Source: Bacillus pumilus
GTDB taxonomy: Bacteria > Bacillota > Bacilli > Bacillales > Bacillaceae
Assembly: GCF_009937765.1 (NCBI RefSeq)
Contig: NZ_CP047089.1
Span: 742,272 to 806,271, forward strand
DNA length: 64,000 bases
Direction of reading: 5' to 3'
Shown here piece after piece: positions 1-64,000 of the stretch; the stretch's first letter is position 1; each line of letters starts with the position of its first letter. The notes under the pieces were generated by a model, which saw nothing but the letters and a program-made list of their open reading frames with translations, was not told the DNA's origin and did not search any database. The translations under genes were made by a program, and so were the position numbers.

Positions 1-656
1 TAGGGCTGGATAAAACTTGATCTTAAATAATGACCTTCACCAAACACTCTTTCTTCTACTGGTCTTCTCTTTTCAGCCATGTCAAATAGAAGCTGACGAT
101 CTCGCTCTTGAGAGGGCTGGCCATTCGTGCCATATTTCCAAGGCCACCAATGATGCTCATCCCCCCTACCATCAAGCGTTCCAGCTCCTGTAATGGCAAT
201 GTTTTCTGCATGGTGTGCATAAATGAGAGGTGAATAATTATAAAGCTCGACCCCTTCATATCTTGTCAGGACAAGCGGCAGATAATCCTTTGGGTTTTGA
301 CTGAATGACACATACGCTTTCTCATGCAAATGCAACTCTACATGACTCTTCAATTCTAGCGCACCTGTCACAAATGTCCCTTCTGGAATGAGCACACGCC
401 CCCCTTTCAAACGGTGCGCATCATCAATGGCAGACTGGATAGCTTCTGTTGAAAGCTCGATTCCTTGTGCATCTGCACCATAATGAACCACATTAAATTC
501 ACGATCAGGGAACAGTGGTGCTTTGATCTGTTTTAACACTTGATCGATTCCGTTTGCTTCTTTGTCTTTCTTCCCTTGTCTTGCTAAACGTGTGAGTCCG
601 ATTCCTGTGAGTACCGTTCCTGCTGTGATATACATTAAATCCCGTTTTCTAGACAC
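1..656 (-). CDS. GH28 polygalacturonase-like protein (3' end outside window)
   Basis: Glycoside hydrolase family 28 enzymes hydrolyse polygalacturonan to galacturonate. Only the first ~218 residues are present; the gene runs off the left edge. I start it at a GTG (654-656) preceded by a GGGGGA Shine-Dalgarno. The alternative ATG three codons upstream is out of frame. The N-terminus has a basic/hydrophobic stretch, then the family-typical VVHYGADAQG, a V(L)IPEGTFVTGAL segment and ITGAGTLDGRGDEHHW, which mark the start of a right-handed beta-helix. It begins 20 bases after uxaA, so it is probably the last gene of the uxa operon. That would link pectin-fragment hydrolysis to galacturonate catabolism. 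No cleaved signal peptide is obvious, so an intracellular enzyme acting on oligomers is possible. The catalytic aspartates lie outside the window. Confidence 0.85.
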   Translation of the reverse strand, partial: MSRKRDLMYITAGTVLTGIGLTRLARQGKKDKEANGIDQVLKQIKAPLFPDREFNVVHYGADAQGIELSTEAIQSAIDDAHRLKGGRVLIPEGTFVTGALELKSHVELHLHEKAYVSFSQNPKDYLPLVLTRYEGVELYNYSPLIYAHHAENIAITGAGTLDGRGDEHHWWPWKYGTNGQPSQERDRQLLFDMAEKRRPVEERVFGEGHYLRSSFIQP

Positions 657-676
657 ATTCTCATCCCCCAGTCGCC

Positions 677-2170
677 TTAAAGTGTGACACCTGTTTTGAA
701 AATAGCTAGCTCTCTAAAATTGTTTTTTTCATGATTTAATAACTTTCCACTCGCCACATCAATGACAGTTGAAATGAATTTTTCTAACACAACATCTTCT
801 GGTACATCTTCAAGCAATTCTCCCGCATTAAAGTCAATCCAATGTTTTTTTGTTTCATACAAGGCTGTATTCGTCGAGACTTTCATTGTTGGGACAAACG
901 TGCCGAATGGTGTCCCTCTGCCTGTTGTAAAAAGAACCAACTGACAGCCAGAAGCGGCAAGAGCAGATGAAGCAACCAAATCATTTCCTGGCGCACTTAA
1001 TAAATTTAGACCCTTTCGCTTTAGCAATTCCCCATATTTCAATACATCTTGAATGTCAGAAGTCCCTGCTTTTTGTGTACATCCGAGAGATTTATCTTCT
1101 AATGTCGAAATTCCCCCTGCTTTATTTCCCGGGGAAGGATTTTCATATACTGGCTGTCGATGATCCATGAAGTATTGTTTAAAGTCATTGATCATTTGCA
1201 CAATATTGTCGAAAGTCGCTTCTGATTCTGCTCTTTCCATCAAAATCGTTTCTGCTCCAAACATTTCTGGCACTTCTGTTAACACTGTCGTACCGCCTTG
1301 AGCAACAATAAAATCGGACAGCCTTCCTAAAAGCGGATTTGCGGTAATACCGGAGAATCCATCTGATCCCCCGCACTTCAAGCCGATTTTCAGCTCAGAT
1401 AACGGGATTTCTTCACGGTGATCCTCTTTCGCTGCCTCATAAATTTCTTTGAGTAAAGCGACTCCCGTCTCAATCTCATCTCCTACTTCTTGGCTTCTTA
1501 AAAACTTCACTCTCTCATGGTCATATTCACCTAATGTAGACTGAAAATCTCCAATGTCGTTATTTTCACAACCCAGTCCGAGGACAAGCACGCCCCCAGC
1601 ATTGGGATGCTTCACGGCATTTTGTAAAATGGTTTTTGTATTTTCATGATCGTCTCCAAGCTGTGAGCATCCGTAATTGTGCTTTAATACAAGAGCTGTT
1701 TCAAACGGATGGATGCTTCCGCCCATTTCAGCGGTGAATATTTGGATAATTTGATCGGCGATGCCATTTACGCATCCAACGGTTGGGACTATCCAAAGCT
1801 CATTGCGTATCCCACTTTCCCCATTTTTCCGCTTATATCCTTTAAAAGTAAGATTCGTTTTTCCATAGGGGTTCTTTGTAAATGAAGGCTCGTATTCATA
1901 ATTAAGCTTTCCTGATAGATTGGTTTTAATGTTATGTGTATGCACCCATTCTCCAGCAGAAATGGCAGTCGTTGCGTGCCCGATGGGGTAACCGTATTTC
2001 ATGATATTCTCTCTCTGCTTGATATCAACCAATGCAAACTTATGACCTTTGGCGATGGTTTCTTTTAAAACAACAGCATGATCTTGATGATGCAGCTCCT
2101 CCCCTTGTTCAAGTACTTTTAAAGCAATACCGACATTATCTGAAGGGTGAATCACAATAAAATCTTTCAT
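677..2170 (-). CDS. uxaA: altronate dehydratase
   Basis: Dehydrates D-altronate to 2-keto-3-deoxygluconate in the galacturonate branch of hexuronate catabolism. It is 497 residues, the usual length. The N-terminal small (SAF-type) domain covers about residues 1-95 and is followed by the large UxaA domain. Typical segments include GYKRKNGESGIRNELWIVPTVGCVN and LKCGGSDGFSGITANP. The conserved cysteines are consistent with an iron-dependent lyase (family knowledge). The ATG overlaps the uxaB stop codon as ATGA, so the two are translationally coupled. The next gene downstream is the polygalacturonase. Confidence 0.95.
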   Translation of the reverse strand: MKDFIVIHPSDNVGIALKVLEQGEELHHQDHAVVLKETIAKGHKFALVDIKQRENIMKYGYPIGHATTAISAGEWVHTHNIKTNLSGKLNYEYEPSFTKNPYGKTNLTFKGYKRKNGESGIRNELWIVPTVGCVNGIADQIIQIFTAEMGGSIHPFETALVLKHNYGCSQLGDDHENTKTILQNAVKHPNAGGVLVLGLGCENNDIGDFQSTLGEYDHERVKFLRSQEVGDEIETGVALLKEIYEAAKEDHREEIPLSELKIGLKCGGSDGFSGITANPLLGRLSDFIVAQGGTTVLTEVPEMFGAETILMERAESEATFDNIVQMINDFKQYFMDHRQPVYENPSPGNKAGGISTLEDKSLGCTQKAGTSDIQDVLKYGELLKRKGLNLLSAPGNDLVASSALAASGCQLVLFTTGRGTPFGTFVPTMKVSTNTALYETKKHWIDFNAGELLEDVPEDVVLEKFISTVIDVASGKLLNHEKNNFRELAIFKTGVTL

Positions 2171-3624
2171 GCCTTTTCCCCCTGACTTTCATATTGATGT
2201 TGCAGCATTCTTTGAACAGCCGCTCTCATTCCTTCCTCCTGTATGAAAGTAAGCTGATCAGCTACAGCGTGAACCAAATCATGTATATCCGTTAAATTTC
2301 TCCCCCATAATGACTCACATGATAGAACCTTAGCTGCGATCGCTTCATTAGATTTGTTCACTTCTTCAAAGACATCCTTCATGAATGCCAGTACCGTCTC
2401 ATCATCCTTTATCTTTTCTGCATGTGCTCTGTAAAAATAAATGAGGCTGCTGAGTGAAAACACGAGTTTCATTGGAAGCTGTTTCTTTTGCTCAACATAA
2501 TCAAGCAATGACGGAAGAATACGAGTTCGGAACTTCGATACACCATTAAGCGCAATATCCAGCAATTGATGCTGCACAAATGGATTGCAAAAGCGATCCC
2601 AGACCGATTGTGTATAAAGAAGAAGCTCATCTCGAGAGAGCTCAAGCCCTGGTAGTACTTCCTCCTCCAGCATCCGCCGGATGAACGGCCCAACATCTTC
2701 ATCACCCACAGCTTCGTTTACAGTTTCTATCCCGCATGAGTAAGCGATTGGCACCATCGCTGTATGAGCACCGTTTAAAATCCGTACCTTGCTTATGCGA
2801 TAAGGCGCAATATCCTCTACAAAAAGAACATTTAAACCTGCTTTTTGAAAGGGAAGCTCTTTTTGTACGAAAACAGGTGCTTCAATAACAAAGAGGTGAT
2901 AGTATTCTGCCGTGACAAGCAACTCGTCGATATATCCCTCTTCCTTTTGAACCATTTCAGCTACTTCCTTAGAAAACCCGGGAACAATCCGATCCACAAG
3001 CGTATTGCAAAACGTATTGGCTTCCTTGATCCATGTGATAAACGCAAGCGGAAGCTCCCACTCAATTGCCATGTCTACCACATATTCCTTCAAACGGTCA
3101 CCGTTATGTTCAACCAGTTCACAAGGAAGGATGATCATCCCTTTTTGTTCATCTCCAGCAAATGATTTAAACCGGTGATATAGGAACGCTGTCAGCTTTC
3201 CCGGAAAACTCGCTTGTGGTCGATCCTCCAAGCGATCCTCCTTTCTGAACATAAGTCCTGCCTCTGTCGTATTTGAGAAAACAAAGCGGAGATCGGGGTT
3301 TTCAGCTACTTGTAAAAAAACATCATAATCCATATACGTACTGATTCCTCTGCTGATCGATTGAATGATCATGCGCTCATTCATTTCTTGACCGTCATGA
3401 TAGCCCTGAATACATAATGTGTATAAGCCATCTTGTTCATTTAAAGCTGCAACAGATCCTTTTCTCGGAGGAACAACAACAGCCCTTCCTTTAAAATCTG
3501 TGCAGTCGTTCAGCTTTTGAATGTGCCAATTCATAAAGCCTCGCATAAAATTCCCTTCACCGATCTGCAAAATCGTTTCCGGATATTCAGACACTGGGTA
3601 TATGCTTTTTGATAAACGTTTCAA
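2167..3624 (-). CDS. uxaB: tagaturonate reductase (altronate oxidoreductase)
   Basis: NAD-dependent reduction of D-tagaturonate to D-altronate, second step of galacturonate breakdown. The protein is 485 residues, in the mannitol dehydrogenase superfamily. The nucleotide-binding region near the N-terminus contains LQIGEGNFMRGFMNWHI, and the helical domain contains KVRILNGAHTAMVPIAYSCG, where Lys and Asn/His are expected at the catalytic site. The start is a TTG at 3624 with GAGAGGGGAA upstream; no ATG is placed better. It lies 60 bases after the LacI-family repressor gene and overlaps uxaA by four bases. Rare TTG initiation may keep its level down. Confidence 0.94.
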   Translation of the reverse strand: MKRLSKSIYPVSEYPETILQIGEGNFMRGFMNWHIQKLNDCTDFKGRAVVVPPRKGSVAALNEQDGLYTLCIQGYHDGQEMNERMIIQSISRGISTYMDYDVFLQVAENPDLRFVFSNTTEAGLMFRKEDRLEDRPQASFPGKLTAFLYHRFKSFAGDEQKGMIILPCELVEHNGDRLKEYVVDMAIEWELPLAFITWIKEANTFCNTLVDRIVPGFSKEVAEMVQKEEGYIDELLVTAEYYHLFVIEAPVFVQKELPFQKAGLNVLFVEDIAPYRISKVRILNGAHTAMVPIAYSCGIETVNEAVGDEDVGPFIRRMLEEEVLPGLELSRDELLLYTQSVWDRFCNPFVQHQLLDIALNGVSKFRTRILPSLLDYVEQKKQLPMKLVFSLSSLIYFYRAHAEKIKDDETVLAFMKDVFEEVNKSNEAIAAKVLSCESLWGRNLTDIHDLVHAVADQLTFIQEEGMRAAVQRMLQHQYESQGEKA

Positions 3625-3683
3625 ATGGATTCCCCTCTCTGCATTCTATGCACACGTGAACATTTTTCTTAAAAAGGTGCTGA

Positions 3684-4694
3684 TTACTGCACCTTTTTGA
3701 CTGAATCTCTGATCATGAGCTCTGTATGGACATACATTTTTTCCATATGATCCTCTTCCTGCTCTTCTCCGTTTATGACAGATAGAATGGCATCTGCTCC
3801 AAGTGCACACATTTTTTCGATTGGCTTTTTAACCGTTGTCAGTGCAGGCGTGGTATAGGATGAAAATGCAATATCATCAAAACCGATAATAGAGACATCG
3901 CCCGGACACGTCTTACCCTTTGCATATAAAGCATTCATTGCACCAATGGCCATATCATCGTTAGAGCAAAAAAGAGCTGTTGGCGGATGATCAAGGGTCA
4001 GCAGGGATTCCATTGATTCATAGCCGCTTTTCATATGGTAGTCACCCTTGATCATATATTCTTTTTTCATCGGAATATGGTGATCAATTAACGCTTGAAG
4101 AAAACCAGCTTTTCTCTCCTGAGTCGATTTAAAGCCTTCTTTTCCTTCAATGATGGCGATTTGTTGGTGGCCTTGCTGAATGAAATAGTGCGCTGCCTGG
4201 TATGCTCCTTGACTATCATCTGCTAATATATTCATCACTTCATGACTTTCTACACGGCGATTCAGCACAATGATTGGAATGCCCTGTTTCTTGACATGAT
4301 GGATAAACGCTTCATCATGTTCACTTTGGCTCATCAGCAAAATACCATCGTAGCGCTGTTTATGAATGGTTGTGTAATCATGAAAATCGTCAATACCCCT
4401 AACAAACAGATTGTAATGCTCTGTCATGACGCTATTGACGCCTTTTAACGCATCCACAAAGAAGCTTGAGGATGTGCCTTCTGTTAAACTCGTAAAAAAC
4501 AGACCGATCGTAAAAGATTTTTGTGATACAAGGCCTCTGGCATGGACATTTGGTGAATAGTTCAGCTGTTTTGCAATCGACAAAATCTTTTGTTTTGTCT
4601 TCTCTTTAATAAAAGGACTATTATTCAAAGCCCTTGATACTGTGGTATGAGAGACATTTGCCAATTTTGCTATGTCTTTAATTGTGACTGTCAT
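3684..4694 (-). CDS. exuR: LacI-family repressor of hexuronate genes (ExuR-like)
   Basis: DNA-binding repressor, probably sensing a hexuronate. Residues 1-50 form a LacI helix-turn-helix (TIKDIAKLANVSHTTVSRAL), followed by a periplasmic-binding-protein-like sensor domain to ~residue 336. I take the ATG at 4694 because AAAGGCGG sits just upstream; an ATG ten codons earlier has no ribosome site and would add a basic tail. It lies between uxaC and uxaB in the same direction, as exuR lies in front of uxaBA in B. subtilis. The assignment to ExuR rather than KdgR rests mainly on this context. Confidence 0.85.
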   Translation of the reverse strand: MTVTIKDIAKLANVSHTTVSRALNNSPFIKEKTKQKILSIAKQLNYSPNVHARGLVSQKSFTIGLFFTSLTEGTSSSFFVDALKGVNSVMTEHYNLFVRGIDDFHDYTTIHKQRYDGILLMSQSEHDEAFIHHVKKQGIPIIVLNRRVESHEVMNILADDSQGAYQAAHYFIQQGHQQIAIIEGKEGFKSTQERKAGFLQALIDHHIPMKKEYMIKGDYHMKSGYESMESLLTLDHPPTALFCSNDDMAIGAMNALYAKGKTCPGDVSIIGFDDIAFSSYTTPALTTVKKPIEKMCALGADAILSVINGEEQEEDHMEKMYVHTELMIRDSVKKVQ

Positions 4695-4762
4695 GCTATT
4701 CCGCCTTTTATGATTTTTTTCCATCTTATCATAAAACCGCTTTCATTTTCTTACCTTTTTCC

Positions 4763-6199
4763 TCATGTGATTTTACTTTGATGATGGAGCTGCTTTACTC
4801 GGTCAAATTGAAAATATTGCTTGGCATTTTCATAACTGATTCCTTTCACGATCTCCCCTAACAGCTCTAGGTCATAGGGGACTTCTCCTTTTTCTACCCA
4901 ATCCCCGATGATATCACAAAGCAGTCTTCGGAAATATTCATGCCTTGTATAGGATAAAAAACTTCGTGAATCTGTCATCATCCCGATAAAACGGCTGATC
5001 AGTCCGATACTGGAAAGAGTCATCATCTGCTCTGTCATTCCTTGCTTCGTATCATTAAACCACCAGGCTGTGCCGTGCTGCATCTTCCCCGGTGTCTTCC
5101 CGTCTTGAAAGCTTCCAGCCAATGTTGATATCACGACATTGTCTCTTGGATTTAAGGAATACAGAATCGTGTTTGGCAGTGCATCTTCTTGTTCTAAACG
5201 ATCTAATATACGGCAAAGCGGCTTTGCAATATCTTCGTCATTCATCGCATCGTACCCCGTATCTGGCCCAAGCCTCTCAAACATTTTCGTATTATTGTTT
5301 CTAAGTGCATTGATATGAAGCTGCATTGCCCAGCCACGCTCACAGTAAGCCTGACCTAGCATAATGAAAGTCTCTGTTTTAAATTTGATCTTCTCTTTTT
5401 CTGTCAATGGATAACCAGACATTCTTTTATGAAAGATGGTCTCCACTTCTTCTTGTGTCGTTTCTTCATATGTCATTTCATTAATAGCATGATCTGAGAT
5501 CAAGCAGCCGTGTTCATGGAAAAAATCAATTCTCGCGCGGAGAGCATTTAAAAAATCTTGGTAGGATTGTATTGAAATAGCTGAAGCCTCTGCCAGCTCA
5601 TGAACATATTTTTCAAACAGATCATTCGCTATATCGAGTGCTTTATCAGGTCGAAACCCTGGAAGCACTTGTACAGAGAATCCCTCTTCCCGCAGTTTTT
5701 GATGATATTGAAGTGAATCGATTGGATCATCTGTTGTCACAACAGTTTCAACGTTTGATTTCATGATGAAGTCTCTCGCTCCAAATCCCTCTTCTTGCAG
5801 CTTTTCATTGACTTTCTGCCAAATGGTGTCTGCATTTTTTTCATTTAATAGGTCTTGGACTTCGAAATACCTTCTCAGCTCTAGATGAGTCCAATGATAG
5901 AGCGGATTTCCTATGGTCATAGGGACGGTCTTCGCCCACGCCAAAAATTTATCATAATCAGATGCATCACCCGTGACATGCGTTTCGGGAATGCCATTTG
6001 CTCTCATGGCGCGCCATTTGTAATGATCTCCATAAAGCCATGCCTCAGTGATATTTCGGAAGGTTTTATTTTCATAGATGTCTTTAGGACTTAAATGGCA
6101 ATGGTAATCTATGATTGGAAGGTCCTTTGCAAACTCATGATATAACTTTTCCGCCGTTGGACTGTTTAGTAAAAACTGCTCATTTAAAAAGGCTTTCAT
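4763..6199 (-). CDS. uxaC: glucuronate/galacturonate isomerase
   Basis: Isomerises D-galacturonate to D-tagaturonate (and glucuronate to fructuronate), first step of the pathway. It is 478 residues from an ATG at 6199 preceded by GGGGGAATTTG; a TTG one codon upstream is also in frame. An amidohydrolase-fold metal motif IIDYHCHL lies at residues 29-36. Further landmarks are TVVTTDDPIDSL and MQLHINALRNNN. It is the first gene of the minus-strand uxa operon. A cre site and a LacI-type palindrome lie 38-72 bases in front of the start. Confidence 0.95.
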   Translation of the reverse strand: MKAFLNEQFLLNSPTAEKLYHEFAKDLPIIDYHCHLSPKDIYENKTFRNITEAWLYGDHYKWRAMRANGIPETHVTGDASDYDKFLAWAKTVPMTIGNPLYHWTHLELRRYFEVQDLLNEKNADTIWQKVNEKLQEEGFGARDFIMKSNVETVVTTDDPIDSLQYHQKLREEGFSVQVLPGFRPDKALDIANDLFEKYVHELAEASAISIQSYQDFLNALRARIDFFHEHGCLISDHAINEMTYEETTQEEVETIFHKRMSGYPLTEKEKIKFKTETFIMLGQAYCERGWAMQLHINALRNNNTKMFERLGPDTGYDAMNDEDIAKPLCRILDRLEQEDALPNTILYSLNPRDNVVISTLAGSFQDGKTPGKMQHGTAWWFNDTKQGMTEQMMTLSSIGLISRFIGMMTDSRSFLSYTRHEYFRRLLCDIIGDWVEKGEVPYDLELLGEIVKGISYENAKQYFQFDRVKQLHHQSKIT

Positions 6200-6236
6200 C
6201 AAATTCCCCCATCCTTCTTATCGTATGAAAACGATT

Positions 6237-6250
6237 TGTTCACGTTAACA
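6237..6250. promoter_or_regulatory. putative LacI-type (ExuR) operator
   Basis: TGTTCACGTTAACA is an almost perfect palindrome with a central ACGT (one mismatched pair). It is the kind of site LacI-family repressors bind and sits just upstream of uxaC, whose operon encodes such a repressor. The link to ExuR is inferred. Confidence 0.5.
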
Positions 6251-6257
6251 ATTTAAT

Positions 6258-6271
6258 TGTAATCGTTTACA
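6258..6271. promoter_or_regulatory. cre site (CcpA) upstream of uxaC
   Basis: TGTAATCGTTTACA matches the catabolite-responsive element consensus TGWAANCGNTNWCA at every defined position on both strands. It lies about 60 bases before uxaC, consistent with carbon catabolite repression of galacturonate use. Function is inferred from the consensus. Confidence 0.75.
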
Positions 6272-6299
6272 AAGTTGATTTCAATCCTAAAACAGGAAA

Positions 6300-6334
6300 A
6301 AACGATCTCCTTCAGAAAGGAAAATCGTTTTTTG
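6300..6334 (-). terminator. terminator of the yvrHG operon
   Basis: An AAAAAACGAT...ATCGTTTTTT stem, with an inner CTCCTT/AAGG pairing, lies directly after the kinase stop codon. The minus-strand transcript ends in a T run. The A/T runs on both sides would also allow it to act on the other strand. Confidence 0.75.
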
Positions 6335-6335
6335 G

Positions 6336-8090
6336 CTATTTTACAGAAGGTGATTTTTTTAGGATAATCGCAATAGTTGTTCCAGCACCAGGTTCACTTT
6401 CCACTTGAATATCGCCGTCATGCAGTAAGACAAGCTCTTTTGCTATTGCCAGACCAAGTCCTGTTCCATTCGTTGGGTCATTTGTATTTGTCCCTCTATA
6501 GTAGCGGTTAAATAAGTGATCGACCGTTTCTTGTGCCATACCGCATCCGTTGTCTTTCATTTCGATCCGAATTTCTTCATTTGTTTCAGACAAAACAGCA
6601 GTAATATGCGTGCCTTTTTGGTTATGCTTGACTGCATTCGCAAGCAGGTTCTCAATCACTCGTCTGAACCAAGCTTTGTCTATCTCAAAGATGACACCGT
6701 TAGTTTGGTCTTCAAAAGAGGATGAAAAATCCTCAGAAAAAGAGCTTCTTGAAAACTCGTCCATAATAGAGGCTAAAAATTCACCCAGCTCGACCGGCTT
6801 TCGATTGATAGGTAAGGCCCCATTTTTCAATCGATACGTGAGGTTTAAATCTTCAATCAAGGTCGACATGTATTCTGATTTCTCACGAATCACCTGTCCC
6901 ATTTCCATGACTTCTTCCTTGGACCATTGATATTGATCAGATTCAAGCATGAGCCCGTAGCCGTAGATGGTACTAAGGGGTGTTTTCAAATCATGAGACA
7001 ATCCTGCAATCCATTCTTCCCTTGTGGTTTGAATTTTTCTTCGGTTTTCTTCATTCTCTTTTAATGTAAGCGTGAGCTGATCCATTGTTTTGAGGATATC
7101 CTCAAATAATCGGTATTCCCGCTTAATACGCCCTTTTTTATTTTTACTAATTGGGATTCCTTTTCTATTCGTTGGTTCCTGCAATTTATTTCTAGATAAG
7201 AAAATCAGCCAGCGAATAATGTGATAGATCGGCAGTCCATAGCGATACGAATACCATAATGTCATGACGATAATAATTGTAATCGCAAGACCTGCAATTA
7301 AAATGGTCGTATATTGATTTAAAGCGTCTGTTTCTTTATCGTATAAGCCATCTGGGCTGTATACTTTATTTGGTACAGAAATGATCATATACAGGTTTTT
7401 ATTCACTCTAATATAAGATAGATCACTTCTAAACTCCCAAGGCTTTGATTGATACTTAAGTAGTTCAACATCTGTTACATCATGTTTCAAATTGGTATTG
7501 GCTCGAATGCCTTTTAAATATTTCCCTTCATCATTGAACAGATGCACCGACCCATTCATTCTCTTCAAGAATTCTTTCGTTTCAACCGAATATTGAGAGA
7601 GTGCAGCCAAATTTTTCTCGTTCTGCTTCAAATAATTGGCGACCTTTGTGCTGTTTGTTTTAAACCCATACAACACGATAAAGCTTTTTTGATCAATCTC
7701 AATTGGCCAGAAGTACATCTTATAATCTTTGAATTGTCTTTTTTCAAAGATCTGGATCATTTCATCCTTTTGATAGGAAGTTGGAATGGACTTAGGTCGG
7801 TGATAGCTATAGACGTTATGTTTTTTTGAATCAATCACTTGCAGCCAGCCGTCTCGTTTTCTCACTGCTTGCTTGAGCTGATCATCGGCCTCCATTTCTC
7901 CATCCTCGTTAAAATAAAGCCAGCTCATGAGTGTATCTCCATCAGCTTTTGTTAAACCAGTTTCAGCCATGTTCTCGTAGTATTTTTTTAAATATAAATT
8001 ATCAGAGAACGTATTTCCGATGATAAAAACGGCAATCACAATAAACATTTGTCCGACAAAGTGAAAGAAGAGTTTTGCTCGTAAATTCAT
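6336..8090 (-). CDS. yvrG: membrane sensor histidine kinase, YvrG-like
   Basis: 584-residue sensor kinase. Transmembrane segments lie at about residues 8-28 and 260-283 and enclose a ~230-residue extracytoplasmic sensor domain. A linker follows, then the dimerisation/phosphoacceptor box GLSHDLKTPLSTIYGY (His near residue 366), the N box VIENLLANAVKHN, G1 DNGCGMA and G2 GTGLGLAIAKEL. It follows its response regulator by three bases. In B. subtilis YvrG/YvrH affect cell-wall-related genes (established), and gene order next to fhuC matches the yvrGH locus. The assignment to yvrG is by synteny and size. Confidence 0.88.
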   Translation of the reverse strand: MNLRAKLFFHFVGQMFIVIAVFIIGNTFSDNLYLKKYYENMAETGLTKADGDTLMSWLYFNEDGEMEADDQLKQAVRKRDGWLQVIDSKKHNVYSYHRPKSIPTSYQKDEMIQIFEKRQFKDYKMYFWPIEIDQKSFIVLYGFKTNSTKVANYLKQNEKNLAALSQYSVETKEFLKRMNGSVHLFNDEGKYLKGIRANTNLKHDVTDVELLKYQSKPWEFRSDLSYIRVNKNLYMIISVPNKVYSPDGLYDKETDALNQYTTILIAGLAITIIIVMTLWYSYRYGLPIYHIIRWLIFLSRNKLQEPTNRKGIPISKNKKGRIKREYRLFEDILKTMDQLTLTLKENEENRRKIQTTREEWIAGLSHDLKTPLSTIYGYGLMLESDQYQWSKEEVMEMGQVIREKSEYMSTLIEDLNLTYRLKNGALPINRKPVELGEFLASIMDEFSRSSFSEDFSSSFEDQTNGVIFEIDKAWFRRVIENLLANAVKHNQKGTHITAVLSETNEEIRIEMKDNGCGMAQETVDHLFNRYYRGTNTNDPTNGTGLGLAIAKELVLLHDGDIQVESEPGAGTTIAIILKKSPSVK

Positions 8091-8093
8091 AAA

Positions 8094-8816
8094 TTATTGA
8101 TGAACCTTTACTGGGTGTGGTATAAATTTATATCCCATTCCACGGATCGTCACAATATATTCGGGCTGACTTGGATCTAACTCGATCTTTTCTCTCAGCT
8201 TTCGAATATGTACCATCACGGTGTTGTTATCACCATATGATGGAACGCCCCATACTTTCTCATAGATTTGGTCTTTTGAGAGAACCACATTCGGATGATC
8301 ACAAAAGTACTTCAGTAAAGAGAGTAGCTGAGCAGAGCATGCAGTCACCTCTCCTCTTACTTTCAATTCAGCTGAATGAGGATGATAAGAGAAATGGGCA
8401 TATTCGTATGGACTTTGAGCCTCATCTTGGTCTTCCTTTAAAGAGATATATGTTCGGTTTAAGTGAGCCTTAATTCTAGCCACAAGCTCTAGCGGATTAA
8501 ATGGCTTTGTGATGTAATCATCTGCCCCTTGAGCAAAACCGGTCAGTTTATCTACATCAGACGTTCTTGCAGTTAAATAGAAAATGGGTGCTTTCGTAAA
8601 TTTTCTCATTTCAGGAAGAACATCAAAACCAGACTTACCCGGCATCATCACATCTAGAAGTAAGAGATGGATGTCCTCGTTTTTGACAACATCTAATGCT
8701 TCATCTGCATGGTAAGCTTTATATATATGCTTGAATCCTTCTTTTTTTAATACGCGTTCAACCATTTTGACAATTGCTTCTTCGTCATCTGCAATCAATA
8801 TTTTTGCTGTTTCCAC
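8094..8816 (-). CDS. yvrH: OmpR-family response regulator, YvrH-like
   Basis: 240-residue two-component regulator. The receiver domain (residues 4-120) has the acidic pocket DDEE, phospho-acceptor Asp55 in LLLLDVMMPG, Thr in LTARTSD and Lys in YITKPF. The winged-helix effector domain (~145-232) contains KDQIYEKVWG and DNNTVMVHIRKLREKIE, then a TIRGMGYKF wing. The start is a GTG at 8816 with AAAGGAAAGAG upstream. It is co-transcribed with yvrG. The C-terminal domain closely resembles what I remember of B. subtilis YvrH. Confidence 0.9.
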   Translation of the reverse strand: METAKILIADDEEAIVKMVERVLKKEGFKHIYKAYHADEALDVVKNEDIHLLLLDVMMPGKSGFDVLPEMRKFTKAPIFYLTARTSDVDKLTGFAQGADDYITKPFNPLELVARIKAHLNRTYISLKEDQDEAQSPYEYAHFSYHPHSAELKVRGEVTACSAQLLSLLKYFCDHPNVVLSKDQIYEKVWGVPSYGDNNTVMVHIRKLREKIELDPSQPEYIVTIRGMGYKFIPHPVKVHQ

Positions 8817-8950
8817 GCATCTCTTTCCTTTCTAGCTATGATCTCTAACCGTATATTACCATTGTCTAAAGTAAAAAAGTACCTCTTTTCTGCATAAAAG
8901 CGAAAAAATATCAACTGGGGGAAATGGCATTACTAGGAAGATTCAGAGAC

Positions 8951-8980
8951 GCAAAAAAACTCGGCTATTCCACCGAGTTC
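8951..8980 (-). terminator. terminator after fhuC
   Basis: AACTCGG/CCGAGTT stem with an 8-base loop, followed on the minus strand by TTTTTTTGC, 12 bases past the fhuC stop. Confidence 0.85.
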
Positions 8981-8992
8981 CTTTTACTTCTA

Positions 8993-9808
8993 TTATCCAT
9001 TCACAGCTTCTAGCTTTCTTTCGTGATTCATTAAGTCATATGTTAAACAAATCGGCTTATTCGTTCTAGGGTCAAGTACGATTTCTGCATCAATGTGGAA
9101 TACCTGACCAAGCACCTCTTTGGTCATGACCTCATGAGGCGTCCCATCTTTGATCACTTTTCCTTGATTGAGGGCAATCATATAATGAGAAAAACGTGCC
9201 GCATGATTTAAATCATGAATGACCATCAACACAGTTCGTCCTTGCTCTCTGTTTAACCGTTCTAACAGCTGAAGAATCTCGAGTTGATGTGCGAGATCCA
9301 AATACGTCGTCGGCTCATCCAATAAAAGCAGCTCTGTTTCCTGGGCAAGTGCCATCGCAATCCATACACGCTGACGCTGTCCACCAGAAAGTGCTTCAAT
9401 TGGCCGGTCATGAAAAGCAATCATGCCCGTTTCCTCAAGTGCCCATCTGATGATTCGTTTATCTTCATTTGATAAGCGACCAAATCCATTTTGATGCGGG
9501 AAACGTCCATATGACACAAGCTCATACACTGTCAGTCCGCTTGGTGCTTCGGGCGTTTGCGGTAGGATCGCCATCTGTTTTGAAATTTCTTTTGTAGGCG
9601 TTTGATGAATAGCTTGACCATTTAAGTAAACAGCGCCTCGGTTGGACTTCATGATACGGGACATTGTTTTTAATATCGTTGATTTCCCGCACCCATTCGG
9701 TCCGATCAATGTTGTCACCTTGCCTTTTGGGATACTGATATTTAAATCCTCTACAATCAAACGGTCCTGATAACCGATACATAGCTTTTCTGTTTCGAGC
9801 GATTTCAT
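8993..9808 (-). CDS. fhuC: ferrichrome ABC transporter ATP-binding protein
   Basis: ATPase powering iron(III)-hydroxamate siderophore import. It is 271 residues with Walker A GPNGCGKST (about 37-45), Q-loop PQTPEAP, signature LSGGQRQRVWIAMAL, Walker B LLLLDEPTTYLD and H-loop VIHDLNHA, typical of the FepC/FhuC/BtuD class. The ATG has a GGGAGGAG site. It ends the fhuB-fhuG-fhuC operon and starts 19 bases after fhuG. B. subtilis also has a shared siderophore ATPase (YusV), but the neighbourhood favours FhuC. Confidence 0.93.
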   Translation of the reverse strand: MKSLETEKLCIGYQDRLIVEDLNISIPKGKVTTLIGPNGCGKSTILKTMSRIMKSNRGAVYLNGQAIHQTPTKEISKQMAILPQTPEAPSGLTVYELVSYGRFPHQNGFGRLSNEDKRIIRWALEETGMIAFHDRPIEALSGGQRQRVWIAMALAQETELLLLDEPTTYLDLAHQLEILQLLERLNREQGRTVLMVIHDLNHAARFSHYMIALNQGKVIKDGTPHEVMTKEVLGQVFHIDAEIVLDPRTNKPICLTYDLMNHERKLEAVNG

Positions 9809-9827
9809 ATGTTTTTCTCCTCCCTCA

Positions 9828-10850
9828 TTAATTCGTTTTCATCAATAAGTAAATGAAGTAAGGTGCACCTAAAGCAGAAACGACTAGACCAACTGGCACC
9901 TCTGATGGTGCAAGTATGACGCGACCAAGTGTATCTGCCAGTAATAATAACAGTGCGCCAATCAACGCGGAGGCTGGTATCATTCCTTGGTGCTTTGGTC
10001 CAACAAGCTTTCTCGCAAGGTGCGGTGCGGCTAACCCTAAGAAAGAGATACTACCTGCAACAGCGACACTTGCACCTGCTAATGCAACGGCAATTAGCAT
10101 CATGAAGCTTCTTTCTTTATGAACTGAAATCCCTAATCCATAGGACAGCTGGTCACCTAAATTCATGATATTTAAGTAGCGTGCTCTCACAAGCGCTAAC
10201 ACAAGGAAAATAAGCATCCATGGCAGAACTGATAAGACATACGTCCAGCTTGAGCCCCAAATACTTCCTGATAGCCACACGATGGCTTGGTTAAAATCAT
10301 TTGGGCTCATTTTTAATTGAATGACCACAATTGCTGCTGAAAACGCAGCGTTGACGCCAATACCCGTTAAAATTAATCGAACAGGTGTGATGCCTTTTTT
10401 CCACGCTAACACATAGATGAGAAATGCAGCAAAGGCTGCTCCTGCAAATGCGAAAAGCGGCAGGATAAAAATCGTCAATTGACCTAAGTTCGACATCGTG
10501 CCTTGAAATACAAAGATAAAAAGCACAACAGCAAAGCCTGCGCCCGCATTCACACCAAGAATTCCAGGATCAGCTAAGCCGTTTTGAGAAACACCTTGCC
10601 AAATAGCTCCTGAAACAGCGATAGAAGCACCAACAAGTAAAGCGATGATCATTCTTGGAAGTCTGAATTCGAACAGCACCAGCTCATCCATTTCGCTTCC
10701 GAATCCAAAAAATGTTTTCAATGTATCTATCGGAGAAATACGAATTTCCCCGGTATTTAAACTAATCAAAAATACCACGACGATGGCTAAAAAGATCATC
10801 AGCATCGTTCGTTTATATTTCTTTATCTTTGCCTGCTGCACCATTTCCAT
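9828..10850 (-). CDS. fhuG: ferrichrome ABC transporter permease FhuG
   Basis: One half of the heterodimeric FecCD-type membrane channel, 340 residues with about ten hydrophobic segments. Family landmarks are LPRMIIALLVGASIAVSGAI, NGLADPGILGVNAGAG and SISFLGLAAPHLARKLVG (the cytoplasmic coupling region). It directly abuts fhuB with no gap. ATGs at residues 1 and 3 are both possible starts. Iron repression through the Fur box upstream of fhuB is expected. Confidence 0.93.
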   Translation of the reverse strand: MEMVQQAKIKKYKRTMLMIFLAIVVVFLISLNTGEIRISPIDTLKTFFGFGSEMDELVLFEFRLPRMIIALLVGASIAVSGAIWQGVSQNGLADPGILGVNAGAGFAVVLFIFVFQGTMSNLGQLTIFILPLFAFAGAAFAAFLIYVLAWKKGITPVRLILTGIGVNAAFSAAIVVIQLKMSPNDFNQAIVWLSGSIWGSSWTYVLSVLPWMLIFLVLALVRARYLNIMNLGDQLSYGLGISVHKERSFMMLIAVALAGASVAVAGSISFLGLAAPHLARKLVGPKHQGMIPASALIGALLLLLADTLGRVILAPSEVPVGLVVSALGAPYFIYLLMKTN

Positions 10851-11903
10851 TTAAATTCCGCTCCTTTCACGTCTAGCTAAATATAAGAAGAAAGGAACGC
10901 CTATAATCGCAGTAATGGCACCAACTGGCGTTTCAAATGGCGCATTGACCAGTCTTGCAGCAATGTCTGCATAAATTAACAAAATGGCCCCTAAAATAGC
11001 TGAGCAAGGGATAATCCACCGGTAGTCCACTCCGACCAAGAATCGAGTGACATGGGGTATGACAAGCCCGATAAAGCCAATTGAACCTGCCACCGACACA
11101 GCAGCACCGGTTAAAAGAATCACGACCAATATGCCTAGCACTTTGACCGTTTTCGTATACTGCCCGAGTCCTTTAGCCAATTCATCACCTAAGCTCAGTA
11201 CAGTGATCGAGCGTGCAAGGATCATCGCAACCACAAGTCCTGCAATGGCGACTGGAATAACGACCTGAATGTTGCTCCAATTTAAGCCTGCCACGCCGCC
11301 TGCGTACCAAAAGCTCATGTCCTGAGCGACGTCAAACCGAATGGCAATTGCTGTAGAGATCGAGCTTAAAAGGGCTCCAACCGCCGTACCCGCCAGTGCG
11401 AGCTTCACTGGTGTCAGTCCTCCCTTAGACAGAGTACCGACACCAAACACGATCGATGCACCCAGTGCGGCTCCAGCAAATGACCAAAGAATTAATGTGA
11501 AAGAAGATTGACCTGGGAAAAAGGCAAATGCTATCGCAATTGCAAATGCAGAGCCATTTGTCACACCCATAATTTCAGGAGACGCAAGCGCATTTCTAGT
11601 CATCCCTTGCATGATGGCACCAGATACAGCTAAAAAGGCACCGACGAGTGCAGCCCCAGCTGTACGAGGCAGCCTTAATTCTCGAATGATTTGATGTGAC
11701 GTTTGTTGTGGATCAAATTGAAAAATGGCTTCCCATACCGTGTGTAGATGGATATTTGCTGCTCCTAATGATACCGATAAAAAAAGACCAAATGCTAAAG
11801 CGATACTTCCTATGATGACAACAGCTGCTGTTCCAAAGGGCTTCGTAACAATATCCATTTCATCGTCCTTGGCTGGCAGCTGTTTATTCGATTGTGAGCC
11901 CAA
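10851..11903 (-). CDS. fhuB: ferrichrome ABC transporter permease FhuB
   Basis: Partner permease to FhuG, 350 residues. It has LPRTAGAALVGAFLAVSGAI, TRNALASPEIMGVTNGSA and GSIGFIGLVIPHVTRFLVG, the same three signatures as FhuG, and ~10 membrane segments. Translation probably starts at TTG (11903) behind GGAAGAG; no ATG is close. The N-terminus is shorter than I recall for B. subtilis FhuB (~384), so an upstream non-ATG start cannot be excluded. It is the first gene of the fhuBGC operon, divergent from fhuD. Confidence 0.92.
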   Translation of the reverse strand: MGSQSNKQLPAKDDEMDIVTKPFGTAAVVIIGSIALAFGLFLSVSLGAANIHLHTVWEAIFQFDPQQTSHQIIRELRLPRTAGAALVGAFLAVSGAIMQGMTRNALASPEIMGVTNGSAFAIAIAFAFFPGQSSFTLILWSFAGAALGASIVFGVGTLSKGGLTPVKLALAGTAVGALLSSISTAIAIRFDVAQDMSFWYAGGVAGLNWSNIQVVIPVAIAGLVVAMILARSITVLSLGDELAKGLGQYTKTVKVLGILVVILLTGAAVSVAGSIGFIGLVIPHVTRFLVGVDYRWIIPCSAILGAILLIYADIAARLVNAPFETPVGAITAIIGVPFFLYLARRERSGI

Positions 11904-11944
11904 AACCAGTCTCTTCCTTTCCGTTCATATCTATTCGTTATCAA

Positions 11945-11959
11945 TGATAATGATTATCA
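11945..11959. promoter_or_regulatory. Fur box in front of fhuBGC
   Basis: TGATAATGATTATCA matches the 7-1-7 Fur consensus TGATAATNATTATCA at every position, 41 bases upstream of the fhuB start. It should confer iron repression. Confidence 0.92.
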
Positions 11960-12120
11960 ATCTCGAAGTCTAGTATATCATTTTCTTTCCTTTTTGAAAT
12001 CATTGTTCTGAACATTTTCTTTATTTTCATCAAAAAACCGGGAGAAATTCACCATTTTTCTTTTGGTCCTAAAATAGCCGATGCATTTTTCATTCCATCA
12101 TGTTACGATATAATTGAAAT

Positions 12121-12135
12121 TGAGAATCATTATCA
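12121..12135. promoter_or_regulatory. Fur box in front of fhuD
   Basis: TGAGAATCATTATCA matches the 7-1-7 Fur consensus at all but one of its defined positions. It lies 27 bases before the fhuD start, so both arms of the divergent fhu locus carry their own box. Confidence 0.88.
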
Positions 12136-12162
12136 TATGAACGTGAATAGGAGAGAAACTTT

Positions 12163-13101
12163 GTGAAAAACCGATCTGGATTTCTTTTGATATCCTTAGC
12201 CATTCTCATGCTTTTTACAGTTGCTTGCAGCAGCACTTCAAATAAAAAATCTGGCGCCAACCAGGATGACACCATCACCTATCAGGATGTAAAAGGTGAA
12301 GTCAAACTCCCTAAAGATCCAAAACGAATTGTGCTTCTCGCTGAAAGCTACTACGGTGACCTCGTGACACTTGGCAAGACGCCAATTGCTGCAACTGCAC
12401 CTATCTTTAAAAACCCTTTCTATAAAGGCAAAACGGATGGTGTCAAAAACCTTGGAACAACCCCTTCTGTCGAAAAGGTCGCCGCTTTGAAGCCAGATAT
12501 GATTATCGCTTGGGGTGAAGATGAAAAATTTGATCAATACAAAAAAATTGCGACAACCGTTGCCATTAAATACAATCAATATTCCTTTAAAGATCAACTG
12601 AAAGAATTCGGTAAAATGACAGGTACACCGAAAAAAGCAACAGAATGGATCACAAAATGGGATACAAAAATAAGTGAGGTAAAGCCTAAAGTCACAAAAG
12701 CAATCGGCAACAAAACTGTTTCTATCGTGTCACCTTTTGATAAAGGGATCTATATCTTTGGAAACACCTTTGCACGCGGAGGCGAAATTATTTATGACGA
12801 GCTGAAATTACGTGCGCCAAAGGCAGTGAAAAAAGATGCCATCGACAGCGGCGTCGGCTATGCAAACATTTCTCTTGAAAAGCTGCCAGAATACGCAGGC
12901 GACTTTATTTTCACTAGTCCATGGAGCGGTTCAAAAAGTAAAGGGGACCAGGTGTATGAAAGCAGCATTTGGGCATCACTTCCTGCTGTACAAAATAAAC
13001 ACGTATTTGAAATCGATCCTGTCGGGTACTTCTTTAATGACCCAGTTTCATTAGAAGGACAGCTTGAGTTTATTGTCGATCGTTTAACATCTGCATCATA
13101 A
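12163..13101 (+). CDS. fhuD: ferrichrome-binding lipoprotein
   Basis: Membrane-anchored substrate-binding protein that passes ferric hydroxamates to FhuBG. It is 312 residues with a lipoprotein signal: basic MKNR, a hydrophobic core and lipobox VAC with the lipidated Cys22. The class III binding fold has TYQDVKGEVKLPKDPKRIVLL at the start of the mature domain and KPDMIIAWGEDEK near the first lobe end. The start is a GTG at 12163 with a GGAGAG site. It is divergent from fhuBGC across a 259-base regulatory gap. Confidence 0.92.
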   Translation: MKNRSGFLLISLAILMLFTVACSSTSNKKSGANQDDTITYQDVKGEVKLPKDPKRIVLLAESYYGDLVTLGKTPIAATAPIFKNPFYKGKTDGVKNLGTTPSVEKVAALKPDMIIAWGEDEKFDQYKKIATTVAIKYNQYSFKDQLKEFGKMTGTPKKATEWITKWDTKISEVKPKVTKAIGNKTVSIVSPFDKGIYIFGNTFARGGEIIYDELKLRAPKAVKKDAIDSGVGYANISLEKLPEYAGDFIFTSPWSGSKSKGDQVYESSIWASLPAVQNKHVFEIDPVGYFFNDPVSLEGQLEFIVDRLTSAS

Positions 13102-13136
13102 AAAAACGTTTCTCCAAATGTGGAGAAACGTTTCCC
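13101..13136. terminator. bidirectional terminator between fhuD and yvsH
   Basis: A 13-base-pair stem AAACGTTTCTCCA/TGGAGAAACGTTT with an AATG loop separates two convergent genes. An A run lies on the left and a T-rich tract on the right. Confidence 0.85.
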
Positions 13137-14543
13137 TTATTCCGTTCCTTTCGCAAATCCTTTTGACATGAATGGATAAAGCAAAATACCTACTAAGAAC
13201 AGGCCGATGCCAAGTCCAAATGTTTTCAAATCAGCTGTTCCTGAAATAATAACCCAAGCGGAATATCCCATTGCAATCAGCGCAATGATTCCGTCTCTTG
13301 TTCGCTTCCCTTTTTGAAGGTCATACGTGTCACCTTGCATAATGACTTTAAAGCTATAGATCGAAGACACAATATACGGAATGAGATACGCAAGTGTCGC
13401 TGATGTCGTTAAAAAGGTAAAAGCTTCATTAATCGTACGAGACATTACTGAGAAAATAAACAGCTGTGACATGATATTTGTAACCGTTAAAGCAAAAACA
13501 GGACTGCCTTTTTTGTTTGTTTTTGCAAATACTGCTGGGAAATCGCCAGCCTTTGCTGCTTGATACGGTACTTCTGAACCAAGTAAGATCCAGCCGAGCA
13601 TCGAACCAAATAAACAAATAATCGCAAGCAGTGCCATCACAATTCCGCCAGCCGGCCCAATAATAAGCTGTAGTACGTCAACGAATGGTTTATCTGAGCC
13701 TTGCAACTGATCGTGCGGCAGGACGCCCATTGTAATCAAAGTAATAATCATGTAGATAGAGAGTGCAATTAAAAGACCTGTAATCGTTGCACGTTTCACA
13801 TCACGCTGCGAGGACGCTCTTCCTGATAAAATGACAGCAGATTCGATGCCAATAAATGCCCATAGTGTGGAAATGGCCGCATGATGAACTTGGCCTCCAA
13901 GTCCGAGCATTCCTTCACCTTCTGCTGCAACTGGGAAGTAATAATGTTCAAATAATGCCGTTTGGAATGCAAATAATCCCGCAACAATAAAAAGGACGAA
14001 CCCAAGTACCTTTGAAAAGGTCGTAATAAAGTTTAATTTACTTGCAGCGCTTAAGCTTGTAATTAAGATCGTATGTGTTCCCCAAAGAAGAATGGTACAT
14101 ACAATAAACGTTGTCAGCTGACCAAGTGTGATCGCTTCTTTTCCAAAGGTGAAAATCTCCGTCTTCACGGTGAGAATAGGGAAAAATGTCGTTAAATAAC
14201 CGGCAAGACTCGTAATAATTGCGACATTACTAATCCAACTTGCTACCCAATATCCCCAAACCATTGTAAAACCGGCCGCTTTCCCTTTTTTCGGATCGTT
14301 AAAAAGTGCTCTTGCATAACTTTGTGGTCCAGCCGTTAGCTGCGGCTTATGAATGGACAAATGCCCAAAAACAAGTGCAATCATCAGCACACCGCCACCT
14401 GTGACAAGCCATGCCATCGTCACACCTAAAGGACTAGCATGCTGGGCAAGCGTACTTGGCAGCATAAAGATGCCTGAACCTACCATATTTCCGACGACAA
14501 ATGCCGTCAATAACCAAAAACCCCATTTTTTTGTCTGTTCCAT
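13137..14543 (-). CDS. yvsH: APC-family lysine (basic amino acid) permease, YvsH-like
   Basis: Twelve-helix amino acid permease of the arginine/ornithine antiporter type, 468 residues. The start at ATG 14543 is chosen because ACGGAGG lies just upstream; an in-frame ATG 31 codons earlier lacks a site and would fall in the leader. It has GNMVGSGIFMLPSTLA in helix 1, the substrate-binding GSGIF motif of the family. A lysine riboswitch with its own terminator precedes it, so it is most likely a lysine importer. B. subtilis yvsH has the same arrangement. Confidence 0.92.
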   Translation of the reverse strand: MEQTKKWGFWLLTAFVVGNMVGSGIFMLPSTLAQHASPLGVTMAWLVTGGGVLMIALVFGHLSIHKPQLTAGPQSYARALFNDPKKGKAAGFTMVWGYWVASWISNVAIITSLAGYLTTFFPILTVKTEIFTFGKEAITLGQLTTFIVCTILLWGTHTILITSLSAASKLNFITTFSKVLGFVLFIVAGLFAFQTALFEHYYFPVAAEGEGMLGLGGQVHHAAISTLWAFIGIESAVILSGRASSQRDVKRATITGLLIALSIYMIITLITMGVLPHDQLQGSDKPFVDVLQLIIGPAGGIVMALLAIICLFGSMLGWILLGSEVPYQAAKAGDFPAVFAKTNKKGSPVFALTVTNIMSQLFIFSVMSRTINEAFTFLTTSATLAYLIPYIVSSIYSFKVIMQGDTYDLQKGKRTRDGIIALIAMGYSAWVIISGTADLKTFGLGIGLFLVGILLYPFMSKGFAKGTE

Positions 14544-14681
14544 TTCCGTACCTCCGTTATATTCACTTCGGACCAGACCCGGCAGTATCTTCATTGATAT
14601 ATTTGTGAAGCAATGACTTGTATTCTTTATGTTCATGGGTCACTTTCTTAACAGCATACCCTTATCTTCGGTACTCAGAAC

Positions 14682-14716
14682 ATAAAAAAAAGCCTGAACA
14701 ACAGTCCATGCTTTTC
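14682..14716 (-). terminator. riboswitch-controlled terminator
   Basis: Minus-strand hairpin AAAAGC-UGGAC / GUUCA-GCUUUU with a UGUU loop, followed by seven T residues. It sits between the lysine aptamer and the permease start, in the position of the attenuator in L-box leaders. Confidence 0.8.
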
Positions 14717-14727
14717 AAAACATACAC

Positions 14728-14912
14728 CTTGATCTCCGGATAGCCCTCCACGCTTCAAAGACGTGGCAGTCCTGCATTTATTCAATGCAGACCCAGCATA
14801 AAGAAAGTTGGAGCTCTCTATACACTTCGGCGCTGATGCCTTTTTTCTCATGATCTTCGATTCCATCTCTCCCATGAGTGACTCATCATCCGCGCAACCT
14901 CTACCTCACTGA
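14728..14912 (-). ncRNA. lysine riboswitch (L box)
   Basis: Read on the minus strand this leader has the conserved L-box blocks in order: GAGGTAGAGG, GGGAGAGATGG, AAAAAAGGCATC..GCCGAAG, TTATGCTGGGTCTGCATTG, GGACTGCCACG and CGTGGAGGGCTATCCGG. Helix P1 is closed near 14912/14730. A terminator hairpin follows at 14682-14716. Lysine binding should promote termination before the permease gene. Recognition is from memory of the family consensus and many blocks agree. Confidence 0.93.
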
Positions 14913-14995
14913 GACATAGCGTGAGGATTTCTATTCATTTTTACTACACGAAGGTTATCAAACATTCTCATTTCTGTCAAAGGGTAAAACATAGA

Positions 14996-15023
14996 AAAAG
15001 GGCAGAGATGCTTTTCTCTGCCC
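14996..15023 (-). terminator. terminator of the 47-residue gene
   Basis: GGGCAGAGA/TCTCTGCCC stem with a short loop, followed on the minus strand by TTTTTC. It starts ten bases beyond the small gene's stop codon. Confidence 0.85.
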
Positions 15024-15032
15024 TATACCTGC

Positions 15033-15176
15033 TTATTGATCGTTGTTTTTCTTCTTTTGTACAGCTTCCTGAAGCGGATCGCCTGCTAGCTCTTTGCTTG
15101 CTTCTTCTAACAGCTGATCTACTTGCTTGTGGTCTTTCTCGCTTTTCGCCTTTTTATCCTTTTGGAAAAATGACAT
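15033..15176 (-). CDS. small hydrophilic protein, 47 residues
   Basis: I do not recognise a family. The ATG at 15176 follows a strong GGGAGGAA site and the gene is closed by a good terminator, so it is very likely real. The product is lysine- and glutamate-rich, with no hydrophobic segment and a predicted helical middle (VDQLLEEASKELAGDP). It begins MSFFQKDKK. It stands between the lysine riboswitch and a MarR gene. No function is proposed. Confidence 0.75.
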   Translation of the reverse strand: MSFFQKDKKAKSEKDHKQVDQLLEEASKELAGDPLQEAVQKKKNNDQ

Positions 15177-15258
15177 CGCTGTTTCCTCCCTTTTCATAAA
15201 ATGCGGTTGCCCGATTAATTTGTGCTACAGTGCGCCGCATTATACAAAGTGGAAAGGC

Positions 15259-15687
15259 TTAATCATCATGAAAGGTCTGTCTCATTTTTTGCAGATACAT
15301 CAAAAAGGTCTTTAAGTCTTCCTTTGTGAAGTCTGACATCATATGCTGAATCACCTTCCCAAAAAGGCGTGTATGTTTCTCATAAATCGCCTTCCCTTTT
15401 TCGGTGGCTTCTAATCGGATGAGTGAGGGGTCATCTTTGTCCCGTTCTCTCTGAATATAGCCCTGCTCACACAATTTGTTGAGTGCAATGGAGGCTGCAC
15501 CTGGGTTTAAAGAGAGTCTTTGTTTCAGCTCTTCGGCATCTGATACTTTGCCTTGTATCAAAATAGAAAGAGCATATATCTGCGGAGGCGTGATGTCTTT
15601 TTCTAACTCAAGTAACTTGCGGTTTAATTTACGGCTGACTTCATAATGTACAAGAACAATTTCTTTTAAAATGTCTGCATTACCCAT
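15259..15687 (-). CDS. MarR-family transcriptional regulator
   Basis: 142-residue winged-helix regulator. The dimerisation helix is at the N-terminus. The DNA-binding core is at ~residues 40-95, with SDAEELKQRLSLNPGAASIALNKL as the recognition helix region and a RDKDDPSLIRLEATEKG wing. It is divergent from yvsG with a 172-base gap. Ligand and targets are unknown; autoregulation and control of a neighbour are the usual possibilities. Confidence 0.88.
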   Translation of the reverse strand: MGNADILKEIVLVHYEVSRKLNRKLLELEKDITPPQIYALSILIQGKVSDAEELKQRLSLNPGAASIALNKLCEQGYIQRERDKDDPSLIRLEATEKGKAIYEKHTRLFGKVIQHMMSDFTKEDLKTFLMYLQKMRQTFHDD

Positions 15688-15859
15688 CCGAATCGCATCC
15701 TTATCGTTAGTATCAACATGACTTCCCCCCTATTATAGAATGTTTTTCCAATCAGCCAACCCTTTTGTCCTTTTTTTCTTTAGAAATAAGCCTTGCTGAA
15801 TAAATTCACCCTTGATATAGTGAATACTTGAACAAAAAAACAGAACAGGAGTACGCATC

Positions 15860-16351
15860 ATGACAGGAAAAACACACATTATGGGCGGAATCGCCGCCTC
15901 AACGGCCGTCGCCTACTACTACGGATTCGACCCAGTGATCATGGCTGCAGCTGGATCAGCAGGTGCTTTGATTCCTGATCTTTGCCATACAAAAAGTAAA
16001 ATCGGTAGAAAATTTCCGCTGCTCTCGGCCCTGATCAGCAGCGTGTTCGGTCATCGCACATTTACACACAGTTTATTATTTCTACTGATCATTTATTTTC
16101 TCGCGACAACATACATTCCAAATGACAGCCTAAGTATCGGTTTACTAGTTGGAATGGCGAGCCACCTTATCCTTGATGCTGGGACAGTGAACGGCATTAA
16201 ATTCTTATTTCCAGCTTCCATTAAAGTGCGTCTCCCCTTCTATGTCAAAACAGGCAGCACAGGAGAACAAGTCGTACTAGCTGCTCTCACTGTCGTCACC
16301 TGTTATTACATCGCCGTCATTTGCGGCATATCGATCCCCATTCAGTTCTAA
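15860..16351 (+). CDS. yvsG: membrane-bound metal-dependent hydrolase family protein, YvsG-like
   Basis: 163-residue inner-membrane protein of the YdjM/DUF457 family (LexA-regulated YdjM relatives). Conserved residues cluster in MTGKTHIMGGIAAS, AGALIPDLCHTKSKIG and GHRTFTHSLLFLL, whose His and Asp are thought to bind metal. About four transmembrane segments follow. The ATG is behind ACAGGAG. Biochemical function is not established. Synteny with yvsH supports the symbol. Confidence 0.87.
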   Translation: MTGKTHIMGGIAASTAVAYYYGFDPVIMAAAGSAGALIPDLCHTKSKIGRKFPLLSALISSVFGHRTFTHSLLFLLIIYFLATTYIPNDSLSIGLLVGMASHLILDAGTVNGIKFLFPASIKVRLPFYVKTGSTGEQVVLAALTVVTCYYIAVICGISIPIQF

Positions 16352-16475
16352 CAGAATAAAAAAGAGTTTTGCGAAAAAGATAAGTTATGAATTGATCATT
16401 CCTCATTTTTTTAGTAGGTTTAAGATAAGTGTTTTTGCCTTGCAGCTGAATACAGAATGGTGAGGAGATACATAA

Positions 16476-18326
16476 ATGAAAGCGTTTTTCAAAAATCACT
16501 GGTTTTTAGTGTATTCCATCCTTTTCATGTGGATGAAAACATACATCATTTATCAACTAGGTTTTCACATACGAACGGCCAATCTGTTTCATGAATGGCT
16601 GCTTTTGATCAATCCACTTAGCTTTCTACTTCCTTTGTTTGGGATAGCTCTCTTTTTAAATGAAACCAAACAAAAGGTTTTTTTATTGACTGCAAATTTT
16701 ATTCTCACGGCGATATTGATATCGAATACGATCTTTTATGGCTTTTATATTGATTTCATTACCATTCCCGTGCTATTCCAAGCGAAGAACATGGGAGATA
16801 TGGGTAGCAGTATGACGGAATTATTCCACCCGCTTTTTGTGTTGATGCTCGTTGATTTTGTCGTACTTGCTTGGCTGCTCAAACGCAAACCATTAGCCCC
16901 AAAAGCGTCATACAAGACGATCAAAACATATTATGCGATCTGCTGTAGTTTCCTATTGTTTCATATCAGCTCAGCTATGATGGATCACCCTCGATTTCTG
17001 ACAAGCTCTTATGATCGTGAAGTCATTGTTAGAAACCTCGGGCTGTTCCAATTCCATCTGTACGACGGTGCTGCCCAAACAGCACGCATTGGACAAAAGG
17101 CCTTTGCAGATGAAGATACGCTTTCTACTGTAGCAAACTATACAAAGGCTGATTACAGTGCACCAAACGAAGAGTACTTTGGGCTTGCTAAAGGCAAGAA
17201 CGTTGTGTTCATTTCACTTGAATCGACGCAGCAATTTGTCATGAACCAAAAGGTAAATGGACAATATATCACTCCCTTTTTAAATCAATTGGCTAAAAAG
17301 AGTTTTTATTTTGATGAATTTTATCAGCAGACAGAGCAGGGAAAGACGTCCGATTCAGAGTTTATTGTTGCTAATTCCCTCTATCCTTCTAGCAGTGGCG
17401 CTGTCTTTTTCACAGCGAGTGATAATAAATATGACACGTTATACAAGCAGTTGAAAAAGGAAAACTATCAATCCGTCCAATTTCATGCGAATAACAAAAC
17501 GTTTTGGAATCGTGATGTGATGTATGAATCACTAGGAATTGATCGTTTCTATGATGTCGATTCTTATCATGTCAATGAACGGAATTCCACTGGCTGGGGC
17601 TTAAAGGATATCGACTTCTTTGATCAATCCATTGATTATTTAAAAAAGTTGAAGCAGCCTTATTACAGTACGTTCATCACTTTGACCAATCATTTTCCAT
17701 TTGAAATTGACCCGCAGGATCAGTTTATTGATGAATATGATTCGTCCAGTACCATTTTAAACCGCTATGTGACGACCGTCCGCTATCAAGATGAAGCAAT
17801 TAAGATGTTCTTTGATCGTATGAAAGAAGAAGGATTGTATGACAATACGATGTTTGTTCTCATGGGTGACCATTATGGCATCTCTGAGGCACATCATGAG
17901 GCAATGGCACAGCTGCTCAATCAAGAGGAAATCACACCGTTTGATGCGGTCAAACTGCAGCGTGTTCCATTTTTGATTTACATTCCTGGTGTCACGGATC
18001 AAGCACCACAGACCATTTCTGAAACAGCAGGTCAAATGGATGTCAAGCCGACACTTCTTCACTTACTAGGGATTGAAACAAAGAATTCCATTCAATTCGG
18101 TAACGATTTATTTTCAGATGAACGGACGCCTTTCGCTGTATTGAGAAACGGGAACTTTATTACAGATGAGTATCTCTATACAAAAAACACCTGCTATGAT
18201 CAAAAAACAAAAGAACCCGTGAAGCAGGATGAAGTATGTCAGCCCTATATAGAAAAAGCCAATAAAGAGCTCTCTTTATCAGACAAGGTAATCAATGGGA
18301 ATTTACTGCGTTTTTATCAGCAATAA
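16476..18326 (+). CDS. yvgJ: lipoteichoic acid synthase-type sulfatase-fold protein (YvgJ, LTA primase-like)
   Basis: 616-residue membrane enzyme. Five N-terminal transmembrane helices (to ~170) precede an extracellular alkaline-phosphatase/sulfatase-fold domain. Metal and catalytic residues visible are Glu in VVFISLESTQQF, the nucleophile Thr in GKTSDSEFIVANS and Asp-His in LMGDHYGI. LtaS homologues polymerise or prime glycerophosphate chains outside the membrane; YvgJ of B. subtilis is described as the primase. The ATG has GGTGAGGAG upstream. Confidence 0.9.
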   Translation: MKAFFKNHWFLVYSILFMWMKTYIIYQLGFHIRTANLFHEWLLLINPLSFLLPLFGIALFLNETKQKVFLLTANFILTAILISNTIFYGFYIDFITIPVLFQAKNMGDMGSSMTELFHPLFVLMLVDFVVLAWLLKRKPLAPKASYKTIKTYYAICCSFLLFHISSAMMDHPRFLTSSYDREVIVRNLGLFQFHLYDGAAQTARIGQKAFADEDTLSTVANYTKADYSAPNEEYFGLAKGKNVVFISLESTQQFVMNQKVNGQYITPFLNQLAKKSFYFDEFYQQTEQGKTSDSEFIVANSLYPSSSGAVFFTASDNKYDTLYKQLKKENYQSVQFHANNKTFWNRDVMYESLGIDRFYDVDSYHVNERNSTGWGLKDIDFFDQSIDYLKKLKQPYYSTFITLTNHFPFEIDPQDQFIDEYDSSSTILNRYVTTVRYQDEAIKMFFDRMKEEGLYDNTMFVLMGDHYGISEAHHEAMAQLLNQEEITPFDAVKLQRVPFLIYIPGVTDQAPQTISETAGQMDVKPTLLHLLGIETKNSIQFGNDLFSDERTPFAVLRNGNFITDEYLYTKNTCYDQKTKEPVKQDEVCQPYIEKANKELSLSDKVINGNLLRFYQQ

Positions 18327-18362
18327 ACAGGATCAAACGATCTCTTTAGTCATCACACTGAA

Positions 18363-18388
18363 AGTCGCCATCAGGCGGCTTTTTCTTT
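18363..18388 (+). terminator. terminator after yvgJ
   Basis: AGTCGCC/GGCGGCT hairpin with an ATCA loop and a following TTTTCTTTT tract. Confidence 0.75.
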
Positions 18389-18477
18389 TCTCTTTTTACT
18401 GAAAGTCTATGAATGCCCAAATAAGTTTGCTTATAATAAAGGGAAATACATGATAATGAATGATAAGAGGTGTGAAC

Positions 18478-19254
18478 ATGAAGTATACATTCTTAGCCCT
18501 AATCTCCATATGTTTGCTCCTGAGTGGATGCCAAACTGAGATGAAGCCATCTAATACGAAGAAAAAAACAGAGCTTGTGATTTCAGCAGCGGCAAGTCTT
18601 CAGGATGCGCTAAAGGAGATTGAAGCCTCCTTTCACAAACAGCATCCACATGTGACATTAACAAATAACTTCGGGTCATCCGGCGCATTGAAGCAGCAAA
18701 TCGCTCAAGGAGCAAAAGCCGATCTCTTTTTCTCAGCAGCAGAAGAGCCCTTCGATGAACTTGTTCAATCTGGAGACATTGATCAAGATTATATCAAGGA
18801 TGCTATACAAAACGAGTTAGTCCTTATTGTGCCAAAAGATGGCTCTTCCTCTATTAAAAGCTTTCAAGACGTCCAGCACATAAAAGGAAAGATTGCTCTT
18901 GGCACACCTGAATCGGTTCCTGCTGGTACATATGGCAAAGAGATCTTTACAAAACTGAACATATGGGACCAAGTGAAAAAGAATGCTGTCTATGCCAAAG
19001 ATGTACGTCAAGTTCTAAGCTACGTCGAAACAGGAAATGTAGACGCTGGTGTTGTGTATAAAACAGACGCCCTCGTTTCTAAAAAAGTAAAAATCGCAGC
19101 TGAAGCAAATTCGGACATGCACTCTCCGGTTATATATCCAGTAGGGATTGTCAAAGGGACAAAACATCTAACGGAAGCCAAGGTCTTTTTTCAATTTCTT
19201 CAATCTGATAAAGCCAAATCTATTTTTAAGAAATATGGCTTTCAAGTGTCGTAA
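18478..19254 (+). CDS. modA: molybdate-binding lipoprotein
   Basis: Extracellular substrate-binding protein of the molybdate ABC importer, 258 residues from ATG 18478 (AAGAGGTG upstream; an ATG six codons earlier lacks a site). Lipobox LLSGC places the lipidated Cys at residue 18. Ligand-region motifs are VISAAASLQDALKEIE, NNFGSSGALKQQIAQGA and the second-lobe ALGTPESVPAGTYG. It is translationally coupled to modB (TAATG). As in B. subtilis, no dedicated modC ATPase follows. Confidence 0.93.
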   Translation: MKYTFLALISICLLLSGCQTEMKPSNTKKKTELVISAAASLQDALKEIEASFHKQHPHVTLTNNFGSSGALKQQIAQGAKADLFFSAAEEPFDELVQSGDIDQDYIKDAIQNELVLIVPKDGSSSIKSFQDVQHIKGKIALGTPESVPAGTYGKEIFTKLNIWDQVKKNAVYAKDVRQVLSYVETGNVDAGVVYKTDALVSKKVKIAAEANSDMHSPVIYPVGIVKGTKHLTEAKVFFQFLQSDKAKSIFKKYGFQVS

Positions 19255-19916
19255 TGCCTATGCTGACTGAAGACTTTCTATCACCCATTTGGCTGTCCAT
19301 TCAAGTGGCGATCGTTAGCGGACTGTTGGCCACTGTTTTTGGCACAACGATTGGCTTTTGGATGGCGCGAACAACTTTTAAAGGGAAAATGCTTGTGGAA
19401 ACGCTTCTGATGATGCCACTCGTTCTCCCACCAACAGTCGTTGGCTTTTTATTGCTCGTCGTATTCGGAAAACATAGCTTAATAGGGGGCGCGATTGAAT
19501 GGATCTTCCATCAGCCGGTCATTTTCACATGGTGGGCGGCGGTCATCGCTTCGACAGTCGTCGCATTTCCGCTCATGTATCAATCAGCAAAGGCGGGCTT
19601 TTCTACAATTGAGTCAGATATTGAAGGGGCTGCAAAAGTAGATGGTGCTCATTCATTCCAAGTCTTTGCCTATATTACTGTACCTCTTGCCCTGCCATCC
19701 CTCTTGTCTGGCAGCATCCTTAGCTTTGCAAGAGCCCTTGGAGAATTCGGAGCGACCTTAATGTTTGCTGGCAACATTCCAGGAAAAACCCAAACACTCC
19801 CAACCGCTATCTATGTGGCGATTGATTCTGGACGCATGGAGCTTGCTTGGGCCTGGACAATCTGTATCGTGATCTTATCTTTTATAATGCTTTTGGCTGT
19901 GCGTAGAAATAAATAA
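19254..19916 (+). CDS. modB: molybdate ABC transporter permease
   Basis: 220-residue inner-membrane channel subunit with about five helices and the coupling EAA-type loop EGAAKVDGAHSFQVFAYITVPLALP. The C-terminal region has ALGEFGATLMFAGNIPGKT, typical of ModB. The ATG shares a base with the modA stop. Its ATPase partner is not in this window. Confidence 0.93.
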   Translation: MPMLTEDFLSPIWLSIQVAIVSGLLATVFGTTIGFWMARTTFKGKMLVETLLMMPLVLPPTVVGFLLLVVFGKHSLIGGAIEWIFHQPVIFTWWAAVIASTVVAFPLMYQSAKAGFSTIESDIEGAAKVDGAHSFQVFAYITVPLALPSLLSGSILSFARALGEFGATLMFAGNIPGKTQTLPTAIYVAIDSGRMELAWAWTICIVILSFIMLLAVRRNK

Positions 19917-19952
19917 AAAAATCCCCTTTCTCACATGAGAAAGAGGATTTTT
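19917..19952. terminator. bidirectional terminator between modB and yvgN
   Basis: AAAAATCC..TTTCTC/GAGAAA..GGATTTTT stem between convergent genes, with A and T runs on the two sides. Confidence 0.85.
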
Positions 19953-19956
19953 TTAT

Positions 19957-20802
19957 TTATTCAAACCCAACCGTCATCGTCTCTGGATTCGAGCCGACGC
20001 GTTCGTTATTGTTTAATGCATCAATTTTTTCCATGTCTTCTTTGGAAAGTTCGAAATCAAAAATATCTGCATTTTGTTTAATACGTTCTTCGTTGATTGA
20101 TTTAGGAATCGTCACGACGCCGCTTTGTAGATCCCAACGCAAGATGACTTGCGCAACAGATTTGTTGTAGCGTGCAGCCATGTCCTTTAATACGTCATGA
20201 TCTAATAGCTTTCCTTGCATAAGCGGAGACCACGCTTCAATTTGAATGCCTTTTTCTTTTGCATATTGACGTAGTTCGACAAGTGTCAGTTTCGGATGAA
20301 ATTCAACTTGGTTCACGGCTGGAACAACCTCTGCATCTTTTAACAGCTCTTCTAAATGCTGAATATAGAAGTTGCTGACGCCAATGGCTCTCACTTTCCC
20401 ATCCTTGTAAAGCTTCTCAAGCGCACGCCATGTGTCTTTAAATGTTTCTGCATTTGGACCAGGCCAATGGATCAAATAGAGGTCTAGGTAATCAAGACCT
20501 AATCGATTCAAGCTTGCGTCAAATGCAGCCAGCGCTTTGTCATAGCCTTGATCCGTATTCCATACTTTAGACGTAATGAACAAATCTTCTCGTTTCACGC
20601 CAGATTCTTTAATTGCTTTGCCTACGCCTGTCTCATTTTTATAAACGGCAGCCGTATCAATACTGCGGTATCCGTTTCGTATGGCTGCTTTTACGGCATC
20701 TACCACTTGATTGCCGTCCTCCACTTTGAATACACCTAAACCAAACCAAGGCATTTCTACTCCGTTATTCAGTGTTACGGTATCATTCAAGCTTTTGACC
20801 AT
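19957..20802 (-). CDS. yvgN: aldo-keto reductase (glyoxal/methylglyoxal reductase)
   Basis: NADPH-dependent reduction of glyoxal, methylglyoxal and other aldehydes. It is 281 residues from ATG 20802 (AAGGTGG upstream); longer in-frame starts have no site. The (beta/alpha)8 barrel has NGVEMPWFGLGVFKV, the catalytic Asp/Tyr in GYRSIDTAAVYKNE, Lys in FITSKVWN, His in YLIHWPG and the nucleotide-binding TIPKSINEERIKQNADIFDF. It closely matches remembered B. subtilis YvgN. Confidence 0.93.
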   Translation of the reverse strand: MVKSLNDTVTLNNGVEMPWFGLGVFKVEDGNQVVDAVKAAIRNGYRSIDTAAVYKNETGVGKAIKESGVKREDLFITSKVWNTDQGYDKALAAFDASLNRLGLDYLDLYLIHWPGPNAETFKDTWRALEKLYKDGKVRAIGVSNFYIQHLEELLKDAEVVPAVNQVEFHPKLTLVELRQYAKEKGIQIEAWSPLMQGKLLDHDVLKDMAARYNKSVAQVILRWDLQSGVVTIPKSINEERIKQNADIFDFELSKEDMEKIDALNNNERVGSNPETMTVGFE

Positions 20803-20871
20803 TTTAACAACCACCTTTTTCATAGATTCCATCTTTTTCATTATCTCACGTTGTCCATTAAAACTCTATTA

Positions 20872-21744
20872 TCAGGCGTTTTTCTTCGCTTCGATGGCTA
20901 ACAGCAAAGCACCTGTCATGCCGGCCTTATCCTCAAGTCCAGGAGAGACAATGTATGAATCAAGCGGCGGCAGGTCTACATAATCATTGAGATAAGCAGC
21001 AAGCTTCTCTCGAATTAATGGAAACAGCTGTTTTTGTTTCATGACGCCCCCGCCCATAATGATGCGTTCTGGGCTTAAAATGAGCGAGTACTGCATTAGC
21101 GCCTGCGCCAAATAATCGGCTTCAAGTGCCCAAACTGATTCTTCCTCTGTCAGTTCTTTAGCAGATTTCCCCCATCTTTTTTCAATCGCTGGTCCAGCTG
21201 CCAGTCCTTCTAAGCATGTCCCATGCGCTGGGCAAACTCCTTCAAAAACGTCTGATTCATGCTGCCTGACAAGGATGTGTCCCATCTCTGGATGCGAATG
21301 TCCGTGAAGAAGTTCGTTTTTTACAACAGCGCCTGCACCGATACCCGTACCGACCGTGATATACATACAGCTATTCAGCCCTTTGGCTGCTCCTTTTGTT
21401 AATTCACCTAAGGCTGCCGCATTGACATCTGTTGTAAAAGATACTGGGACTTTTAATTGTTTCTCTAGCTCTGGGATGAACGGATAATGCTTCCACTCTA
21501 CTTTCGGCGTGTTCATGATATAACCGTAAGAAGGGTCGTCCTTTTGGACACAGATCGGTCCAAAGGAGCCGACCCCTAATGCTTCAATGTCATGCTGCTC
21601 GAAAAATGGGATGAGCTTTTGTAATGTTTTTTCTGGGTGCTCTGTAGGAATCGTCATTTCTTCGAGAATATCCCCGTGCTCATTGCCGATTGCACAACAA
21701 AACTTTGTACCGCCAGCTTCAATTGCTCCATAAAACGCCATCAT
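20872..21744 (-). CDS. ROK-family sugar kinase (fructokinase-like)
   Basis: 290-residue cytoplasmic kinase. The N-terminal nucleotide-binding motif is GAIEAGGTKFCCAIG, the sugar-binding Asn-Ala segment is DVNAAALGE, and a phosphate loop GTGIGAG follows. The ROK zinc motif is H-PEMGH...CPAHGTCLEGLAAG. It resembles the fructokinases GmuE/YdhR of B. subtilis. The start ATG follows GGGGGAGATC. No sugar transporter or regulator is adjacent, so the in vivo substrate is uncertain. Confidence 0.88.
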   Translation of the reverse strand: MMAFYGAIEAGGTKFCCAIGNEHGDILEEMTIPTEHPEKTLQKLIPFFEQHDIEALGVGSFGPICVQKDDPSYGYIMNTPKVEWKHYPFIPELEKQLKVPVSFTTDVNAAALGELTKGAAKGLNSCMYITVGTGIGAGAVVKNELLHGHSHPEMGHILVRQHESDVFEGVCPAHGTCLEGLAAGPAIEKRWGKSAKELTEEESVWALEADYLAQALMQYSLILSPERIIMGGGVMKQKQLFPLIREKLAAYLNDYVDLPPLDSYIVSPGLEDKAGMTGALLLAIEAKKNA

Positions 21745-21804
21745 TGATCTCCCCCTGCTTGTTCTCTTTCTTCATCATAAAACATAGAGGAGGAGATGAC
21801 AACA

Positions 21805-23820
21805 TTACGTATTGGTCAAGAGAACAGCTTCCATATCATTGATATACTCCCTTAGATGATGGGCAATATCACGATTGATTTCACCATTTTCATACAACGT
21901 TTGAATTTCATTTCGAATCGTCTGTACAGCTTGGAAGTTAAGCTCTTTTTTCTTCCGGTCAAATGAACGATCTTTTTGCTGAAAGAAGCTTGGGCCGTGT
22001 TCACAGCGATAAATGACTTGGTTGTAAAAGCCAATCACTTGATGACACGTTTGTTTATTTTCATCGTTCATATGCTGCTTGATCGAGTCAACAGCAGCCT
22101 CTGCCGTTTTCTTACGGATTTGTTTGTACGAGTCCTCGTTTTCTAAAATACCACTGGAAACGAGCTGATTCGGCCGCCATAATTGGAGCCATTGAAGCAA
22201 GCGTAGAAACTTCACTTTTGAAAATCGAATTTTGAAGGAGTTTGAGTACAGCATTTCGAGCTCATGGAATCTTTCTTGCAGCTCATAGGCTTCTTGTTGA
22301 TCGATTTTCTCTTCCTCAATGAGTTGTTGGAGCTTCATCTGCTCCGCTTTAATTCCGTGTAGCCTAATCTTTTTCTCTTGTCTTCTCATCCCGAATTGGT
22401 ACGGCTCACGCTGGATATTACGCAGCTTCATTCGGTAATCATTGATGAGTGCAAGAGACACTTCCCTGTTGTCTTCATTCATTCCTTCTCTTAACGTTTT
22501 AATAGCACTTCTCAGCAGCTTTCGTTTCGCATGCTGAATCTTTGTATCCAAATCGACAGCGATTTGTTTGTCTTTTTTCTCGGATAGAAGAGGCAGTAGC
22601 ACACTAGCTAAAATGAGTGTACATAGGATGACGCCTGCTGCGAGGAAAATAATCAAATGTCGTTCAGGAAACGGTGATCCGTCCGCAAGTGTAAATGGGA
22701 TGGAGAAGGCACCGGCTAATGTCACGGCCCCGCGTACACCAGAGAATGTCATGAGCATCGAGGCGCGAAGTTTCGGTTTTTTCACGTTTTGCTTTTTCGT
22801 TGCGCTCCATTTCCCTGCCCAGAAGAGCCATACCCATAAGAACCTCAGAATCATGAGACACAGCGTGATGATTAAGATGTAACTGATGACCTGCATATTA
22901 TTAAACGCTTCATCTTGGAAAATGACTGTCGATACATCAGGAATCTGCAATCCAAGAATAACGAAAACAAGTCCATTTAAAATAAATAAAATAATATTCC
23001 ATGTGTTTGATGAAGCAATTTGTAGTTTGGCTAAATTTGCCTCCATTCGATCCTGCTCAATAGCGTGTGTCACACCGCCAGCAACAACGGCTAAAATGCC
23101 GGATACACCAATTTCTTCAGCGGCTAAATAGATGACAAATGGTGTAAGGATTTGCAGGATGATGTGCATCGTGACATCGTCCATTCCTAAACGGCGGAGA
23201 AAATAGCGAAAACGAATGATAAAAAAGGATAGAATAAATCCAGTCAATAGACCACCTGCGGCAATTAGGACAAAGCTAAAGGATGCCTCAGCAATTGAAA
23301 AAGCGCCAGTCACTGTTGCAGCAATGGCAAATTTAAAGGCGACAAGTCCTGATGCATCGTTCATCAATCCTTCGCCTTCCAAAAGTCTCATGATGCCCTT
23401 TGGCATATTCACACGGCTGGAAAGAGCACTGACTGCTACCACATCTGTCGGTGATAAAATCGCTGCTAGCGCAAAGGCGGCTGGAAGCGGAATGCTTGGG
23501 ATCATCCAATGGATGGTATATCCCGCGACAATGACTGTCGCAAAGACCAATCCTAGGGCTAACAAAAGAATCGGCGCTCTTAATTTCCACAGTTCGTCCC
23601 TTGGGGTACGCTTCCCGTCATTAAATAACAGCGGCGCAATGAATAAAACGAAGAATAGTTCAGGATTTAACGAAATATGTAAACCTGAAGGAAAAGCTGC
23701 CACCAGTATTCCTAAGCCCACTTGAATTAATGGGACTGGAATAAAGGGGACAAAACGATTGATAATATTAGATGATGCAATGAGTGCGAGTAGTACGAGC
23801 ACTGCTAAAAAAATCTCCAC
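21805..23820 (-). CDS. nhaK: Na+/H+ (K+/H+) antiporter NhaK
   Basis: CPA1-family cation/proton antiporter, 671 residues with ~12 N-terminal helices (to ~410) and a long cytoplasmic, charged, coiled-coil-like tail. Transport-site motifs are [12 protein letters not shown] and [18 protein letters not shown], with [17 protein letters not shown] later. Translation starts at GTG 23820 behind AAGGAGGG. The length matches YvgP/NhaK of B. subtilis, known for K+/Na+ extrusion. It has its own promoter region upstream. Confidence 0.92.
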
Positions 23821-24110
23821 TAATACGTGTCCCTCCTTAATTCATGTTTTCGTCAAGTTTTGCTTACATGCAGTGATGTGTTCATTTCAAGCATTCATCC
23901 GTTCAGTGATATATGCCTTCTTAGTATTCCGCAAAAAGAGAAACCAACACATAACAATCCATTTAGGCAAAAAAAGACTGAATCCACATATTCAGCCAAC
24001 TGACAAAATTTTCATCACATGTATTGTTCTAATGATGAACAAAAGATCCTGTTTTTATTTTACACGAAAACTCTATCACCTGCTGAGATCCAGCTCGTAT
24101 TAAACACAAA
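23821..24110. other. intergenic region, no gene seen
   Basis: AT-rich spacer between nhaK and the yvgT terminator. It holds the nhaK ribosome site. A weak CTGAAT/ATTCAG hairpin sits near 23979-23997. The longest frames have no ribosome site and no recognisable product. Confidence 0.5.
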
Positions 24111-24132
24111 AAAAGAGCGAAATCGCTCTTTT
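24111..24132. terminator. terminator after yvgT
   Basis: Perfect AAAAGAGCGA/TCGCTCTTTT stem with an AA loop immediately past the yvgT stop codon. Confidence 0.88.
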
Positions 24133-24138
24133 CTCGTT

Positions 24139-24750
24139 TTACCCTTTATTTAAAAAATAAGACCTAGCGGGAAGCCGCCATTTGAATAGGTAGGAACACA
24201 CCCTGCATACGACGAGGATGAGAAACAGCAAATACAAAGCAATCTCTCCTTGTGCTAAACCGAGTCCTACGAATAAGCCACCAAGCGCTGCCCAAACTGC
24301 GTAAATCTCTGCTTTTAGCACAAGTGGCTTTCGCCCTGCTAATAAATCACGCACAATTCCGCCACCGCTCCCAGTCAGAATGGCTGCCACAATGACCGCA
24401 CTGAGTGGAAGCTCTCTTTGCACCGCAAATAATGCACCTTGAATCGCAAACGCTGCTAAGCCAATTGCATCCGAGAAATTCCCCCATGTGCTCCAGTGCT
24501 TGAGCAAAAGCTTTGGAAAAAGAAACACAATCGTAATGGATACAAGAGCAATGGTAAACATTTTGCCCTGTGACCATAAAGCAGACACTGGAAGACCGAT
24601 TAATAGATTCCGAATCGCTCCACCGCCAAAAGCTGTCACAATCCCTAAAATGTACACACCAAGAATATCGTACTCTTCCTCCATTGCTACTATCGCACCA
24701 CTAATGGCGAATGCAATAATACCAATGATACTTAAGACTTCCCATGCCAT
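24139..24750 (-). CDS. yvgT: UPF0126/TRIC-type membrane protein YvgT
   Basis: 203-residue protein made of two repeats of three helices. Each repeat carries the glycine-rich motif: FGGGAIRNLL near residue 40 and GSGGGIVRDLLAGRKP near 128. Prokaryotic relatives are K+-conducting TRIC channels (family knowledge); function in Bacillus is untested. Monocistronic, with its own terminator. Confidence 0.9.
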   Translation of the reverse strand: MAWEVLSIIGIIAFAISGAIVAMEEEYDILGVYILGIVTAFGGGAIRNLLIGLPVSALWSQGKMFTIALVSITIVFLFPKLLLKHWSTWGNFSDAIGLAAFAIQGALFAVQRELPLSAVIVAAILTGSGGGIVRDLLAGRKPLVLKAEIYAVWAALGGLFVGLGLAQGEIALYLLFLILVVCRVCSYLFKWRLPARSYFLNKG

Positions 24751-24864
24751 TTTCCGCTTATCTCCTTACATGATCTGATCATCTCATACTACTCCCTTAA
24801 TGTATATCTGACATAAGCGAAAAGCAATACAAATTTTCTTTAAATTTTATCTTTTTGCAAAAAT

Positions 24865-24890
24865 AAAAAACAGCCTGCTAAAAAGCAGGC
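24865..24890 (-). terminator. terminator after bdbC
   Basis: GCCTGCT/AGCAGGC stem with a TTTT loop and TGTTTTTTATTTTT after it on the minus strand, directly after the bdbDC operon. Confidence 0.85.
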
Positions 24891-24896
24891 CATCTC

Positions 24897-25310
24897 TTAA
24901 TCTTCTTTTGCATTTAACAGCAGCATACTGATGATGATCAGAATAAATGCAATAAGTGCTAATAGCGGAATGGTGATAAAACCAAACCAGTTCAAATAAT
25001 CTACAGAACAAGGAATGCCGCTGAGACAAGGGCGAATCGACGCAAAGCCTGGGATTTTTTGTTCCATATAATGATAGATGGAAAAGCAAGCACCGATGAC
25101 AGCCAAAGGCAGTACGTAATACTTCACTTTAACATCACCCCGGAACGTAGCAATTCCTAGTAAAAGCACGAGCGGGTACATGAAAATGCGCTGGAACCAG
25201 CACATATCGCATGGAATAAACTTTTTGATTTCACTTAAATACAGGCTGCTCATCGTCGCAACGATCGAGACAATCCAAGCACTGTACAAGTAAATAAGCT
25301 TATTCTTCAT
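24897..25310 (-). CDS. bdbC: disulfide-bond oxidoreductase BdbC (DsbB-like)
   Basis: 137-residue four-helix membrane quinone oxidoreductase that reoxidises BdbD. Two extracellular cysteine pairs are seen: CDMC near residue 37 (IPCDMCWFQRIFMYP) and the pair in RPCLSGIPCSVDYLN near residue 100. The start overlaps the bdbD stop by four bases. The pair supports DNA uptake (ComGC) and disulfide-containing bacteriocins in B. subtilis. Confidence 0.95.
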   Translation of the reverse strand: MKNKLIYLYSAWIVSIVATMSSLYLSEIKKFIPCDMCWFQRIFMYPLVLLLGIATFRGDVKVKYYVLPLAVIGACFSIYHYMEQKIPGFASIRPCLSGIPCSVDYLNWFGFITIPLLALIAFILIIISMLLLNAKED

Positions 25311-25993
25311 GATTTCTTCCCTTTAAGCTCTTGATCAATTAATTCTTTGATTTCATCATAGTCATAGAAATTTTGAACTTGTTTATTGTTAATAAAGATC
25401 GTTGGTGTTGAATTCACTTTGTATTTGTTCACAAGCTGATTGTCTGTGTTCAGCTGCGGCTGATACGTTTTCTTTGATAAATGATCTTTGAGTTTGTCCG
25501 TATCAATTTTTGTTGTCTTTTTCGCCAGTTCAGTCAGCTTAGCAGGGGTCACCCATTCTGCTTCACTATCTGGCTGTGCTTGATAGACAGCTTCATGGAA
25601 TGCCCAGAAGTTTTTTGGATCTTCTTTCCACACTTCTTCAGAAGCAAGTGCTGCTAACACTGCGCCATCTCCATGAACAGGCAGTGGTAAGTTAATAAAT
25701 GAGAAAGATACATCGCCTTTATCTATGTAGTCTGCTTTCAGTTTTGGGAAAATGTCTGTTTCAAATGATTTACATGACGGACATTTGTAGTCTCCAAACT
25801 CGACAATTTGCACTGCTGCATTTTTGTCTCCTATGACAGGTTGTCCTTGAATCGAAGGCTTACTGTCAACTGTTTGTGCTTCTTGGCTGTTCTTGTTTCC
25901 AATCACAACAAATATACCGATGAGAAGAGCGGCAATAATGGTTAAAATGACAGCAAATTTAATGGATGAAGATTGATTATTTTTCTTACTCAC
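25307..25993 (-). CDS. bdbD: thiol-disulfide oxidase BdbD (DsbA-like)
   Basis: 228-residue membrane-anchored thioredoxin-fold oxidase. A signal-anchor helix at residues ~10-32 leads to the mature domain with active site CPSC in FGDYKCPSCKSFE. The cis-proline segment is NSTPTIFINN. A DsbA-type helical insertion lies between them. First gene of bdbDC, 144 bases downstream of cadA on the same strand. Confidence 0.95.
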   Translation of the reverse strand: MSKKNNQSSSIKFAVILTIIAALLIGIFVVIGNKNSQEAQTVDSKPSIQGQPVIGDKNAAVQIVEFGDYKCPSCKSFETDIFPKLKADYIDKGDVSFSFINLPLPVHGDGAVLAALASEEVWKEDPKNFWAFHEAVYQAQPDSEAEWVTPAKLTELAKKTTKIDTDKLKDHLSKKTYQPQLNTDNQLVNKYKVNSTPTIFINNKQVQNFYDYDEIKELIDQELKGKKS

Positions 25994-26137
25994 ATAAGCA
26001 CCTACCTTATCTTTTTCATTCCTTTTACAAAAGAAAAAGGATAATAGCTTAGAAGAATGCCATTATCCAACTTCTTCTATTTTAACAAGAGGGGATCTAT
26101 TATGAAAGATGGTATTCATGAAATTTTCCTTACAATT

Positions 26138-28237
26138 TTATTTCATGACCCTCATCGCATTTAAAACAGCGAGTACGGTGACACCGACATCCGAGAAGAC
26201 GGCTTCCCACATCGTTGCAATACCGAATGCACCGAGTAAAAGGAAGATGCCTTTAACGCCAAGGGCAAATGCGATATTCTGCCAGACAATCCTTCTTGTT
26301 CGTTTTGCGACAGCGATGGCTTCTGCTACCTTTGATGGCTGGTCCGTCATGATGACAATATCAGCCGCTTCGACAGCTGCATCTGAACCAAGCCCGCCCA
26401 TTGCAATTCCTATGTCCGCTCTTGCTAATACCGGTGTATCATTAATGCCGTCCCCAACAAATAATAGCTTTTCTTGAGGCGCCTTTTTCTGATCAATTTC
26501 TTCTAATTTCGTTACTTTATCTTGCGGTAATAATTCTGCATGTACTTCATCAATGCCAATTTGATTGGCGACCGCAGTTCCGACTTGTTTAGCATCACCT
26601 GTGAGCATGACGGTTTGAATACCAGACGCTTTTAAAGCAGATACGGCTTCGATTGCATCGTCTTTCAATTCGTCTGCGATCAAAATTGATCCGGCAAATT
26701 CACCGTTAATCGCCATATAAACAACGGTTCCGCTTCTTTTTTCTTTTTCATACACAATGCCTTCTCGCTCCATCAAGCGGTGATTTCCCGCTAAGACGTG
26801 AGAACCGCTGATGGTCGCTTTAATTCCATGTCCCGCGATATCCTCATATGCTTCGATCTGGCTTTCATCAAGTGGTAAGCTGTATGCCGCTTTAATCGAT
26901 TCTGCAATAGGATGAGAGGAATGGGCTTCTGCTAGTGCGGCAAAAGAAAGCAGCTCTTCTTCTGACCACTTGTCACTGGCTGTGGAAATATTGGTCACGG
27001 TAAAGTTTCCTTTTGTGAGCGTGCCTGTCTTATCAAATACCGCATATTTCACAGAATTTAATGCTTCTAAATAGTTACTGCCTTTGACAAGGATGCCTCG
27101 TTTAGACGCTGCCCCAATTCCCCCGAAAAACCCTAATGGAATGGATACAACAAGAGCACAAGGACAAGAAATGACGAGAAAGACAAGTGCCCGGTACACC
27201 CAGTCAGACAATTGTGCTGATGGAATAAGTAGCGGTGGCACAAAAGCAAGCAATAAGGCGAGCACGACGACAGCCGGTGTATAATATTTTGCAAACTTTG
27301 TGATGAAATTTTCTGTCTGTGCTTTTCGGCTGCTTGCATTCTCAACCAAATCTAAAATTTTCGTCACGGCCGATTCGCTTAACTCTTTTTGGACTTCAAT
27401 TTCAAGTATACTGTTTTGATTCACAAATCCTGCAAGAACCTCTTTTCCTGCTTCTACATCCCGCGGCACTGACTCCCCTGTTAGTGCAGAGGTATCAACA
27501 AGAGAGAATCCTTCGATAACAAGCCCATCTAGCGGAATTTTTTCACCAGGCTTCACGACAATACGGTCCCCGGCTTTCACTTCTTCTGGATTCACTTTTT
27601 TCGTTTCATTTCCGACTTTTAGATTCGCATATTCTGGACGTATATTCATTAATTCACTAATTGAGCGTCTTGAACGGTTTACTGCCGCCCCTTGGAAGAG
27701 CTCTCCAATTTGGTAAAAGAGCATCACTGCCAGTGCCTCTGGATATTGCTGAATCACAAAAGCGCCAACTGTTGCAATGGTCATTAAGAAGTTCTCATCA
27801 AATACTTGACCGCGCACGATATTTTTCAGGGCTTTAAAAACCACATCACCGCCGACCAGTAAATATGCTGCGAAGAACATAAGGAACTTTAATACACCAT
27901 CTTCAGGGATAAAGAAAGCGGCTGTTCCAATGACTGCTCCGCCAATTAATTTCAGTACAATCGTTCTTAAATTTTTCGTCCCATGATCATGATCGTGATG
28001 ATGTCCCTCTTCTTTCGGTGATACACTCACATGAGGTTCTATGGATTGAACAGTTTTTTCAATTCTCTTCGACATCGTTTCTTGCTTATCTGCATGGGTG
28101 ACAGTCAAGGTGCCTGTCGCAAAGTTAACAGAGCAAGCTTCCACTCCATCCATTTTGCTGACACCTGTTTCTATTTTACGTGCACAGTTGCCGCAATCAA
28201 GACCGTTTAATACGTATTCATCCTTTATCTTTTTCAT
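26138..28237 (-). CDS. cadA: Cd/Zn/Co-exporting P-type ATPase
   Basis: P1B-2 ATPase expelling Cd2+, Zn2+ and Co2+, 699 residues. An N-terminal heavy-metal-binding domain (GLDCGNCARKIE, about residues 13-24) is followed by a His-rich linker (HHHDHDHG, ~80-87). Then come the actuator TGES, the transmembrane CPC motif ISCPCALVVSIP, phosphorylation site DKTGTLTKG, SHPIAE and hinge GDGINDTPVLA. The gene is preceded by a SmtB/CzrA-like palindrome. Equivalent to yvgW. Confidence 0.94.
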   Translation of the reverse strand: MKKIKDEYVLNGLDCGNCARKIETGVSKMDGVEACSVNFATGTLTVTHADKQETMSKRIEKTVQSIEPHVSVSPKEEGHHHDHDHGTKNLRTIVLKLIGGAVIGTAAFFIPEDGVLKFLMFFAAYLLVGGDVVFKALKNIVRGQVFDENFLMTIATVGAFVIQQYPEALAVMLFYQIGELFQGAAVNRSRRSISELMNIRPEYANLKVGNETKKVNPEEVKAGDRIVVKPGEKIPLDGLVIEGFSLVDTSALTGESVPRDVEAGKEVLAGFVNQNSILEIEVQKELSESAVTKILDLVENASSRKAQTENFITKFAKYYTPAVVVLALLLAFVPPLLIPSAQLSDWVYRALVFLVISCPCALVVSIPLGFFGGIGAASKRGILVKGSNYLEALNSVKYAVFDKTGTLTKGNFTVTNISTASDKWSEEELLSFAALAEAHSSHPIAESIKAAYSLPLDESQIEAYEDIAGHGIKATISGSHVLAGNHRLMEREGIVYEKEKRSGTVVYMAINGEFAGSILIADELKDDAIEAVSALKASGIQTVMLTGDAKQVGTAVANQIGIDEVHAELLPQDKVTKLEEIDQKKAPQEKLLFVGDGINDTPVLARADIGIAMGGLGSDAAVEAADIVIMTDQPSKVAEAIAVAKRTRRIVWQNIAFALGVKGIFLLLGAFGIATMWEAVFSDVGVTVLAVLNAMRVMK

Positions 28238-28301
28238 GTTCTCACCTTTTTCTATATGATAAGTAACGTTCCCTGGATCGATTCAACTTATTAAAAACTT
28301 T

Positions 28302-28325
28302 ATATATGAGCATATATTCATATAT
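28302..28325. promoter_or_regulatory. CzrA/SmtB-like operator upstream of cadA
   Basis: ATATATGA-8-TCATATAT, an inverted repeat 65 bases before cadA, of the size and AT-rich sequence bound by zinc-sensing ArsR/SmtB regulators such as CzrA. The regulator gene is not in this window. Confidence 0.65.
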
Positions 28326-28546
28326 TAGATTACCCTTATTATATGAGGCATTCTTATCTTCTGTCAATCATTTATGAAGAAATAAATGGGTTTTTTGTGT
28401 CCCATTTTGTCACGCTGATTTTCAATAAACCAAGCTCATGTCCTCCGCTCTACGCATAACATAAAAACGATCGTTTCACCTCTTATAAGAATAAGTACAG
28501 TTTTTCTCTTTACAAAAAGAGGACATACGCTTAGAATAAAATAAAA
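28326..28546. other. divergent promoter region between cadA and the Mn transporter
   Basis: Spacer with no supported gene. Together with the two operators that bracket it, it must hold the cadA and mnt promoters. I cannot place -35/-10 elements with confidence. Confidence 0.5.
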
Positions 28547-28562
28547 GTTTCCCTAAGGAAAC
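28547..28562. promoter_or_regulatory. MntR-like box upstream of the Mn ABC operon
   Basis: GTTTCCCTAAGGAAAC is a near-palindrome that resembles the B. subtilis MntR box as I remember it (TTTGCCTTAAGGAAAC, 13 of 16). It lies 101 bases before the ATPase start. This supports manganese rather than zinc as the substrate. Confidence 0.65.
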
Positions 28563-28662
28563 AAATTAGCGTTAGAGAATCATTTCATCCTTTAGTCAAA
28601 ATTATTTAATGTATGCATATAACTTTAGGAAGTGCAATGAAGATTGAAAGGGGCCGCAAGAG

Positions 28663-29406
28663 ATGCCAAATGCTTTAACAATCGACCGTCTTCATGTCTC
28701 ATATCACGGACAGGATGCTTTAGAGAACATTTCTCTTTCCATACAGGAAGGAACGATGACAGGAATCATAGGTCCAAATGGTGCCGGCAAGTCGACTTTA
28801 CTCAAGGCATGCTTGGATTTAATTGAAAAAGACCAGGGAGATATTCGCTTTTTTGAACAGCCCTTTAAACAAGTGAGAAAACAGATTGCGTATGTACCAC
28901 AGAGAAATGATCTAGACTGGACGTTTCCTATTCATGTGCTGGATACCGTCCTACTTGGAACATATCCGAAGCTTGGCCTGATCAAACGTCCCAAAAAAGA
29001 AGACCGGGCTTATGCGTACCACTGTTTAGAAAAAGTGGGCATGCAGGATTTTGCTAAAAGACAGATTGGTGAGTTATCCGGCGGTCAGCAGCAGCGTGTC
29101 TTCCTTGCAAGAGCACTTGCGCAAAATGCACAGCTCTTCTGTTTGGATGAACCGTTTGTTGGGATTGATATGGCGAGTGAAGAAACGATGGTTCGCATTT
29201 TGAAGGAATTACGAGATGAAGGAAAAACCATTTTAGTGGTCCATCATGATTTAAGTAAAGCCGATGATTACTTCAGCCATCTCGTTCTATTAAATAAAAA
29301 ACTCATCAAAGCAGGACCTGTACACGATATCCTACGTCCAGAGGTCATGCTGGAGGCATATGAAACGCAGCTACCATTCTTAAAATCAGCAGGAGGAGAC
29401 GTGTAA
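28663..29406 (+). CDS. mntB: manganese ABC transporter ATP-binding protein
   Basis: 247-residue ATPase of the metal-chelate (PsaB/SitB/MntB) class. Walker A is GPNGAGKST, Q-loop VPQRNDLDW, signature LSGGQQQRVFLARAL, Walker B FCLDEPFVGID and H-loop VVHHDLSK. First gene of an ATPase-permease-lipoprotein operon with the order of psaBCA. The symbol follows B. subtilis usage; there, however, the binding-protein gene comes first and two permeases exist. Substrate is inferred from the MntR-like box. Confidence 0.85.
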   Translation: MPNALTIDRLHVSYHGQDALENISLSIQEGTMTGIIGPNGAGKSTLLKACLDLIEKDQGDIRFFEQPFKQVRKQIAYVPQRNDLDWTFPIHVLDTVLLGTYPKLGLIKRPKKEDRAYAYHCLEKVGMQDFAKRQIGELSGGQQQRVFLARALAQNAQLFCLDEPFVGIDMASEETMVRILKELRDEGKTILVVHHDLSKADDYFSHLVLLNKKLIKAGPVHDILRPEVMLEAYETQLPFLKSAGGDV

Positions 29407-30278
29407 TGGAATTTTTAACCGGACTCTTTGAATATGCGTTTTTACAAAAAGCGTTATTTACATCCGTGATGGTAGGCATTATTTGCGGGGTCATTGGCTG
29501 CTTTATCATTTTACGGGGCATGGCCTTGATGGGAGACGCCATATCACATGCTGTACTGCCAGGTGTCGCCATCTCTTATATGCTAGGCATTAATTTTTTC
29601 TTTGGAGCCGTCTTAACTGGCGTATTAACAGCGATTGGGATCGGATACGTGAGTCAAAACAGTCGCATCAAAAATGACTCTGCGATTGGGATTGTCTTCA
29701 CCGCTTTTTTCTCAATTGGGATCATTTTGATCACATTTTTGAAAAGTTCCAGTGATTTATATCATATCTTGTTTGGAAACGTTCTAGCTGTTCGATCATC
29801 TGATATGTGGATTACGCTTGGCATCGGCATTTTTATCCTGCTGGCCGTCATCGTTTTCTACAAAGAATTGCTCATTAGTTCATTTGATCCGGTCATTTCT
29901 TCGGTTTACGGTTTACCGAATCGTATGATCCATTATTTTCTCATGACCTTGTTGACCCTTGTGACCGTTGCTTCACTGCAAACTGTGGGGATTATTCTTG
30001 TCGTTGCTATGCTTATTACGCCGGCAGCCACTGCGTATCTTTTAACAGACCGGCTATGGATCATGATCTATCTATCTGCTTTTTTCGGGGCAGTTTCTGC
30101 TGTCGCCGGACTTGGACTTAGTTTTACGTATAATTTGTCATCTGGCGCTTCTATCGTGCTGGTCGCGACTATTTTATTCGGGAGTGCCTTTATCTTTTCA
30201 CCAAAACAAGGCATTCTATGGAGATCATTAAAATCTAAACAAAAACGAACGCAGCTAAAAAAGGATGCGTCTATGTAA
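29406..30278 (+). CDS. mntC: manganese ABC transporter permease
   Basis: 290-residue ABC-3 family permease with about eight helices. Conserved segments are GCFIILRGMALMGDAISHAVLPGVAISYMLG and the later TVGIILVVAMLITPAATAYLLTDR. The ATG overlaps the ATPase stop (TAATG). Only one permease gene is present, so a homodimer is expected. Confidence 0.87.
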   Translation: MEFLTGLFEYAFLQKALFTSVMVGIICGVIGCFIILRGMALMGDAISHAVLPGVAISYMLGINFFFGAVLTGVLTAIGIGYVSQNSRIKNDSAIGIVFTAFFSIGIILITFLKSSSDLYHILFGNVLAVRSSDMWITLGIGIFILLAVIVFYKELLISSFDPVISSVYGLPNRMIHYFLMTLLTLVTVASLQTVGIILVVAMLITPAATAYLLTDRLWIMIYLSAFFGAVSAVAGLGLSFTYNLSSGASIVLVATILFGSAFIFSPKQGILWRSLKSKQKRTQLKKDASM

Positions 30279-30291
30279 AAGGAGGACATAT

Positions 30292-31230
30292 ATGAAGAAG
30301 GTATTTGCAATCCGTTTAACCGCAGTATTCATTGCCCTTATGATCATCACAGGCTGTTCTACTAAGCAAAATAATTCCGGCAAAGATGACGGCACATTAA
30401 AAGTCGTCACGACCTACTCCATTCTTTATGACATTGTGAAGGAAGTAGGCGGAGAGCACGTCTCTATTCACAGCATTGTTCCCATTGGTACAGACCCACA
30501 TGAATTTGATCCACTGCCAAAGGATGTTCAGCATACAACGGATGCAGACCTTGTTCTATATAATGGTTTAAACCTTGAAACAGGGAATGGCTGGTTTCAA
30601 AAGCTGCTCGAATCGAGTGGCAAGGACGGGGATGATGCACCTGTAGCCGAAATGAGTAAAGGTGTCAAAGTCAAACATTTATCTTCAAAAGGACTCGAAA
30701 GCCAGCAGGATCCACATGCTTGGCTAAATGTCGAAAATGGGATTCTGTATGCTAAAAATGCTAGAGATGCACTTATTAAGGCGGACCCTGAGCATCAAGA
30801 GGATTACGAAAAAAATGCAGAAGCCTATATCAAAAAACTTCAAACGCTTCATAATGAAGCAAAAGACAAGTTCGATCAGCTGCCAAAAGATAAAAAACGT
30901 CTTGTGACAAGTGAGGGAGCCTTCAAGTATTTTGCAGATGCTTATGGACTAGAGGCTGGATACATTTGGGAGATCAACACAGAGAATGAAGGAACACCTG
31001 GACAAATGAAACGTATCATTCATTTCGTCAAAGATCATCAAGTACCTGCGCTCTTCCTTGAAACAAGTGTCGATCAACGTAGCCTTGAAAGCCTATCTGA
31101 AGAAACTGGTGTTCCGATTAAAGGAAAAGTATTCACTGACTCCATTGGAAAGAAAGGTGAAGATGGAGACAGCTACTATAAGATGATGAAATGGAATATT
31201 GACACCATTTACAAAGGGCTTTCATCATAA
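30292..31230 (+). CDS. mntA: manganese-binding lipoprotein of ABC transporter
   Basis: 312-residue cluster A-I (PsaA/MntC type) metal-binding lipoprotein. The start at ATG 30292 is fixed by AAAGGAGG seven bases upstream. Lipobox ITGC gives lipidated Cys22. Metal ligands expected in the family appear as His in GTDPHEFDP, His in DPHAWLN, Glu in a later GYIWEINTENEG segment and Asp in FTDSIG. There is no His-rich loop of the kind seen in zinc binders, which favours manganese. Confidence 0.87.
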   Translation: MKKVFAIRLTAVFIALMIITGCSTKQNNSGKDDGTLKVVTTYSILYDIVKEVGGEHVSIHSIVPIGTDPHEFDPLPKDVQHTTDADLVLYNGLNLETGNGWFQKLLESSGKDGDDAPVAEMSKGVKVKHLSSKGLESQQDPHAWLNVENGILYAKNARDALIKADPEHQEDYEKNAEAYIKKLQTLHNEAKDKFDQLPKDKKRLVTSEGAFKYFADAYGLEAGYIWEINTENEGTPGQMKRIIHFVKDHQVPALFLETSVDQRSLESLSEETGVPIKGKVFTDSIGKKGEDGDSYYKMMKWNIDTIYKGLSS

Positions 31231-31263
31231 AAAAACAGGCGAAATGATTTCGCCTGTTTTTTT
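31229..31263. terminator. terminator after the Mn operon (bidirectional)
   Basis: AAAAACAGGCGAAA/TTTCGCCTGTTTTT stem with a TGA loop between convergent genes. Confidence 0.88.
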
Positions 31264-31264
31264 A

Positions 31265-31825
31265 TTAGCTGGCTATATTTTGCGGGTGTTTTTTTGGCCA
31301 AATCACATAGCTGATGCTAATGACGAAATCAATGCCTAAGACCATTCCCCATACTCTTGCTAGCTGTATCAGTGCTTCCGTCCGTTCTGGTGCTTGGATG
31401 AGATAGGATAGCCCAAATAGTAGACCAGCTCCGATGACATAAGAGACGAGATGCCGCGTCCAGCCGACTATTTCATACACAGACCGTTCCTTCCCGTATT
31501 TTGGTCTTTCCTTCGGCTTAGGGCCTCCTGCAAATCGATAAGCAAACCGGACATCTGCCCATTTCACCATCTGATGTCCAAAAGCGAGACTCACCCCAAT
31601 ATAAACAGCCGCGAGCCCATGAATGACACTCGCCACAGCCCCCTGTCTTAAATCCAAATACGTCGCTGCCAGAAGAATGAGATCCAAAATTGGTGTACAA
31701 ATGAGAAAGAATGCGCCCCACTTTTTCTGTCTAAACACATAACGCAGTGTTAACCCCACTAGAATAAACAGCCAAAAGCCAATTTCACATGCCACAATCA
31801 ATAACCCGACCAATATTCCCCACAT
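31265..31825 (-). CDS. membrane protein of unknown function, divergent from TetR
   Basis: About 186 residues with five to six hydrophobic segments and a basic middle loop (FAGGPKPKERPKYGKER). I do not recognise the family. The ATG at 31825 is used because upstream codons run through the operator region, but only AAAAAGG directly touching the ATG is seen, so the start is uncertain. A longer form from 31909 would overlap the TetR gene. Two palindromes in the 77-base gap suggest control by the neighbouring TetR protein. Confidence 0.65.
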   Translation of the reverse strand: MWGILVGLLIVACEIGFWLFILVGLTLRYVFRQKKWGAFFLICTPILDLILLAATYLDLRQGAVASVIHGLAAVYIGVSLAFGHQMVKWADVRFAYRFAGGPKPKERPKYGKERSVYEIVGWTRHLVSYVIGAGLLFGLSYLIQAPERTEALIQLARVWGMVLGIDFVISISYVIWPKKHPQNIAS

Positions 31826-31830
31826 CCTTT

Positions 31831-31872
31831 TTAACACAATTGTATTAAATAAAAAATAACACAACTGTGTTA
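31831..31872. promoter_or_regulatory. twin TetR-type operators
   Basis: TTAACACAATTGTATTAA (31831-31848, one mismatch) and TAACACAACTGTGTTA (31857-31872, perfect arms) are two copies of the same TAACACA inverted repeat, with centres 25 bases apart, in the gap between the divergent tetR and membrane-protein genes. Binding by the adjacent TetR is inferred. Confidence 0.7.
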
Positions 31873-31902
31873 AAAAAACAATAGCTGTGCTAAAATCAAT
31901 GT

Positions 31903-32511
31903 ATGCCAAAAATCGTCGATCACCATAAACAAAAACAAAAAGTCGCTCAAGCTGCTATGAGAGTGATTAAACAGGATGGATTGGAAAACGCTTCTGTACG
32001 AAAAGTAGCGGTAGAAGCTGGCATTTCAGCTGGCTCTATGCGTCATTATTTCTCCACACAGCAGGAGCTATTTCTCTTCTCTATGACATTGATTCAGGAA
32101 AGAGTCAAAGAGCGAATGACAGGACTTCAGCTGAATGGTTCAACGGAAGAAAATGTTCTCGCGTTATTGGAGCAGGTTCTTCCACTTGATGAAGAACGAA
32201 GATTTGAAATGGAGGTGTGGCAGGCTTTTACGGTTAAGTCGATGACTGAACCAGATTTACAGCCACTCAATGCAAAGATGTATGACGAGCTTTTCCAAAT
32301 GACCCAATATTGTTTAATGACATTAAAAGAGGATGGGCTTTTGCTTGATCATATCGATCTTTTCGTCGAAACTGAGCGGCTTTATGCGGTCATCAACGGA
32401 CTTGCATTGAATGGAATCTTGCAGCCTCATCGCTTACCGCCTCAGCTCATACGCTCAGTGCTGCAGATGCATCTGCAATCCATCACCAAAAAAGACATGT
32501 CTCCCTCATAA
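31903..32511 (+). CDS. TetR-family transcriptional regulator
   Basis: 202 residues. The N-terminal helix-turn-helix is at ~residues 10-55 (ENASVRKVAVEAGISAGSMRHYFSTQQELF), and the C-terminal ligand domain is of the BetI/TetR_C_6 kind. No Shine-Dalgarno precedes the ATG and the operators lie only 30 bases upstream, so the mRNA may be nearly leaderless. Divergent from a membrane-protein gene, which is its likely target together with itself. The ligand is unknown. Confidence 0.87.
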   Translation: MPKIVDHHKQKQKVAQAAMRVIKQDGLENASVRKVAVEAGISAGSMRHYFSTQQELFLFSMTLIQERVKERMTGLQLNGSTEENVLALLEQVLPLDEERRFEMEVWQAFTVKSMTEPDLQPLNAKMYDELFQMTQYCLMTLKEDGLLLDHIDLFVETERLYAVINGLALNGILQPHRLPPQLIRSVLQMHLQSITKKDMSPS

Positions 32512-32526
32512 GGGAGCATGTCTTTT
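32490..32526. terminator. bidirectional terminator, tetR/glnL
   Basis: AAGACATG-CTCCCT/AGGGAG-CATGTCTT stem with a CATA loop and flanking A/T runs. It overlaps the tetR stop codon. Confidence 0.85.
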
Positions 32527-33459
32527 TTAATCTTCCATAAAAATACGTTTTGCTTCGTAATAGAGCACCTGCACAAATTTCTTCACATTGATACGGGTAT
32601 GTTCTTCTCTTCCGCTTGTCTCTTTTGTTAATTCACTCATTTTCTTTCGCACGATGGTGAAATCAAAGAATTTAGAGGCGTAATTTTCAAAAGTCGGATG
32701 AGAAAAATCAGTTAACCCAAGTGATGCGATGTGTTTCAATGATTGGTTGATCGCACGCCTCACCCGCTGTTCCGCTGCCTTCGCTTCTCTTGCAATGTCT
32801 GCCGATGTGTAAGGCTCATTTAATTTATCCTCCGTAACACCATTGAAAATGACCTTTAAAGAAGGAAAGGAATCATGATGTTCGGTATGCAGTGCTAAAT
32901 ACTGATCTGTGAAGAGAATCATATCTAATAAATCTTTAGACCCCTTTTCACCCACAATCCCAAGCTCTGCAAGCAAGAACTGACCTGCTTCTGCAAGCGT
33001 TTTACCCCGCTGCTTCGTTTTCGTCTGACCGCGCTGCTGAAACTGCATGACAGATTTGAGTGAATGCTGAATATTTTCAATGGAATGCTCTAAATGAAGC
33101 CGCTCAATCATGAGGTGGAGCACACTTAACACCTCTACACGATTGATTGGCTTTGTCACATAATACTCGACACCAAGCGTATATGCCTGACCGATTAATT
33201 CCTTTGTTTCTACCTGTGACAGCATTAAGTATTTCCCATGAAACTCATCTTTTATGGCTCGAATCGTTTCAAGACCGTCTCTTTCTGGCATTAATAGATC
33301 AATACATAAGATATCAATGTGCAAATCATTTAAGTAGCTTGCTGTTAACTCTGCGCCATCCTCTGCTTCCCCTGCGACAATACCAAGCTCTTCATCTTCA
33401 ATGAGCTGAGCCAGTGAAGAACGCACGGCTTCATCATCATCCACAATAAAAAATCTCAT
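32527..33459 (-). CDS. glnL: response regulator, GlnL/YcbB-like
   Basis: 310 residues. The receiver domain has Asp54 in ILCIDLLMPERDG and Lys in YYVTKPINRVEV. A YcbB-type C-terminal domain (~residues 150-300) contains a helix-turn-helix-like YTSADIAREAKAAEQRVRRAINQSLKHI. The ATG overlaps the kinase stop. In B. subtilis GlnK/GlnL activate glutaminase and glutamine transport genes (known). Here the pair follows gltT-aspA, so its targets may be aspartate/glutamate genes. Confidence 0.85.
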   Translation of the reverse strand: MRFFIVDDDEAVRSSLAQLIEDEELGIVAGEAEDGAELTASYLNDLHIDILCIDLLMPERDGLETIRAIKDEFHGKYLMLSQVETKELIGQAYTLGVEYYVTKPINRVEVLSVLHLMIERLHLEHSIENIQHSLKSVMQFQQRGQTKTKQRGKTLAEAGQFLLAELGIVGEKGSKDLLDMILFTDQYLALHTEHHDSFPSLKVIFNGVTEDKLNEPYTSADIAREAKAAEQRVRRAINQSLKHIASLGLTDFSHPTFENYASKFFDFTIVRKKMSELTKETSGREEHTRINVKKFVQVLYYEAKRIFMED

Positions 33460-34772
33460 CTCCCAATCCCCTCTTTTCTACTGACTTGATCCATTGGTAT
33501 CGTTAACGTGAAAGTCGTTTGTTTATTTGGGACACTCTGCATCTCAACACTTCCGCCAAGCTTCTCCGCTGTATCCTTTACATAGGAAAGCCCAATACCG
33601 CTTGATGGATTCCCAGCCTGATCGTATTTTAAAGTAAAACCGGGTTTAAAAATCACATGGTGATTGCGCTCTTTAATACCAGGCCCGTTGTCACTAATTT
33701 GAAAGACCACATGGTTCTCTTTCTGAGAAATAGAGAGTGACACCTCTCCATCCACCGGAATGGCTTCGACAGCATTGGAAACGATATTGTTTAACAAAGA
33801 TAGAATGGTATACACGTGATAGACGGGATGCTGCCCATCTTCATCATAATGAAAGACAATGTTTTTTTTAAGAGATTCTGCGTAATTTTCATGAATACGG
33901 ATCACAAGCCCAGCAATATGCGCAGGATTTGCATACGCCTGAAAATTTTCTTCATGAATCAGCTTTGATAAGGCAGAAAAAATCCGCTGGTTATCCTTTT
34001 TGATCTCATGCACCTCTCCTGCGATTTGCAGGGCTGTTTTTCCGAGCTTTTTCAAATCCAAAGATTCCGCATCCTTTGCGTGATGCAGGGATTGATACAA
34101 TTGGTAGGATGTCGCTGTAATGTGCTCAGCATGTGCAAGTGTTTTATGAAAGTATGTAGATTCCGTATAAAGGTTAGACAGGAGCATGAGCAGATGTTCC
34201 TTTTCCTTTTTCATCTGACGCTCTCTCGCCTGCTCTTCATACAAGCGAATCATTGTATAACAAGCCAACACGAAAAAGCTTCTGAAAATCGCTAAAACGA
34301 AAAGCTGAAACAGCGTCCGCATCGTTAAAATTTCATCGATGGTACCGCGAAGCGTAATCATTTCAACAACGCTCGCACACAGCTCCATGATGATACCAGT
34401 CGCTCCAATCAGCCAAGGCTGATCGCGGAAACGTTTGACCTTTAATAAATAAAAGAGCGTGCCGTAGACGACATAATAAAGCAGGGGAGGAAATCTTAAC
34501 GAAACCGCTTCTTCCAGCGGAAGATGACCTGTGACGGCTGTATCAAGAAGCACACGAAATGCAAAAACAGAAACCCCTGCAATGATACCGCTTGCCCATG
34601 CCGGGAATTTTTTCATTTGAAGCAGGATAAAGAAAAAGACAACGGTTCCAAAGCTGACCCGAAAGCTGTCCTCAAATGGATAAAATTTAAACTCTCCGCC
34701 AATCGGTGTCAGTACAATGAGCATGACAATTAAATAAGGCTCTGTATTTAGCCATTTTTTCAGTAGATTCAA
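33456..34772 (-). CDS. glnK: sensor histidine kinase, GlnK/YcbA-like
   Basis: 438 residues with about six N-terminal transmembrane segments (to ~190). A dimerisation helix includes FHKTLAHAEHITATSYQLYQ. The ATPase domain contains LLNNIVSNAVEAIP (N box), ISDNGPGI (G1) and SSGIGLSYVKDTAEKLGG (G2). Translation appears to start at TTG 34772 behind AGGGATG. It lies upstream of and overlaps the regulator gene. The signal is unknown; glutamine sensing is known only for the B. subtilis relative. Confidence 0.85.
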   Translation of the reverse strand: MNLLKKWLNTEPYLIVMLIVLTPIGGEFKFYPFEDSFRVSFGTVVFFFILLQMKKFPAWASGIIAGVSVFAFRVLLDTAVTGHLPLEEAVSLRFPPLLYYVVYGTLFYLLKVKRFRDQPWLIGATGIIMELCASVVEMITLRGTIDEILTMRTLFQLFVLAIFRSFFVLACYTMIRLYEEQARERQMKKEKEHLLMLLSNLYTESTYFHKTLAHAEHITATSYQLYQSLHHAKDAESLDLKKLGKTALQIAGEVHEIKKDNQRIFSALSKLIHEENFQAYANPAHIAGLVIRIHENYAESLKKNIVFHYDEDGQHPVYHVYTILSLLNNIVSNAVEAIPVDGEVSLSISQKENHVVFQISDNGPGIKERNHHVIFKPGFTLKYDQAGNPSSGIGLSYVKDTAEKLGGSVEMQSVPNKQTTFTLTIPMDQVSRKEGIGR

Positions 34773-34837
34773 ACGCAGTCACATCCCTAATAATTGACGA
34801 TAGTATACTATGTGGGCTTGAGAAAAACAAACATCCA

Positions 34838-34875
34838 TAAAAAAGCGCACACCGGAACTTTGTCGGTGTGCGCTT
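34838..34875 (-). terminator. terminator after aspA
   Basis: AAGCGCACACCG/CGGTGTGCGCTT stem with a nine-base loop and a minus-strand T run, separating aspA from glnK. Confidence 0.88.
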
Positions 34876-34888
34876 CTCATGATGCCGC

Positions 34889-36334
34889 TTAATCTTCTAA
34901 ACGATCCTTTTCTAAAAGTGATGCGCCAGCAATACCTGGTTTGGTCATTTCAAAAGGATTCAAGATGACGTCAAGCTCTTCCTCTGTTAACACATCATTT
35001 TGCAGACAAAGCTCACGTACAGATGCGCCTGTAAGAATCGCTTCTCTTGCAATTCGTGCAGCAGCTTCATAACCAATATGCGGATTCACTGCTGTCATGA
35101 CACCAGCACTTTTTTCTACATATTCTTTTAATCTCGTTTCATCTGCTTTTAGATCACGCAAGCAGTTGTCCATGAATGACTCAAATACATTCTTCATCAT
35201 GCTGAGAGATTGTAGTAAGTTGAATATTAAAACTGGCTCCATGACGTTCAGTTCCAGCTGACCCGCCTCTGATGCAAGACAGATCGTGTGGTCATTTCCG
35301 ATGACTTGGAATGCCACTTGGTTCATGACCTCAGGCATCACTGGGTTGACTTTCCCTGGCATGATGGATGAACCCGGCTGTCTCGGCGGCAAGTGAAGCT
35401 CACCAAAGCCTGCTCTTGGACCTGATGCCATCAAGCGAATATCGTTCGCCATTTTGGACATATTCATCATACATACTTTCAGTGCAGCCGATACTTCAGT
35501 ATAAGCATCCGTATTTTGAGTGGCATCGACTAAATCTTCTGCTCCAACTAACGGTAATCCGCTAATGTCAGATAGATAGCCGACCACTTGGCGAATATAT
35601 TTAGGATCAGCATTCAAGCCAGTTCCGACTGCTGTTGCACCCATATTGACTTCATATAAATGCTGTTTAGACTGCTTGATCCGTTTAATATCACGAGCAA
35701 GAACCTTTGCATAAGCACTAAACTCTTGACCAAGTCTAATTGGAACAGCGTCCTGAAGATGCGTACGTCCCATTTTGATCACATGATCGAATTCTTGTGC
35801 TTTTTCTGTCATGACTTGATGCATGTTTTCCATCGTATAAAGTAGTTTTTCAATCATATTCAATGTTGAAATATGAATCGCTGTTGGGAAAACGTCGTTT
35901 GTTGACTGCGACATGTTCACATGCGTGTTTGGACTTAGCTCAGTATAAGCGCCTTTTTCCTTTCCTAGTAATTCAAGCGCTCTGTTTGCAATGACTTCAT
36001 TGGCATTCATATTCATTGAAGTGCCAGCCCCGCCTTGAATTGGATCGACTATAAATTGATTGTTCCATTTTCCTTCAATAACCTCATCGGCAGCTTGGAC
36101 AATTTTTTCTCCAAGACCAGAATAGAGTCGCTTTGTATCCATATTTGCAAGTGCGGCTGCCTTTTTGACAATCCCTAATGCTTTGATGAGTTCCTCATGA
36201 ACATGGTAGCCAGTAATTGGAAAGTTCTCTACTGCACGTAATGTTTGAATTCCATAATACGCTTGAGTGTCTACTTCCTTTTCACCTAGAAAGTCTCGTT
36301 CGATTCGAACTTGCTTGTCCTGTAGCTTCGTCAT
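34889..36334 (-). CDS. aspA: aspartate ammonia-lyase
   Basis: Deaminates L-aspartate to fumarate and ammonia. 481 residues, fumarase/aspartase superfamily. The signature GSSIMPGKVNPVMPE carries the catalytic serine loop. Other landmarks are YYGIQTLRAVENFPI, GGAGTSMNMNANEVIANRA, NTHVNMSQSTNDVFPTA and MGRTHLQDAVPI. It starts 16 bases after gltT, giving an uptake-plus-deamination operon. In B. subtilis aspA pairs with asparaginase ansA instead, which is absent here. Confidence 0.95.
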   Translation of the reverse strand: MTKLQDKQVRIERDFLGEKEVDTQAYYGIQTLRAVENFPITGYHVHEELIKALGIVKKAAALANMDTKRLYSGLGEKIVQAADEVIEGKWNNQFIVDPIQGGAGTSMNMNANEVIANRALELLGKEKGAYTELSPNTHVNMSQSTNDVFPTAIHISTLNMIEKLLYTMENMHQVMTEKAQEFDHVIKMGRTHLQDAVPIRLGQEFSAYAKVLARDIKRIKQSKQHLYEVNMGATAVGTGLNADPKYIRQVVGYLSDISGLPLVGAEDLVDATQNTDAYTEVSAALKVCMMNMSKMANDIRLMASGPRAGFGELHLPPRQPGSSIMPGKVNPVMPEVMNQVAFQVIGNDHTICLASEAGQLELNVMEPVLIFNLLQSLSMMKNVFESFMDNCLRDLKADETRLKEYVEKSAGVMTAVNPHIGYEAAARIAREAILTGASVRELCLQNDVLTEEELDVILNPFEMTKPGIAGASLLEKDRLED

Positions 36335-36350
36335 TTGAAAAGATCTCCTT

Positions 36351-37628
36351 TTACGCTGCTTTTGTTTGTTGTTTTAATTCCTCAATATACTTCTTCGATT
36401 TCTCTTGATCAAACACTTTTTCCCACTTAGACATGACAATGGCTGCAAGTGAGTTACCAAATACGTTAACAGTTGTACGAACCATGTCAAGAATACGGTC
36501 GATCCCAACGATGAAGGCAAGTCCTTCAAGCGGCAGTCCCATTGCACCAAGTGTTGTGATGACAACAACGATGGATGCACCTGGTACACCAGCCATTCCT
36601 TTAGATGTCAGCATCAAGATTAATAGTAACGTAATTTGCTCATAGATTGAAAGTGGCATGCCGTACATTTGTGCAACAAATATGGCGGCAATGGATTGAT
36701 AGATGGCACTTCCATCTAAGTTAAAGGTGTAGCCTGTTGGGATAACGAACGACGTGATCGCTTTCGGGCAGCCGAACTTCTCCATTTTATCCATTAGTCT
36801 AGGCAGTACAGCTTCTGAACTTGCTGTTGAGAATGCAAGAATGATTTCTTCTTTTAGCACTTTAAATAGTGTAAAGACGCTTGTTCCAGCTAATTTTGCG
36901 ATAATGCCAAGTACGACAATCACGAAGAATGCCATTGTGCCGTAAACGACAAGTACCAGCTTACCTAGCGGGAGAAGCGCTCCGACCCCGAATTTGATCA
37001 CCGTCACACTGATGAGCGCGAATACACCAAATGGTGCAAACTTCATCACTTTATTGGTCACCCAGAACATGGCTTCGAGTATCCCCTCAAAGAATCCTAA
37101 TACTGGTTTTCCTTTGTCTCCTACTGCGGCAATTCCTAATCCGAATAAGACGGTAAAGAAGATCGTTGGTAATAGATCACCTTCTGCAATAGATTGGAAC
37201 ACGTTTGTTGGCACTAGATGCACAATCGTTTCAGAGAAACTTGCTTTTTCGGAAGAAGCTTTTGATGTCTCTTCATATTTAGAGATATCGCCTTTTTCCA
37301 TGTTGCTCATGTCAATTCCTGTACCAGGATGGAAGAAGTTTGCTGCAAGCAGTCCTACTGCTAATGCAATCGTTGTCACAATTTCGAAGTAAAGAATCGT
37401 TTTCCCACCGAGTCTTCCGATGGTTTTCATATCCCCTACACCAGCTACTGCGACAATCAACGCAGCAATAACAATTGGCAGAACGATCATTTTAATTAAG
37501 TGGATGAATATATCGCCAATCGGCGTTAACACATTAATAACGGTTTCATTTTGATAAAACAGCGCTCCCACGATAACACCCAGAACAAGCGCGATGAGTA
37601 TTTGAGAAGCTAACCCTAACTTTTTCAT
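36351..37628 (-). CDS. gltT: glutamate/aspartate cation symporter (GltT/GltP type)
   Basis: DAACS-family carrier, 425 residues. Core motifs are the serine-rich re-entrant loop AFSTASSEAVLPRLMDKMEKFG, NLDGSAIYQSIAAIF with the TM7 Asn/Asp, the second loop TSKGMAGVPGAS and the substrate-binding DRILDMVRTTVNVFGNSLAA. It heads the operon with aspA, so aspartate is a likely main substrate. The choice between the GltT and GltP names is by resemblance only. Confidence 0.9.
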   Translation of the reverse strand: MKKLGLASQILIALVLGVIVGALFYQNETVINVLTPIGDIFIHLIKMIVLPIVIAALIVAVAGVGDMKTIGRLGGKTILYFEIVTTIALAVGLLAANFFHPGTGIDMSNMEKGDISKYEETSKASSEKASFSETIVHLVPTNVFQSIAEGDLLPTIFFTVLFGLGIAAVGDKGKPVLGFFEGILEAMFWVTNKVMKFAPFGVFALISVTVIKFGVGALLPLGKLVLVVYGTMAFFVIVVLGIIAKLAGTSVFTLFKVLKEEIILAFSTASSEAVLPRLMDKMEKFGCPKAITSFVIPTGYTFNLDGSAIYQSIAAIFVAQMYGMPLSIYEQITLLLILMLTSKGMAGVPGASIVVVITTLGAMGLPLEGLAFIVGIDRILDMVRTTVNVFGNSLAAIVMSKWEKVFDQEKSKKYIEELKQQTKAA

Positions 37629-37646
37629 ACGTGAACCCCCTTTTTT

Positions 37647-37660
37647 TGATAACGCTTTCT
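37647..37660 (-). promoter_or_regulatory. cre-like site upstream of gltT
   Basis: Minus-strand AGAAAGCGTTATCA differs from the cre consensus TGWAANCGNTNWCA at one defined position. It is 19 bases before gltT, where CcpA would block expression. Inferred. Confidence 0.5.
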
Positions 37661-37774
37661 TTGTTGCTTAATCGCATCTTAACGATGAACCTACAAAAAA
37701 CGACAAAAAGGAACAAAAAGAAGTGAATTTTTTATGAAAAATCTTTTAAAAGGTGGGTTTTTCCACAAAATTGT

Positions 37775-37804
37775 TAAAAAAAGACTCCGCTTTTGGGCGA
37801 AGTC
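37775..37804 (-). terminator. terminator of the copper operon
   Basis: GACTTCGC/GCGGAGTC hairpin (one G-T pair) followed by TTTTTTT on the minus strand. It starts right after the stop of the 44-residue gene, showing that this small gene belongs to the copA transcript. Confidence 0.85.
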
Positions 37805-37939
37805 CTAATGATTTTGCATTTGTTCACTTGGTGTATCTTGTTGTGGAGAAAATCGATCGTACGTCGCATATCCAATGAGGACAAGAGCAACGTAGAACAA
37901 TGCACTAATCGTCCAAATCCATTTGACATTCAGTTTCAT
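37805..37939 (-). CDS. small membrane protein translationally coupled to copA
   Basis: 44 residues: MKLNVKW, one transmembrane segment (about residues 8-25, IWTISALFYVALVLIGYA), then a short polar tail YDRFSPQQ...QNH. Its ATG overlaps the copA stop codon as ATGA, and a terminator follows at once. No family is recognised. The N-in/C-out orientation predicted from the charges would place the tail, with Met and His, outside. A role as a small partner of CopA or as a copper-tolerance factor is inference only. Confidence 0.75.
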   Translation of the reverse strand: MKLNVKWIWTISALFYVALVLIGYATYDRFSPQQDTPSEQMQNH

Positions 37940-40371
37940 TGTGCCACTTCCTCTCTCACAGGCTTCAATCGCTGCAATCTGAGCGCGTTCAATACAACGG
38001 ACACGGAGCTAAATGCCATTGCTGCTCCTGCAAGCCATGGCGCAAGGAGCCCAAAAGCAGCTATCGGTATCCCAATACAATTATAAGCAAGCGCCCAAAA
38101 AAGATTTTGCTTAATGTTTCTCATCGTTTTTTGACTAAATTCAAGCGCATCCGCAATCGCATGGAGATCTCCTGTCATGAGTGTGATATCTGCTGCTTCC
38201 ATGGCGACATCTGTCCCTGTTCCCACTGCCATCCCAATATTCGCTGTCGCAAGGGCCGGTGCATCATTGATGCCATCTCCAACCATGGCGACTTTCTTTC
38301 CTTCTTCCTGAAGCGCCGCAATGTGTGCTGCCTTTTCCTCAGGCAAGACTTCAGCAATGATATGATCAATGCCCGCCTGTTTCGCAATCGCCTCTGCTGT
38401 CAGCTTGTTATCGCCTGTCATCATCACGACGTGAATCCCTTGCTCTTTTAGACGCTTGATTGCTTGAGACGAGGATGATTTGATCGTATCTGCGACCGCA
38501 ACAATACCAGCAACTTCGCCGTCAATTGCGACAAGCATAGCCGTTTTCCCTTGCTGCTCCAGTGTCGTGACGGATGCTTCGACTTGATCATATGGGATAT
38601 GATGTTTCTGTAATAGCTTACGCGTTCCAACCAAAAGCTTGTGTCCTGCTGCCTTTGCTTCAATCCCATGACCTGGGTCCGCTTGGAAGGCTTCAATCTC
38701 GACCACTTCAAGACCTTGTTCCTTCATTCCATCTGTGATGGCTCTAGCAAGCGGGTGTTCCGACTGCTGTTCAGCTGATCCTACTAACTGAAGCAACGCA
38801 TCTTCTGTCCAATTAGCATATGCCTGCACATCTGTCAGACTCGGTTCCCCTTTTGTCACAGTTCCCGTTTTATCTAACACCACCGTGTCGAGTGATTGAG
38901 TCACTTCTAAATGCTCCCCGCCTTTAAACAGGATGCCTGATTCAGCGGCACGGCCGCTTCCAGCCATAATCGAGGTTGGTGTAGCAAGGCCGAGTGCACA
39001 CGGACATGCGATAACGATGACCGCTATAAAGGTTTCAAGGGCTGCTGTCACATTTCCTGGATCAACAAAGAAAAACCAAATCAGGAAGGTGAGCACTGCA
39101 ATTCCTACAACGATAGGAACGAATATACCTGATATTTGATCGGCCATCCTTTGAATCGGTGCTTTTGAGCCCTGTGCTTGTTCTACGACTCGGATAATCT
39201 GTGAAAGGGCGGTCTCTTTCCCAACCTTTGTCGCTTTCACTTTTACAAACCCATTTTTATTGATGGTTGCCCCGATGACCGAATCACCAGCCGTTTTATC
39301 AACAGGCAAACTTTCGCCAGTTATCATGGACTCATCGATTGCGGTTGTGCCCTCCACGATCTCTCCATCGACCGGTACTTTCTCTCCCGGTTTGACAAAC
39401 ACAAGGTCATTTACTTTCACTTCAGAAATAGGCACGGTCATCTCTTTCCCATCTCGCTCAATGACCGCTTCTTTCGCTTGTAGACCCATCAGCTTTTGAA
39501 TCGCTTCTGATGATCTCCCTTTTGCTCTTGCTTCCATTAATTTACCGAGTACGATCAACGTAATGAGTACAGCACTTGTTTCATAATAGAGGGCTGCCTC
39601 ATGTGTGCCTTGAACCGCTGACTGAATGCTTTCATATAAACTATAGAAAAACGCAGCTGATGTCCCAAGTGCGACAAGAACATCCATGTTGGCACTTTTA
39701 TTACGTAACGCTTTATACGCACCTACATAGAAGGGCCAGCCGACAATGAACTGAACGGGTGCTGCTAACGCCAGCTGAACCCAAGGATTCATGAACGCTT
39801 CAGGCAGCCAAATAAAAGACGTGAAAGAAAAATGGCTGACCATTGCCCAAAGAAGCGGCAGTGACAGGATCATTGAAAATAGAAAGCGCGCCGTCTGCTT
39901 CTCTATTGCTGCTTGGCGATGATCTTTCTTTCCTTCCTCTGCTTCATCTACAGCTGGTTCAATTAAAGAATACCCAATGGACTGAACCGCTTCCTTTATA
40001 TCACTTGTAGACGTTTGCCCTGGGTGATACGTGACCTGAAGGGTCTCCAGCGCAAAGTTCACAGATCCGTGATCAACACCAGCCATCCGATTGATTTTTT
40101 TCTCGATTCGGTTGGCACACGCTGCACACGTCATTCCCTCTATATCAAATTCTGCTTGCTCCATCACCACATCGTAGCCGAGGGATTGAATTTTTTTCTT
40201 GAGATCATCTGGTGTGAGTTGTTCTGCTTCATACACAACATGAGATGTTTCCAGCGCCAAATTCACATTGGCATCCTCCACACCTTCCAGCCTGTTCAAT
40301 CCCTTTTCAATGCGTCCTGCACAGGCAGCACAGGTCATCCCCGTAATTTGAAAGTCGATTTCCTTCTTCAT
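37936..40371 (-). CDS. copA: copper-exporting P-type ATPase
   Basis: P1B-1 ATPase that exports Cu(I). 811 residues from ATG 40371 (GAGAGGTGA upstream). There are two N-terminal metal-binding domains, each with GMTCAAC (about residues 11-17 and 79-85). Then come eight helices with the CPC motif VIACPCALGLATPT, actuator TGES, DKTGTVTKG, SEHPLA and GDGINDAPALA. The C-terminal helix carries the MxxSS-type Cu ligands in AAMAFSSVSVVLNALRL. It has its own CsoR box upstream. Confidence 0.96.
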   Translation of the reverse strand: MKKEIDFQITGMTCAACAGRIEKGLNRLEGVEDANVNLALETSHVVYEAEQLTPDDLKKKIQSLGYDVVMEQAEFDIEGMTCAACANRIEKKINRMAGVDHGSVNFALETLQVTYHPGQTSTSDIKEAVQSIGYSLIEPAVDEAEEGKKDHRQAAIEKQTARFLFSMILSLPLLWAMVSHFSFTSFIWLPEAFMNPWVQLALAAPVQFIVGWPFYVGAYKALRNKSANMDVLVALGTSAAFFYSLYESIQSAVQGTHEAALYYETSAVLITLIVLGKLMEARAKGRSSEAIQKLMGLQAKEAVIERDGKEMTVPISEVKVNDLVFVKPGEKVPVDGEIVEGTTAIDESMITGESLPVDKTAGDSVIGATINKNGFVKVKATKVGKETALSQIIRVVEQAQGSKAPIQRMADQISGIFVPIVVGIAVLTFLIWFFFVDPGNVTAALETFIAVIVIACPCALGLATPTSIMAGSGRAAESGILFKGGEHLEVTQSLDTVVLDKTGTVTKGEPSLTDVQAYANWTEDALLQLVGSAEQQSEHPLARAITDGMKEQGLEVVEIEAFQADPGHGIEAKAAGHKLLVGTRKLLQKHHIPYDQVEASVTTLEQQGKTAMLVAIDGEVAGIVAVADTIKSSSSQAIKRLKEQGIHVVMMTGDNKLTAEAIAKQAGIDHIIAEVLPEEKAAHIAALQEEGKKVAMVGDGINDAPALATANIGMAVGTGTDVAMEAADITLMTGDLHAIADALEFSQKTMRNIKQNLFWALAYNCIGIPIAAFGLLAPWLAGAAMAFSSVSVVLNALRLQRLKPVREEVAQ

Positions 40372-40388
40372 TGACCTCACCTCTCCAT

Positions 40389-40405
40389 ATACACCATGGG
40401 GGTAT
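40389..40405. promoter_or_regulatory. CsoR box upstream of copA
   Basis: ATACACCATGGGGGTAT, a GC-centred inverted repeat flanked by AT, matches the pattern of CsoR operators. It lies 18 bases before the copA ATG, between copZ and copA. Confidence 0.75.
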
Positions 40406-40411
40406 TATATT

Positions 40412-40442
40412 TTGAAAAAAATACGTGCTGTTATGCAGCACG
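40412..40442 (-). terminator. hairpin after copZ
   Basis: CGTGCTG/CAGCACG stem with a five-base loop; the minus-strand transcript continues TATTTTTTTC. It could terminate the copZ message or attenuate read-through to copA. Confidence 0.65.
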
Positions 40443-40451
40443 AATGTTCAT

Positions 40452-40658
40452 TTAAACGACATCATATCCCTGTTCTTCAATTATATCAGAGATACGGTGC
40501 AACGTGACTTGATCTGGGTGAAAAGAAACTTCCACCTCTCCTTTGTCTAAATGGACTTTCACAGTTTCAACACCTGCTAGTTCTCCTACATTTCCTTCGA
40601 CTGCTTTCACGCAATGTCCGCAAGACATGCCCTGCACTTGAAGTGTTGCTTGTTCCAC
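40452..40658 (-). CDS. copZ: copper chaperone
   Basis: 68-residue ferredoxin-like HMA protein that delivers Cu(I) to CopA. The metal site is GMSCGHC (residues 10-16) and the hydrophobic core is typical (VEVSFHPDQVTLHRISDIIEEQGYDV). It starts at GTG 40658 behind GGAGGCGATGA. A CsoR box precedes it. Confidence 0.95.
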   Translation of the reverse strand: MEQATLQVQGMSCGHCVKAVEGNVGELAGVETVKVHLDKGEVEVSFHPDQVTLHRISDIIEEQGYDVV

Positions 40659-40696
40659 TTCTCATCGCCTCCATCAATCAATTTCTACAATTTACT

Positions 40697-40713
40697 ATAC
40701 CCTAGTAGGGTAT
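40697..40713. promoter_or_regulatory. CsoR box upstream of copZ
   Basis: ATACCCTAGTAGGGTAT, a perfect 8-1-8 palindrome, in the csoR-copZ gap 39 bases before the copZ start. It fits the CsoR operator consensus closely. Confidence 0.9.
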
Positions 40714-40730
40714 CAATGTAAACATAAATG

Positions 40731-41036
40731 CTACGATTTTGTCAGTTTCGTAAAGACCGTCATTAACTCTTCAATGGCTTCATCCCCATTGCCGCTCTTG
40801 ATTGCATCTGCTACGCAATGATGTGTATGCTTTTCCATCAAATGAAGACTGACCTTTTTCAAAGCCGCATTGACAGCGGAGATTTGATTCACAACATCTA
40901 TACAGTAACGATCGTTTTCAATCATTTGCTGAATCCCGCGCACTTGTCCTTCCACTCGTTTCAACCGATTGATCAATTGGTCTTTTTCCTTCTCGGCTCT
41001 AGGTGAAGCCATATGTCTTTCTTCATGTTCTGTCAT
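40731..41036 (-). CDS. csoR: copper-sensing transcriptional repressor
   Basis: 101-residue four-helix CsoR protein. Cu(I) ligands are present in the expected Cys-x(n)-His-x-x-x-Cys order: Cys in NDRYCIDVVNQISAV, then HTHHCV. The N-terminal DNA-contacting helix is DQLINRLKRVEGQVRGIQQMIE. Cu(I) binding releases DNA. The gene lies upstream of copZ on the same strand with its own ATG and GGTGA site. Confidence 0.95.
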   Translation of the reverse strand: MTEHEERHMASPRAEKEKDQLINRLKRVEGQVRGIQQMIENDRYCIDVVNQISAVNAALKKVSLHLMEKHTHHCVADAIKSGNGDEAIEELMTVFTKLTKS

Positions 41037-41137
41037 GTGATCACCTTTTTTCTAATATGACTTATCTTTACCTAAATTAAAGCATATCTCCACCGAAAAA
41101 GGCAAAGATATGCTAAATATACTCTATCGTGCTTGCT

Positions 41138-41593
41138 TTAGTTTGTTAATTGTTCAATGTCCTGCAATAGATTGACGGACTGCTGAAGCTGCTTGATCAA
41201 CCCTTGCTGGTCCTCAAGCATCGCAGCAATGTCAATGTTGTCTGCTTTCAATTGCTGTAAATACGTCTGAATTTCCTCTGACAGCACCTCATTTTTTTCA
41301 ATGATCTGCGCATGCAGGTCTTCTGCTATTTTAGGTGCTGTGACTTCATTAAATTCTTGAATGTCTGCCTTCAATGATTCTAGCTGCTGGGTTAATTCTG
41401 CCTTTTTGGCGGCATTTTGCACAGCTTCTTCAGCAAGTTTTGGAAAGTCCTCTGTAAATTGCTGAATGTCTGTCACATATTCATTTGCCTCAGTGACATA
41501 TGTCGCTGTATCGTTGACCTGATCAAGCAAGCCGGAGCACCCGCTTAATACAAGCGTTCCGGAAAATAGGAAAGCCATCACATATTTTTTCAT
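41138..41593 (-). CDS. lipoprotein with helical coiled-coil region (DUF6376-like)
   Basis: 151 residues. A lipoprotein signal MKKYVMAFLFSGTLVLSGC puts the lipidated Cys at residue 19. The rest is Glu/Gln-rich, almost entirely helical, with heptad-like repeats (ELTQQLESLKADIQEF...). I connect it to the DUF6376 lipoproteins from memory only. The notable feature is its leader, which contains a yybP-ykoY manganese riboswitch and terminator. The ATG follows AAAGGATG. Confidence 0.8.
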   Translation of the reverse strand: MKKYVMAFLFSGTLVLSGCSGLLDQVNDTATYVTEANEYVTDIQQFTEDFPKLAEEAVQNAAKKAELTQQLESLKADIQEFNEVTAPKIAEDLHAQIIEKNEVLSEEIQTYLQQLKADNIDIAAMLEDQQGLIKQLQQSVNLLQDIEQLTN

Positions 41594-41663
41594 GATCGAT
41601 CATCCTTTCATCTGTGGGATTAAAAACATCATTGGTTCCGCTTCTCTATCACACAGATGCAAA

Positions 41664-41802
41664 AAGACCTTAAAAATAGCCAGACCTTTGCCCCATGTGT
41701 GATAGGCAAAGGTCTGGCTAACATTGTTCATGCCGGAATGGCCGAGAAACAACGAATGTTTCTGTAATGACGACCAGACCGTAAAAGCTACTCCCCTTTA
41801 GG
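41664..41802 (-). ncRNA. yybP-ykoY manganese riboswitch with terminator
   Basis: The minus strand reads AAAGGGGAGTAGC..., then GGTCGTCATTACAG, an internal hairpin (CGGCCATTCCGG), AACAATGTTAGCCAGACCTTTGCC and GGCAAAGGTCTGGCT followed by ATTTTTAAGG. These are the conserved blocks of the yybP-ykoY class as I know it, including its usual expression-platform stem (41678-41719). Such elements sense Mn2+ and open the downstream gene when it is high. Here that gene is the 151-residue lipoprotein. Confidence 0.9.
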
Positions 41803-41871
41803 AAACCGTTCAAATGTTATGTTTATCATATCGAATGTTAGGACAACCGTCAATGAGAAGCAAGTGGTAGT

Positions 41872-43461
41872 TCAATTCTCTTCATAAAGCATATAGTCCG
41901 CTCCGGTGGACGCATAAATCCGGTTGCGTCCTTGGCGTTTTGACATATACAAGGCTTGATCCGCTTCAAATAGAAGAGTTTCTAATACATTGGGATCATA
42001 AGCTGTGTGAGCTATTCCAAAGCTTGCTGTCACCCGTACTTTTTCCTCCTCATTCTCAAAGAAACTCATCTCAAACGAATGTCTAATTCGCTCTGCGATA
42101 TGACAGGCCTCTTCAAAAGAATGATGCGGCAGACAAATAGCAAACTCTTCTCCGCCATATCGTCCGAATAAATCGTCCATCTGTAAATGCTGCTGACAAA
42201 TGGTGACAACATGACGCAACGCCTCGTCTCCAATATGATGTCCGTGCGTGTCATTGATTTGTTTAAAGAAATCAATGTCAAACAGCATAACAGCCGTATC
42301 CTGCGCATCCTCTTCCAGGATCATCTGCGTTCGTTCAATAAATGAAGAACGATTGAAGATATTCGTCAATCCATCAATATACGCTCGACGCTCCAGCTCT
42401 TCCTGCAATAAACGCTGCTCTGTTACATCACTGATCACAATTTGCCTGCCCTCGACCTCTCCTCTTCTATTAAATAGAGACGACGCGGTCAAGTGATAAT
42501 AGCTGGAATGATCTTTTTCCCTTTCCAACATTAAATCATATTGCGAATGATCCTGCGGAGAACGCAGCCATTGAATGAAGTCATGATCTTTGATGAATCC
42601 CGAGAATATATCGTCTATTTTAAAACCAATCCCCTTTTTATTTGAAAGGGATGGAATGATCGATGCAGCAGCGGGATTGTAATCGATGAGTGTTCGGTAT
42701 CGATCTAAAATGAGAACTCCCTCAGACATATGCTCAAACACACGCTCCATCGCAATGGGAGAAAGCTTAAAGAGCTGGAACGACATAATCGCCCATAAGT
42801 AGAGCGCATTGGTTAAAAACATCACCACAGGAACCGGATCAATATGAAGAGGTGTCACGCCTAATAAATAGATAAAAGATGTCGTGATTGGCAGTAACAT
42901 CCCCACTAGCAAAATAAGGATCTGCTTTAAATACTCTTTTTTTGTCACACGCAAAAACCAAACCAGCATAAAAATAGCGAGCATCGAACAGCCAAACGTA
43001 TAGACGCCATGAATGATATACCAATAGCCAATCGTAAAGTCAGCCAATAAAAATCCGTCTACTGGATTCATCGTAATGCTTCGATAAAAGAGTGAATGAA
43101 AAGAGTTGGTGAACACCATAATGGTGGTGAGAGTTGGAATCAGTAAGATGAGAAGCACGCGGCGCTTTGTGAAATATTGATGGAACCCCGTAAATTGCAG
43201 CACAATCATCAGACTAAATGGCGCAATGAACGGAAGACCAATGTATTGAAAACAAACCCAGAACATAATCTCCCTAGGTGTACTTGCTAGTAATTCAAAT
43301 GTGTGCCCAAAGATATAAATCGCAGTTGCTCCAGACATGTACATAAACAATTGACAGCCAATATACCGGTGGCGGTTCGCATGAGCAATGATTGATAATA
43401 TCACGGACAGAATGCCAGAAACACTCATGATCACAATAAAATGTAAAACAATCGAATCCAT
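41872..43461 (-). CDS. membrane diguanylate cyclase (7TM-PAS-GGDEF)
   Basis: 529 residues. The first ~210 form seven hydrophobic segments like the 7TM sensor of some histidine kinases. A PAS-like domain follows (~230-345, ILDRYRTLIDYNPAAASIIPSL), then GGDEF (~355-520) with an intact active site RYGGEEFAICLP and DIDFFKQINDTHGHHIGDEALRHV. It should make c-di-GMP from two GTP. The inhibitory RxxD site is replaced by LQMD. No EAL domain is present. I cannot match it to a named B. subtilis protein. Confidence 0.88.
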   Translation of the reverse strand: MDSIVLHFIVIMSVSGILSVILSIIAHANRHRYIGCQLFMYMSGATAIYIFGHTFELLASTPREIMFWVCFQYIGLPFIAPFSLMIVLQFTGFHQYFTKRRVLLILLIPTLTTIMVFTNSFHSLFYRSITMNPVDGFLLADFTIGYWYIIHGVYTFGCSMLAIFMLVWFLRVTKKEYLKQILILLVGMLLPITTSFIYLLGVTPLHIDPVPVVMFLTNALYLWAIMSFQLFKLSPIAMERVFEHMSEGVLILDRYRTLIDYNPAAASIIPSLSNKKGIGFKIDDIFSGFIKDHDFIQWLRSPQDHSQYDLMLEREKDHSSYYHLTASSLFNRRGEVEGRQIVISDVTEQRLLQEELERRAYIDGLTNIFNRSSFIERTQMILEEDAQDTAVMLFDIDFFKQINDTHGHHIGDEALRHVVTICQQHLQMDDLFGRYGGEEFAICLPHHSFEEACHIAERIRHSFEMSFFENEEEKVRVTASFGIAHTAYDPNVLETLLFEADQALYMSKRQGRNRIYASTGADYMLYEEN

Positions 43462-43681
43462 GTAAACGCCCCAATTTCAGTTATTTAGAACTAGTCTAAT
43501 CTTACTATATATGAGGAAGTCACAAATGGGAAGATGTGATTTTGATTTGGGTGGAGGTTTTTGTACAGTTTCCAGCATTTTTTGTTTGTGAGGCCTTATA
43601 TTTCCACTACTTTTTGCTTAATTTGAGGGAGAGATATGTTGCGATCGGAGAAATATCTGTACAATGTGGAGATTGGGATCA

Positions 43682-43945
43682 ATGAAGAGGAGGCTTGCAA
43701 GGTATATGACTTTTTTGATTATAATGGCGGGGCTGTTTATGCTGATTCTTTTGGAGAAACCGTTTGAGAAGAGAGCATCTGGATTGATATTTTTGGTGAG
43801 TTATATACTGCTGATCGCAGTTTATGTGGTTCAAACAACGTTTGTGAAAATTGTATCGAATGGTTTGTTAATGATAATTGCGATGATTGTGGTTTGTCCT
43901 TTGTTTTTTCGGTTGGTGACGTCTTCTTCAAGGAAACGTACATAA
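43682..43945 (+). CDS. small membrane protein, 87 residues
   Basis: Basic N-terminus (MKRRLARYM) followed by three hydrophobic segments and a basic C-terminus (SSSRKRT). Family unknown. No convincing Shine-Dalgarno exists for either ATG 43682 or the in-frame ATG 43664, so this is only a probable gene. A stable hairpin follows 3 bases past the stop. Confidence 0.5.
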   Translation: MKRRLARYMTFLIIMAGLFMLILLEKPFEKRASGLIFLVSYILLIAVYVVQTTFVKIVSNGLLMIIAMIVVCPLFFRLVTSSSRKRT

Positions 43946-43947
43946 TA

Positions 43948-43984
43948 AGAACCAGAGATTGCATGAACTAGAATCTCTGGTTCT
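43948..43984. terminator. hairpin after the small membrane protein gene
   Basis: AGAACCAGAGATT/AATCTCTGGTTCT, 13 perfect pairs around an 11-base loop. The T tract is weak on both strands, so factor-independent termination is likely but not certain. It marks the left edge of the AT-rich accessory patch. Confidence 0.6.
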
Positions 43985-44083
43985 GCTGTGCGCCAAGTTG
44001 ATTAGACGTGGGATAATAATGGACCTAGACACGTGCTTTCTTCAGCTTATATGAACAGCTACTTTTAAAAAAAATAGCCTTCT

Positions 44084-44635
44084 TTATTTACTCTTTGGCT
44101 TTTCACTTGCTTTCTCATCATTAATTTTAGTAACTTCTGCTTTTGCATGAACCATATCTTCTAATGCTTTCGTCATCCTAGAATCAACAAAATTCAAATC
44201 ATCACCGTCTACCTTATCTTGCTTTGCAACCTTTAAGATATCTTTGAAAATCGGCTCTAAGTTGTCATATGTTTTCACTAAGTAACTATTTGCTTTTTTA
44301 TACGTATCAGGAACTTTGTTTTCATTTTCTTTGGCTTCGTTAAGTAATTCTCGCAGGCTATCAATTTTCTTCTCAAGTTCACTAGCCCATTCTTTATCAT
44401 AGCGATCATCCATTGGAACTAATGAAAAAAAGAAAGGCATAACTCTATCTTCAAAACGTTTTAGATACCCTTTATACCATGAAGCATATTCTTTATCGGT
44501 CATCTTTTCAATTTTTGCCGGCTCTTTATCTGACGCAGAACCGTTTACTGTTTCATTTTTTCCGCATGCTGTACTCAGCATCAATGTTAATACTAGAAGA
44601 AATATAGAAATCATTGTCCTTTTGTTTGTTTTCAT
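44084..44635 (-). CDS. lipoprotein of unknown function
   Basis: 183 residues. Signal MKTNKRTMISIFLLVLTLML with lipobox STAC; lipidated Cys near residue 24. The mature part is helical and strongly charged, with a Lys-rich C-terminus (EKASEKPKSK). No domain recognised. It lies within an AT-rich patch next to tmRNA and directly downstream of decayed coding sequence, suggesting it is the surviving tail of a larger acquired operon. The ATG has AAGGAG ten bases upstream. Confidence 0.72.
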   Translation of the reverse strand: MKTNKRTMISIFLLVLTLMLSTACGKNETVNGSASDKEPAKIEKMTDKEYASWYKGYLKRFEDRVMPFFFSLVPMDDRYDKEWASELEKKIDSLRELLNEAKENENKVPDTYKKANSYLVKTYDNLEPIFKDILKVAKQDKVDGDDLNFVDSRMTKALEDMVHAKAEVTKINDEKASEKPKSK

Positions 44636-44649
44636 GTGTCAATTACTCC

Positions 44650-44995
44650 TTACCTTTTTGAGAATTTTTCTACTTGATCATTAGCTTTAGCTCTGTGATC
44701 GTATGCTTTGTTAAGATCAAGATTTTTAAGTGCTTTCGGTGATTAATCTATGAGTTTATTGATATCTTTTGTTTTTAGCAATTACTCATATACTTTTTTA
44801 TCGAATAGATGGCATTACCTGTATTAATGGCAGTATCTTTTAACAATCATGAGCATTGTGATTTCGATATCACGACTGTATTCTCGTACCACTTGGCACA
44901 AAGTTTTTCTACCTTTTCGTTGCTGCAGTTGTATAGAATACCAACAGTACGGCATACATAATCATCATTGAGAATAGTGATTTAGTTTATACTTT
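44650..44995 (-). pseudogene. decayed coding remnant
   Basis: On the minus strand an in-frame piece ending at 44650 reads SPKALKNLDLNKAYDHRAKA..., preceded by an in-frame stop. Another frame upstream reads LLKDTAINTGNAIYS and KLCAKWYENTVV, each broken by stops. The pieces look like consecutive parts of one helical protein disrupted by frameshifts. The style recalls proteins of LXG/type VII secretion loci, but this is a guess. It directly precedes the lipoprotein gene. Confidence 0.45.
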
Positions 44996-45344
44996 GTTCA
45001 TTGAAATGAACACCCCTACATTTAATTATCGGTTAAAAAGTGGATATATTTATATATTTTCCCTATACACTTAACAAAAAAAGAGTTATTCTGGACTTAT
45101 TTTCTACGTAGCTAGAATTATAAAAAATAAAGGTGGTATTAGTAATTATAGTCATTTAACGTGAATTGATCATGAAAAACTTTAGGTTAGTTTTATGAAA
45201 GAACTTGAGTGTTATAAAGCTATTGATGTAAATGCATAGGAGTAATTTATTTTTTAATTACCTAAACTCAAATAACTTTATTTTAAGTTTAAGGAAATTT
45301 AGTTAATCATTCAAAAAAGACTGAACAAGAAGGAGAACTTACTA
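44996..45344. other. AT-rich spacer, no intact gene
   Basis: Very AT-rich. A 14-codon frame at 45195-45239 (MKELECYKAIDVNA) ends quickly and may be a remnant. The only clear signal is the AGAAGGAG ribosome site for the next gene. Confidence 0.45.
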
Positions 45345-46175
45345 ATGACTTTCGATGAGTTATTGGAACTTTCAGAAGTAGATTTTATAAATTATGATTT
45401 CAAAAGAGAGATTTTCGATTTGAGAAATTTAACATATGATGAAAACAACCCTATTGCAAATATGATTCTATATAAAGGTAATATTTATGGATCTCGATCT
45501 GACTGTGATAGATTACCTTTAACCCTTGAAATATACAAAAGCTTATGGGGTAATGAATTTATATTCTGGGATACTAAAGAAACAAATTTTGTTGAGGCAA
45601 ATGGAGAAACAATGAATTCATTCGTAACTCCTTACAAAGCATTTTATAAGGAAACATATAACTTATCTAATCCTCATTTTAAAGAATATGCAAAACTAAC
45701 CCACACAGTAGGTAATTTTATACCTGTATACGCTATCAAAAATAAAAAACGTTGGTTTTCTCCTTTTAATAGTAAACGTTACAGTTCTACCTATGATTAT
45801 TGGGATATATCGTTGAATCAAATTAAAATAATTTTAGATGATTTTGAAAATAGTAATGATTCTATTGATAATTTTTTAGAAAATCCGTTTTACAATAGCA
45901 GTGTTAAGTATGCAAAATATATTTTTGAATCTGCAAAGTGGATTTTAAGTTTTAATACTTGGCCTAAATTTGTGGAGAAGAATTTTTTACAAAGCTTTTT
46001 AGAAAATCCAAAAGATTTATCCAGTAACCCAAAAGAATTTTGGAACAATCACTTTAAAGGAACCGTTAGTACTAAAGATGAAAATAATCTGATTGAATTT
46101 TTAATTTTTGTCAATAAAGCGATTCAAGAACGAAGCTCACTTATATATAAACAACTTCATCTCAATAATACCTAA
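45345..46175 (+). CDS. hypothetical protein in tmRNA-linked accessory patch (DUF6994-like)
   Basis: 276 residues, soluble, rich in Asn, Tyr, Phe and Lys, with AT-rich codons unlike its neighbours. The ATG follows AGAAGGAG. Segments GETMNSFVTPYKAF, LTHTVGNFIPVYA and YDYWDISLNQIKII look like the conserved blocks I associate with DUF6994, which has no known function. It is the only gene between the relic region and the 3' end of ssrA, which suggests acquisition. No catalytic motif or transmembrane segment is visible. Confidence 0.7.
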   Translation: MTFDELLELSEVDFINYDFKREIFDLRNLTYDENNPIANMILYKGNIYGSRSDCDRLPLTLEIYKSLWGNEFIFWDTKETNFVEANGETMNSFVTPYKAFYKETYNLSNPHFKEYAKLTHTVGNFIPVYAIKNKKRWFSPFNSKRYSSTYDYWDISLNQIKIILDDFENSNDSIDNFLENPFYNSSVKYAKYIFESAKWILSFNTWPKFVEKNFLQSFLENPKDLSSNPKEFWNNHFKGTVSTKDENNLIEFLIFVNKAIQERSSLIYKQLHLNNT

Positions 46176-46212
46176 ATCGTTCATAGCAACTAGATAATGA
46201 ATTCCGCAAATT

Positions 46213-46260
46213 AAAAAAGTGCCCAAACCCATTATAAATAACGGTCTTGGCACTTTTTTT
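46213..46260. terminator. terminator after ssrA (bidirectional)
   Basis: AAAAAAGTGCC/GGCACTTTTTTT stem with a long loop, between the convergent orphan gene and tmRNA. Confidence 0.8.
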
Positions 46261-46264
46261 CATA

Positions 46265-46624
46265 TGGAGACGGTGGGAGTCGAACCCACGTCCAGAGACA
46301 TCGATTACTTAAGCGTCTACGAGCGTAGTCAACATATTTGGTGTTCACTCATCCGCATGCCTGCTGACGGGCGCTTGGAGAGCTAGTCTGATGGATCTCT
46401 TCTAACGTCCTCAGACGAAAACGTAAGCGTAGCCTACTTCATTGGGCTCCTCACAGACACATAGGCGATGTCAGGAAGAGCTCGCTGCGCTTATTAGGCA
46501 GCTAGTGCTAAGTTTTGGTTAAAACTTTTAGTTTTGCCAGTTACATTTAGGTGCGTGTTAACGAGATCGCCTCTCGGCTCGCGGCCTAAGCTCGAACCAT
46601 CCCTGTCGAATCCGTAACGTCCCC
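46265..46624 (-). ncRNA. ssrA: transfer-messenger RNA (tmRNA)
   Basis: Rescues stalled ribosomes and tags the nascent chain. The 5' end GGGGACGTTACGGATTCGACAGG pairs with the 3' end CGTCTCCA; the T arm GTGGGTTCGACTCCCAC is intact, and CCA is not encoded. The resume codon and tag reading frame give (A)GKTKSFNQNLALAA followed by TAA, close to the B. subtilis tag. The boundaries are set from the acceptor stem. The gene lies 174 bases downstream of smpB on the same strand. The 3' end is a classic integration target and borders the accessory patch. Confidence 0.97.
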
Positions 46625-46679
46625 TTGTAAAAGGGATATACGGGATGGAAGTTCAGCTTCACTGCTTCCGTATATAACT

Positions 46680-46707
46680 ATTATAACAATCTCATCGCTT
46701 GAAACAA
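46680..46707 (-). promoter_or_regulatory. ssrA promoter
   Basis: Minus-strand TTGTTT, 16-base spacer, TATAAT, about 50 bases upstream of the mature 5' end, leaving a short precursor leader for RNase P to remove. A sigma-A type match. Confidence 0.65.
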
Positions 46708-46798
46708 CTGGTGGTTTCTGTAAAAACAACAATGATTGTTTATTGCATAACATATTGTAGCATAATGCTTCCGCTCTCAGCAAGCCATCTGCATCAGG

Positions 46799-47269
46799 CT
46801 AGAATTGCTTTTGACGATCACGGAAGGCACGCTCGATTTCACGTTTTGCATCTTTTTTCTTCAGATCTTCACGTTTATCGTATTTCTTTTTCCCTTTCCC
46901 AATTCCAATCAACACTTTGGCAAATCCATTTTTCAAATAGAGTTTCAGAGGTACGAGTGAGTAGCCTTCTTCCTTTGTTGCACCAATCAATTTGCTGATT
47001 TGCTTGCGATGAAGCAGTAGCTTTCTCGTTCTCAGCGGATCATGGTTATAACGATTCCCCTGCTCGTATGGGCTCACGTGCATGTTGTGAAGAAACACTT
47101 CTCCTCGCTCGATTTTGGCAAAGGAATCTTTTAAATTCACTTTTCCTGCCCGAATCGATTTGATTTCAGTTCCTTGTAACACAAGGCCAGCTTCATATGT
47201 TTCTTCTATAAAATAGTCATGATTTGCTTTTTTGTTTTGGGAAACAACCTTTCCCTCTCCCTTTGGCAT
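46799..47269 (-). CDS. smpB: SsrA-binding protein SmpB
   Basis: 156-residue tmRNA partner. The start is ATG 47269 with AAAGGAGG upstream; earlier in-frame codons are not translated. Motifs: [65 protein letters not shown] and the basic C-terminal tail [24 protein letters not shown]. It sits between rnr and ssrA, the conserved trans-translation cluster. Confidence 0.96.
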
Positions 47270-47367
47270 TAGCGTACACCCTCCTTTTGACACAAACACG
47301 GTCCAAATCGTACGGATTATTTTATCAAACAATCCAGCTTTCGACAATAATGACGCTATGTGGTCAA

Positions 47368-47405
47368 AAAGCAAATAGAGCGTGATGCCCTATTTGCTTT
47401 TTGTC
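47368..47405 (-). terminator. terminator between rnr and smpB
   Basis: AAAAGCAAATAG-GC/GC-CTATTTGCTTTT stem immediately past the rnr stop. On the minus strand it is followed by a short T-poor tract, so termination may be partial. Confidence 0.65.
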
Positions 47406-47408
47406 ACA

Positions 47409-49751
47409 TTACTTTTTCTTTTTACGCTTTTGTTTTGGTGCGTTATCAAAGACGCGTTTTTTCTTTTTCTTCTTTTTACGGCCTGTGAACCAGTCACTTC
47501 CGCCTTTATCCTCTTTGGCTTTATCACCAGAGGCATTTTGACCTCCGCGCCCTTTTTTCGCTGGTGAATCTGTCCGTTTTTTAAACTTAAAATCTTTTGG
47601 TGATTTACGGCGGGTGCCTTTCATACCGACGATTTCAAAATCAATGGAGTGTTCATCTTTATTGACATTCACCACTTTGACTGTGATTTCATCACCGATA
47701 CGGTAGACATTCCCTGTTCGTTCACCGATCATGGCAAAGTGCTGCTCATCAAAGCGATAGTAGTCGTCGGTCATGTAGCTGACATGGACAAGACCTTCAA
47801 TTGTATTCGGCAGTTCAACAAATAGCCCGAAGTTCGTCACGGAACTAATCATGCCATCAAACTCTTCACCGATTTTATCAAGCATAAATTCTGCCTTCTT
47901 GAGATCATCTGTTTCACGCTCTGCATCGACTGAGCGGCGTTCCATGGTAGACGCATGATCTGCAATTTCAGGAAGCAACTGGCCCCACTTTTCTAGGGTT
48001 ACTTCGTCTGTCTTTTTCTGAATCAAATAGGTTCTAATCAGTCTATGCACGATTAAGTCCGGATAACGGCGGATCGGTGATGTGAAATGTGTATAGAATT
48101 CCGTTGATAAACCAAAATGGCCGATGCTTTCCGGATCATACTTCGCCTGTTTCATCGAACGAAGCATGACAGTTTGTATCACAACTTCTTCTGGTTGATC
48201 CCTCACAGCATCAAGTACACTTTGAAGTGCACGTGGATGGATGTTTGTCGACGTTCCTTTCACAATGTAACCAAACGTTGTCACGAACTCTAAAAAGCGC
48301 TGAAGCTTCTCAGGATTTGGTTCTTCGTGAATTCGATAGATGAAAGGTACATTCATCCAGTGGATATGCTCTGCAACCGTTTCGTTTGCTACAAGCATGA
48401 ATTCTTCAATTAATTTCTCGGCGACTGAACGTTCACGAACAACAACGTCTTTCGCTGCTCCTTCTTCATCCACAAGCACTTTTGCTTCTTTGAAGTCAAA
48501 GTCTACAGCCCCGCGCTCCATTCGTTTCTCGCGAAGAATCTCTGCAAGTTTCTCCATCTCTTGGAACATTGGCACAAGCGGCTCGTATTTGTCTAAAAGC
48601 TCTTCGTCTTGATCGACTAGAATCTTATTCACATCAGAATAAGTCATTCTTTCCGTCGTTTTGATCACACTTTGGAAAATCTCATGTTTGACGACCTTTC
48701 CATTTCGATCAATGACCATTTCACAAGATAGTGTGAGACGATCGACCTTCGGATTCAATGAGCAAATTCCGTTTGAGAGGCGATGCGGGATCATCGGAAT
48801 GACGCGGTCTACGAGATATACACTCGTTCCACGCTCATAAGCTTCCTGATCAATCGGAGAGTTCTCTGTGACATAATGAGAGACATCTGCAATATGCACG
48901 CCTAGCTTATATTTGCCATCATCCAGCTTTTGCACCGTAACGGCATCATCTAAGTCCTTCGCATCTGCTCCGTCGATGGTGACAATCGTTTCGTTACGCA
49001 GATCACGTCTGCCTTCGAGGTCTTTTTCATCAATCGTTTCAGGTGTGTCTACTGCCTGCTGGAGCGCTTCTTCTGGGAACTCCCCTGGCAAGCCATGTTT
49101 ATGAATAATTGATAGGATATCAATGCCAGGGTCATTTTTATGACCGAGGATTTCAGTCACTTCGCCCTCTGCACTCATTCTTCCTTCTGGGTAGCTAGTC
49201 AGCGTCACAACCACTTTATGCCCCTCTACCGCTCCATTTTTAGCGGATTTCGGGATGAAGATATCGGTTGTGATTTTTTTATCATCAGGAATGACAAAGC
49301 CAAAGCTTTTCGTTTCTGTATAGGTACCGACAACCGTCTGAGTATTACGCTCCAGAATTCGGATGACCGTCCCTTCTTTTTTTGTGCCGTTTGATTTATG
49401 GCTGACACGAACCATAACCGTATCACCATTCATCGCTGTGCCTAGCTCATTTGGCGGAATGAAAATATCATCCTGTCCAAACTCTTCTGGTGTCACAAAT
49501 GCAAAGCCTTTTGCATGAGCAGACAGCTTTCCTTTTATCAGGTTCATTTTTTCTGGTACACCGTAGCGATCGCTGCGCGTGCGAACGATGAGTCCTTGAT
49601 CTTCCAGTATTACAAGTGCTTTGACGAGCTCTTTATAATCATCTGGATTGGTAATCTCCATCATCACTTCCAGCTCTTGAACGGTTAACGGTTTATACGC
49701 TTCATCTTTCATAAAAGCGAGTAATTCATCCATAAATTCTTCTTTTTGCAC
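47409..49751 (-). CDS. rnr: ribonuclease R
   Basis: 3'-5' exoribonuclease that degrades structured and trans-translated mRNA. 780 residues: N-terminal helix-turn-helix and cold-shock domains (to ~220), RNB catalytic domain with the four-Asp motif [17 protein letters not shown] and [15 protein letters not shown], an S1 domain ([18 protein letters not shown], ~630-710) and a Lys-rich tail. It starts at GTG 49751 behind GGGGGTTAGA. Part of secG-yvaK-rnr-smpB-ssrA. Confidence 0.96.
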
Positions 49752-49770
49752 ACTCTAACCCCCTATATAT

Positions 49771-50517
49771 TTAAATTGACCAATCAAGTGATTCTAAGAA
49801 TGCATATACATCCTGATGAACCTTCTCGCGCTCTTTATCAAGCGTGATCGCATGGCCTGATTCTTCATACCATGTCAAATGCTTTTGATCTGTCTCTACT
49901 TCGTTATAGATGATATTCGCACTGTCTGTATTAATCATATGATCGTGACGTGCCTGAACAACAAAAGTAGGTGAATAAATCATGTCGACATTGTTTCTAA
50001 CATCTGCAATGAGTGCTTGAAGGCTCTTAAGTGTATCCATTGGCGTTTTCTTGAACTCTTCCATTTCCTGTTCAATTTGGTCCTCTGACTTACCCTCGAA
50101 TTTCTTATAGTTACGGGCATATTCTAGTACACCCTGGTACATGACTTCTTCACTTTTTATGTACATAGGTGCACACATAGGTACAATTCCCTTTACAGGT
50201 ACAGTGTAACCTAATTTCAATGAAAAAACTCCTCCGAGGGATAGTCCGCAAACCGCAATTTCCTCAAAGCCTTCATCTTTCAAGAATTGATAGGCTTCTT
50301 GTACATCCTTCCACCAGTCATCCGGTCCAAAATGGACAAGCTCTTCTGGTGGCACACCGTGTCCTTTATATTGTGGTGCATGACACGTATAGCCTCTTTC
50401 GTTCAAATAACGGCCTAGCATTCGAACATCGGCTGTATTCCCAGTAAAACCGTGAAGAAGAAGCACCGCCTTTTCTCCACCTTTAAACGTAAATGGTTTT
50501 GGTGTAACAACTTTCAT
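49771..50517 (-). CDS. yvaK: carboxylesterase (Est/YvaK)
   Basis: Alpha/beta hydrolase of the Est30 type, 248 residues from ATG 50517 (AAGGAAAGGAAG upstream). The oxyanion segment is LLHGFTGN, the nucleophile Ser is in [12 protein letters not shown], the catalytic Asp probably in [11 protein letters not shown] and His in [10 protein letters not shown]. It cleaves short-chain esters. It stands between secG and rnr, as in other bacilli; the reason for this linkage is unknown. Confidence 0.94.
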
Positions 50518-50597
50518 GATGTGACTTCCTTTCCTTCTGATATGGTTTATATTTTCCACTTGTATGTATGAAACAAACACAAAAGAGTGCTGATAAT

Positions 50598-50632
50598 AAA
50601 AAAAGGTCTGAAAAAAGATCAGACCTTCTGTT
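50598..50632 (-). terminator. terminator after secG
   Basis: AAGGTCTGA/TCAGACCTT stem with an AAAAAGA loop. The minus strand continues with TTTTTTT right after the stem. Confidence 0.85.
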
Positions 50633-50641
50633 ACTCGCGCT

Positions 50642-50875
50642 TTACACGCCTAAATATGCCAATGCAAGTGTTAAGATGAAGAAAAGCACTGACAAAATAA
50701 CCGTTAAACGGTGAAGTATCAAGTCAAGACCTCTCGCTTTTTGCTTACCGAAAAGCTGCTCGGCTCCACCTGAAATAGCGCCTGACAGTCCAGCACTTTT
50801 ACTAGATTGTAACAATACAACGATGATAAGTGCGATACTGACAATTACGAGTAATGTGATAACAAATGCGTGCAT
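50642..50875 (-). CDS. secG: preprotein translocase subunit SecG
   Basis: 77-residue, two-helix auxiliary subunit of SecYEG. The start at ATG 50875 is set by CTGGAGGTG. Helix 1 is [20 protein letters not shown], the cytoplasmic loop is [26 protein letters not shown] and helix 2 is the C-terminal part. Confidence 0.95.
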
Positions 50876-51061
50876 AAAAACACCTCCAGACAAACTGGTA
50901 CACATAACTTTATTTTACATGAAAACAAGGTGCATGTCACGAAACATCAAAATAAAGATTCCCTCTATATTGTCGACTTTATTCGTTATTTTGATTCAAT
51001 TTCATTCCAAAGAGTAGTATGCAGCATTTTTTATATGCAATTTTCAATTAAAAACATGTTT

Positions 51062-51352
51062 TTAACGGGTTGCTTCTTCTTTCAATAGCTGTTTTAATTC
51101 TACTAACAAACGTTCAGCTCCTTCAGGACTCAGCATCACTTTCCCATTTCCATAGCTTTTGTTGTACTTCGTCACTTGTCCAGTTAACAGGCAGCTCTTA
51201 TCTGCATCATATCTTTTCAGCATAATGGTTTGATCTTCAATGGAAATTTCTAACAGTTGTTCTTCTTTAATATTGAGTACCTTGCGCATTTCTGAAGGCA
51301 GAACAATTCTGCCTAGTGAATCAATATGTCTGACCATCCCAGTCCTTTTCAA
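51062..51352 (-). CDS. AbrB-family transition-state regulator, Abh-like
   Basis: 96-residue DNA-binding protein. N-terminal AbrB swapped-hairpin fold (RTGMVRHIDSLGRIVLPSEMRKVL) and a C-terminal multimerisation region NKSYGNGKVMLSPEGAERLLVEL like that of Abh/AbrB. The start is probably TTG 51352, eight bases after AAGGAGG; an ATG two codons earlier is only two bases from the site. It follows an XRE-type gene, probably in one operon, and is an extra AbrB paralogue relative to my memory of this locus in B. subtilis. Confidence 0.85.
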   Translation of the reverse strand: MKRTGMVRHIDSLGRIVLPSEMRKVLNIKEEQLLEISIEDQTIMLKRYDADKSCLLTGQVTKYNKSYGNGKVMLSPEGAERLLVELKQLLKEEATR

Positions 51353-51378
51353 CGACATTGCCTCCTTGATCATTTCAT

Positions 51379-51612
51379 TTATTGACTTTTGTCAATGTTT
51401 TCATAGTAAAATAGATCTTCAAATTTTTTATCAAAGTAATGAATCATTTTGCCAATGACAAGTTGGCCTGGTTTCCGGTGACCATTTAATACCCTGCTAA
51501 GTGTGGCAGGAGAGATGCCAATTTCATCAGCGAGCTGATTTAAAGACATATCGTTTTCGATCATATACTGCATGACAAAAGTCCGCCTGATCTGAATCTT
51601 TTCGACCATCAT
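51379..51612 (-). CDS. small XRE-type helix-turn-helix regulator
   Basis: 77 residues, essentially one Cro/CI-type helix-turn-helix (MSLNQLADEIGISPATLSRVLNG) with a short C-terminal extension. Starts at ATG 51612 behind GGAGG. It is 26 bases upstream of the AbrB-like gene on the same strand and divergent from an RghR-type gene. Targets unknown; autoregulation likely. Confidence 0.82.
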   Translation of the reverse strand: MMVEKIQIRRTFVMQYMIENDMSLNQLADEIGISPATLSRVLNGHRKPGQLVIGKMIHYFDKKFEDLFYYENIDKSQ

Positions 51613-51765
51613 TACAACCTCCTATGGAATCAATATGTACAACGTGTAGGTGCTCACATGAATCAGATTCATTTACTTAAGTCAACACTTTTGCCCTTCT
51701 ACTATTTCCTTTGGTCAATGATCATACTAAAATAAGTCATATACTGAAATGTGAGGTTTGATGTC

Positions 51766-52170
51766 ATGAATCACTTTGGTGAACAATTACGCATTTTAAG
51801 AGAAAATAGAAAAATGTCTGTCAATCAACTCGCCATGTATTCAGGTGTAAGCGCTGCTGGTATTTCTCGTATTGAAAATGGAAAGCGTGGTGTGCCGAAG
51901 CCTTTAACCATAAAAAAATTAGCACACGCCTTGAAGGTGCCTTATGAGGATTTAATGCTGCTTGCCGGTCATATTGAACAGGAACAAGTTCATGAAATGA
52001 AACCAAAATATGAATCCGTGTTGAAAATCTATCAAACGGCGCTTCAAAAGGATGTAGAACATCTTCCCATGTTTGACGGAGACCTATGGGAAAGGCTATC
52101 CGCACAAGACATCAGCCAGCTGAATGAATACTTTCTTACGCTCATTAACCAAAAAAAGACGAATAAATAG
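51766..52170 (+). CDS. rghRB: XRE-family repressor, RghR paralogue 1
   Basis: 134 residues. The N-terminal helix-turn-helix (MSVNQLAMYSGVSAAGISRIENGKR) is nearly identical to the next gene's. The C-terminal part has a SinR/anti-repressor-like FDGDLWERLSAQDISQLNEYF. RghR of B. subtilis represses rapG, rapH and rapD. The position upstream of the HxlR gene and opuC matches rghRB-rghRA (yvaO-yvaN). Start ATG 51766 follows TGAGGT. Confidence 0.82.
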   Translation: MNHFGEQLRILRENRKMSVNQLAMYSGVSAAGISRIENGKRGVPKPLTIKKLAHALKVPYEDLMLLAGHIEQEQVHEMKPKYESVLKIYQTALQKDVEHLPMFDGDLWERLSAQDISQLNEYFLTLINQKKTNK

Positions 52171-52300
52171 CGGGGCATATCCCTAAGATACATTCACCAT
52201 TAACTAATGTCAATATTTTCATGGTATACTTGTTGCCAATAGTCAATAAATCAAGTAAAATAGACATATCTAATCTATAACCATGTGAGGTTTTGCCTTG

Positions 52301-52699
52301 ATGAAATTTGGTGCATATTTAAGAGCATTACGTGAGGAAAAGAAGCTGTCAGTGAACCAATTAGCCATGTATTCAGAGGTCAGTGCTGCTGGTATTTCTC
52401 GTATTGAGAATGGGAAACGCGGCATTCCAAAGCCTCCTACGATAAAAAAACTAGCCAGTGCATTAAAGGTTCCTTATGAGGATATGATGCAGGCAGCGGG
52501 CTATATTGAGGAAGCCTCTTCTGTCCATCAGTTGAAGGAAGAGGAAATGGCACTATCCAAAATAAAGGAAGCCGCAGCGCAATACGAACTTGGCGATCTC
52601 GAACTATTTGATGGAGACATTTGGTCAACTCTTTCGAAAAAAGAAATAGAAGATCTCAATCGCTATCTGTTATTTATAATCAACAGCCGTTCGTCTTAG
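52301..52699 (+). CDS. rghRA: XRE-family repressor, RghR paralogue 2
   Basis: 132 residues, from ATG 52301 behind GTGAGGTTTT. Its helix-turn-helix (LSVNQLAMYSEVSAAGISRIENGKR) and PTIKKLASALKVPYEDMM region closely match the preceding paralogue, and the C-terminal FDGDIWSTLSKKEIEDLNRYL is shared. A 130-base gap with its own promoter region separates the two. Which copy is rghRA and which rghRB is guessed from order. Confidence 0.82.
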   Translation: MKFGAYLRALREEKKLSVNQLAMYSEVSAAGISRIENGKRGIPKPPTIKKLASALKVPYEDMMQAAGYIEEASSVHQLKEEEMALSKIKEAAAQYELGDLELFDGDIWSTLSKKEIEDLNRYLLFIINSRSS

Positions 52700-52781
52700 A
52701 ATGTTTTGATCATTGACAAGCTTTTTGAGCTGATTTATGACAAATTTACGGTATAATGGGTTCAGATTGGAGTGAAGAAAG

Positions 52782-53102
52782 ATGAATCAATCTGATATGT
52801 GCCCGCGGTTTGAAAAAGCAGTTGAGTTATTGAGTAAACGCTGGGTTGCACTGATTGTTTTTCAGCTTCTCTCAGGTCCGCAGCGCTTTAGTGAAATTGA
52901 GGCCGCTCTGACAAATTTAAGCGGAAGAGTATTATCTGAGAGATTAAAAGAACTGGAAGCAGCAGGCATTGTAAAACGGGAAGTTTTTGCTGAAACACCC
53001 GTGCGTATTGAGTATTCTTTAACTGATATGGGGCGTTCCCTTGCACCCGTTTTTGAGGAAATTTCGAAGTGGTCTACTGAATGGATCACGCTTGAATCAT
53101 AA
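52782..53102 (+). CDS. catR: HxlR-family regulator (YvaP/CatR-like)
   Basis: 106-residue winged-helix protein. The N-terminal MCPRFEKAVELLSKRW holds the single redox-type Cys of the family. The HTH core is LSGRVLSERLKELEAAGIVKREV and the wing is PVRIEYSLTDMG. In B. subtilis YvaP/CatR senses quinones via this Cys and represses catDE. The ATG follows TTGGAGTG. No catDE genes are next to it here. Confidence 0.82.
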   Translation: MNQSDMCPRFEKAVELLSKRWVALIVFQLLSGPQRFSEIEAALTNLSGRVLSERLKELEAAGIVKREVFAETPVRIEYSLTDMGRSLAPVFEEISKWSTEWITLES

Positions 53103-53134
53103 AATAACTGCATGTGAACTGCCTGATCATCATA

Positions 53135-53170
53135 AAACAACCTCCCTTACAGATTGTAAGGGAGGTTTTA
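53135..53170. terminator. bidirectional terminator, catR/opuC
   Basis: AACCTCCCTTACA/TGTAAGGGAGGTT, 13 perfect pairs with a GAT loop between convergent genes. Confidence 0.9.
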
Positions 53171-53183
53171 TCTTTTCAACCGC

Positions 53184-53873
53184 TTAAGCAGATGTCATGT
53201 TTTTTTCAGCTAATGCTTTTCTTTCTTTTTTCTTGTTCGTTGGGCTTAAATAACGTTCGAGCCAGCCCATGACTAGGTCAGCGATAATGGCCATGAGTGC
53301 AGTTGGAATCGCACCTGCTAAAATGATGGCTGTTCCGTTTGTGGCGTTTGATCCTCTGATGATGATATCACCTAGACCTCCTGCACCAACAAATGTCCCA
53401 ATCGCTGTAATACCGATGGCAATGACCAGTGCCGTTCTTAAACCAGCCATTATGACCGATAAAGCAAGCGGTAATTCAACCATTCTCAGCACTTGCCATT
53501 TCGTCATGCCCATCGCTTTACCCGATTCTAAATACGCATGTTCAATGCTGACAATCCCTGTATACGTGTTGCGGATAATCGGCAGAAGCGAATACAGAAA
53601 GAGTGATAAGATGACTGTATTTGAGCCAAGTCCTAACACAAGCATTAACACGGAAAGCATCGCTAACGCCGGTATGGTTTGAATGACATTGGTAATGGCA
53701 AAGATCCAATTGCTTAGCTTACGGTAATGCGCCACAAAGATGCCTACTGGAATTCCGACTATTGCCGCAAACAGCACCCCATACGCTGACATGAGAAAAT
53801 GCCGATAAAATTCTTCTAACACATATGAACCGTTCTGCTGATAATACGTCCATAATTGCTGCAGTGTGTCCAT
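53184..53873 (-). CDS. opuCD: osmoprotectant ABC transporter permease OpuCD
   Basis: 229-residue permease, start ATG 53873 nine bases after GGAGGTG (a GTG four codons earlier touches the site). Helices with the EAA loop ESGKAMGMTKWQVLRMVELPLALSVIMAG. C-terminal GAIPTALMAIIADLVMGWLER. Imports glycine betaine, carnitine and related solutes together with OpuCB. Last gene of opuCABCD. Confidence 0.94.
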   Translation of the reverse strand: MDTLQQLWTYYQQNGSYVLEEFYRHFLMSAYGVLFAAIVGIPVGIFVAHYRKLSNWIFAITNVIQTIPALAMLSVLMLVLGLGSNTVILSLFLYSLLPIIRNTYTGIVSIEHAYLESGKAMGMTKWQVLRMVELPLALSVIMAGLRTALVIAIGITAIGTFVGAGGLGDIIIRGSNATNGTAIILAGAIPTALMAIIADLVMGWLERYLSPTNKKKERKALAEKNMTSA

Positions 53874-53894
53874 CAGCCGTGACACCTCCCCATC

Positions 53895-55479
<1,585 letters not shown>

Positions 55480-55492
55480 GTGTCCACCTCCC

Positions 55493-56641
55493 TTAGTTCA
55501 TTTCAATGGCAGACGCTGGCGTATCGTCTCCCCAAATGGAGTCGTACACAACATCTACAAGACTTGCCCGTGTCACAATGCCTTTTAAATGCCCTTTGGC
55601 ATCGACAACCGGTACATATTTAATACCGCGTATTAAGATTTTCCGAACGGTGTCTCTGAGAAGTGCGCCTTCTTGTACAGTATAGAACTCTGTATTTAGG
55701 ATCTCACCAACGAAAGCCGCTTTTCTGCGATTCGCATCAATTGTTTCAATATCGATATAGCCTTTTAACACACCATTTTCGTCTACTACAAGCAAGGAAT
55801 CGACCCGTTTTTCTCTCATGATGTAGATGGCATCAGTCAATGTTTGTTCGACAGTAATGGTGACTGGTGACGTGTTCATCATTTGTTCTACACGTTCCAT
55901 ATTCGGATTTGATTGAAGCAGGCGTTCTTTTCCAATGAATTCTTCTACGAACTCGTTGGCTGGGTTACGTAAAATATCGTCAGGTGTGCCTACTTGGACA
56001 ATCTTTCCATCTTTTAAAATCACAATTCGATCAGCTAGTTTAATCGCTTCATCCATGTCATGTGTGACGAAGACGATGGTTTTATTTAATGTTTTTTGCA
56101 GTTTCTTAAATTCTTCCTGCAATGTATCTCGTGTAATAGGATCAAGTGCACCAAAAGGTTCGTCCATGAGGATCAGAGGGGGTTCTGCTGCCAGTGCGCG
56201 GAGAACTCCGATACGCTGCTGCTGTCCTCCACTCAGTTCATGAGGATAGCGCTCTAAAAATTCTGGGCCCATGTCGACGAGCTTCAGCAGTTCGCGTGCT
56301 CGTTCGTTCCGTTTTTCTTCCGGCCATTTTAAGAGCTTTGGCACAAGTGAGATGTTTTGCGCGATGGTCATATGGGGAAACAGTCCAATTTGCTGAATCA
56401 CATAACCGATTTCTCTTCTTAATTGAACTGGGTCTTTTTTCATAATATTTTCTCCCTCGATGAAAATGTTTCCTGAGGAAGGTTCGATGAGTCGGTTGAT
56501 CATCTTCATGGTTGTGGTCTTACCACAGCCACTCGGTCCAATAAAACAAATAAATTCTCCTTTTGCTATGTCTAAATCAATATTTTTGACAGCTTTTTTT
56601 CCACCTTTATACGTCTTAGATACATTCTCTAGTTTCAGCAA
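55493..56641 (-). CDS. opuCA: osmoprotectant ABC transporter ATP-binding protein OpuCA
   Basis: 382 residues. I prefer TTG 56641, five bases after GGAGGTG, because the protein then starts LLKLENVSK like B. subtilis OpuCA; an ATG five codons upstream overlaps the ribosome site. Walker A GPSGCGKTTT, signature LSGGQQQRIGVLRAL, Walker B LILMDEPFGALD, H-loop THD. Two CBS domains fill residues ~255-370 (REKRVDSLLVVDENG, GIKYVPVVDAKGHLKGIV) and likely sense ionic strength or a nucleotide. Confidence 0.94.
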   Translation of the reverse strand: MLKLENVSKTYKGGKKAVKNIDLDIAKGEFICFIGPSGCGKTTTMKMINRLIEPSSGNIFIEGENIMKKDPVQLRREIGYVIQQIGLFPHMTIAQNISLVPKLLKWPEEKRNERARELLKLVDMGPEFLERYPHELSGGQQQRIGVLRALAAEPPLILMDEPFGALDPITRDTLQEEFKKLQKTLNKTIVFVTHDMDEAIKLADRIVILKDGKIVQVGTPDDILRNPANEFVEEFIGKERLLQSNPNMERVEQMMNTSPVTITVEQTLTDAIYIMREKRVDSLLVVDENGVLKGYIDIETIDANRRKAAFVGEILNTEFYTVQEGALLRDTVRKILIRGIKYVPVVDAKGHLKGIVTRASLVDVVYDSIWGDDTPASAIEMN

Positions 56642-56706
56642 ATGAGACACCTCCAATTAGTTGGATCTATATATTCAGAAAATTTCCACCTTATTAATTA
56701 TAGTGC

Positions 56707-56729
56707 AAACTTTATAAAATAAAAAGTTT
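56707..56729. promoter_or_regulatory. inverted repeat between opuCA and opcR
   Basis: AAACTTT-9-AAAGTTT in the AT-rich divergent promoter region. The position suits an OpcR operator or part of the opuCA promoter; assignment is inferred. Confidence 0.4.
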
Positions 56730-56898
56730 ATGATGTGTTTATATTGTATAACATATATATAAAATTTTCAGTTAACGCCATAATATCTAAAGATCTCTCC
56801 TTTTTTCTCCAAATTACTAGCAATTACTCAATATTTATTGTTTTCATCAACAAACAGGTATATGATATATTGTGTTACAAATTGTCAGTCGTGAAGGG

Positions 56899-57447
56899 AT
56901 GAAGCGGGGAGTGGACAAGCAAGCGCTAGGCGCCATTCAAAAAGCACAGGATCATTATATTGAAAAAGCTGCAGAGAACATGAATGCCTTTGGTCTTTCT
57001 TCTACAGTGGGTAGAGTGCTTGGTATCATTCACATGAACCGTAAACCAATGACGCTGGAAGAGCTATCAGAGGCGACCGGCATGAGCAAAACGAGGATGA
57101 GTCAAGTCGTTCGAGAAATGCTCGATTTAAATATTGCGGAAAAGGTTTATGAAAAAGGAATACGTAAAGATCTTTATGACGTTGAGCAAGATCAGTACCA
57201 AACGTTTATTTCATTGTTTGCAGCCAATTGGACACGTGTTGTCAGTAAAAACCGTAAAGCACATAAGAAAACGTGCAAGGAATTGCAAGAGTTGCTTGAA
57301 CAGGAAGATTTACCAGAAGAAACAGAGGATAAAATCAATCTGCTTCTGTCAGAAATCAAGGAAAGTCTTGATTACTATGATTGGATTAGCCGCTTAATTG
57401 AGTTCTTTGAAAGTGAAGAAGTGTTTAAGCATGTGCCGAAACCTTAA
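56899..57447 (+). CDS. opcR: GbsR/OpcR-family regulator of opuC
   Basis: About 182 residues, MarR-like winged helix of the GbsR family. Helix-turn-helix MTLEELSEATGMSKTRMSQVVREMLDLNIAEKVYEKGIRKDLY at ~50-95, then a helical dimerisation region. Start uncertain: GTG 56872, ATG 56899 and GTG 56911 are in frame and none has an ideal site. Divergent from opuCA. B. subtilis OpcR represses opuC and is not relieved by choline (known). Confidence 0.85.
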   Translation: MKRGVDKQALGAIQKAQDHYIEKAAENMNAFGLSSTVGRVLGIIHMNRKPMTLEELSEATGMSKTRMSQVVREMLDLNIAEKVYEKGIRKDLYDVEQDQYQTFISLFAANWTRVVSKNRKAHKKTCKELQELLEQEDLPEETEDKINLLLSEIKESLDYYDWISRLIEFFESEEVFKHVPKP

Positions 57448-57496
57448 AAAAAGCTGTTTTATTTTACATCATTGTAGAAAAAAACAGCTTTTTTAT
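57446..57496. terminator. bidirectional terminator, opcR/yvbG
   Basis: AAAAAGCTGTTTT/AAAAACAGCTTTTT stem with a long loop between convergent genes. Confidence 0.8.
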
Positions 57497-57502
57497 ATAC
57501 AC

Positions 57503-58135
57503 TTATGACATAAACATCGGAAACATCCCTTTTAAGCCTGCGCCGATCATTTCAACTGCCACTACAGCCAGAATTAATCCCATCAAACGCGTCACGACAT
57601 TCATCTCTGTTTTCCCCATTTTTCGCATAATAAAACTTGAATAATGAAAGGCATAATACGTCATCGCAAGAACAATGACAATGCCAATTAGAATCGAAAA
57701 CATGTGAAGCATCCCTTGACTTCCGGGGGTTAAACTCATGACTGTCGCGATTGTACCAGGACCAGCGATGATCGGAATGGCGAGCGGCGTAACGGAGATA
57801 TCTGCCTTCTCTTTGCTTTCTGCCTTCTCCTCTGAATGAGGATTTTGGACGTGTGATTCTTTTGCATTCAGCAAATTGTAAGCGATACCAAAAATAAAAA
57901 TACCGCCAGCGATACGAAGTGCATGAATATCGATCCCAAACAATTTGAAAATGAGCCTGCCTGCCAATAAAAAGGCAATCAAAATAATAAAAGAGACCAC
58001 GATGGCTTTTTTGGCTGTCTGGGAGCGCTCTTTCTCTGTATAGCCCTCTGTTAAGGTAATGAAAAGCGGTACGTTTCCAATGGGGTTTGATACAGCAAAT
58101 AATGAGACGACAACATGAATCATAAAGGAAATCAA
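57503..58135 (-). CDS. yvbG: MarC/UPF0056 family membrane protein YvbG
   Basis: 210 residues from TTG 58135, six bases after AAGGAGGG; a longer ATG form would run through the ribosome site. Six helices, with VSNPIGNVPLFITLTEGYT, GGIFIFGIAYNLL, PLAIPIIAGPGTIATVM and TRLMGLILAVVAVEMIGAGLKGMF. The family was once linked to multiple antibiotic resistance, but no function is established. Confidence 0.87.
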   Translation of the reverse strand: MISFMIHVVVSLFAVSNPIGNVPLFITLTEGYTEKERSQTAKKAIVVSFIILIAFLLAGRLIFKLFGIDIHALRIAGGIFIFGIAYNLLNAKESHVQNPHSEEKAESKEKADISVTPLAIPIIAGPGTIATVMSLTPGSQGMLHMFSILIGIVIVLAMTYYAFHYSSFIMRKMGKTEMNVVTRLMGLILAVVAVEMIGAGLKGMFPMFMS

Positions 58136-58252
58136 CAGACACCCTCCTTTTTTCATAGTGTCTGCCATTCTGATGTGAATATTCCCTTGTGATGTTAAAA
58201 CCTGTATATCTTTAACCGATGATAATAGAGGTTTAAAGAAAGGGGTTCACAC

Positions 58253-58717
58253 ATGAAGAAAACAATGACGGTCATTCTTCTTTCTGTAGCAGTTATTGCC
58301 TTAGGTGGCTGGATTGTTTGGCAACAGCAAACCATCGAAAAGGCAGAGAAAACTCATCAACAAGAAAGCAAAACGAGCGATCTGAAGCTCAAGCAGTTAA
58401 CATCAGATCAAACAGATATGAAGCATAAAAACGATGAACAAAAAAAGCGAATAGCCAAGGTCACAAAAAAGCTCAAAAAAGAAAAGAAAGCCTATGAAAA
58501 AGAGGTCAAACAGCGTAAAGCGCTTGAGGTAAAAATCGACCAGCTTCAAAAAGAGCTGGCAGCAGCAAAAGCTACTGCTCAAGCAAATCAGCAGACCACT
58601 CAGTCTACAAGGAAACCAACTGTCAAAAAAGACCCGAATGTCACTCATCATCCTCCCTCACAGTGGGTACAGGACCAATACGATTGGGGCGTGAAACAAG
58701 GGTATATTAAAGAATAG
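58253..58717 (+). CDS. membrane-anchored coiled-coil protein
   Basis: 154 residues. One N-terminal transmembrane anchor (residues ~5-24), a long Lys/Glu/Gln-rich coiled coil (30-105), then a Thr/Pro-rich linker and a small C-terminal motif PPSQWVQDQYDWGVKQGYIKE. The C-terminal piece resembles the start of short S-layer-homology or wall-domain helices but is too short to name. Clear RBS AAAGGGG. It precedes yvbK by 15 bases and is probably co-transcribed with it. Function unknown. Confidence 0.78.
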   Translation: MKKTMTVILLSVAVIALGGWIVWQQQTIEKAEKTHQQESKTSDLKLKQLTSDQTDMKHKNDEQKKRIAKVTKKLKKEKKAYEKEVKQRKALEVKIDQLQKELAAAKATAQANQQTTQSTRKPTVKKDPNVTHHPPSQWVQDQYDWGVKQGYIKE

Positions 58718-58732
58718 AAAGGATGAAAAAAT

Positions 58733-59197
58733 GTGATACAGATTCGACGATTATCTCATGATGAATCTCTCCCAATGGAACTTTTACTATTAGCTGATCC
58801 TTCAAAGGAAAAGGTTCTTGCTTATGTACAATCTGGTTCTTGTTATGCCGCCTTTCATGAAGAGGCTGTGATTGGTGTCTATGTATTGACACCGCTCTCT
58901 CGGCATACAGTGGAAATCATGAATGTTGCGGTAAAGGAGTCATGGCAAGGAAGGGGAATTGGGAAGCAGCTGATCCACCATGCGATCGCTGAAGCGAAAG
59001 TCGCTGGATTTCAATCGATTGAAATTGGCACTGGCAACTCCAGTATTCAGCAGCTCGCACTTTATCAAAAATGTGGTTTTCGTATTGCATCGATCGATCA
59101 CGATTTCTTTCTGAAGCACTATGATGAACCAATTTATGAAAATGGGATTCAGTGTATGGATATGGTACGGCTGTCTCTCACATTTCAAGCAGACTGA
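58733..59197 (+). CDS. yvbK: GNAT acetyltransferase YvbK
   Basis: 154-residue N-acetyltransferase. Acetyl-CoA motif VKESWQGRGIGKQLIHHAI (Q/RxxGxG/A) at ~65-80, substrate motif IGTGNSSIQQLALYQKCGFR after it. GTG 58733 follows AAAGGATG. The substrate is unknown. In B. subtilis yvbK lies next to the eno operon; here a five-gene cassette separates them. Confidence 0.87.
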   Translation: MIQIRRLSHDESLPMELLLLADPSKEKVLAYVQSGSCYAAFHEEAVIGVYVLTPLSRHTVEIMNVAVKESWQGRGIGKQLIHHAIAEAKVAGFQSIEIGTGNSSIQQLALYQKCGFRIASIDHDFFLKHYDEPIYENGIQCMDMVRLSLTFQAD

Positions 59198-59219
59198 TTT
59201 TTTTCAGCCTGCTTTTTTT
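59187..59219 (+). terminator. terminator after yvbK
   Basis: GCAG-CTG/CAG-CTGC hairpin followed by seven T residues; it includes the yvbK stop. Confidence 0.75.
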
Positions 59220-59499
59220 ATGCTCTTCTTTTCTTCATAGCATGAATCACATATTGAATGAAAAAATAAAGCACTGCGCCAGCTAAAAAGCAGACTACGC
59301 ATCCAAAAAGAGTCGCCTCAGAGCTGAACTGATACTCTTCAATTTTCATGATATAAAATGGCATGCCAAACAGCGTTGGACTTGATTCGATTTGATTGAC
59401 CTCTAGCAGCAGTAAAAAGACAGGGGTCATAAACACAGCAAATATATACAGCATCGCAAGTGTTAAGCCGCTAGAAAACGAATGAAATACTTTAATCAT
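59218..59499 (-). CDS. small two-helix membrane protein of the eno-linked cassette
   Basis: 93 residues from ATG 59499 (GAAGGAGAG upstream), overlapping the protease stop. Two hydrophobic segments (about 8-32 and 61-85) around an extracytoplasmic loop, with a basic C-terminal end KKRRA. No family recognised. As the last gene of a peptide-ABC-protease cassette it might be an immunity or accessory protein, but that is inference from position and size only. Confidence 0.72.
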   Translation of the reverse strand: MIKVFHSFSSGLTLAMLYIFAVFMTPVFLLLLEVNQIESSPTLFGMPFYIMKIEEYQFSSEATLFGCVVCFLAGAVLYFFIQYVIHAMKKRRA

Positions 59500-59864
59500 C
59501 TCTTTCTCTCCTTCATCTCTTTTAAACTGGCTGTGATATTTTGTCCGTCTGGGCAAGCTGGATGCAGCATCACAGTGTTCAGTAAAGAAAAAAACAGCAG
59601 CTGATGACTCATCGGATGCTTCCATATCAAAAAAAGCACAATCGAGCTAAGCACCGGAAACAACGGACCTGCAAGCGCCACCATCAGATTAAAGCACGGC
59701 CTGGCAAATGTCTCATGGACGATCGCCACATGCTTCCAATCAATCGTTACCACAAAATCAAAGAGCTGCCTTTTTTCGAGTTTGTTACACCCCATGATCA
59801 TCAGCATATGACCGATTTCATGAATGAGCACAACAGCTAGTAAACTGAGGATCAGCCCGATCAT
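59496..59864 (-). CDS. minimal M50-type membrane zinc protease
   Basis: 122 residues. Three hallmarks of site-2-type proteases occur in the right order: zinc motif HEIGH (15-19) inside a hydrophobic helix, an ALAGPL turn (63-68) and the third-ligand motif N-TVMLHPACPDG (96-107) with Asp106. The protein is about half the length of SpoIVFB or YydH, yet the core appears complete. It overlaps the permease stop by four bases. In peptide cassettes such proteins may cleave the precursor within the membrane (analogy with YydH). Confidence 0.8.
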   Translation of the reverse strand: MIGLILSLLAVVLIHEIGHMLMIMGCNKLEKRQLFDFVVTIDWKHVAIVHETFARPCFNLMVALAGPLFPVLSSIVLFLIWKHPMSHQLLFFSLLNTVMLHPACPDGQNITASLKEMKERKR

Positions 59865-61258
59865 CGCAATATCGGCCTTTTTACCATCACAGCATATATA
59901 CAACTGAAAAAGGCAAATGAACCAAATAGATAAGCGGTGGCAAGAAGAAACATATTAGCTGACAGCCATTGTAATAAAAGCATATCGATGAAGCTGAATA
60001 CAGCAATCATCATCACGATGACAAACAGTTTATTAAAATCACTGATTTTCACGACAAACCCCGTACAGGCTGCCATGACGGTCATGAATAAAATGGACAA
60101 GCTCGCCAAGCCATGACCTTCACTTTCAATACCGATCACCAAATAAGCAAGGCCAATATACATAAAATAAATGAATAAATTGATTGTGTAATAAAATAAA
60201 ATTCTCGACAATATATACGCGCCCTTTGATGTATTTAACATAAAGATAGCCCGTTGATTGAGATGATATTCTCTGCCAATCATCAGCGGAAGCATGATCA
60301 ATATTTCCTTTAACGCAAACTGCACAATAAAGGCATATAGCCATCCAGTTTCTTCCGGTGTAAAAAAAAATGGCAGCCCAACCGTCAAACAAACGAGAAA
60401 GAGGAACAAAATGCCTTGTTCTTTAAAAACGGCTGATCGGATGAAATAGACCATTTCCTGCCGCAAATGCGTCAAAAAGGAAGAGGTCATTCTGATTTTC
60501 TGATAAGAAAATGACTTTATCTCTGTTTTCAACTGCATAAACATTTGATGTACATAGCAAGCTGCTAATCCCTTCACCCATAGCCATCCAGCGCTTAGAA
60601 GGATCACCAGCAACGTCAGATAGACAGCCGGCCATACATGGATCATCTGTACCGCTTTTTGAAAAAGAAGAAATATAAATAATTGAAATCCCGCAAAGCC
60701 GATCGTTTGTAGCAGTAAATGTTCCTTTGTTTTTGATATGAAACGGCTTATACCGATCCTCATCAGCATCCATGAAGAGAGCGTATAAAGTGCCAACATG
60801 CCGCATGTGATGCAAACAACGATGATCCAATACAGAGATGGGGTGACACCGGTGATCAAAAGACCTAATACAAGCGGTAAAAAAAGCAGTCCAGCCATGA
60901 GAAAGCAAAAAAGCACTGGAAAGAAATAGGCACAAAGGACAAATGGTACACTTTGTATCGCACTGTTCAAAAAGTAGAATTGATATTCTTGGCGCTTCAG
61001 TTTATTCCGGGATAACACAATCCCTGCTCCTAATAGTAAGAGCGACATTTTGACAAATTGGGTGTATAGCGCAGCCGGCTCCCTTTCACCTACCTGCATG
61101 TAAAAGCGCAGGCTGATGACAACATATATCGCATAGATGAGCAAGAAAAAAACGGCGGCTGCGAGAAGCTGCAAAGGATACTTTTTTCCAAGCTGCTTTC
61201 CTTTCGTTGTCAGCATGCCCCATTCTATTTTATGAAGAACGTGTCGTGTCCAAATCAT
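59861..61258 (-). CDS. polytopic ABC transporter membrane subunit of the eno-linked cassette
   Basis: 465 residues with about twelve hydrophobic segments and small basic loops. No sequence family is recognised; size and layout are like the SkfF/YydJ-type exporters. The start at ATG 61258 has GAGAGG upstream and overlaps the ATPase gene by 29 bases; ATG 61216 is the alternative. The overlap with the ATPase and with the protease shows one operon. Peptide export or self-protection is a plausible role, not shown. Confidence 0.8.
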   Translation of the reverse strand: MIWTRHVLHKIEWGMLTTKGKQLGKKYPLQLLAAAVFFLLIYAIYVVISLRFYMQVGEREPAALYTQFVKMSLLLLGAGIVLSRNKLKRQEYQFYFLNSAIQSVPFVLCAYFFPVLFCFLMAGLLFLPLVLGLLITGVTPSLYWIIVVCITCGMLALYTLSSWMLMRIGISRFISKTKEHLLLQTIGFAGFQLFIFLLFQKAVQMIHVWPAVYLTLLVILLSAGWLWVKGLAACYVHQMFMQLKTEIKSFSYQKIRMTSSFLTHLRQEMVYFIRSAVFKEQGILFLFLVCLTVGLPFFFTPEETGWLYAFIVQFALKEILIMLPLMIGREYHLNQRAIFMLNTSKGAYILSRILFYYTINLFIYFMYIGLAYLVIGIESEGHGLASLSILFMTVMAACTGFVVKISDFNKLFVIVMMIAVFSFIDMLLLQWLSANMFLLATAYLFGSFAFFSCIYAVMVKRPILR

Positions 61259-62000
61259 TGAGTAACCTCTCCACCTGCATATAGTAATCTCGATTTACTT
61301 CTTTATAAATCTCTTCAAGTGCCTGATGAGGATATGTCTCTTTCGTTTCTTGGCGGGACATATTCAGCTTGATATCACCATTCCTTAAGATCATGAGATG
61401 ATCATATAATGTATCACCAAAGCTCAAATGATGAGTTGATATCAGGATGCCAGCGCCTTGATCTCTCAGCTTCATGAGCACCTTTTTTAAGATGATCATC
61501 ATATCTGGATCAAGTCCGTTCGTTGGCTCGTCAAATACATAATAATCACACGGTCTGAGGAGCTGCGAAATAATCTGTGTTTTCTTTTGATTGCCATGGG
61601 ACAGCTGAGCGATTGGCTGATCCATATACGGACTCAGCTCAAACAAATCGGTAAATGTCTCTTCACGTGTAACATCTTGCTCATGTGGCAGCTGAAGTAA
61701 TTGAAAGTATTCCCTTGGTGTTAAATAATCGAACAATGCATGATCGTCAGGAATATAAGAAACGTGTTTTTTCAAAAGGGAAATATGTGCTGAGGATTGA
61801 AGGTTCAGCTGTTCACCATGTAAGGAAACGTAGCCAGTAAATGGCGTGAGTCCAAACATAGCTTGGATCATGGTTGTCTTTCCTGCCCCATTGTGTCCTA
61901 AAAGAAGCATCGTCTGGCCTTTCTTCACGTTCAGTTGTATATGACGAAGAGAGAAGGTGCGGCTATACGTTTTTTCTTGTAATTGTAATGTCAGCATCAT
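61230..62000 (-). CDS. ABC transporter ATP-binding protein of the eno-linked cassette
   Basis: 256 residues. Walker A LLGHNGAGKTTMIQ (33-46), Q-loop IPDDHALFDYLTPREY, signature LSHGNQKKTQIISQLL, Walker B YYVFDEPTNGLDPDMM and H-loop STHHLSFGDTLYDHL. The LSHGN signature is typical of CcmA-class drug/bacteriocin exporters such as SkfE and YydI. The ATG follows CGGAGG; a second ATG is adjacent (61997). 55 bases after the small peptide gene. Confidence 0.9.
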   Translation of the reverse strand: MMLTLQLQEKTYSRTFSLRHIQLNVKKGQTMLLLGHNGAGKTTMIQAMFGLTPFTGYVSLHGEQLNLQSSAHISLLKKHVSYIPDDHALFDYLTPREYFQLLQLPHEQDVTREETFTDLFELSPYMDQPIAQLSHGNQKKTQIISQLLRPCDYYVFDEPTNGLDPDMMIILKKVLMKLRDQGAGILISTHHLSFGDTLYDHLMILRNGDIKLNMSRQETKETYPHQALEEIYKEVNRDYYMQVERLLNDLDTTRSS

Positions 62001-62055
62001 ATTCCTCCGTTTGTTTCAGATGGAACAGATGACCTTGCATCTGTTCTCATCCGTG

Positions 62056-62325
62056 TTAGAAACCGCATTTGATTTTCACGTACATGCCTAAGAACTTGAA
62101 TTCGCCTAAAAATTTAGAGCCTTTTCCAAAGGTCTTGCATGCCCAAATCAATGCTGCGACTGTCACAATACCTAAAATAGCGGCAAGGACATAAATCCAA
62201 AATGCATTTTTCTGTACGTTCTTAGAAGTTAGAATTCGTTGCTTCCTTTCATCATAAGCCGCCAATAGGTGAAGGACATACATATACACACCTACTGGAA
62301 AACGAAGGCTAAAAGGATTCAGCAT
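62056..62325 (-). CDS. putative secreted/membrane peptide precursor, first gene of the cassette
   Basis: 89 residues from ATG 62325, behind GGGGGTGATGAG. The N-terminal part (1-40) is amphipathic and ends in a basic segment (ERKQRILTSKNVQKN). A strong hydrophobic helix spans 41-62 (FWIYVLAAILGIVTVAALIWA). The C-terminal 27 residues are basic and aromatic, with Cys63 and Cys87 (CKTFGKGSKFLGEF...KIKCGF). This looks like a bacteriocin or signal-peptide precursor in front of its own ABC transporter and membrane protease. No match to a known bacteriocin is recalled. Confidence 0.7.
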   Translation of the reverse strand: MLNPFSLRFPVGVYMYVLHLLAAYDERKQRILTSKNVQKNAFWIYVLAAILGIVTVAALIWACKTFGKGSKFLGEFKFLGMYVKIKCGF

Positions 62326-62527
62326 CTCATCACCCCCTAATATATGTAAAATGATACTATCCCGCATACAGAAAACATAAGTTCATTTCAGATCATATTT
62401 TTAGTCGATTTTTCATGATCTATTGCTTATAAATGGTAAAGCTGTGCGCTTTCCCTCTGACTGAAGGACGATTTTTTACAAAAATAGGATGTGACTATTG
62501 AAACAGCTGCGGAATCTCTATCAACCA
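62326..62527. other. promoter region of the peptide cassette
   Basis: No gene seen between eno's terminator and the peptide gene. It must contain the cassette promoter; AT-rich stretches on the minus strand near 62395-62440 are candidates, without a clear consensus. Confidence 0.4.
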
Positions 62528-62572
62528 AAAAAAAACGCTGCGCCCACTCTAATATAAGAGCGGAACGCAGCG
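62528..62572 (-). terminator. terminator after eno
   Basis: CGCTGCG/CGCAGCG outer stem and CTCT/AGAG inner stem, with nine T residues following on the minus strand. It ends the glycolytic operon transcript. Confidence 0.9.
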
Positions 62573-62583
62573 CGTTGCTGGCA

Positions 62584-63897
<1,314 letters not shown>

Positions 63898-63905
63898 TCA
63901 ATTTG

Positions 63906-64000
63906 TTATTTCTGAATCAATGATGTTCCTGTCATCTCTTTTGGTTTTTCAACACCAAGTAAGTCTAAAAGCGTTGGAGATAGATCGGCTAGAATACCGC
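63906..64000 (-). CDS. gpmI: phosphoglycerate mutase, C-terminal end (5' part outside window)
   Basis: The last 30 codons read [19 protein letters not shown] and end in LIQK, the conserved C-terminus of cofactor-independent phosphoglycerate mutase. Position just before eno supports this. The rest lies past the right edge. Confidence 0.92.

Follow-up and report, generated by a model that had tools for sequence, protein, structure and literature searches.

Our analysis of a 64,000-nt stretch of the Bacillus pumilus chromosome (the window) revealed five open reading frames on the minus strand (62325-59218), between two genes that are taken to be eno and yvbK. The first (62056..62325, minus strand) encodes an 89-residue tmcA-like precursor peptide, and its ATG is directly preceded by a ribosome-binding site, AGGGGGTGATGAG. 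It is followed on the same strand by genes for a tmcB-like ABC ATPase (61230..62000, 256 aa), a tmcC-like permease (59861..61258, 465 aa) with 12 hydrophobic segments, a tmcP-like site-2-type zinc protease (59496..59864, 122 aa) and a tmcE-like two-helix protein (59218..59499, 93 aa). In gene order, a gap of 55 bp is followed by overlaps of 29, 4 and 4 bp. All five frames were confirmed, bearing out the sequence-only reading of a one-directional peptide-ABC-M50 cassette. The region upstream of the cassette (62326..62420, minus strand) is conserved in an alignment of 10 loci of the pumilus group and presumably bears the promoter; a consensus promoter scan of this region identified none and returned fewer sites than shuffled sequences did. 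An inverted repeat with a T run follows eno (62527..62572, minus strand). It was read in the sequence and aligned across loci, and is absent from the output of the consensus scan, which allows only shorter loops. Since this repeat is likely the eno terminator, the cassette probably has its own promoter.

The peptide has a single hydrophobic segment (residues 42-60). In a nine-row alignment spanning three families, Q38, N40, W43, A57, C63, G74, F76 and C87 are invariant. Tryptophans flank the helix, W43 in 9/9 rows and W61 in all but one (8/9; L039 is without it), and the two cysteines, 24 residues apart, are predicted to form a disulfide. AlphaFold placed a helix at residues 37-65 and strands at 75-78 and 81-84 with low confidence (mean pLDDT 56, about 42-43 in the strand block), so the model is no proof of the fold. 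Peptide identity is 83-98% in eight pumilus-group relatives. Over nine pumilus-group sequences, the mean dN/dS of the five cassette genes ranges from 0.07 to 0.22, with 0.14 for the peptide. The peptide reached no curated cut-off in Pfam or NCBIfam, where a match to known housekeeping membrane proteins might have appeared; a DUF6353 match (E 0.0091) and other sub-threshold matches were taken as chance. A PDB sequence search gave noise-level matches only, and window-type peptide queries found nothing on plasmids.

The ATPase is recognizable from PF00005 (E=2.4e-22). It matched generic ABC chains only in the PDB, and ATPase-type entries only among the best 25 matches listed by PADLOC. The permease matched nothing in Pfam or NCBIfam up to E=1, nothing in the PDB by sequence and nothing in phages, and window-type permease queries found nothing on plasmids; its AlphaFold model (mean pLDDT 37.5) is unusable and no proof of a fold. 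The protease carries the motifs HEIGH (H15-E16-x-x-H19) and PDG (P105-D106-G107), and these catalytic residues (HExxH, PDG) are invariant in seven rows. Its best Pfam match is DUF3267, a match that covers positions 2-100 of the 108 in the profile but does not reach the curated cut-off (E=1.3e-4); PDB matches were at noise level. The two-helix protein, in which a net-negative loop (residues 36-63) joins two segments, is conserved across families. Weak matches of this protein to the LlsX family (E 0.029-0.45) fell below the cut-off.

Of 17 pumilus-group genomes, 15 have the complete cassette. A search with the peptide recovered 15 genomes of the same genus, and in each of them all five genes, open and full-length, lie between eno and yvbK in an unchanged order, with the peptide linked to the transporter. 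With the permease as bait, all five genes were also open in six distant Bacillales genomes with other surroundings. Together, these two sets place the cassette beyond chance. The earlier proposal of an insertion between yvbK and eno also held: eno directly adjoins yvbK in 4 of 10 same-genus genomes examined outside the pumilus group, and in the other six the 5.2-5.6 kb retrieved from the corresponding side of yvbK contained no cassette gene and no eno. In one genome (G013) yvbK holds a stop and is shifted; its yvbK dN/dS value is meaningless and was not used. Beyond the pumilus group, the permease is patchy and rare, with 11 genomes found in samples of the order and four other families. Samples of the class (398 genomes) and of the phylum (299), which overlap the others, contained it in no genome outside the order, and the family of G183 (4 genomes) added no further case. 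The permease profile is blind to the permeases of the plasmid loci described below, so this kind of cluster may be more widely spread. Weak peptide matches in G025 and G026, with no cassette in the surrounding ORFs, and 13 further ones (E 0.019-0.91) were treated as chance. We also looked for a sixth conserved gene: at six loci, the only recurring neighbours among ORFs of at least 60 aa were ABC ATPases.

TMcins became known in 2025 from work on a staphylococcal plasmid (PMC12328743). They are small antibacterial peptides that make large pores in rival cells (PMC12328743, PMC13252029). The precursor of TMcin-G1905 from S. aureus has a leader, one helix with Trp near both ends, two conserved cysteines and a two-strand tail. 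The window peptide shares the helix, the tryptophans and the cysteines, and a leader and a two-strand tail are predicted for it. The dimensions are close, with leaders of 45 (TMcin-G1905) and 40 (predicted) residues, mature peptides of 52 and 49, and cysteines 25 and 24 apart. By description, the TMcin-G1905 cluster also encodes an ABC ATPase, a 12-helix permease, a DUF3267/site-2-type protease and a two-helix escort (PMC12328743, PMC13252029), and TmcP itself is placed in DUF3267 (PMC13252029). Our fifth gene corresponds to the escort TmcE by position and topology. There are also differences. The core operon of TMcin-G1905 is written tmcB to tmcA (PMC13252029), an arrangement unlike that of the window, where the cassette is chromosomal, nearly fixed in its species group and without linked tmcD (DsbA) or regulators. 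According to the preprint, tmcD is absent from non-staphylococcal clusters (PMC13252029).

The relation between the peptides is statistically supported. We aligned 10 peptide cores (the window's, two from pumilus-group relatives and seven distant ones, with two near-copies) with four TMcin-type peptides by hhalign, which gave a probability of 88.4 and a score of 30.4. In a null of 200 column shuffles that kept both Cys columns in place, no score was as high (mean 14.6, maximum 28.2). TMcin-G1905 scored 16.2 bits on our peptide HMM; 0 of 4999 scored whole shuffles did as well, and under a stricter null, with the halves shuffled separately and the cysteines kept, 10 of 5000 reached this value. 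Three TMcin-type plasmid loci were also compared, of which only one has the A-B-C-P-E order. This locus, from Paraclostridium bifermentans (CP124688.1, L086), runs peptide, ABC, permease, M50 and two-helix protein, and its peptide is 39% identical to TMcin-G1905; unlike the window's protease, its M50 protein is annotated as PqqD family and carries additional sequence at the N-terminus; a thioredoxin-like gene follows, and the permease is read in two overlapping frames. In the Peribacillus locus, peptide, ABC and permease genes stand without a neighbouring gene for an M50 or two-helix protein. In the Roseburia locus, the peptide is accompanied by a two-helix-like gene and an M50 gene, and an adjacent ABC pair is missing. 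The window's protease profile matches the M50 part of the Paraclostridium locus (0/60 shuffles as good) and is at noise level against a second locus (4/60). The ATPase profile recognises ABC genes in two of the three loci (7.4e-46 and 4.4e-40), a similarity that is not diagnostic for ABC proteins. The permease (20/60 and 34/60 shuffles as good) and the two-helix protein (34/60 and 13/60) show no sequence relation to two plasmid loci, and match their TMcin counterparts by position, size and topology only. Taken together, these analyses indicate that the cassette is very probably a chromosomal TMcin-type bacteriocin cluster with the order tmcA-B-C-P-E.

Two further observations count against a TMcin. 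The peptide is under strong purifying selection (dN/dS 0.14), which an arms-race toxin would not usually show. In addition, a peptide search of genome G012 gave no match; we take both G012 and NC_006270.3 to be B. licheniformis ATCC 14580. NC_006270.3 is cited as carrying a TMcin (PMC12328743).

Such conservation, together with the identity of 83-98% within the pumilus group, would fit a shared signal, that is, an M50-matured, ABC-pumped pheromone-like peptide rather than a killer, and Eep/PptAB-type pheromone systems likewise combine an M50 protease with an ABC exporter. The cassette could also serve membrane stress or housekeeping, with the one-helix peptide as a regulatory subunit of the ABC transporter that is turned over by the protease; its presence in 15 of 17 pumilus-group genomes under purifying selection speaks for this. 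However, the core of the peptide, a helix with a Cys-pinned tail, is related to pore-forming TMcins, which speaks against both. Against a signal, no receptor or regulator gene is shared among the ORFs of at least 60 aa that neighbour the cassette at six loci; a housekeeping role sits poorly with the patchy, rare occurrence elsewhere and with complete or partial losses. EcsAB/PptAB with RasP/Eep, an ABC exporter and an M50 protease acting on small membrane peptides, are general housekeeping partners whose peptides are unlinked, unlike the cassette, and the window permease matched no Pfam family. We consider the housekeeping module improbable and the signal slightly more so. Of the two alternatives in the earlier reading, a bacteriocin or a signalling peptide, the former is supported; we found no support for signalling.

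The same reading had named yyd (epipeptide) and skf loci for comparison, and the epipeptide loci of Bacillus do combine a small peptide, an M50 protease and an ABC transporter. Epipeptide systems need a radical-SAM epimerase and make a different kind of peptide. No radical-SAM protein was found among the five cassette proteins in Pfam and NCBIfam (for the ABC protein, among the best 25 of 198 NCBIfam matches), as the reading had noted, and eno and yvbK bound the cassette closely. The epipeptide protease EpeP is also of the M50 type (PMC10885120). With two invariant cysteines, however, our peptide matches the TMcins, which replace yyd and skf as the closest described system; an epipeptide- or SKF-like system is very improbable. 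A circular bacteriocin was also rejected, with no SpoIIM/DUF95 match among the five proteins (Pfam and NCBIfam; best 25 of 198 for the ABC protein). The circular-bacteriocin clusters with an M50 gene in PMC8534725 and PMC8659200 are clusters other than this cassette.

For the TMcin-type cluster, a mechanism can be carried over by analogy from the published staphylococcal system. TmcA would insert in the membrane so that its leader (residues 1-40, 62325-62206, minus strand) faces the cytoplasm and the Cys-pinned hairpin the outside. With TmcE as guide, TmcP may then remove the roughly 40-residue leader where the helix meets the cytoplasm, at QKN|A41, a site predicted by alignment with N-terminally sequenced TMcin-G1905. 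Zinc-protease maturation, as proposed earlier, is supported, but the cut is predicted at the N-terminal border of the helix and not, as the earlier reading had it, inside. Maturation would leave A41-F89 (62205-62059, minus strand), which comprises a helix at about 42-62, C63, the hairpin and C87; its calculated monoisotopic mass is 5416.0 Da with one disulfide and 5418.0 Da when reduced. A C63-C87 disulfide would form, perhaps through the host's BdbD: the genome encodes, unlinked to the cassette, a BdbD-like thioredoxin-fold protein with a CPSC motif (25307..25993, minus strand; PF13462, E=7.0e-33), which is a possible source of the disulfide. It overlaps an ORF (24897..25310, minus strand) that probably encodes its BdbC-like partner. 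TmcBC may lift the 49-residue product from the membrane and release it. In a target Gram-positive membrane, the product would oligomerise and form a beta-barrel pore with its helices arranged around it.

Earlier, the ABC complex had been given two roles, export or protection of the producer. Export is supported, and for protection one natural deletion points instead to the two-helix protein. In a pumilus-group genome (G019, L090), a deletion took tmcB and tmcC, almost the entire tmcP and the greater part of tmcA, including its start codon, leaving an open tmcE behind part of the old cassette upstream region. The loop of this orphan is conserved and its helices have diverged, with lineage-specific residues at 2/28 loop positions versus 20/63 elsewhere (Fisher p=0.016, one genome, uncorrected). 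This deletion, which is new here, suggests but does not prove that TmcE acts in self-immunity. It is possible, and we put it forward tentatively, that immunity to TMcin is conferred by TmcE, whose outer loop would cap the beta strands of an incoming TMcin and block oligomerisation, and that TmcE persists alone as an immunity relic once the producer genes have gone. Several observations count against this: without the usual stop, the orphan frame extends to 107 residues; G034 has lost the first helix of tmcE; and no tmcE was found next to the G1041 permease. In G183, moreover, the genes for ATPase and permease have also remained open, so that this transporter could equally protect the producer.

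Self-immunity to TMcins was not studied, and the role of TmcE in it was left open, in a 2026 preprint (PMC13252029). A natural deletion with tmcE as the only open gene left makes this question directly testable, and the minimal five-gene chromosomal version, nearly fixed in the pumilus group, offers a genetically simple host in which to address it.

The sequence-only reading had placed a five-gene cassette between yvbK and eno, and our analysis confirmed this arrangement, with five closely packed genes on the minus strand at 62325-59218 of the window. In order, these encode an 89-aa peptide (tmcA-like), a 256-aa ABC ATPase (tmcB-like), a 465-aa permease with 12 hydrophobic segments (tmcC-like), a 122-aa protease with HEIGH and PDG motifs (tmcP-like) and, at 59218-59499, a 93-aa protein with two hydrophobic segments (tmcE-like). 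The first junction is a 55-bp gap, and those that follow are overlaps of 29, 4 and 4 bp. yvbK converges on the cassette from the side opposite eno. Since an inverted repeat followed by a T run lies 3′ of eno (62572-62527), the cassette probably has its own transcript start. A dyad upstream of the peptide gene, AGATCAT-N18-ATGATCT (62390-62421), is only partially conserved in the pumilus group and is a possible regulator site.

When all five proteins were searched against Pfam and NCBIfam, the ABC protein alone scored above the cut-off (a Pfam match). The protease gave sub-cut-off matches to DUF3267 (E=1.3e-4) and M50 (E=0.0047), the peptide and the two-helix protein gave only weak, sub-threshold ones, and the permease matched nothing in either library up to E=1. 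Sub-threshold matches to the LlsX family came from the two-helix protein and two relatives (E 0.029-0.45).

The earlier interpretation as a bacteriocin system was partly supported; however, the closest described system is TMcin, not yyd or skf. The TMcin peptides are exported by tmcB/tmcC and form pores; each has one transmembrane helix and a disulfide-pinned hairpin (main text of PMC12328743; PMC13252029). In that system the leader is cut by tmcP (DUF3267, site-2 type), and the two-helix tmcE is an escort predicted to pair with the C-terminal segment of the peptide (PMC13252029). The sequence of TMcin-G1905, a Staphylococcus aureus peptide (as printed in PMC12328743), retrieved six plasmid records, of which those of Peribacillus, Roseburia and one Paraclostridium were used, and those of S. 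epidermidis and two further Paraclostridium were left out. When 10 window-type peptide cores (two near-identical pairs among them) were compared profile to profile with four TMcin-type peptides, the probability was 88.4 and the score 30.4, which 0/200 shuffles reached. An HMM scored the single TMcin-G1905 sequence at 16.2 bits, a value reached by 0/4999 whole and 10/5000 block shuffles. Compared as a profile with single sequences, the protease matched the M50 region of its Paraclostridium counterpart (first 125 residues removed; 0/60 shuffles as good); it showed no clear match to the Roseburia protease (4/60 as good), and the match to the entire Paraclostridium protein in a plain HMM search was weak (E 0.38). 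Neither the permease nor the two-helix protein showed a sequence relation to proteins of the TMcin-type plasmid loci compared. The Paraclostridium locus shares its gene order with the window; the Peribacillus and Roseburia loci do not. In translation, the Roseburia plasmid locus (L085:7056-8588) encodes a thioredoxin-like and a membrane protein directly after the protease, which perhaps stand in for TmcD. At the level of sequence, then, the peptide is tied to TMcin, as is the protease in fewer of the loci compared, and the permease and escort are tied to it by position, size and topology only. We file the cassette as a divergent TMcin member. The word "pumilus" is absent from the main text of PMC12328743 (its figures and supplement, and hence its tree, may differ), and a full-text literature search found no paper naming both "TMcin" and "Bacillus pumilus".

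Alignment of the peptide with TMcin-G1905, whose N-terminus has been sequenced, predicts a leader cut between QKN and A41 that would leave 49 residues with a computed monoisotopic mass of 5415.96 Da (oxidised). Positive residues that precede the peptide helix, together with the terminal KKRR of the two-helix protein, suggest that the leader and tails would lie inside, and the loop and hairpin outside. Like the non-staphylococcal clusters of PMC13252029, the cassette lacks tmcD. The window also encodes, 33 kb from the cassette, a BdbD-like protein that could form the peptide's disulfide.

The peptide was found in 15 of 44 same-genus genomes, its own included (E<=2.4e-36), and a search of 80 family genomes returned the identical 15 plus two weak matches taken as chance. 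All 15 carry the five genes open and at full length between eno and yvbK; a permease search of genome contigs yielded 8 such five-gene loci, all from these genomes. In B. safensis S-11 (L002:3656-4662; genome again as L111), an insert of ~1 kb with an uncharacterised ORF separates eno from the cassette, which remains open. The pumilus group was defined as the 17 genomes whose yvbK shares 71% or more identity with the window's copy (55-64% in 26 of the other 27, 38% in one), and two of these 17, G019 and G034, lack the peptide. Among 10 same-genus genomes outside the group, eno adjoins yvbK in four; in the other six, neither eno nor cassette genes were found within the stretch fetched at yvbK (tblastn E<=1e-4; ABC matches <40% identity discarded). 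Across nine pumilus-group sequences, mean dN/mean dS was 0.14 for the peptide, 0.09 for the ABC ATPase, 0.17 for the permease, 0.22 for the protease and 0.07 for the two-helix protein. These low values in all five genes indicate that the cassette is kept, not merely carried along.

Outside the pumilus group, overlapping samples of the order (299 genomes) and three families (146, 151 and 7) revealed the permease in 11 genomes; no further case came from the 4 genomes of a fourth family. All five genes are open in six (G341, G1114, G225, G1115, G1105, G084), where linkage is by construction, since the peptide was recognised next to the permease. G1038 has all five, four of them open, with the protease (L057:5988-6348) split over two overlapping frames (HELGH in one, PDG in the other). 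In G242 the contig edge falls inside the permease, and the protease and two-helix genes follow; G1041 retains the permease and the ATPase end. In G1202 the ATPase, protease and two-helix ORFs persist, the permease contains a stop, and all that is left of the peptide is a leader-like stretch (HMM E 0.036). G183 (L037:5525-8287) has lost part of the cassette in a second way: it keeps open ORFs for the ATPase, permease and two-helix protein, its protease is decayed (HETGY, frame lost) and the peptide was not detected. Surroundings vary from genus to genus, and the neighbour ORFs of six loci included no recurring gene apart from ABC ATPases.

In G019 (locus L090), a natural deletion has left the upstream region followed by a start-less tmcA leader remnant, the last tmcP codons and an open tmcE, which lacks its usual stop, overlaps the end of yvbK on the opposite strand and is 107 residues long. 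Peptide searches of the family and same-genus genomes found no copy elsewhere in G019. In G034 (L089), the first tmcE helix is deleted as well. Mean dN of the orphan G019 tmcE to 15 others was 0.057 in the loop (36-63) and 0.203 and 0.336 in the flanking parts; values for the intact tmcE of G013 were 0.073, 0.053 and 0.211, and for the remaining sequences among themselves 0.034, 0.021 and 0.087. Lineage-specific residues in the orphan occupy 2/28 loop positions vs 20/63 elsewhere (p=0.016; one genome, uncorrected), and in G013 3/28 vs 3/63 (p=0.37). The orphan pattern may be plain slow decay. Since PMC13252029 predicts TmcE-peptide pairing and left immunity unstudied, that TmcE is the immunity protein is a natural hypothesis, drawn here from one genome and one uncorrected test. 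The chief points of the cassette are its nearly fixed chromosomal state and this immunity lead.
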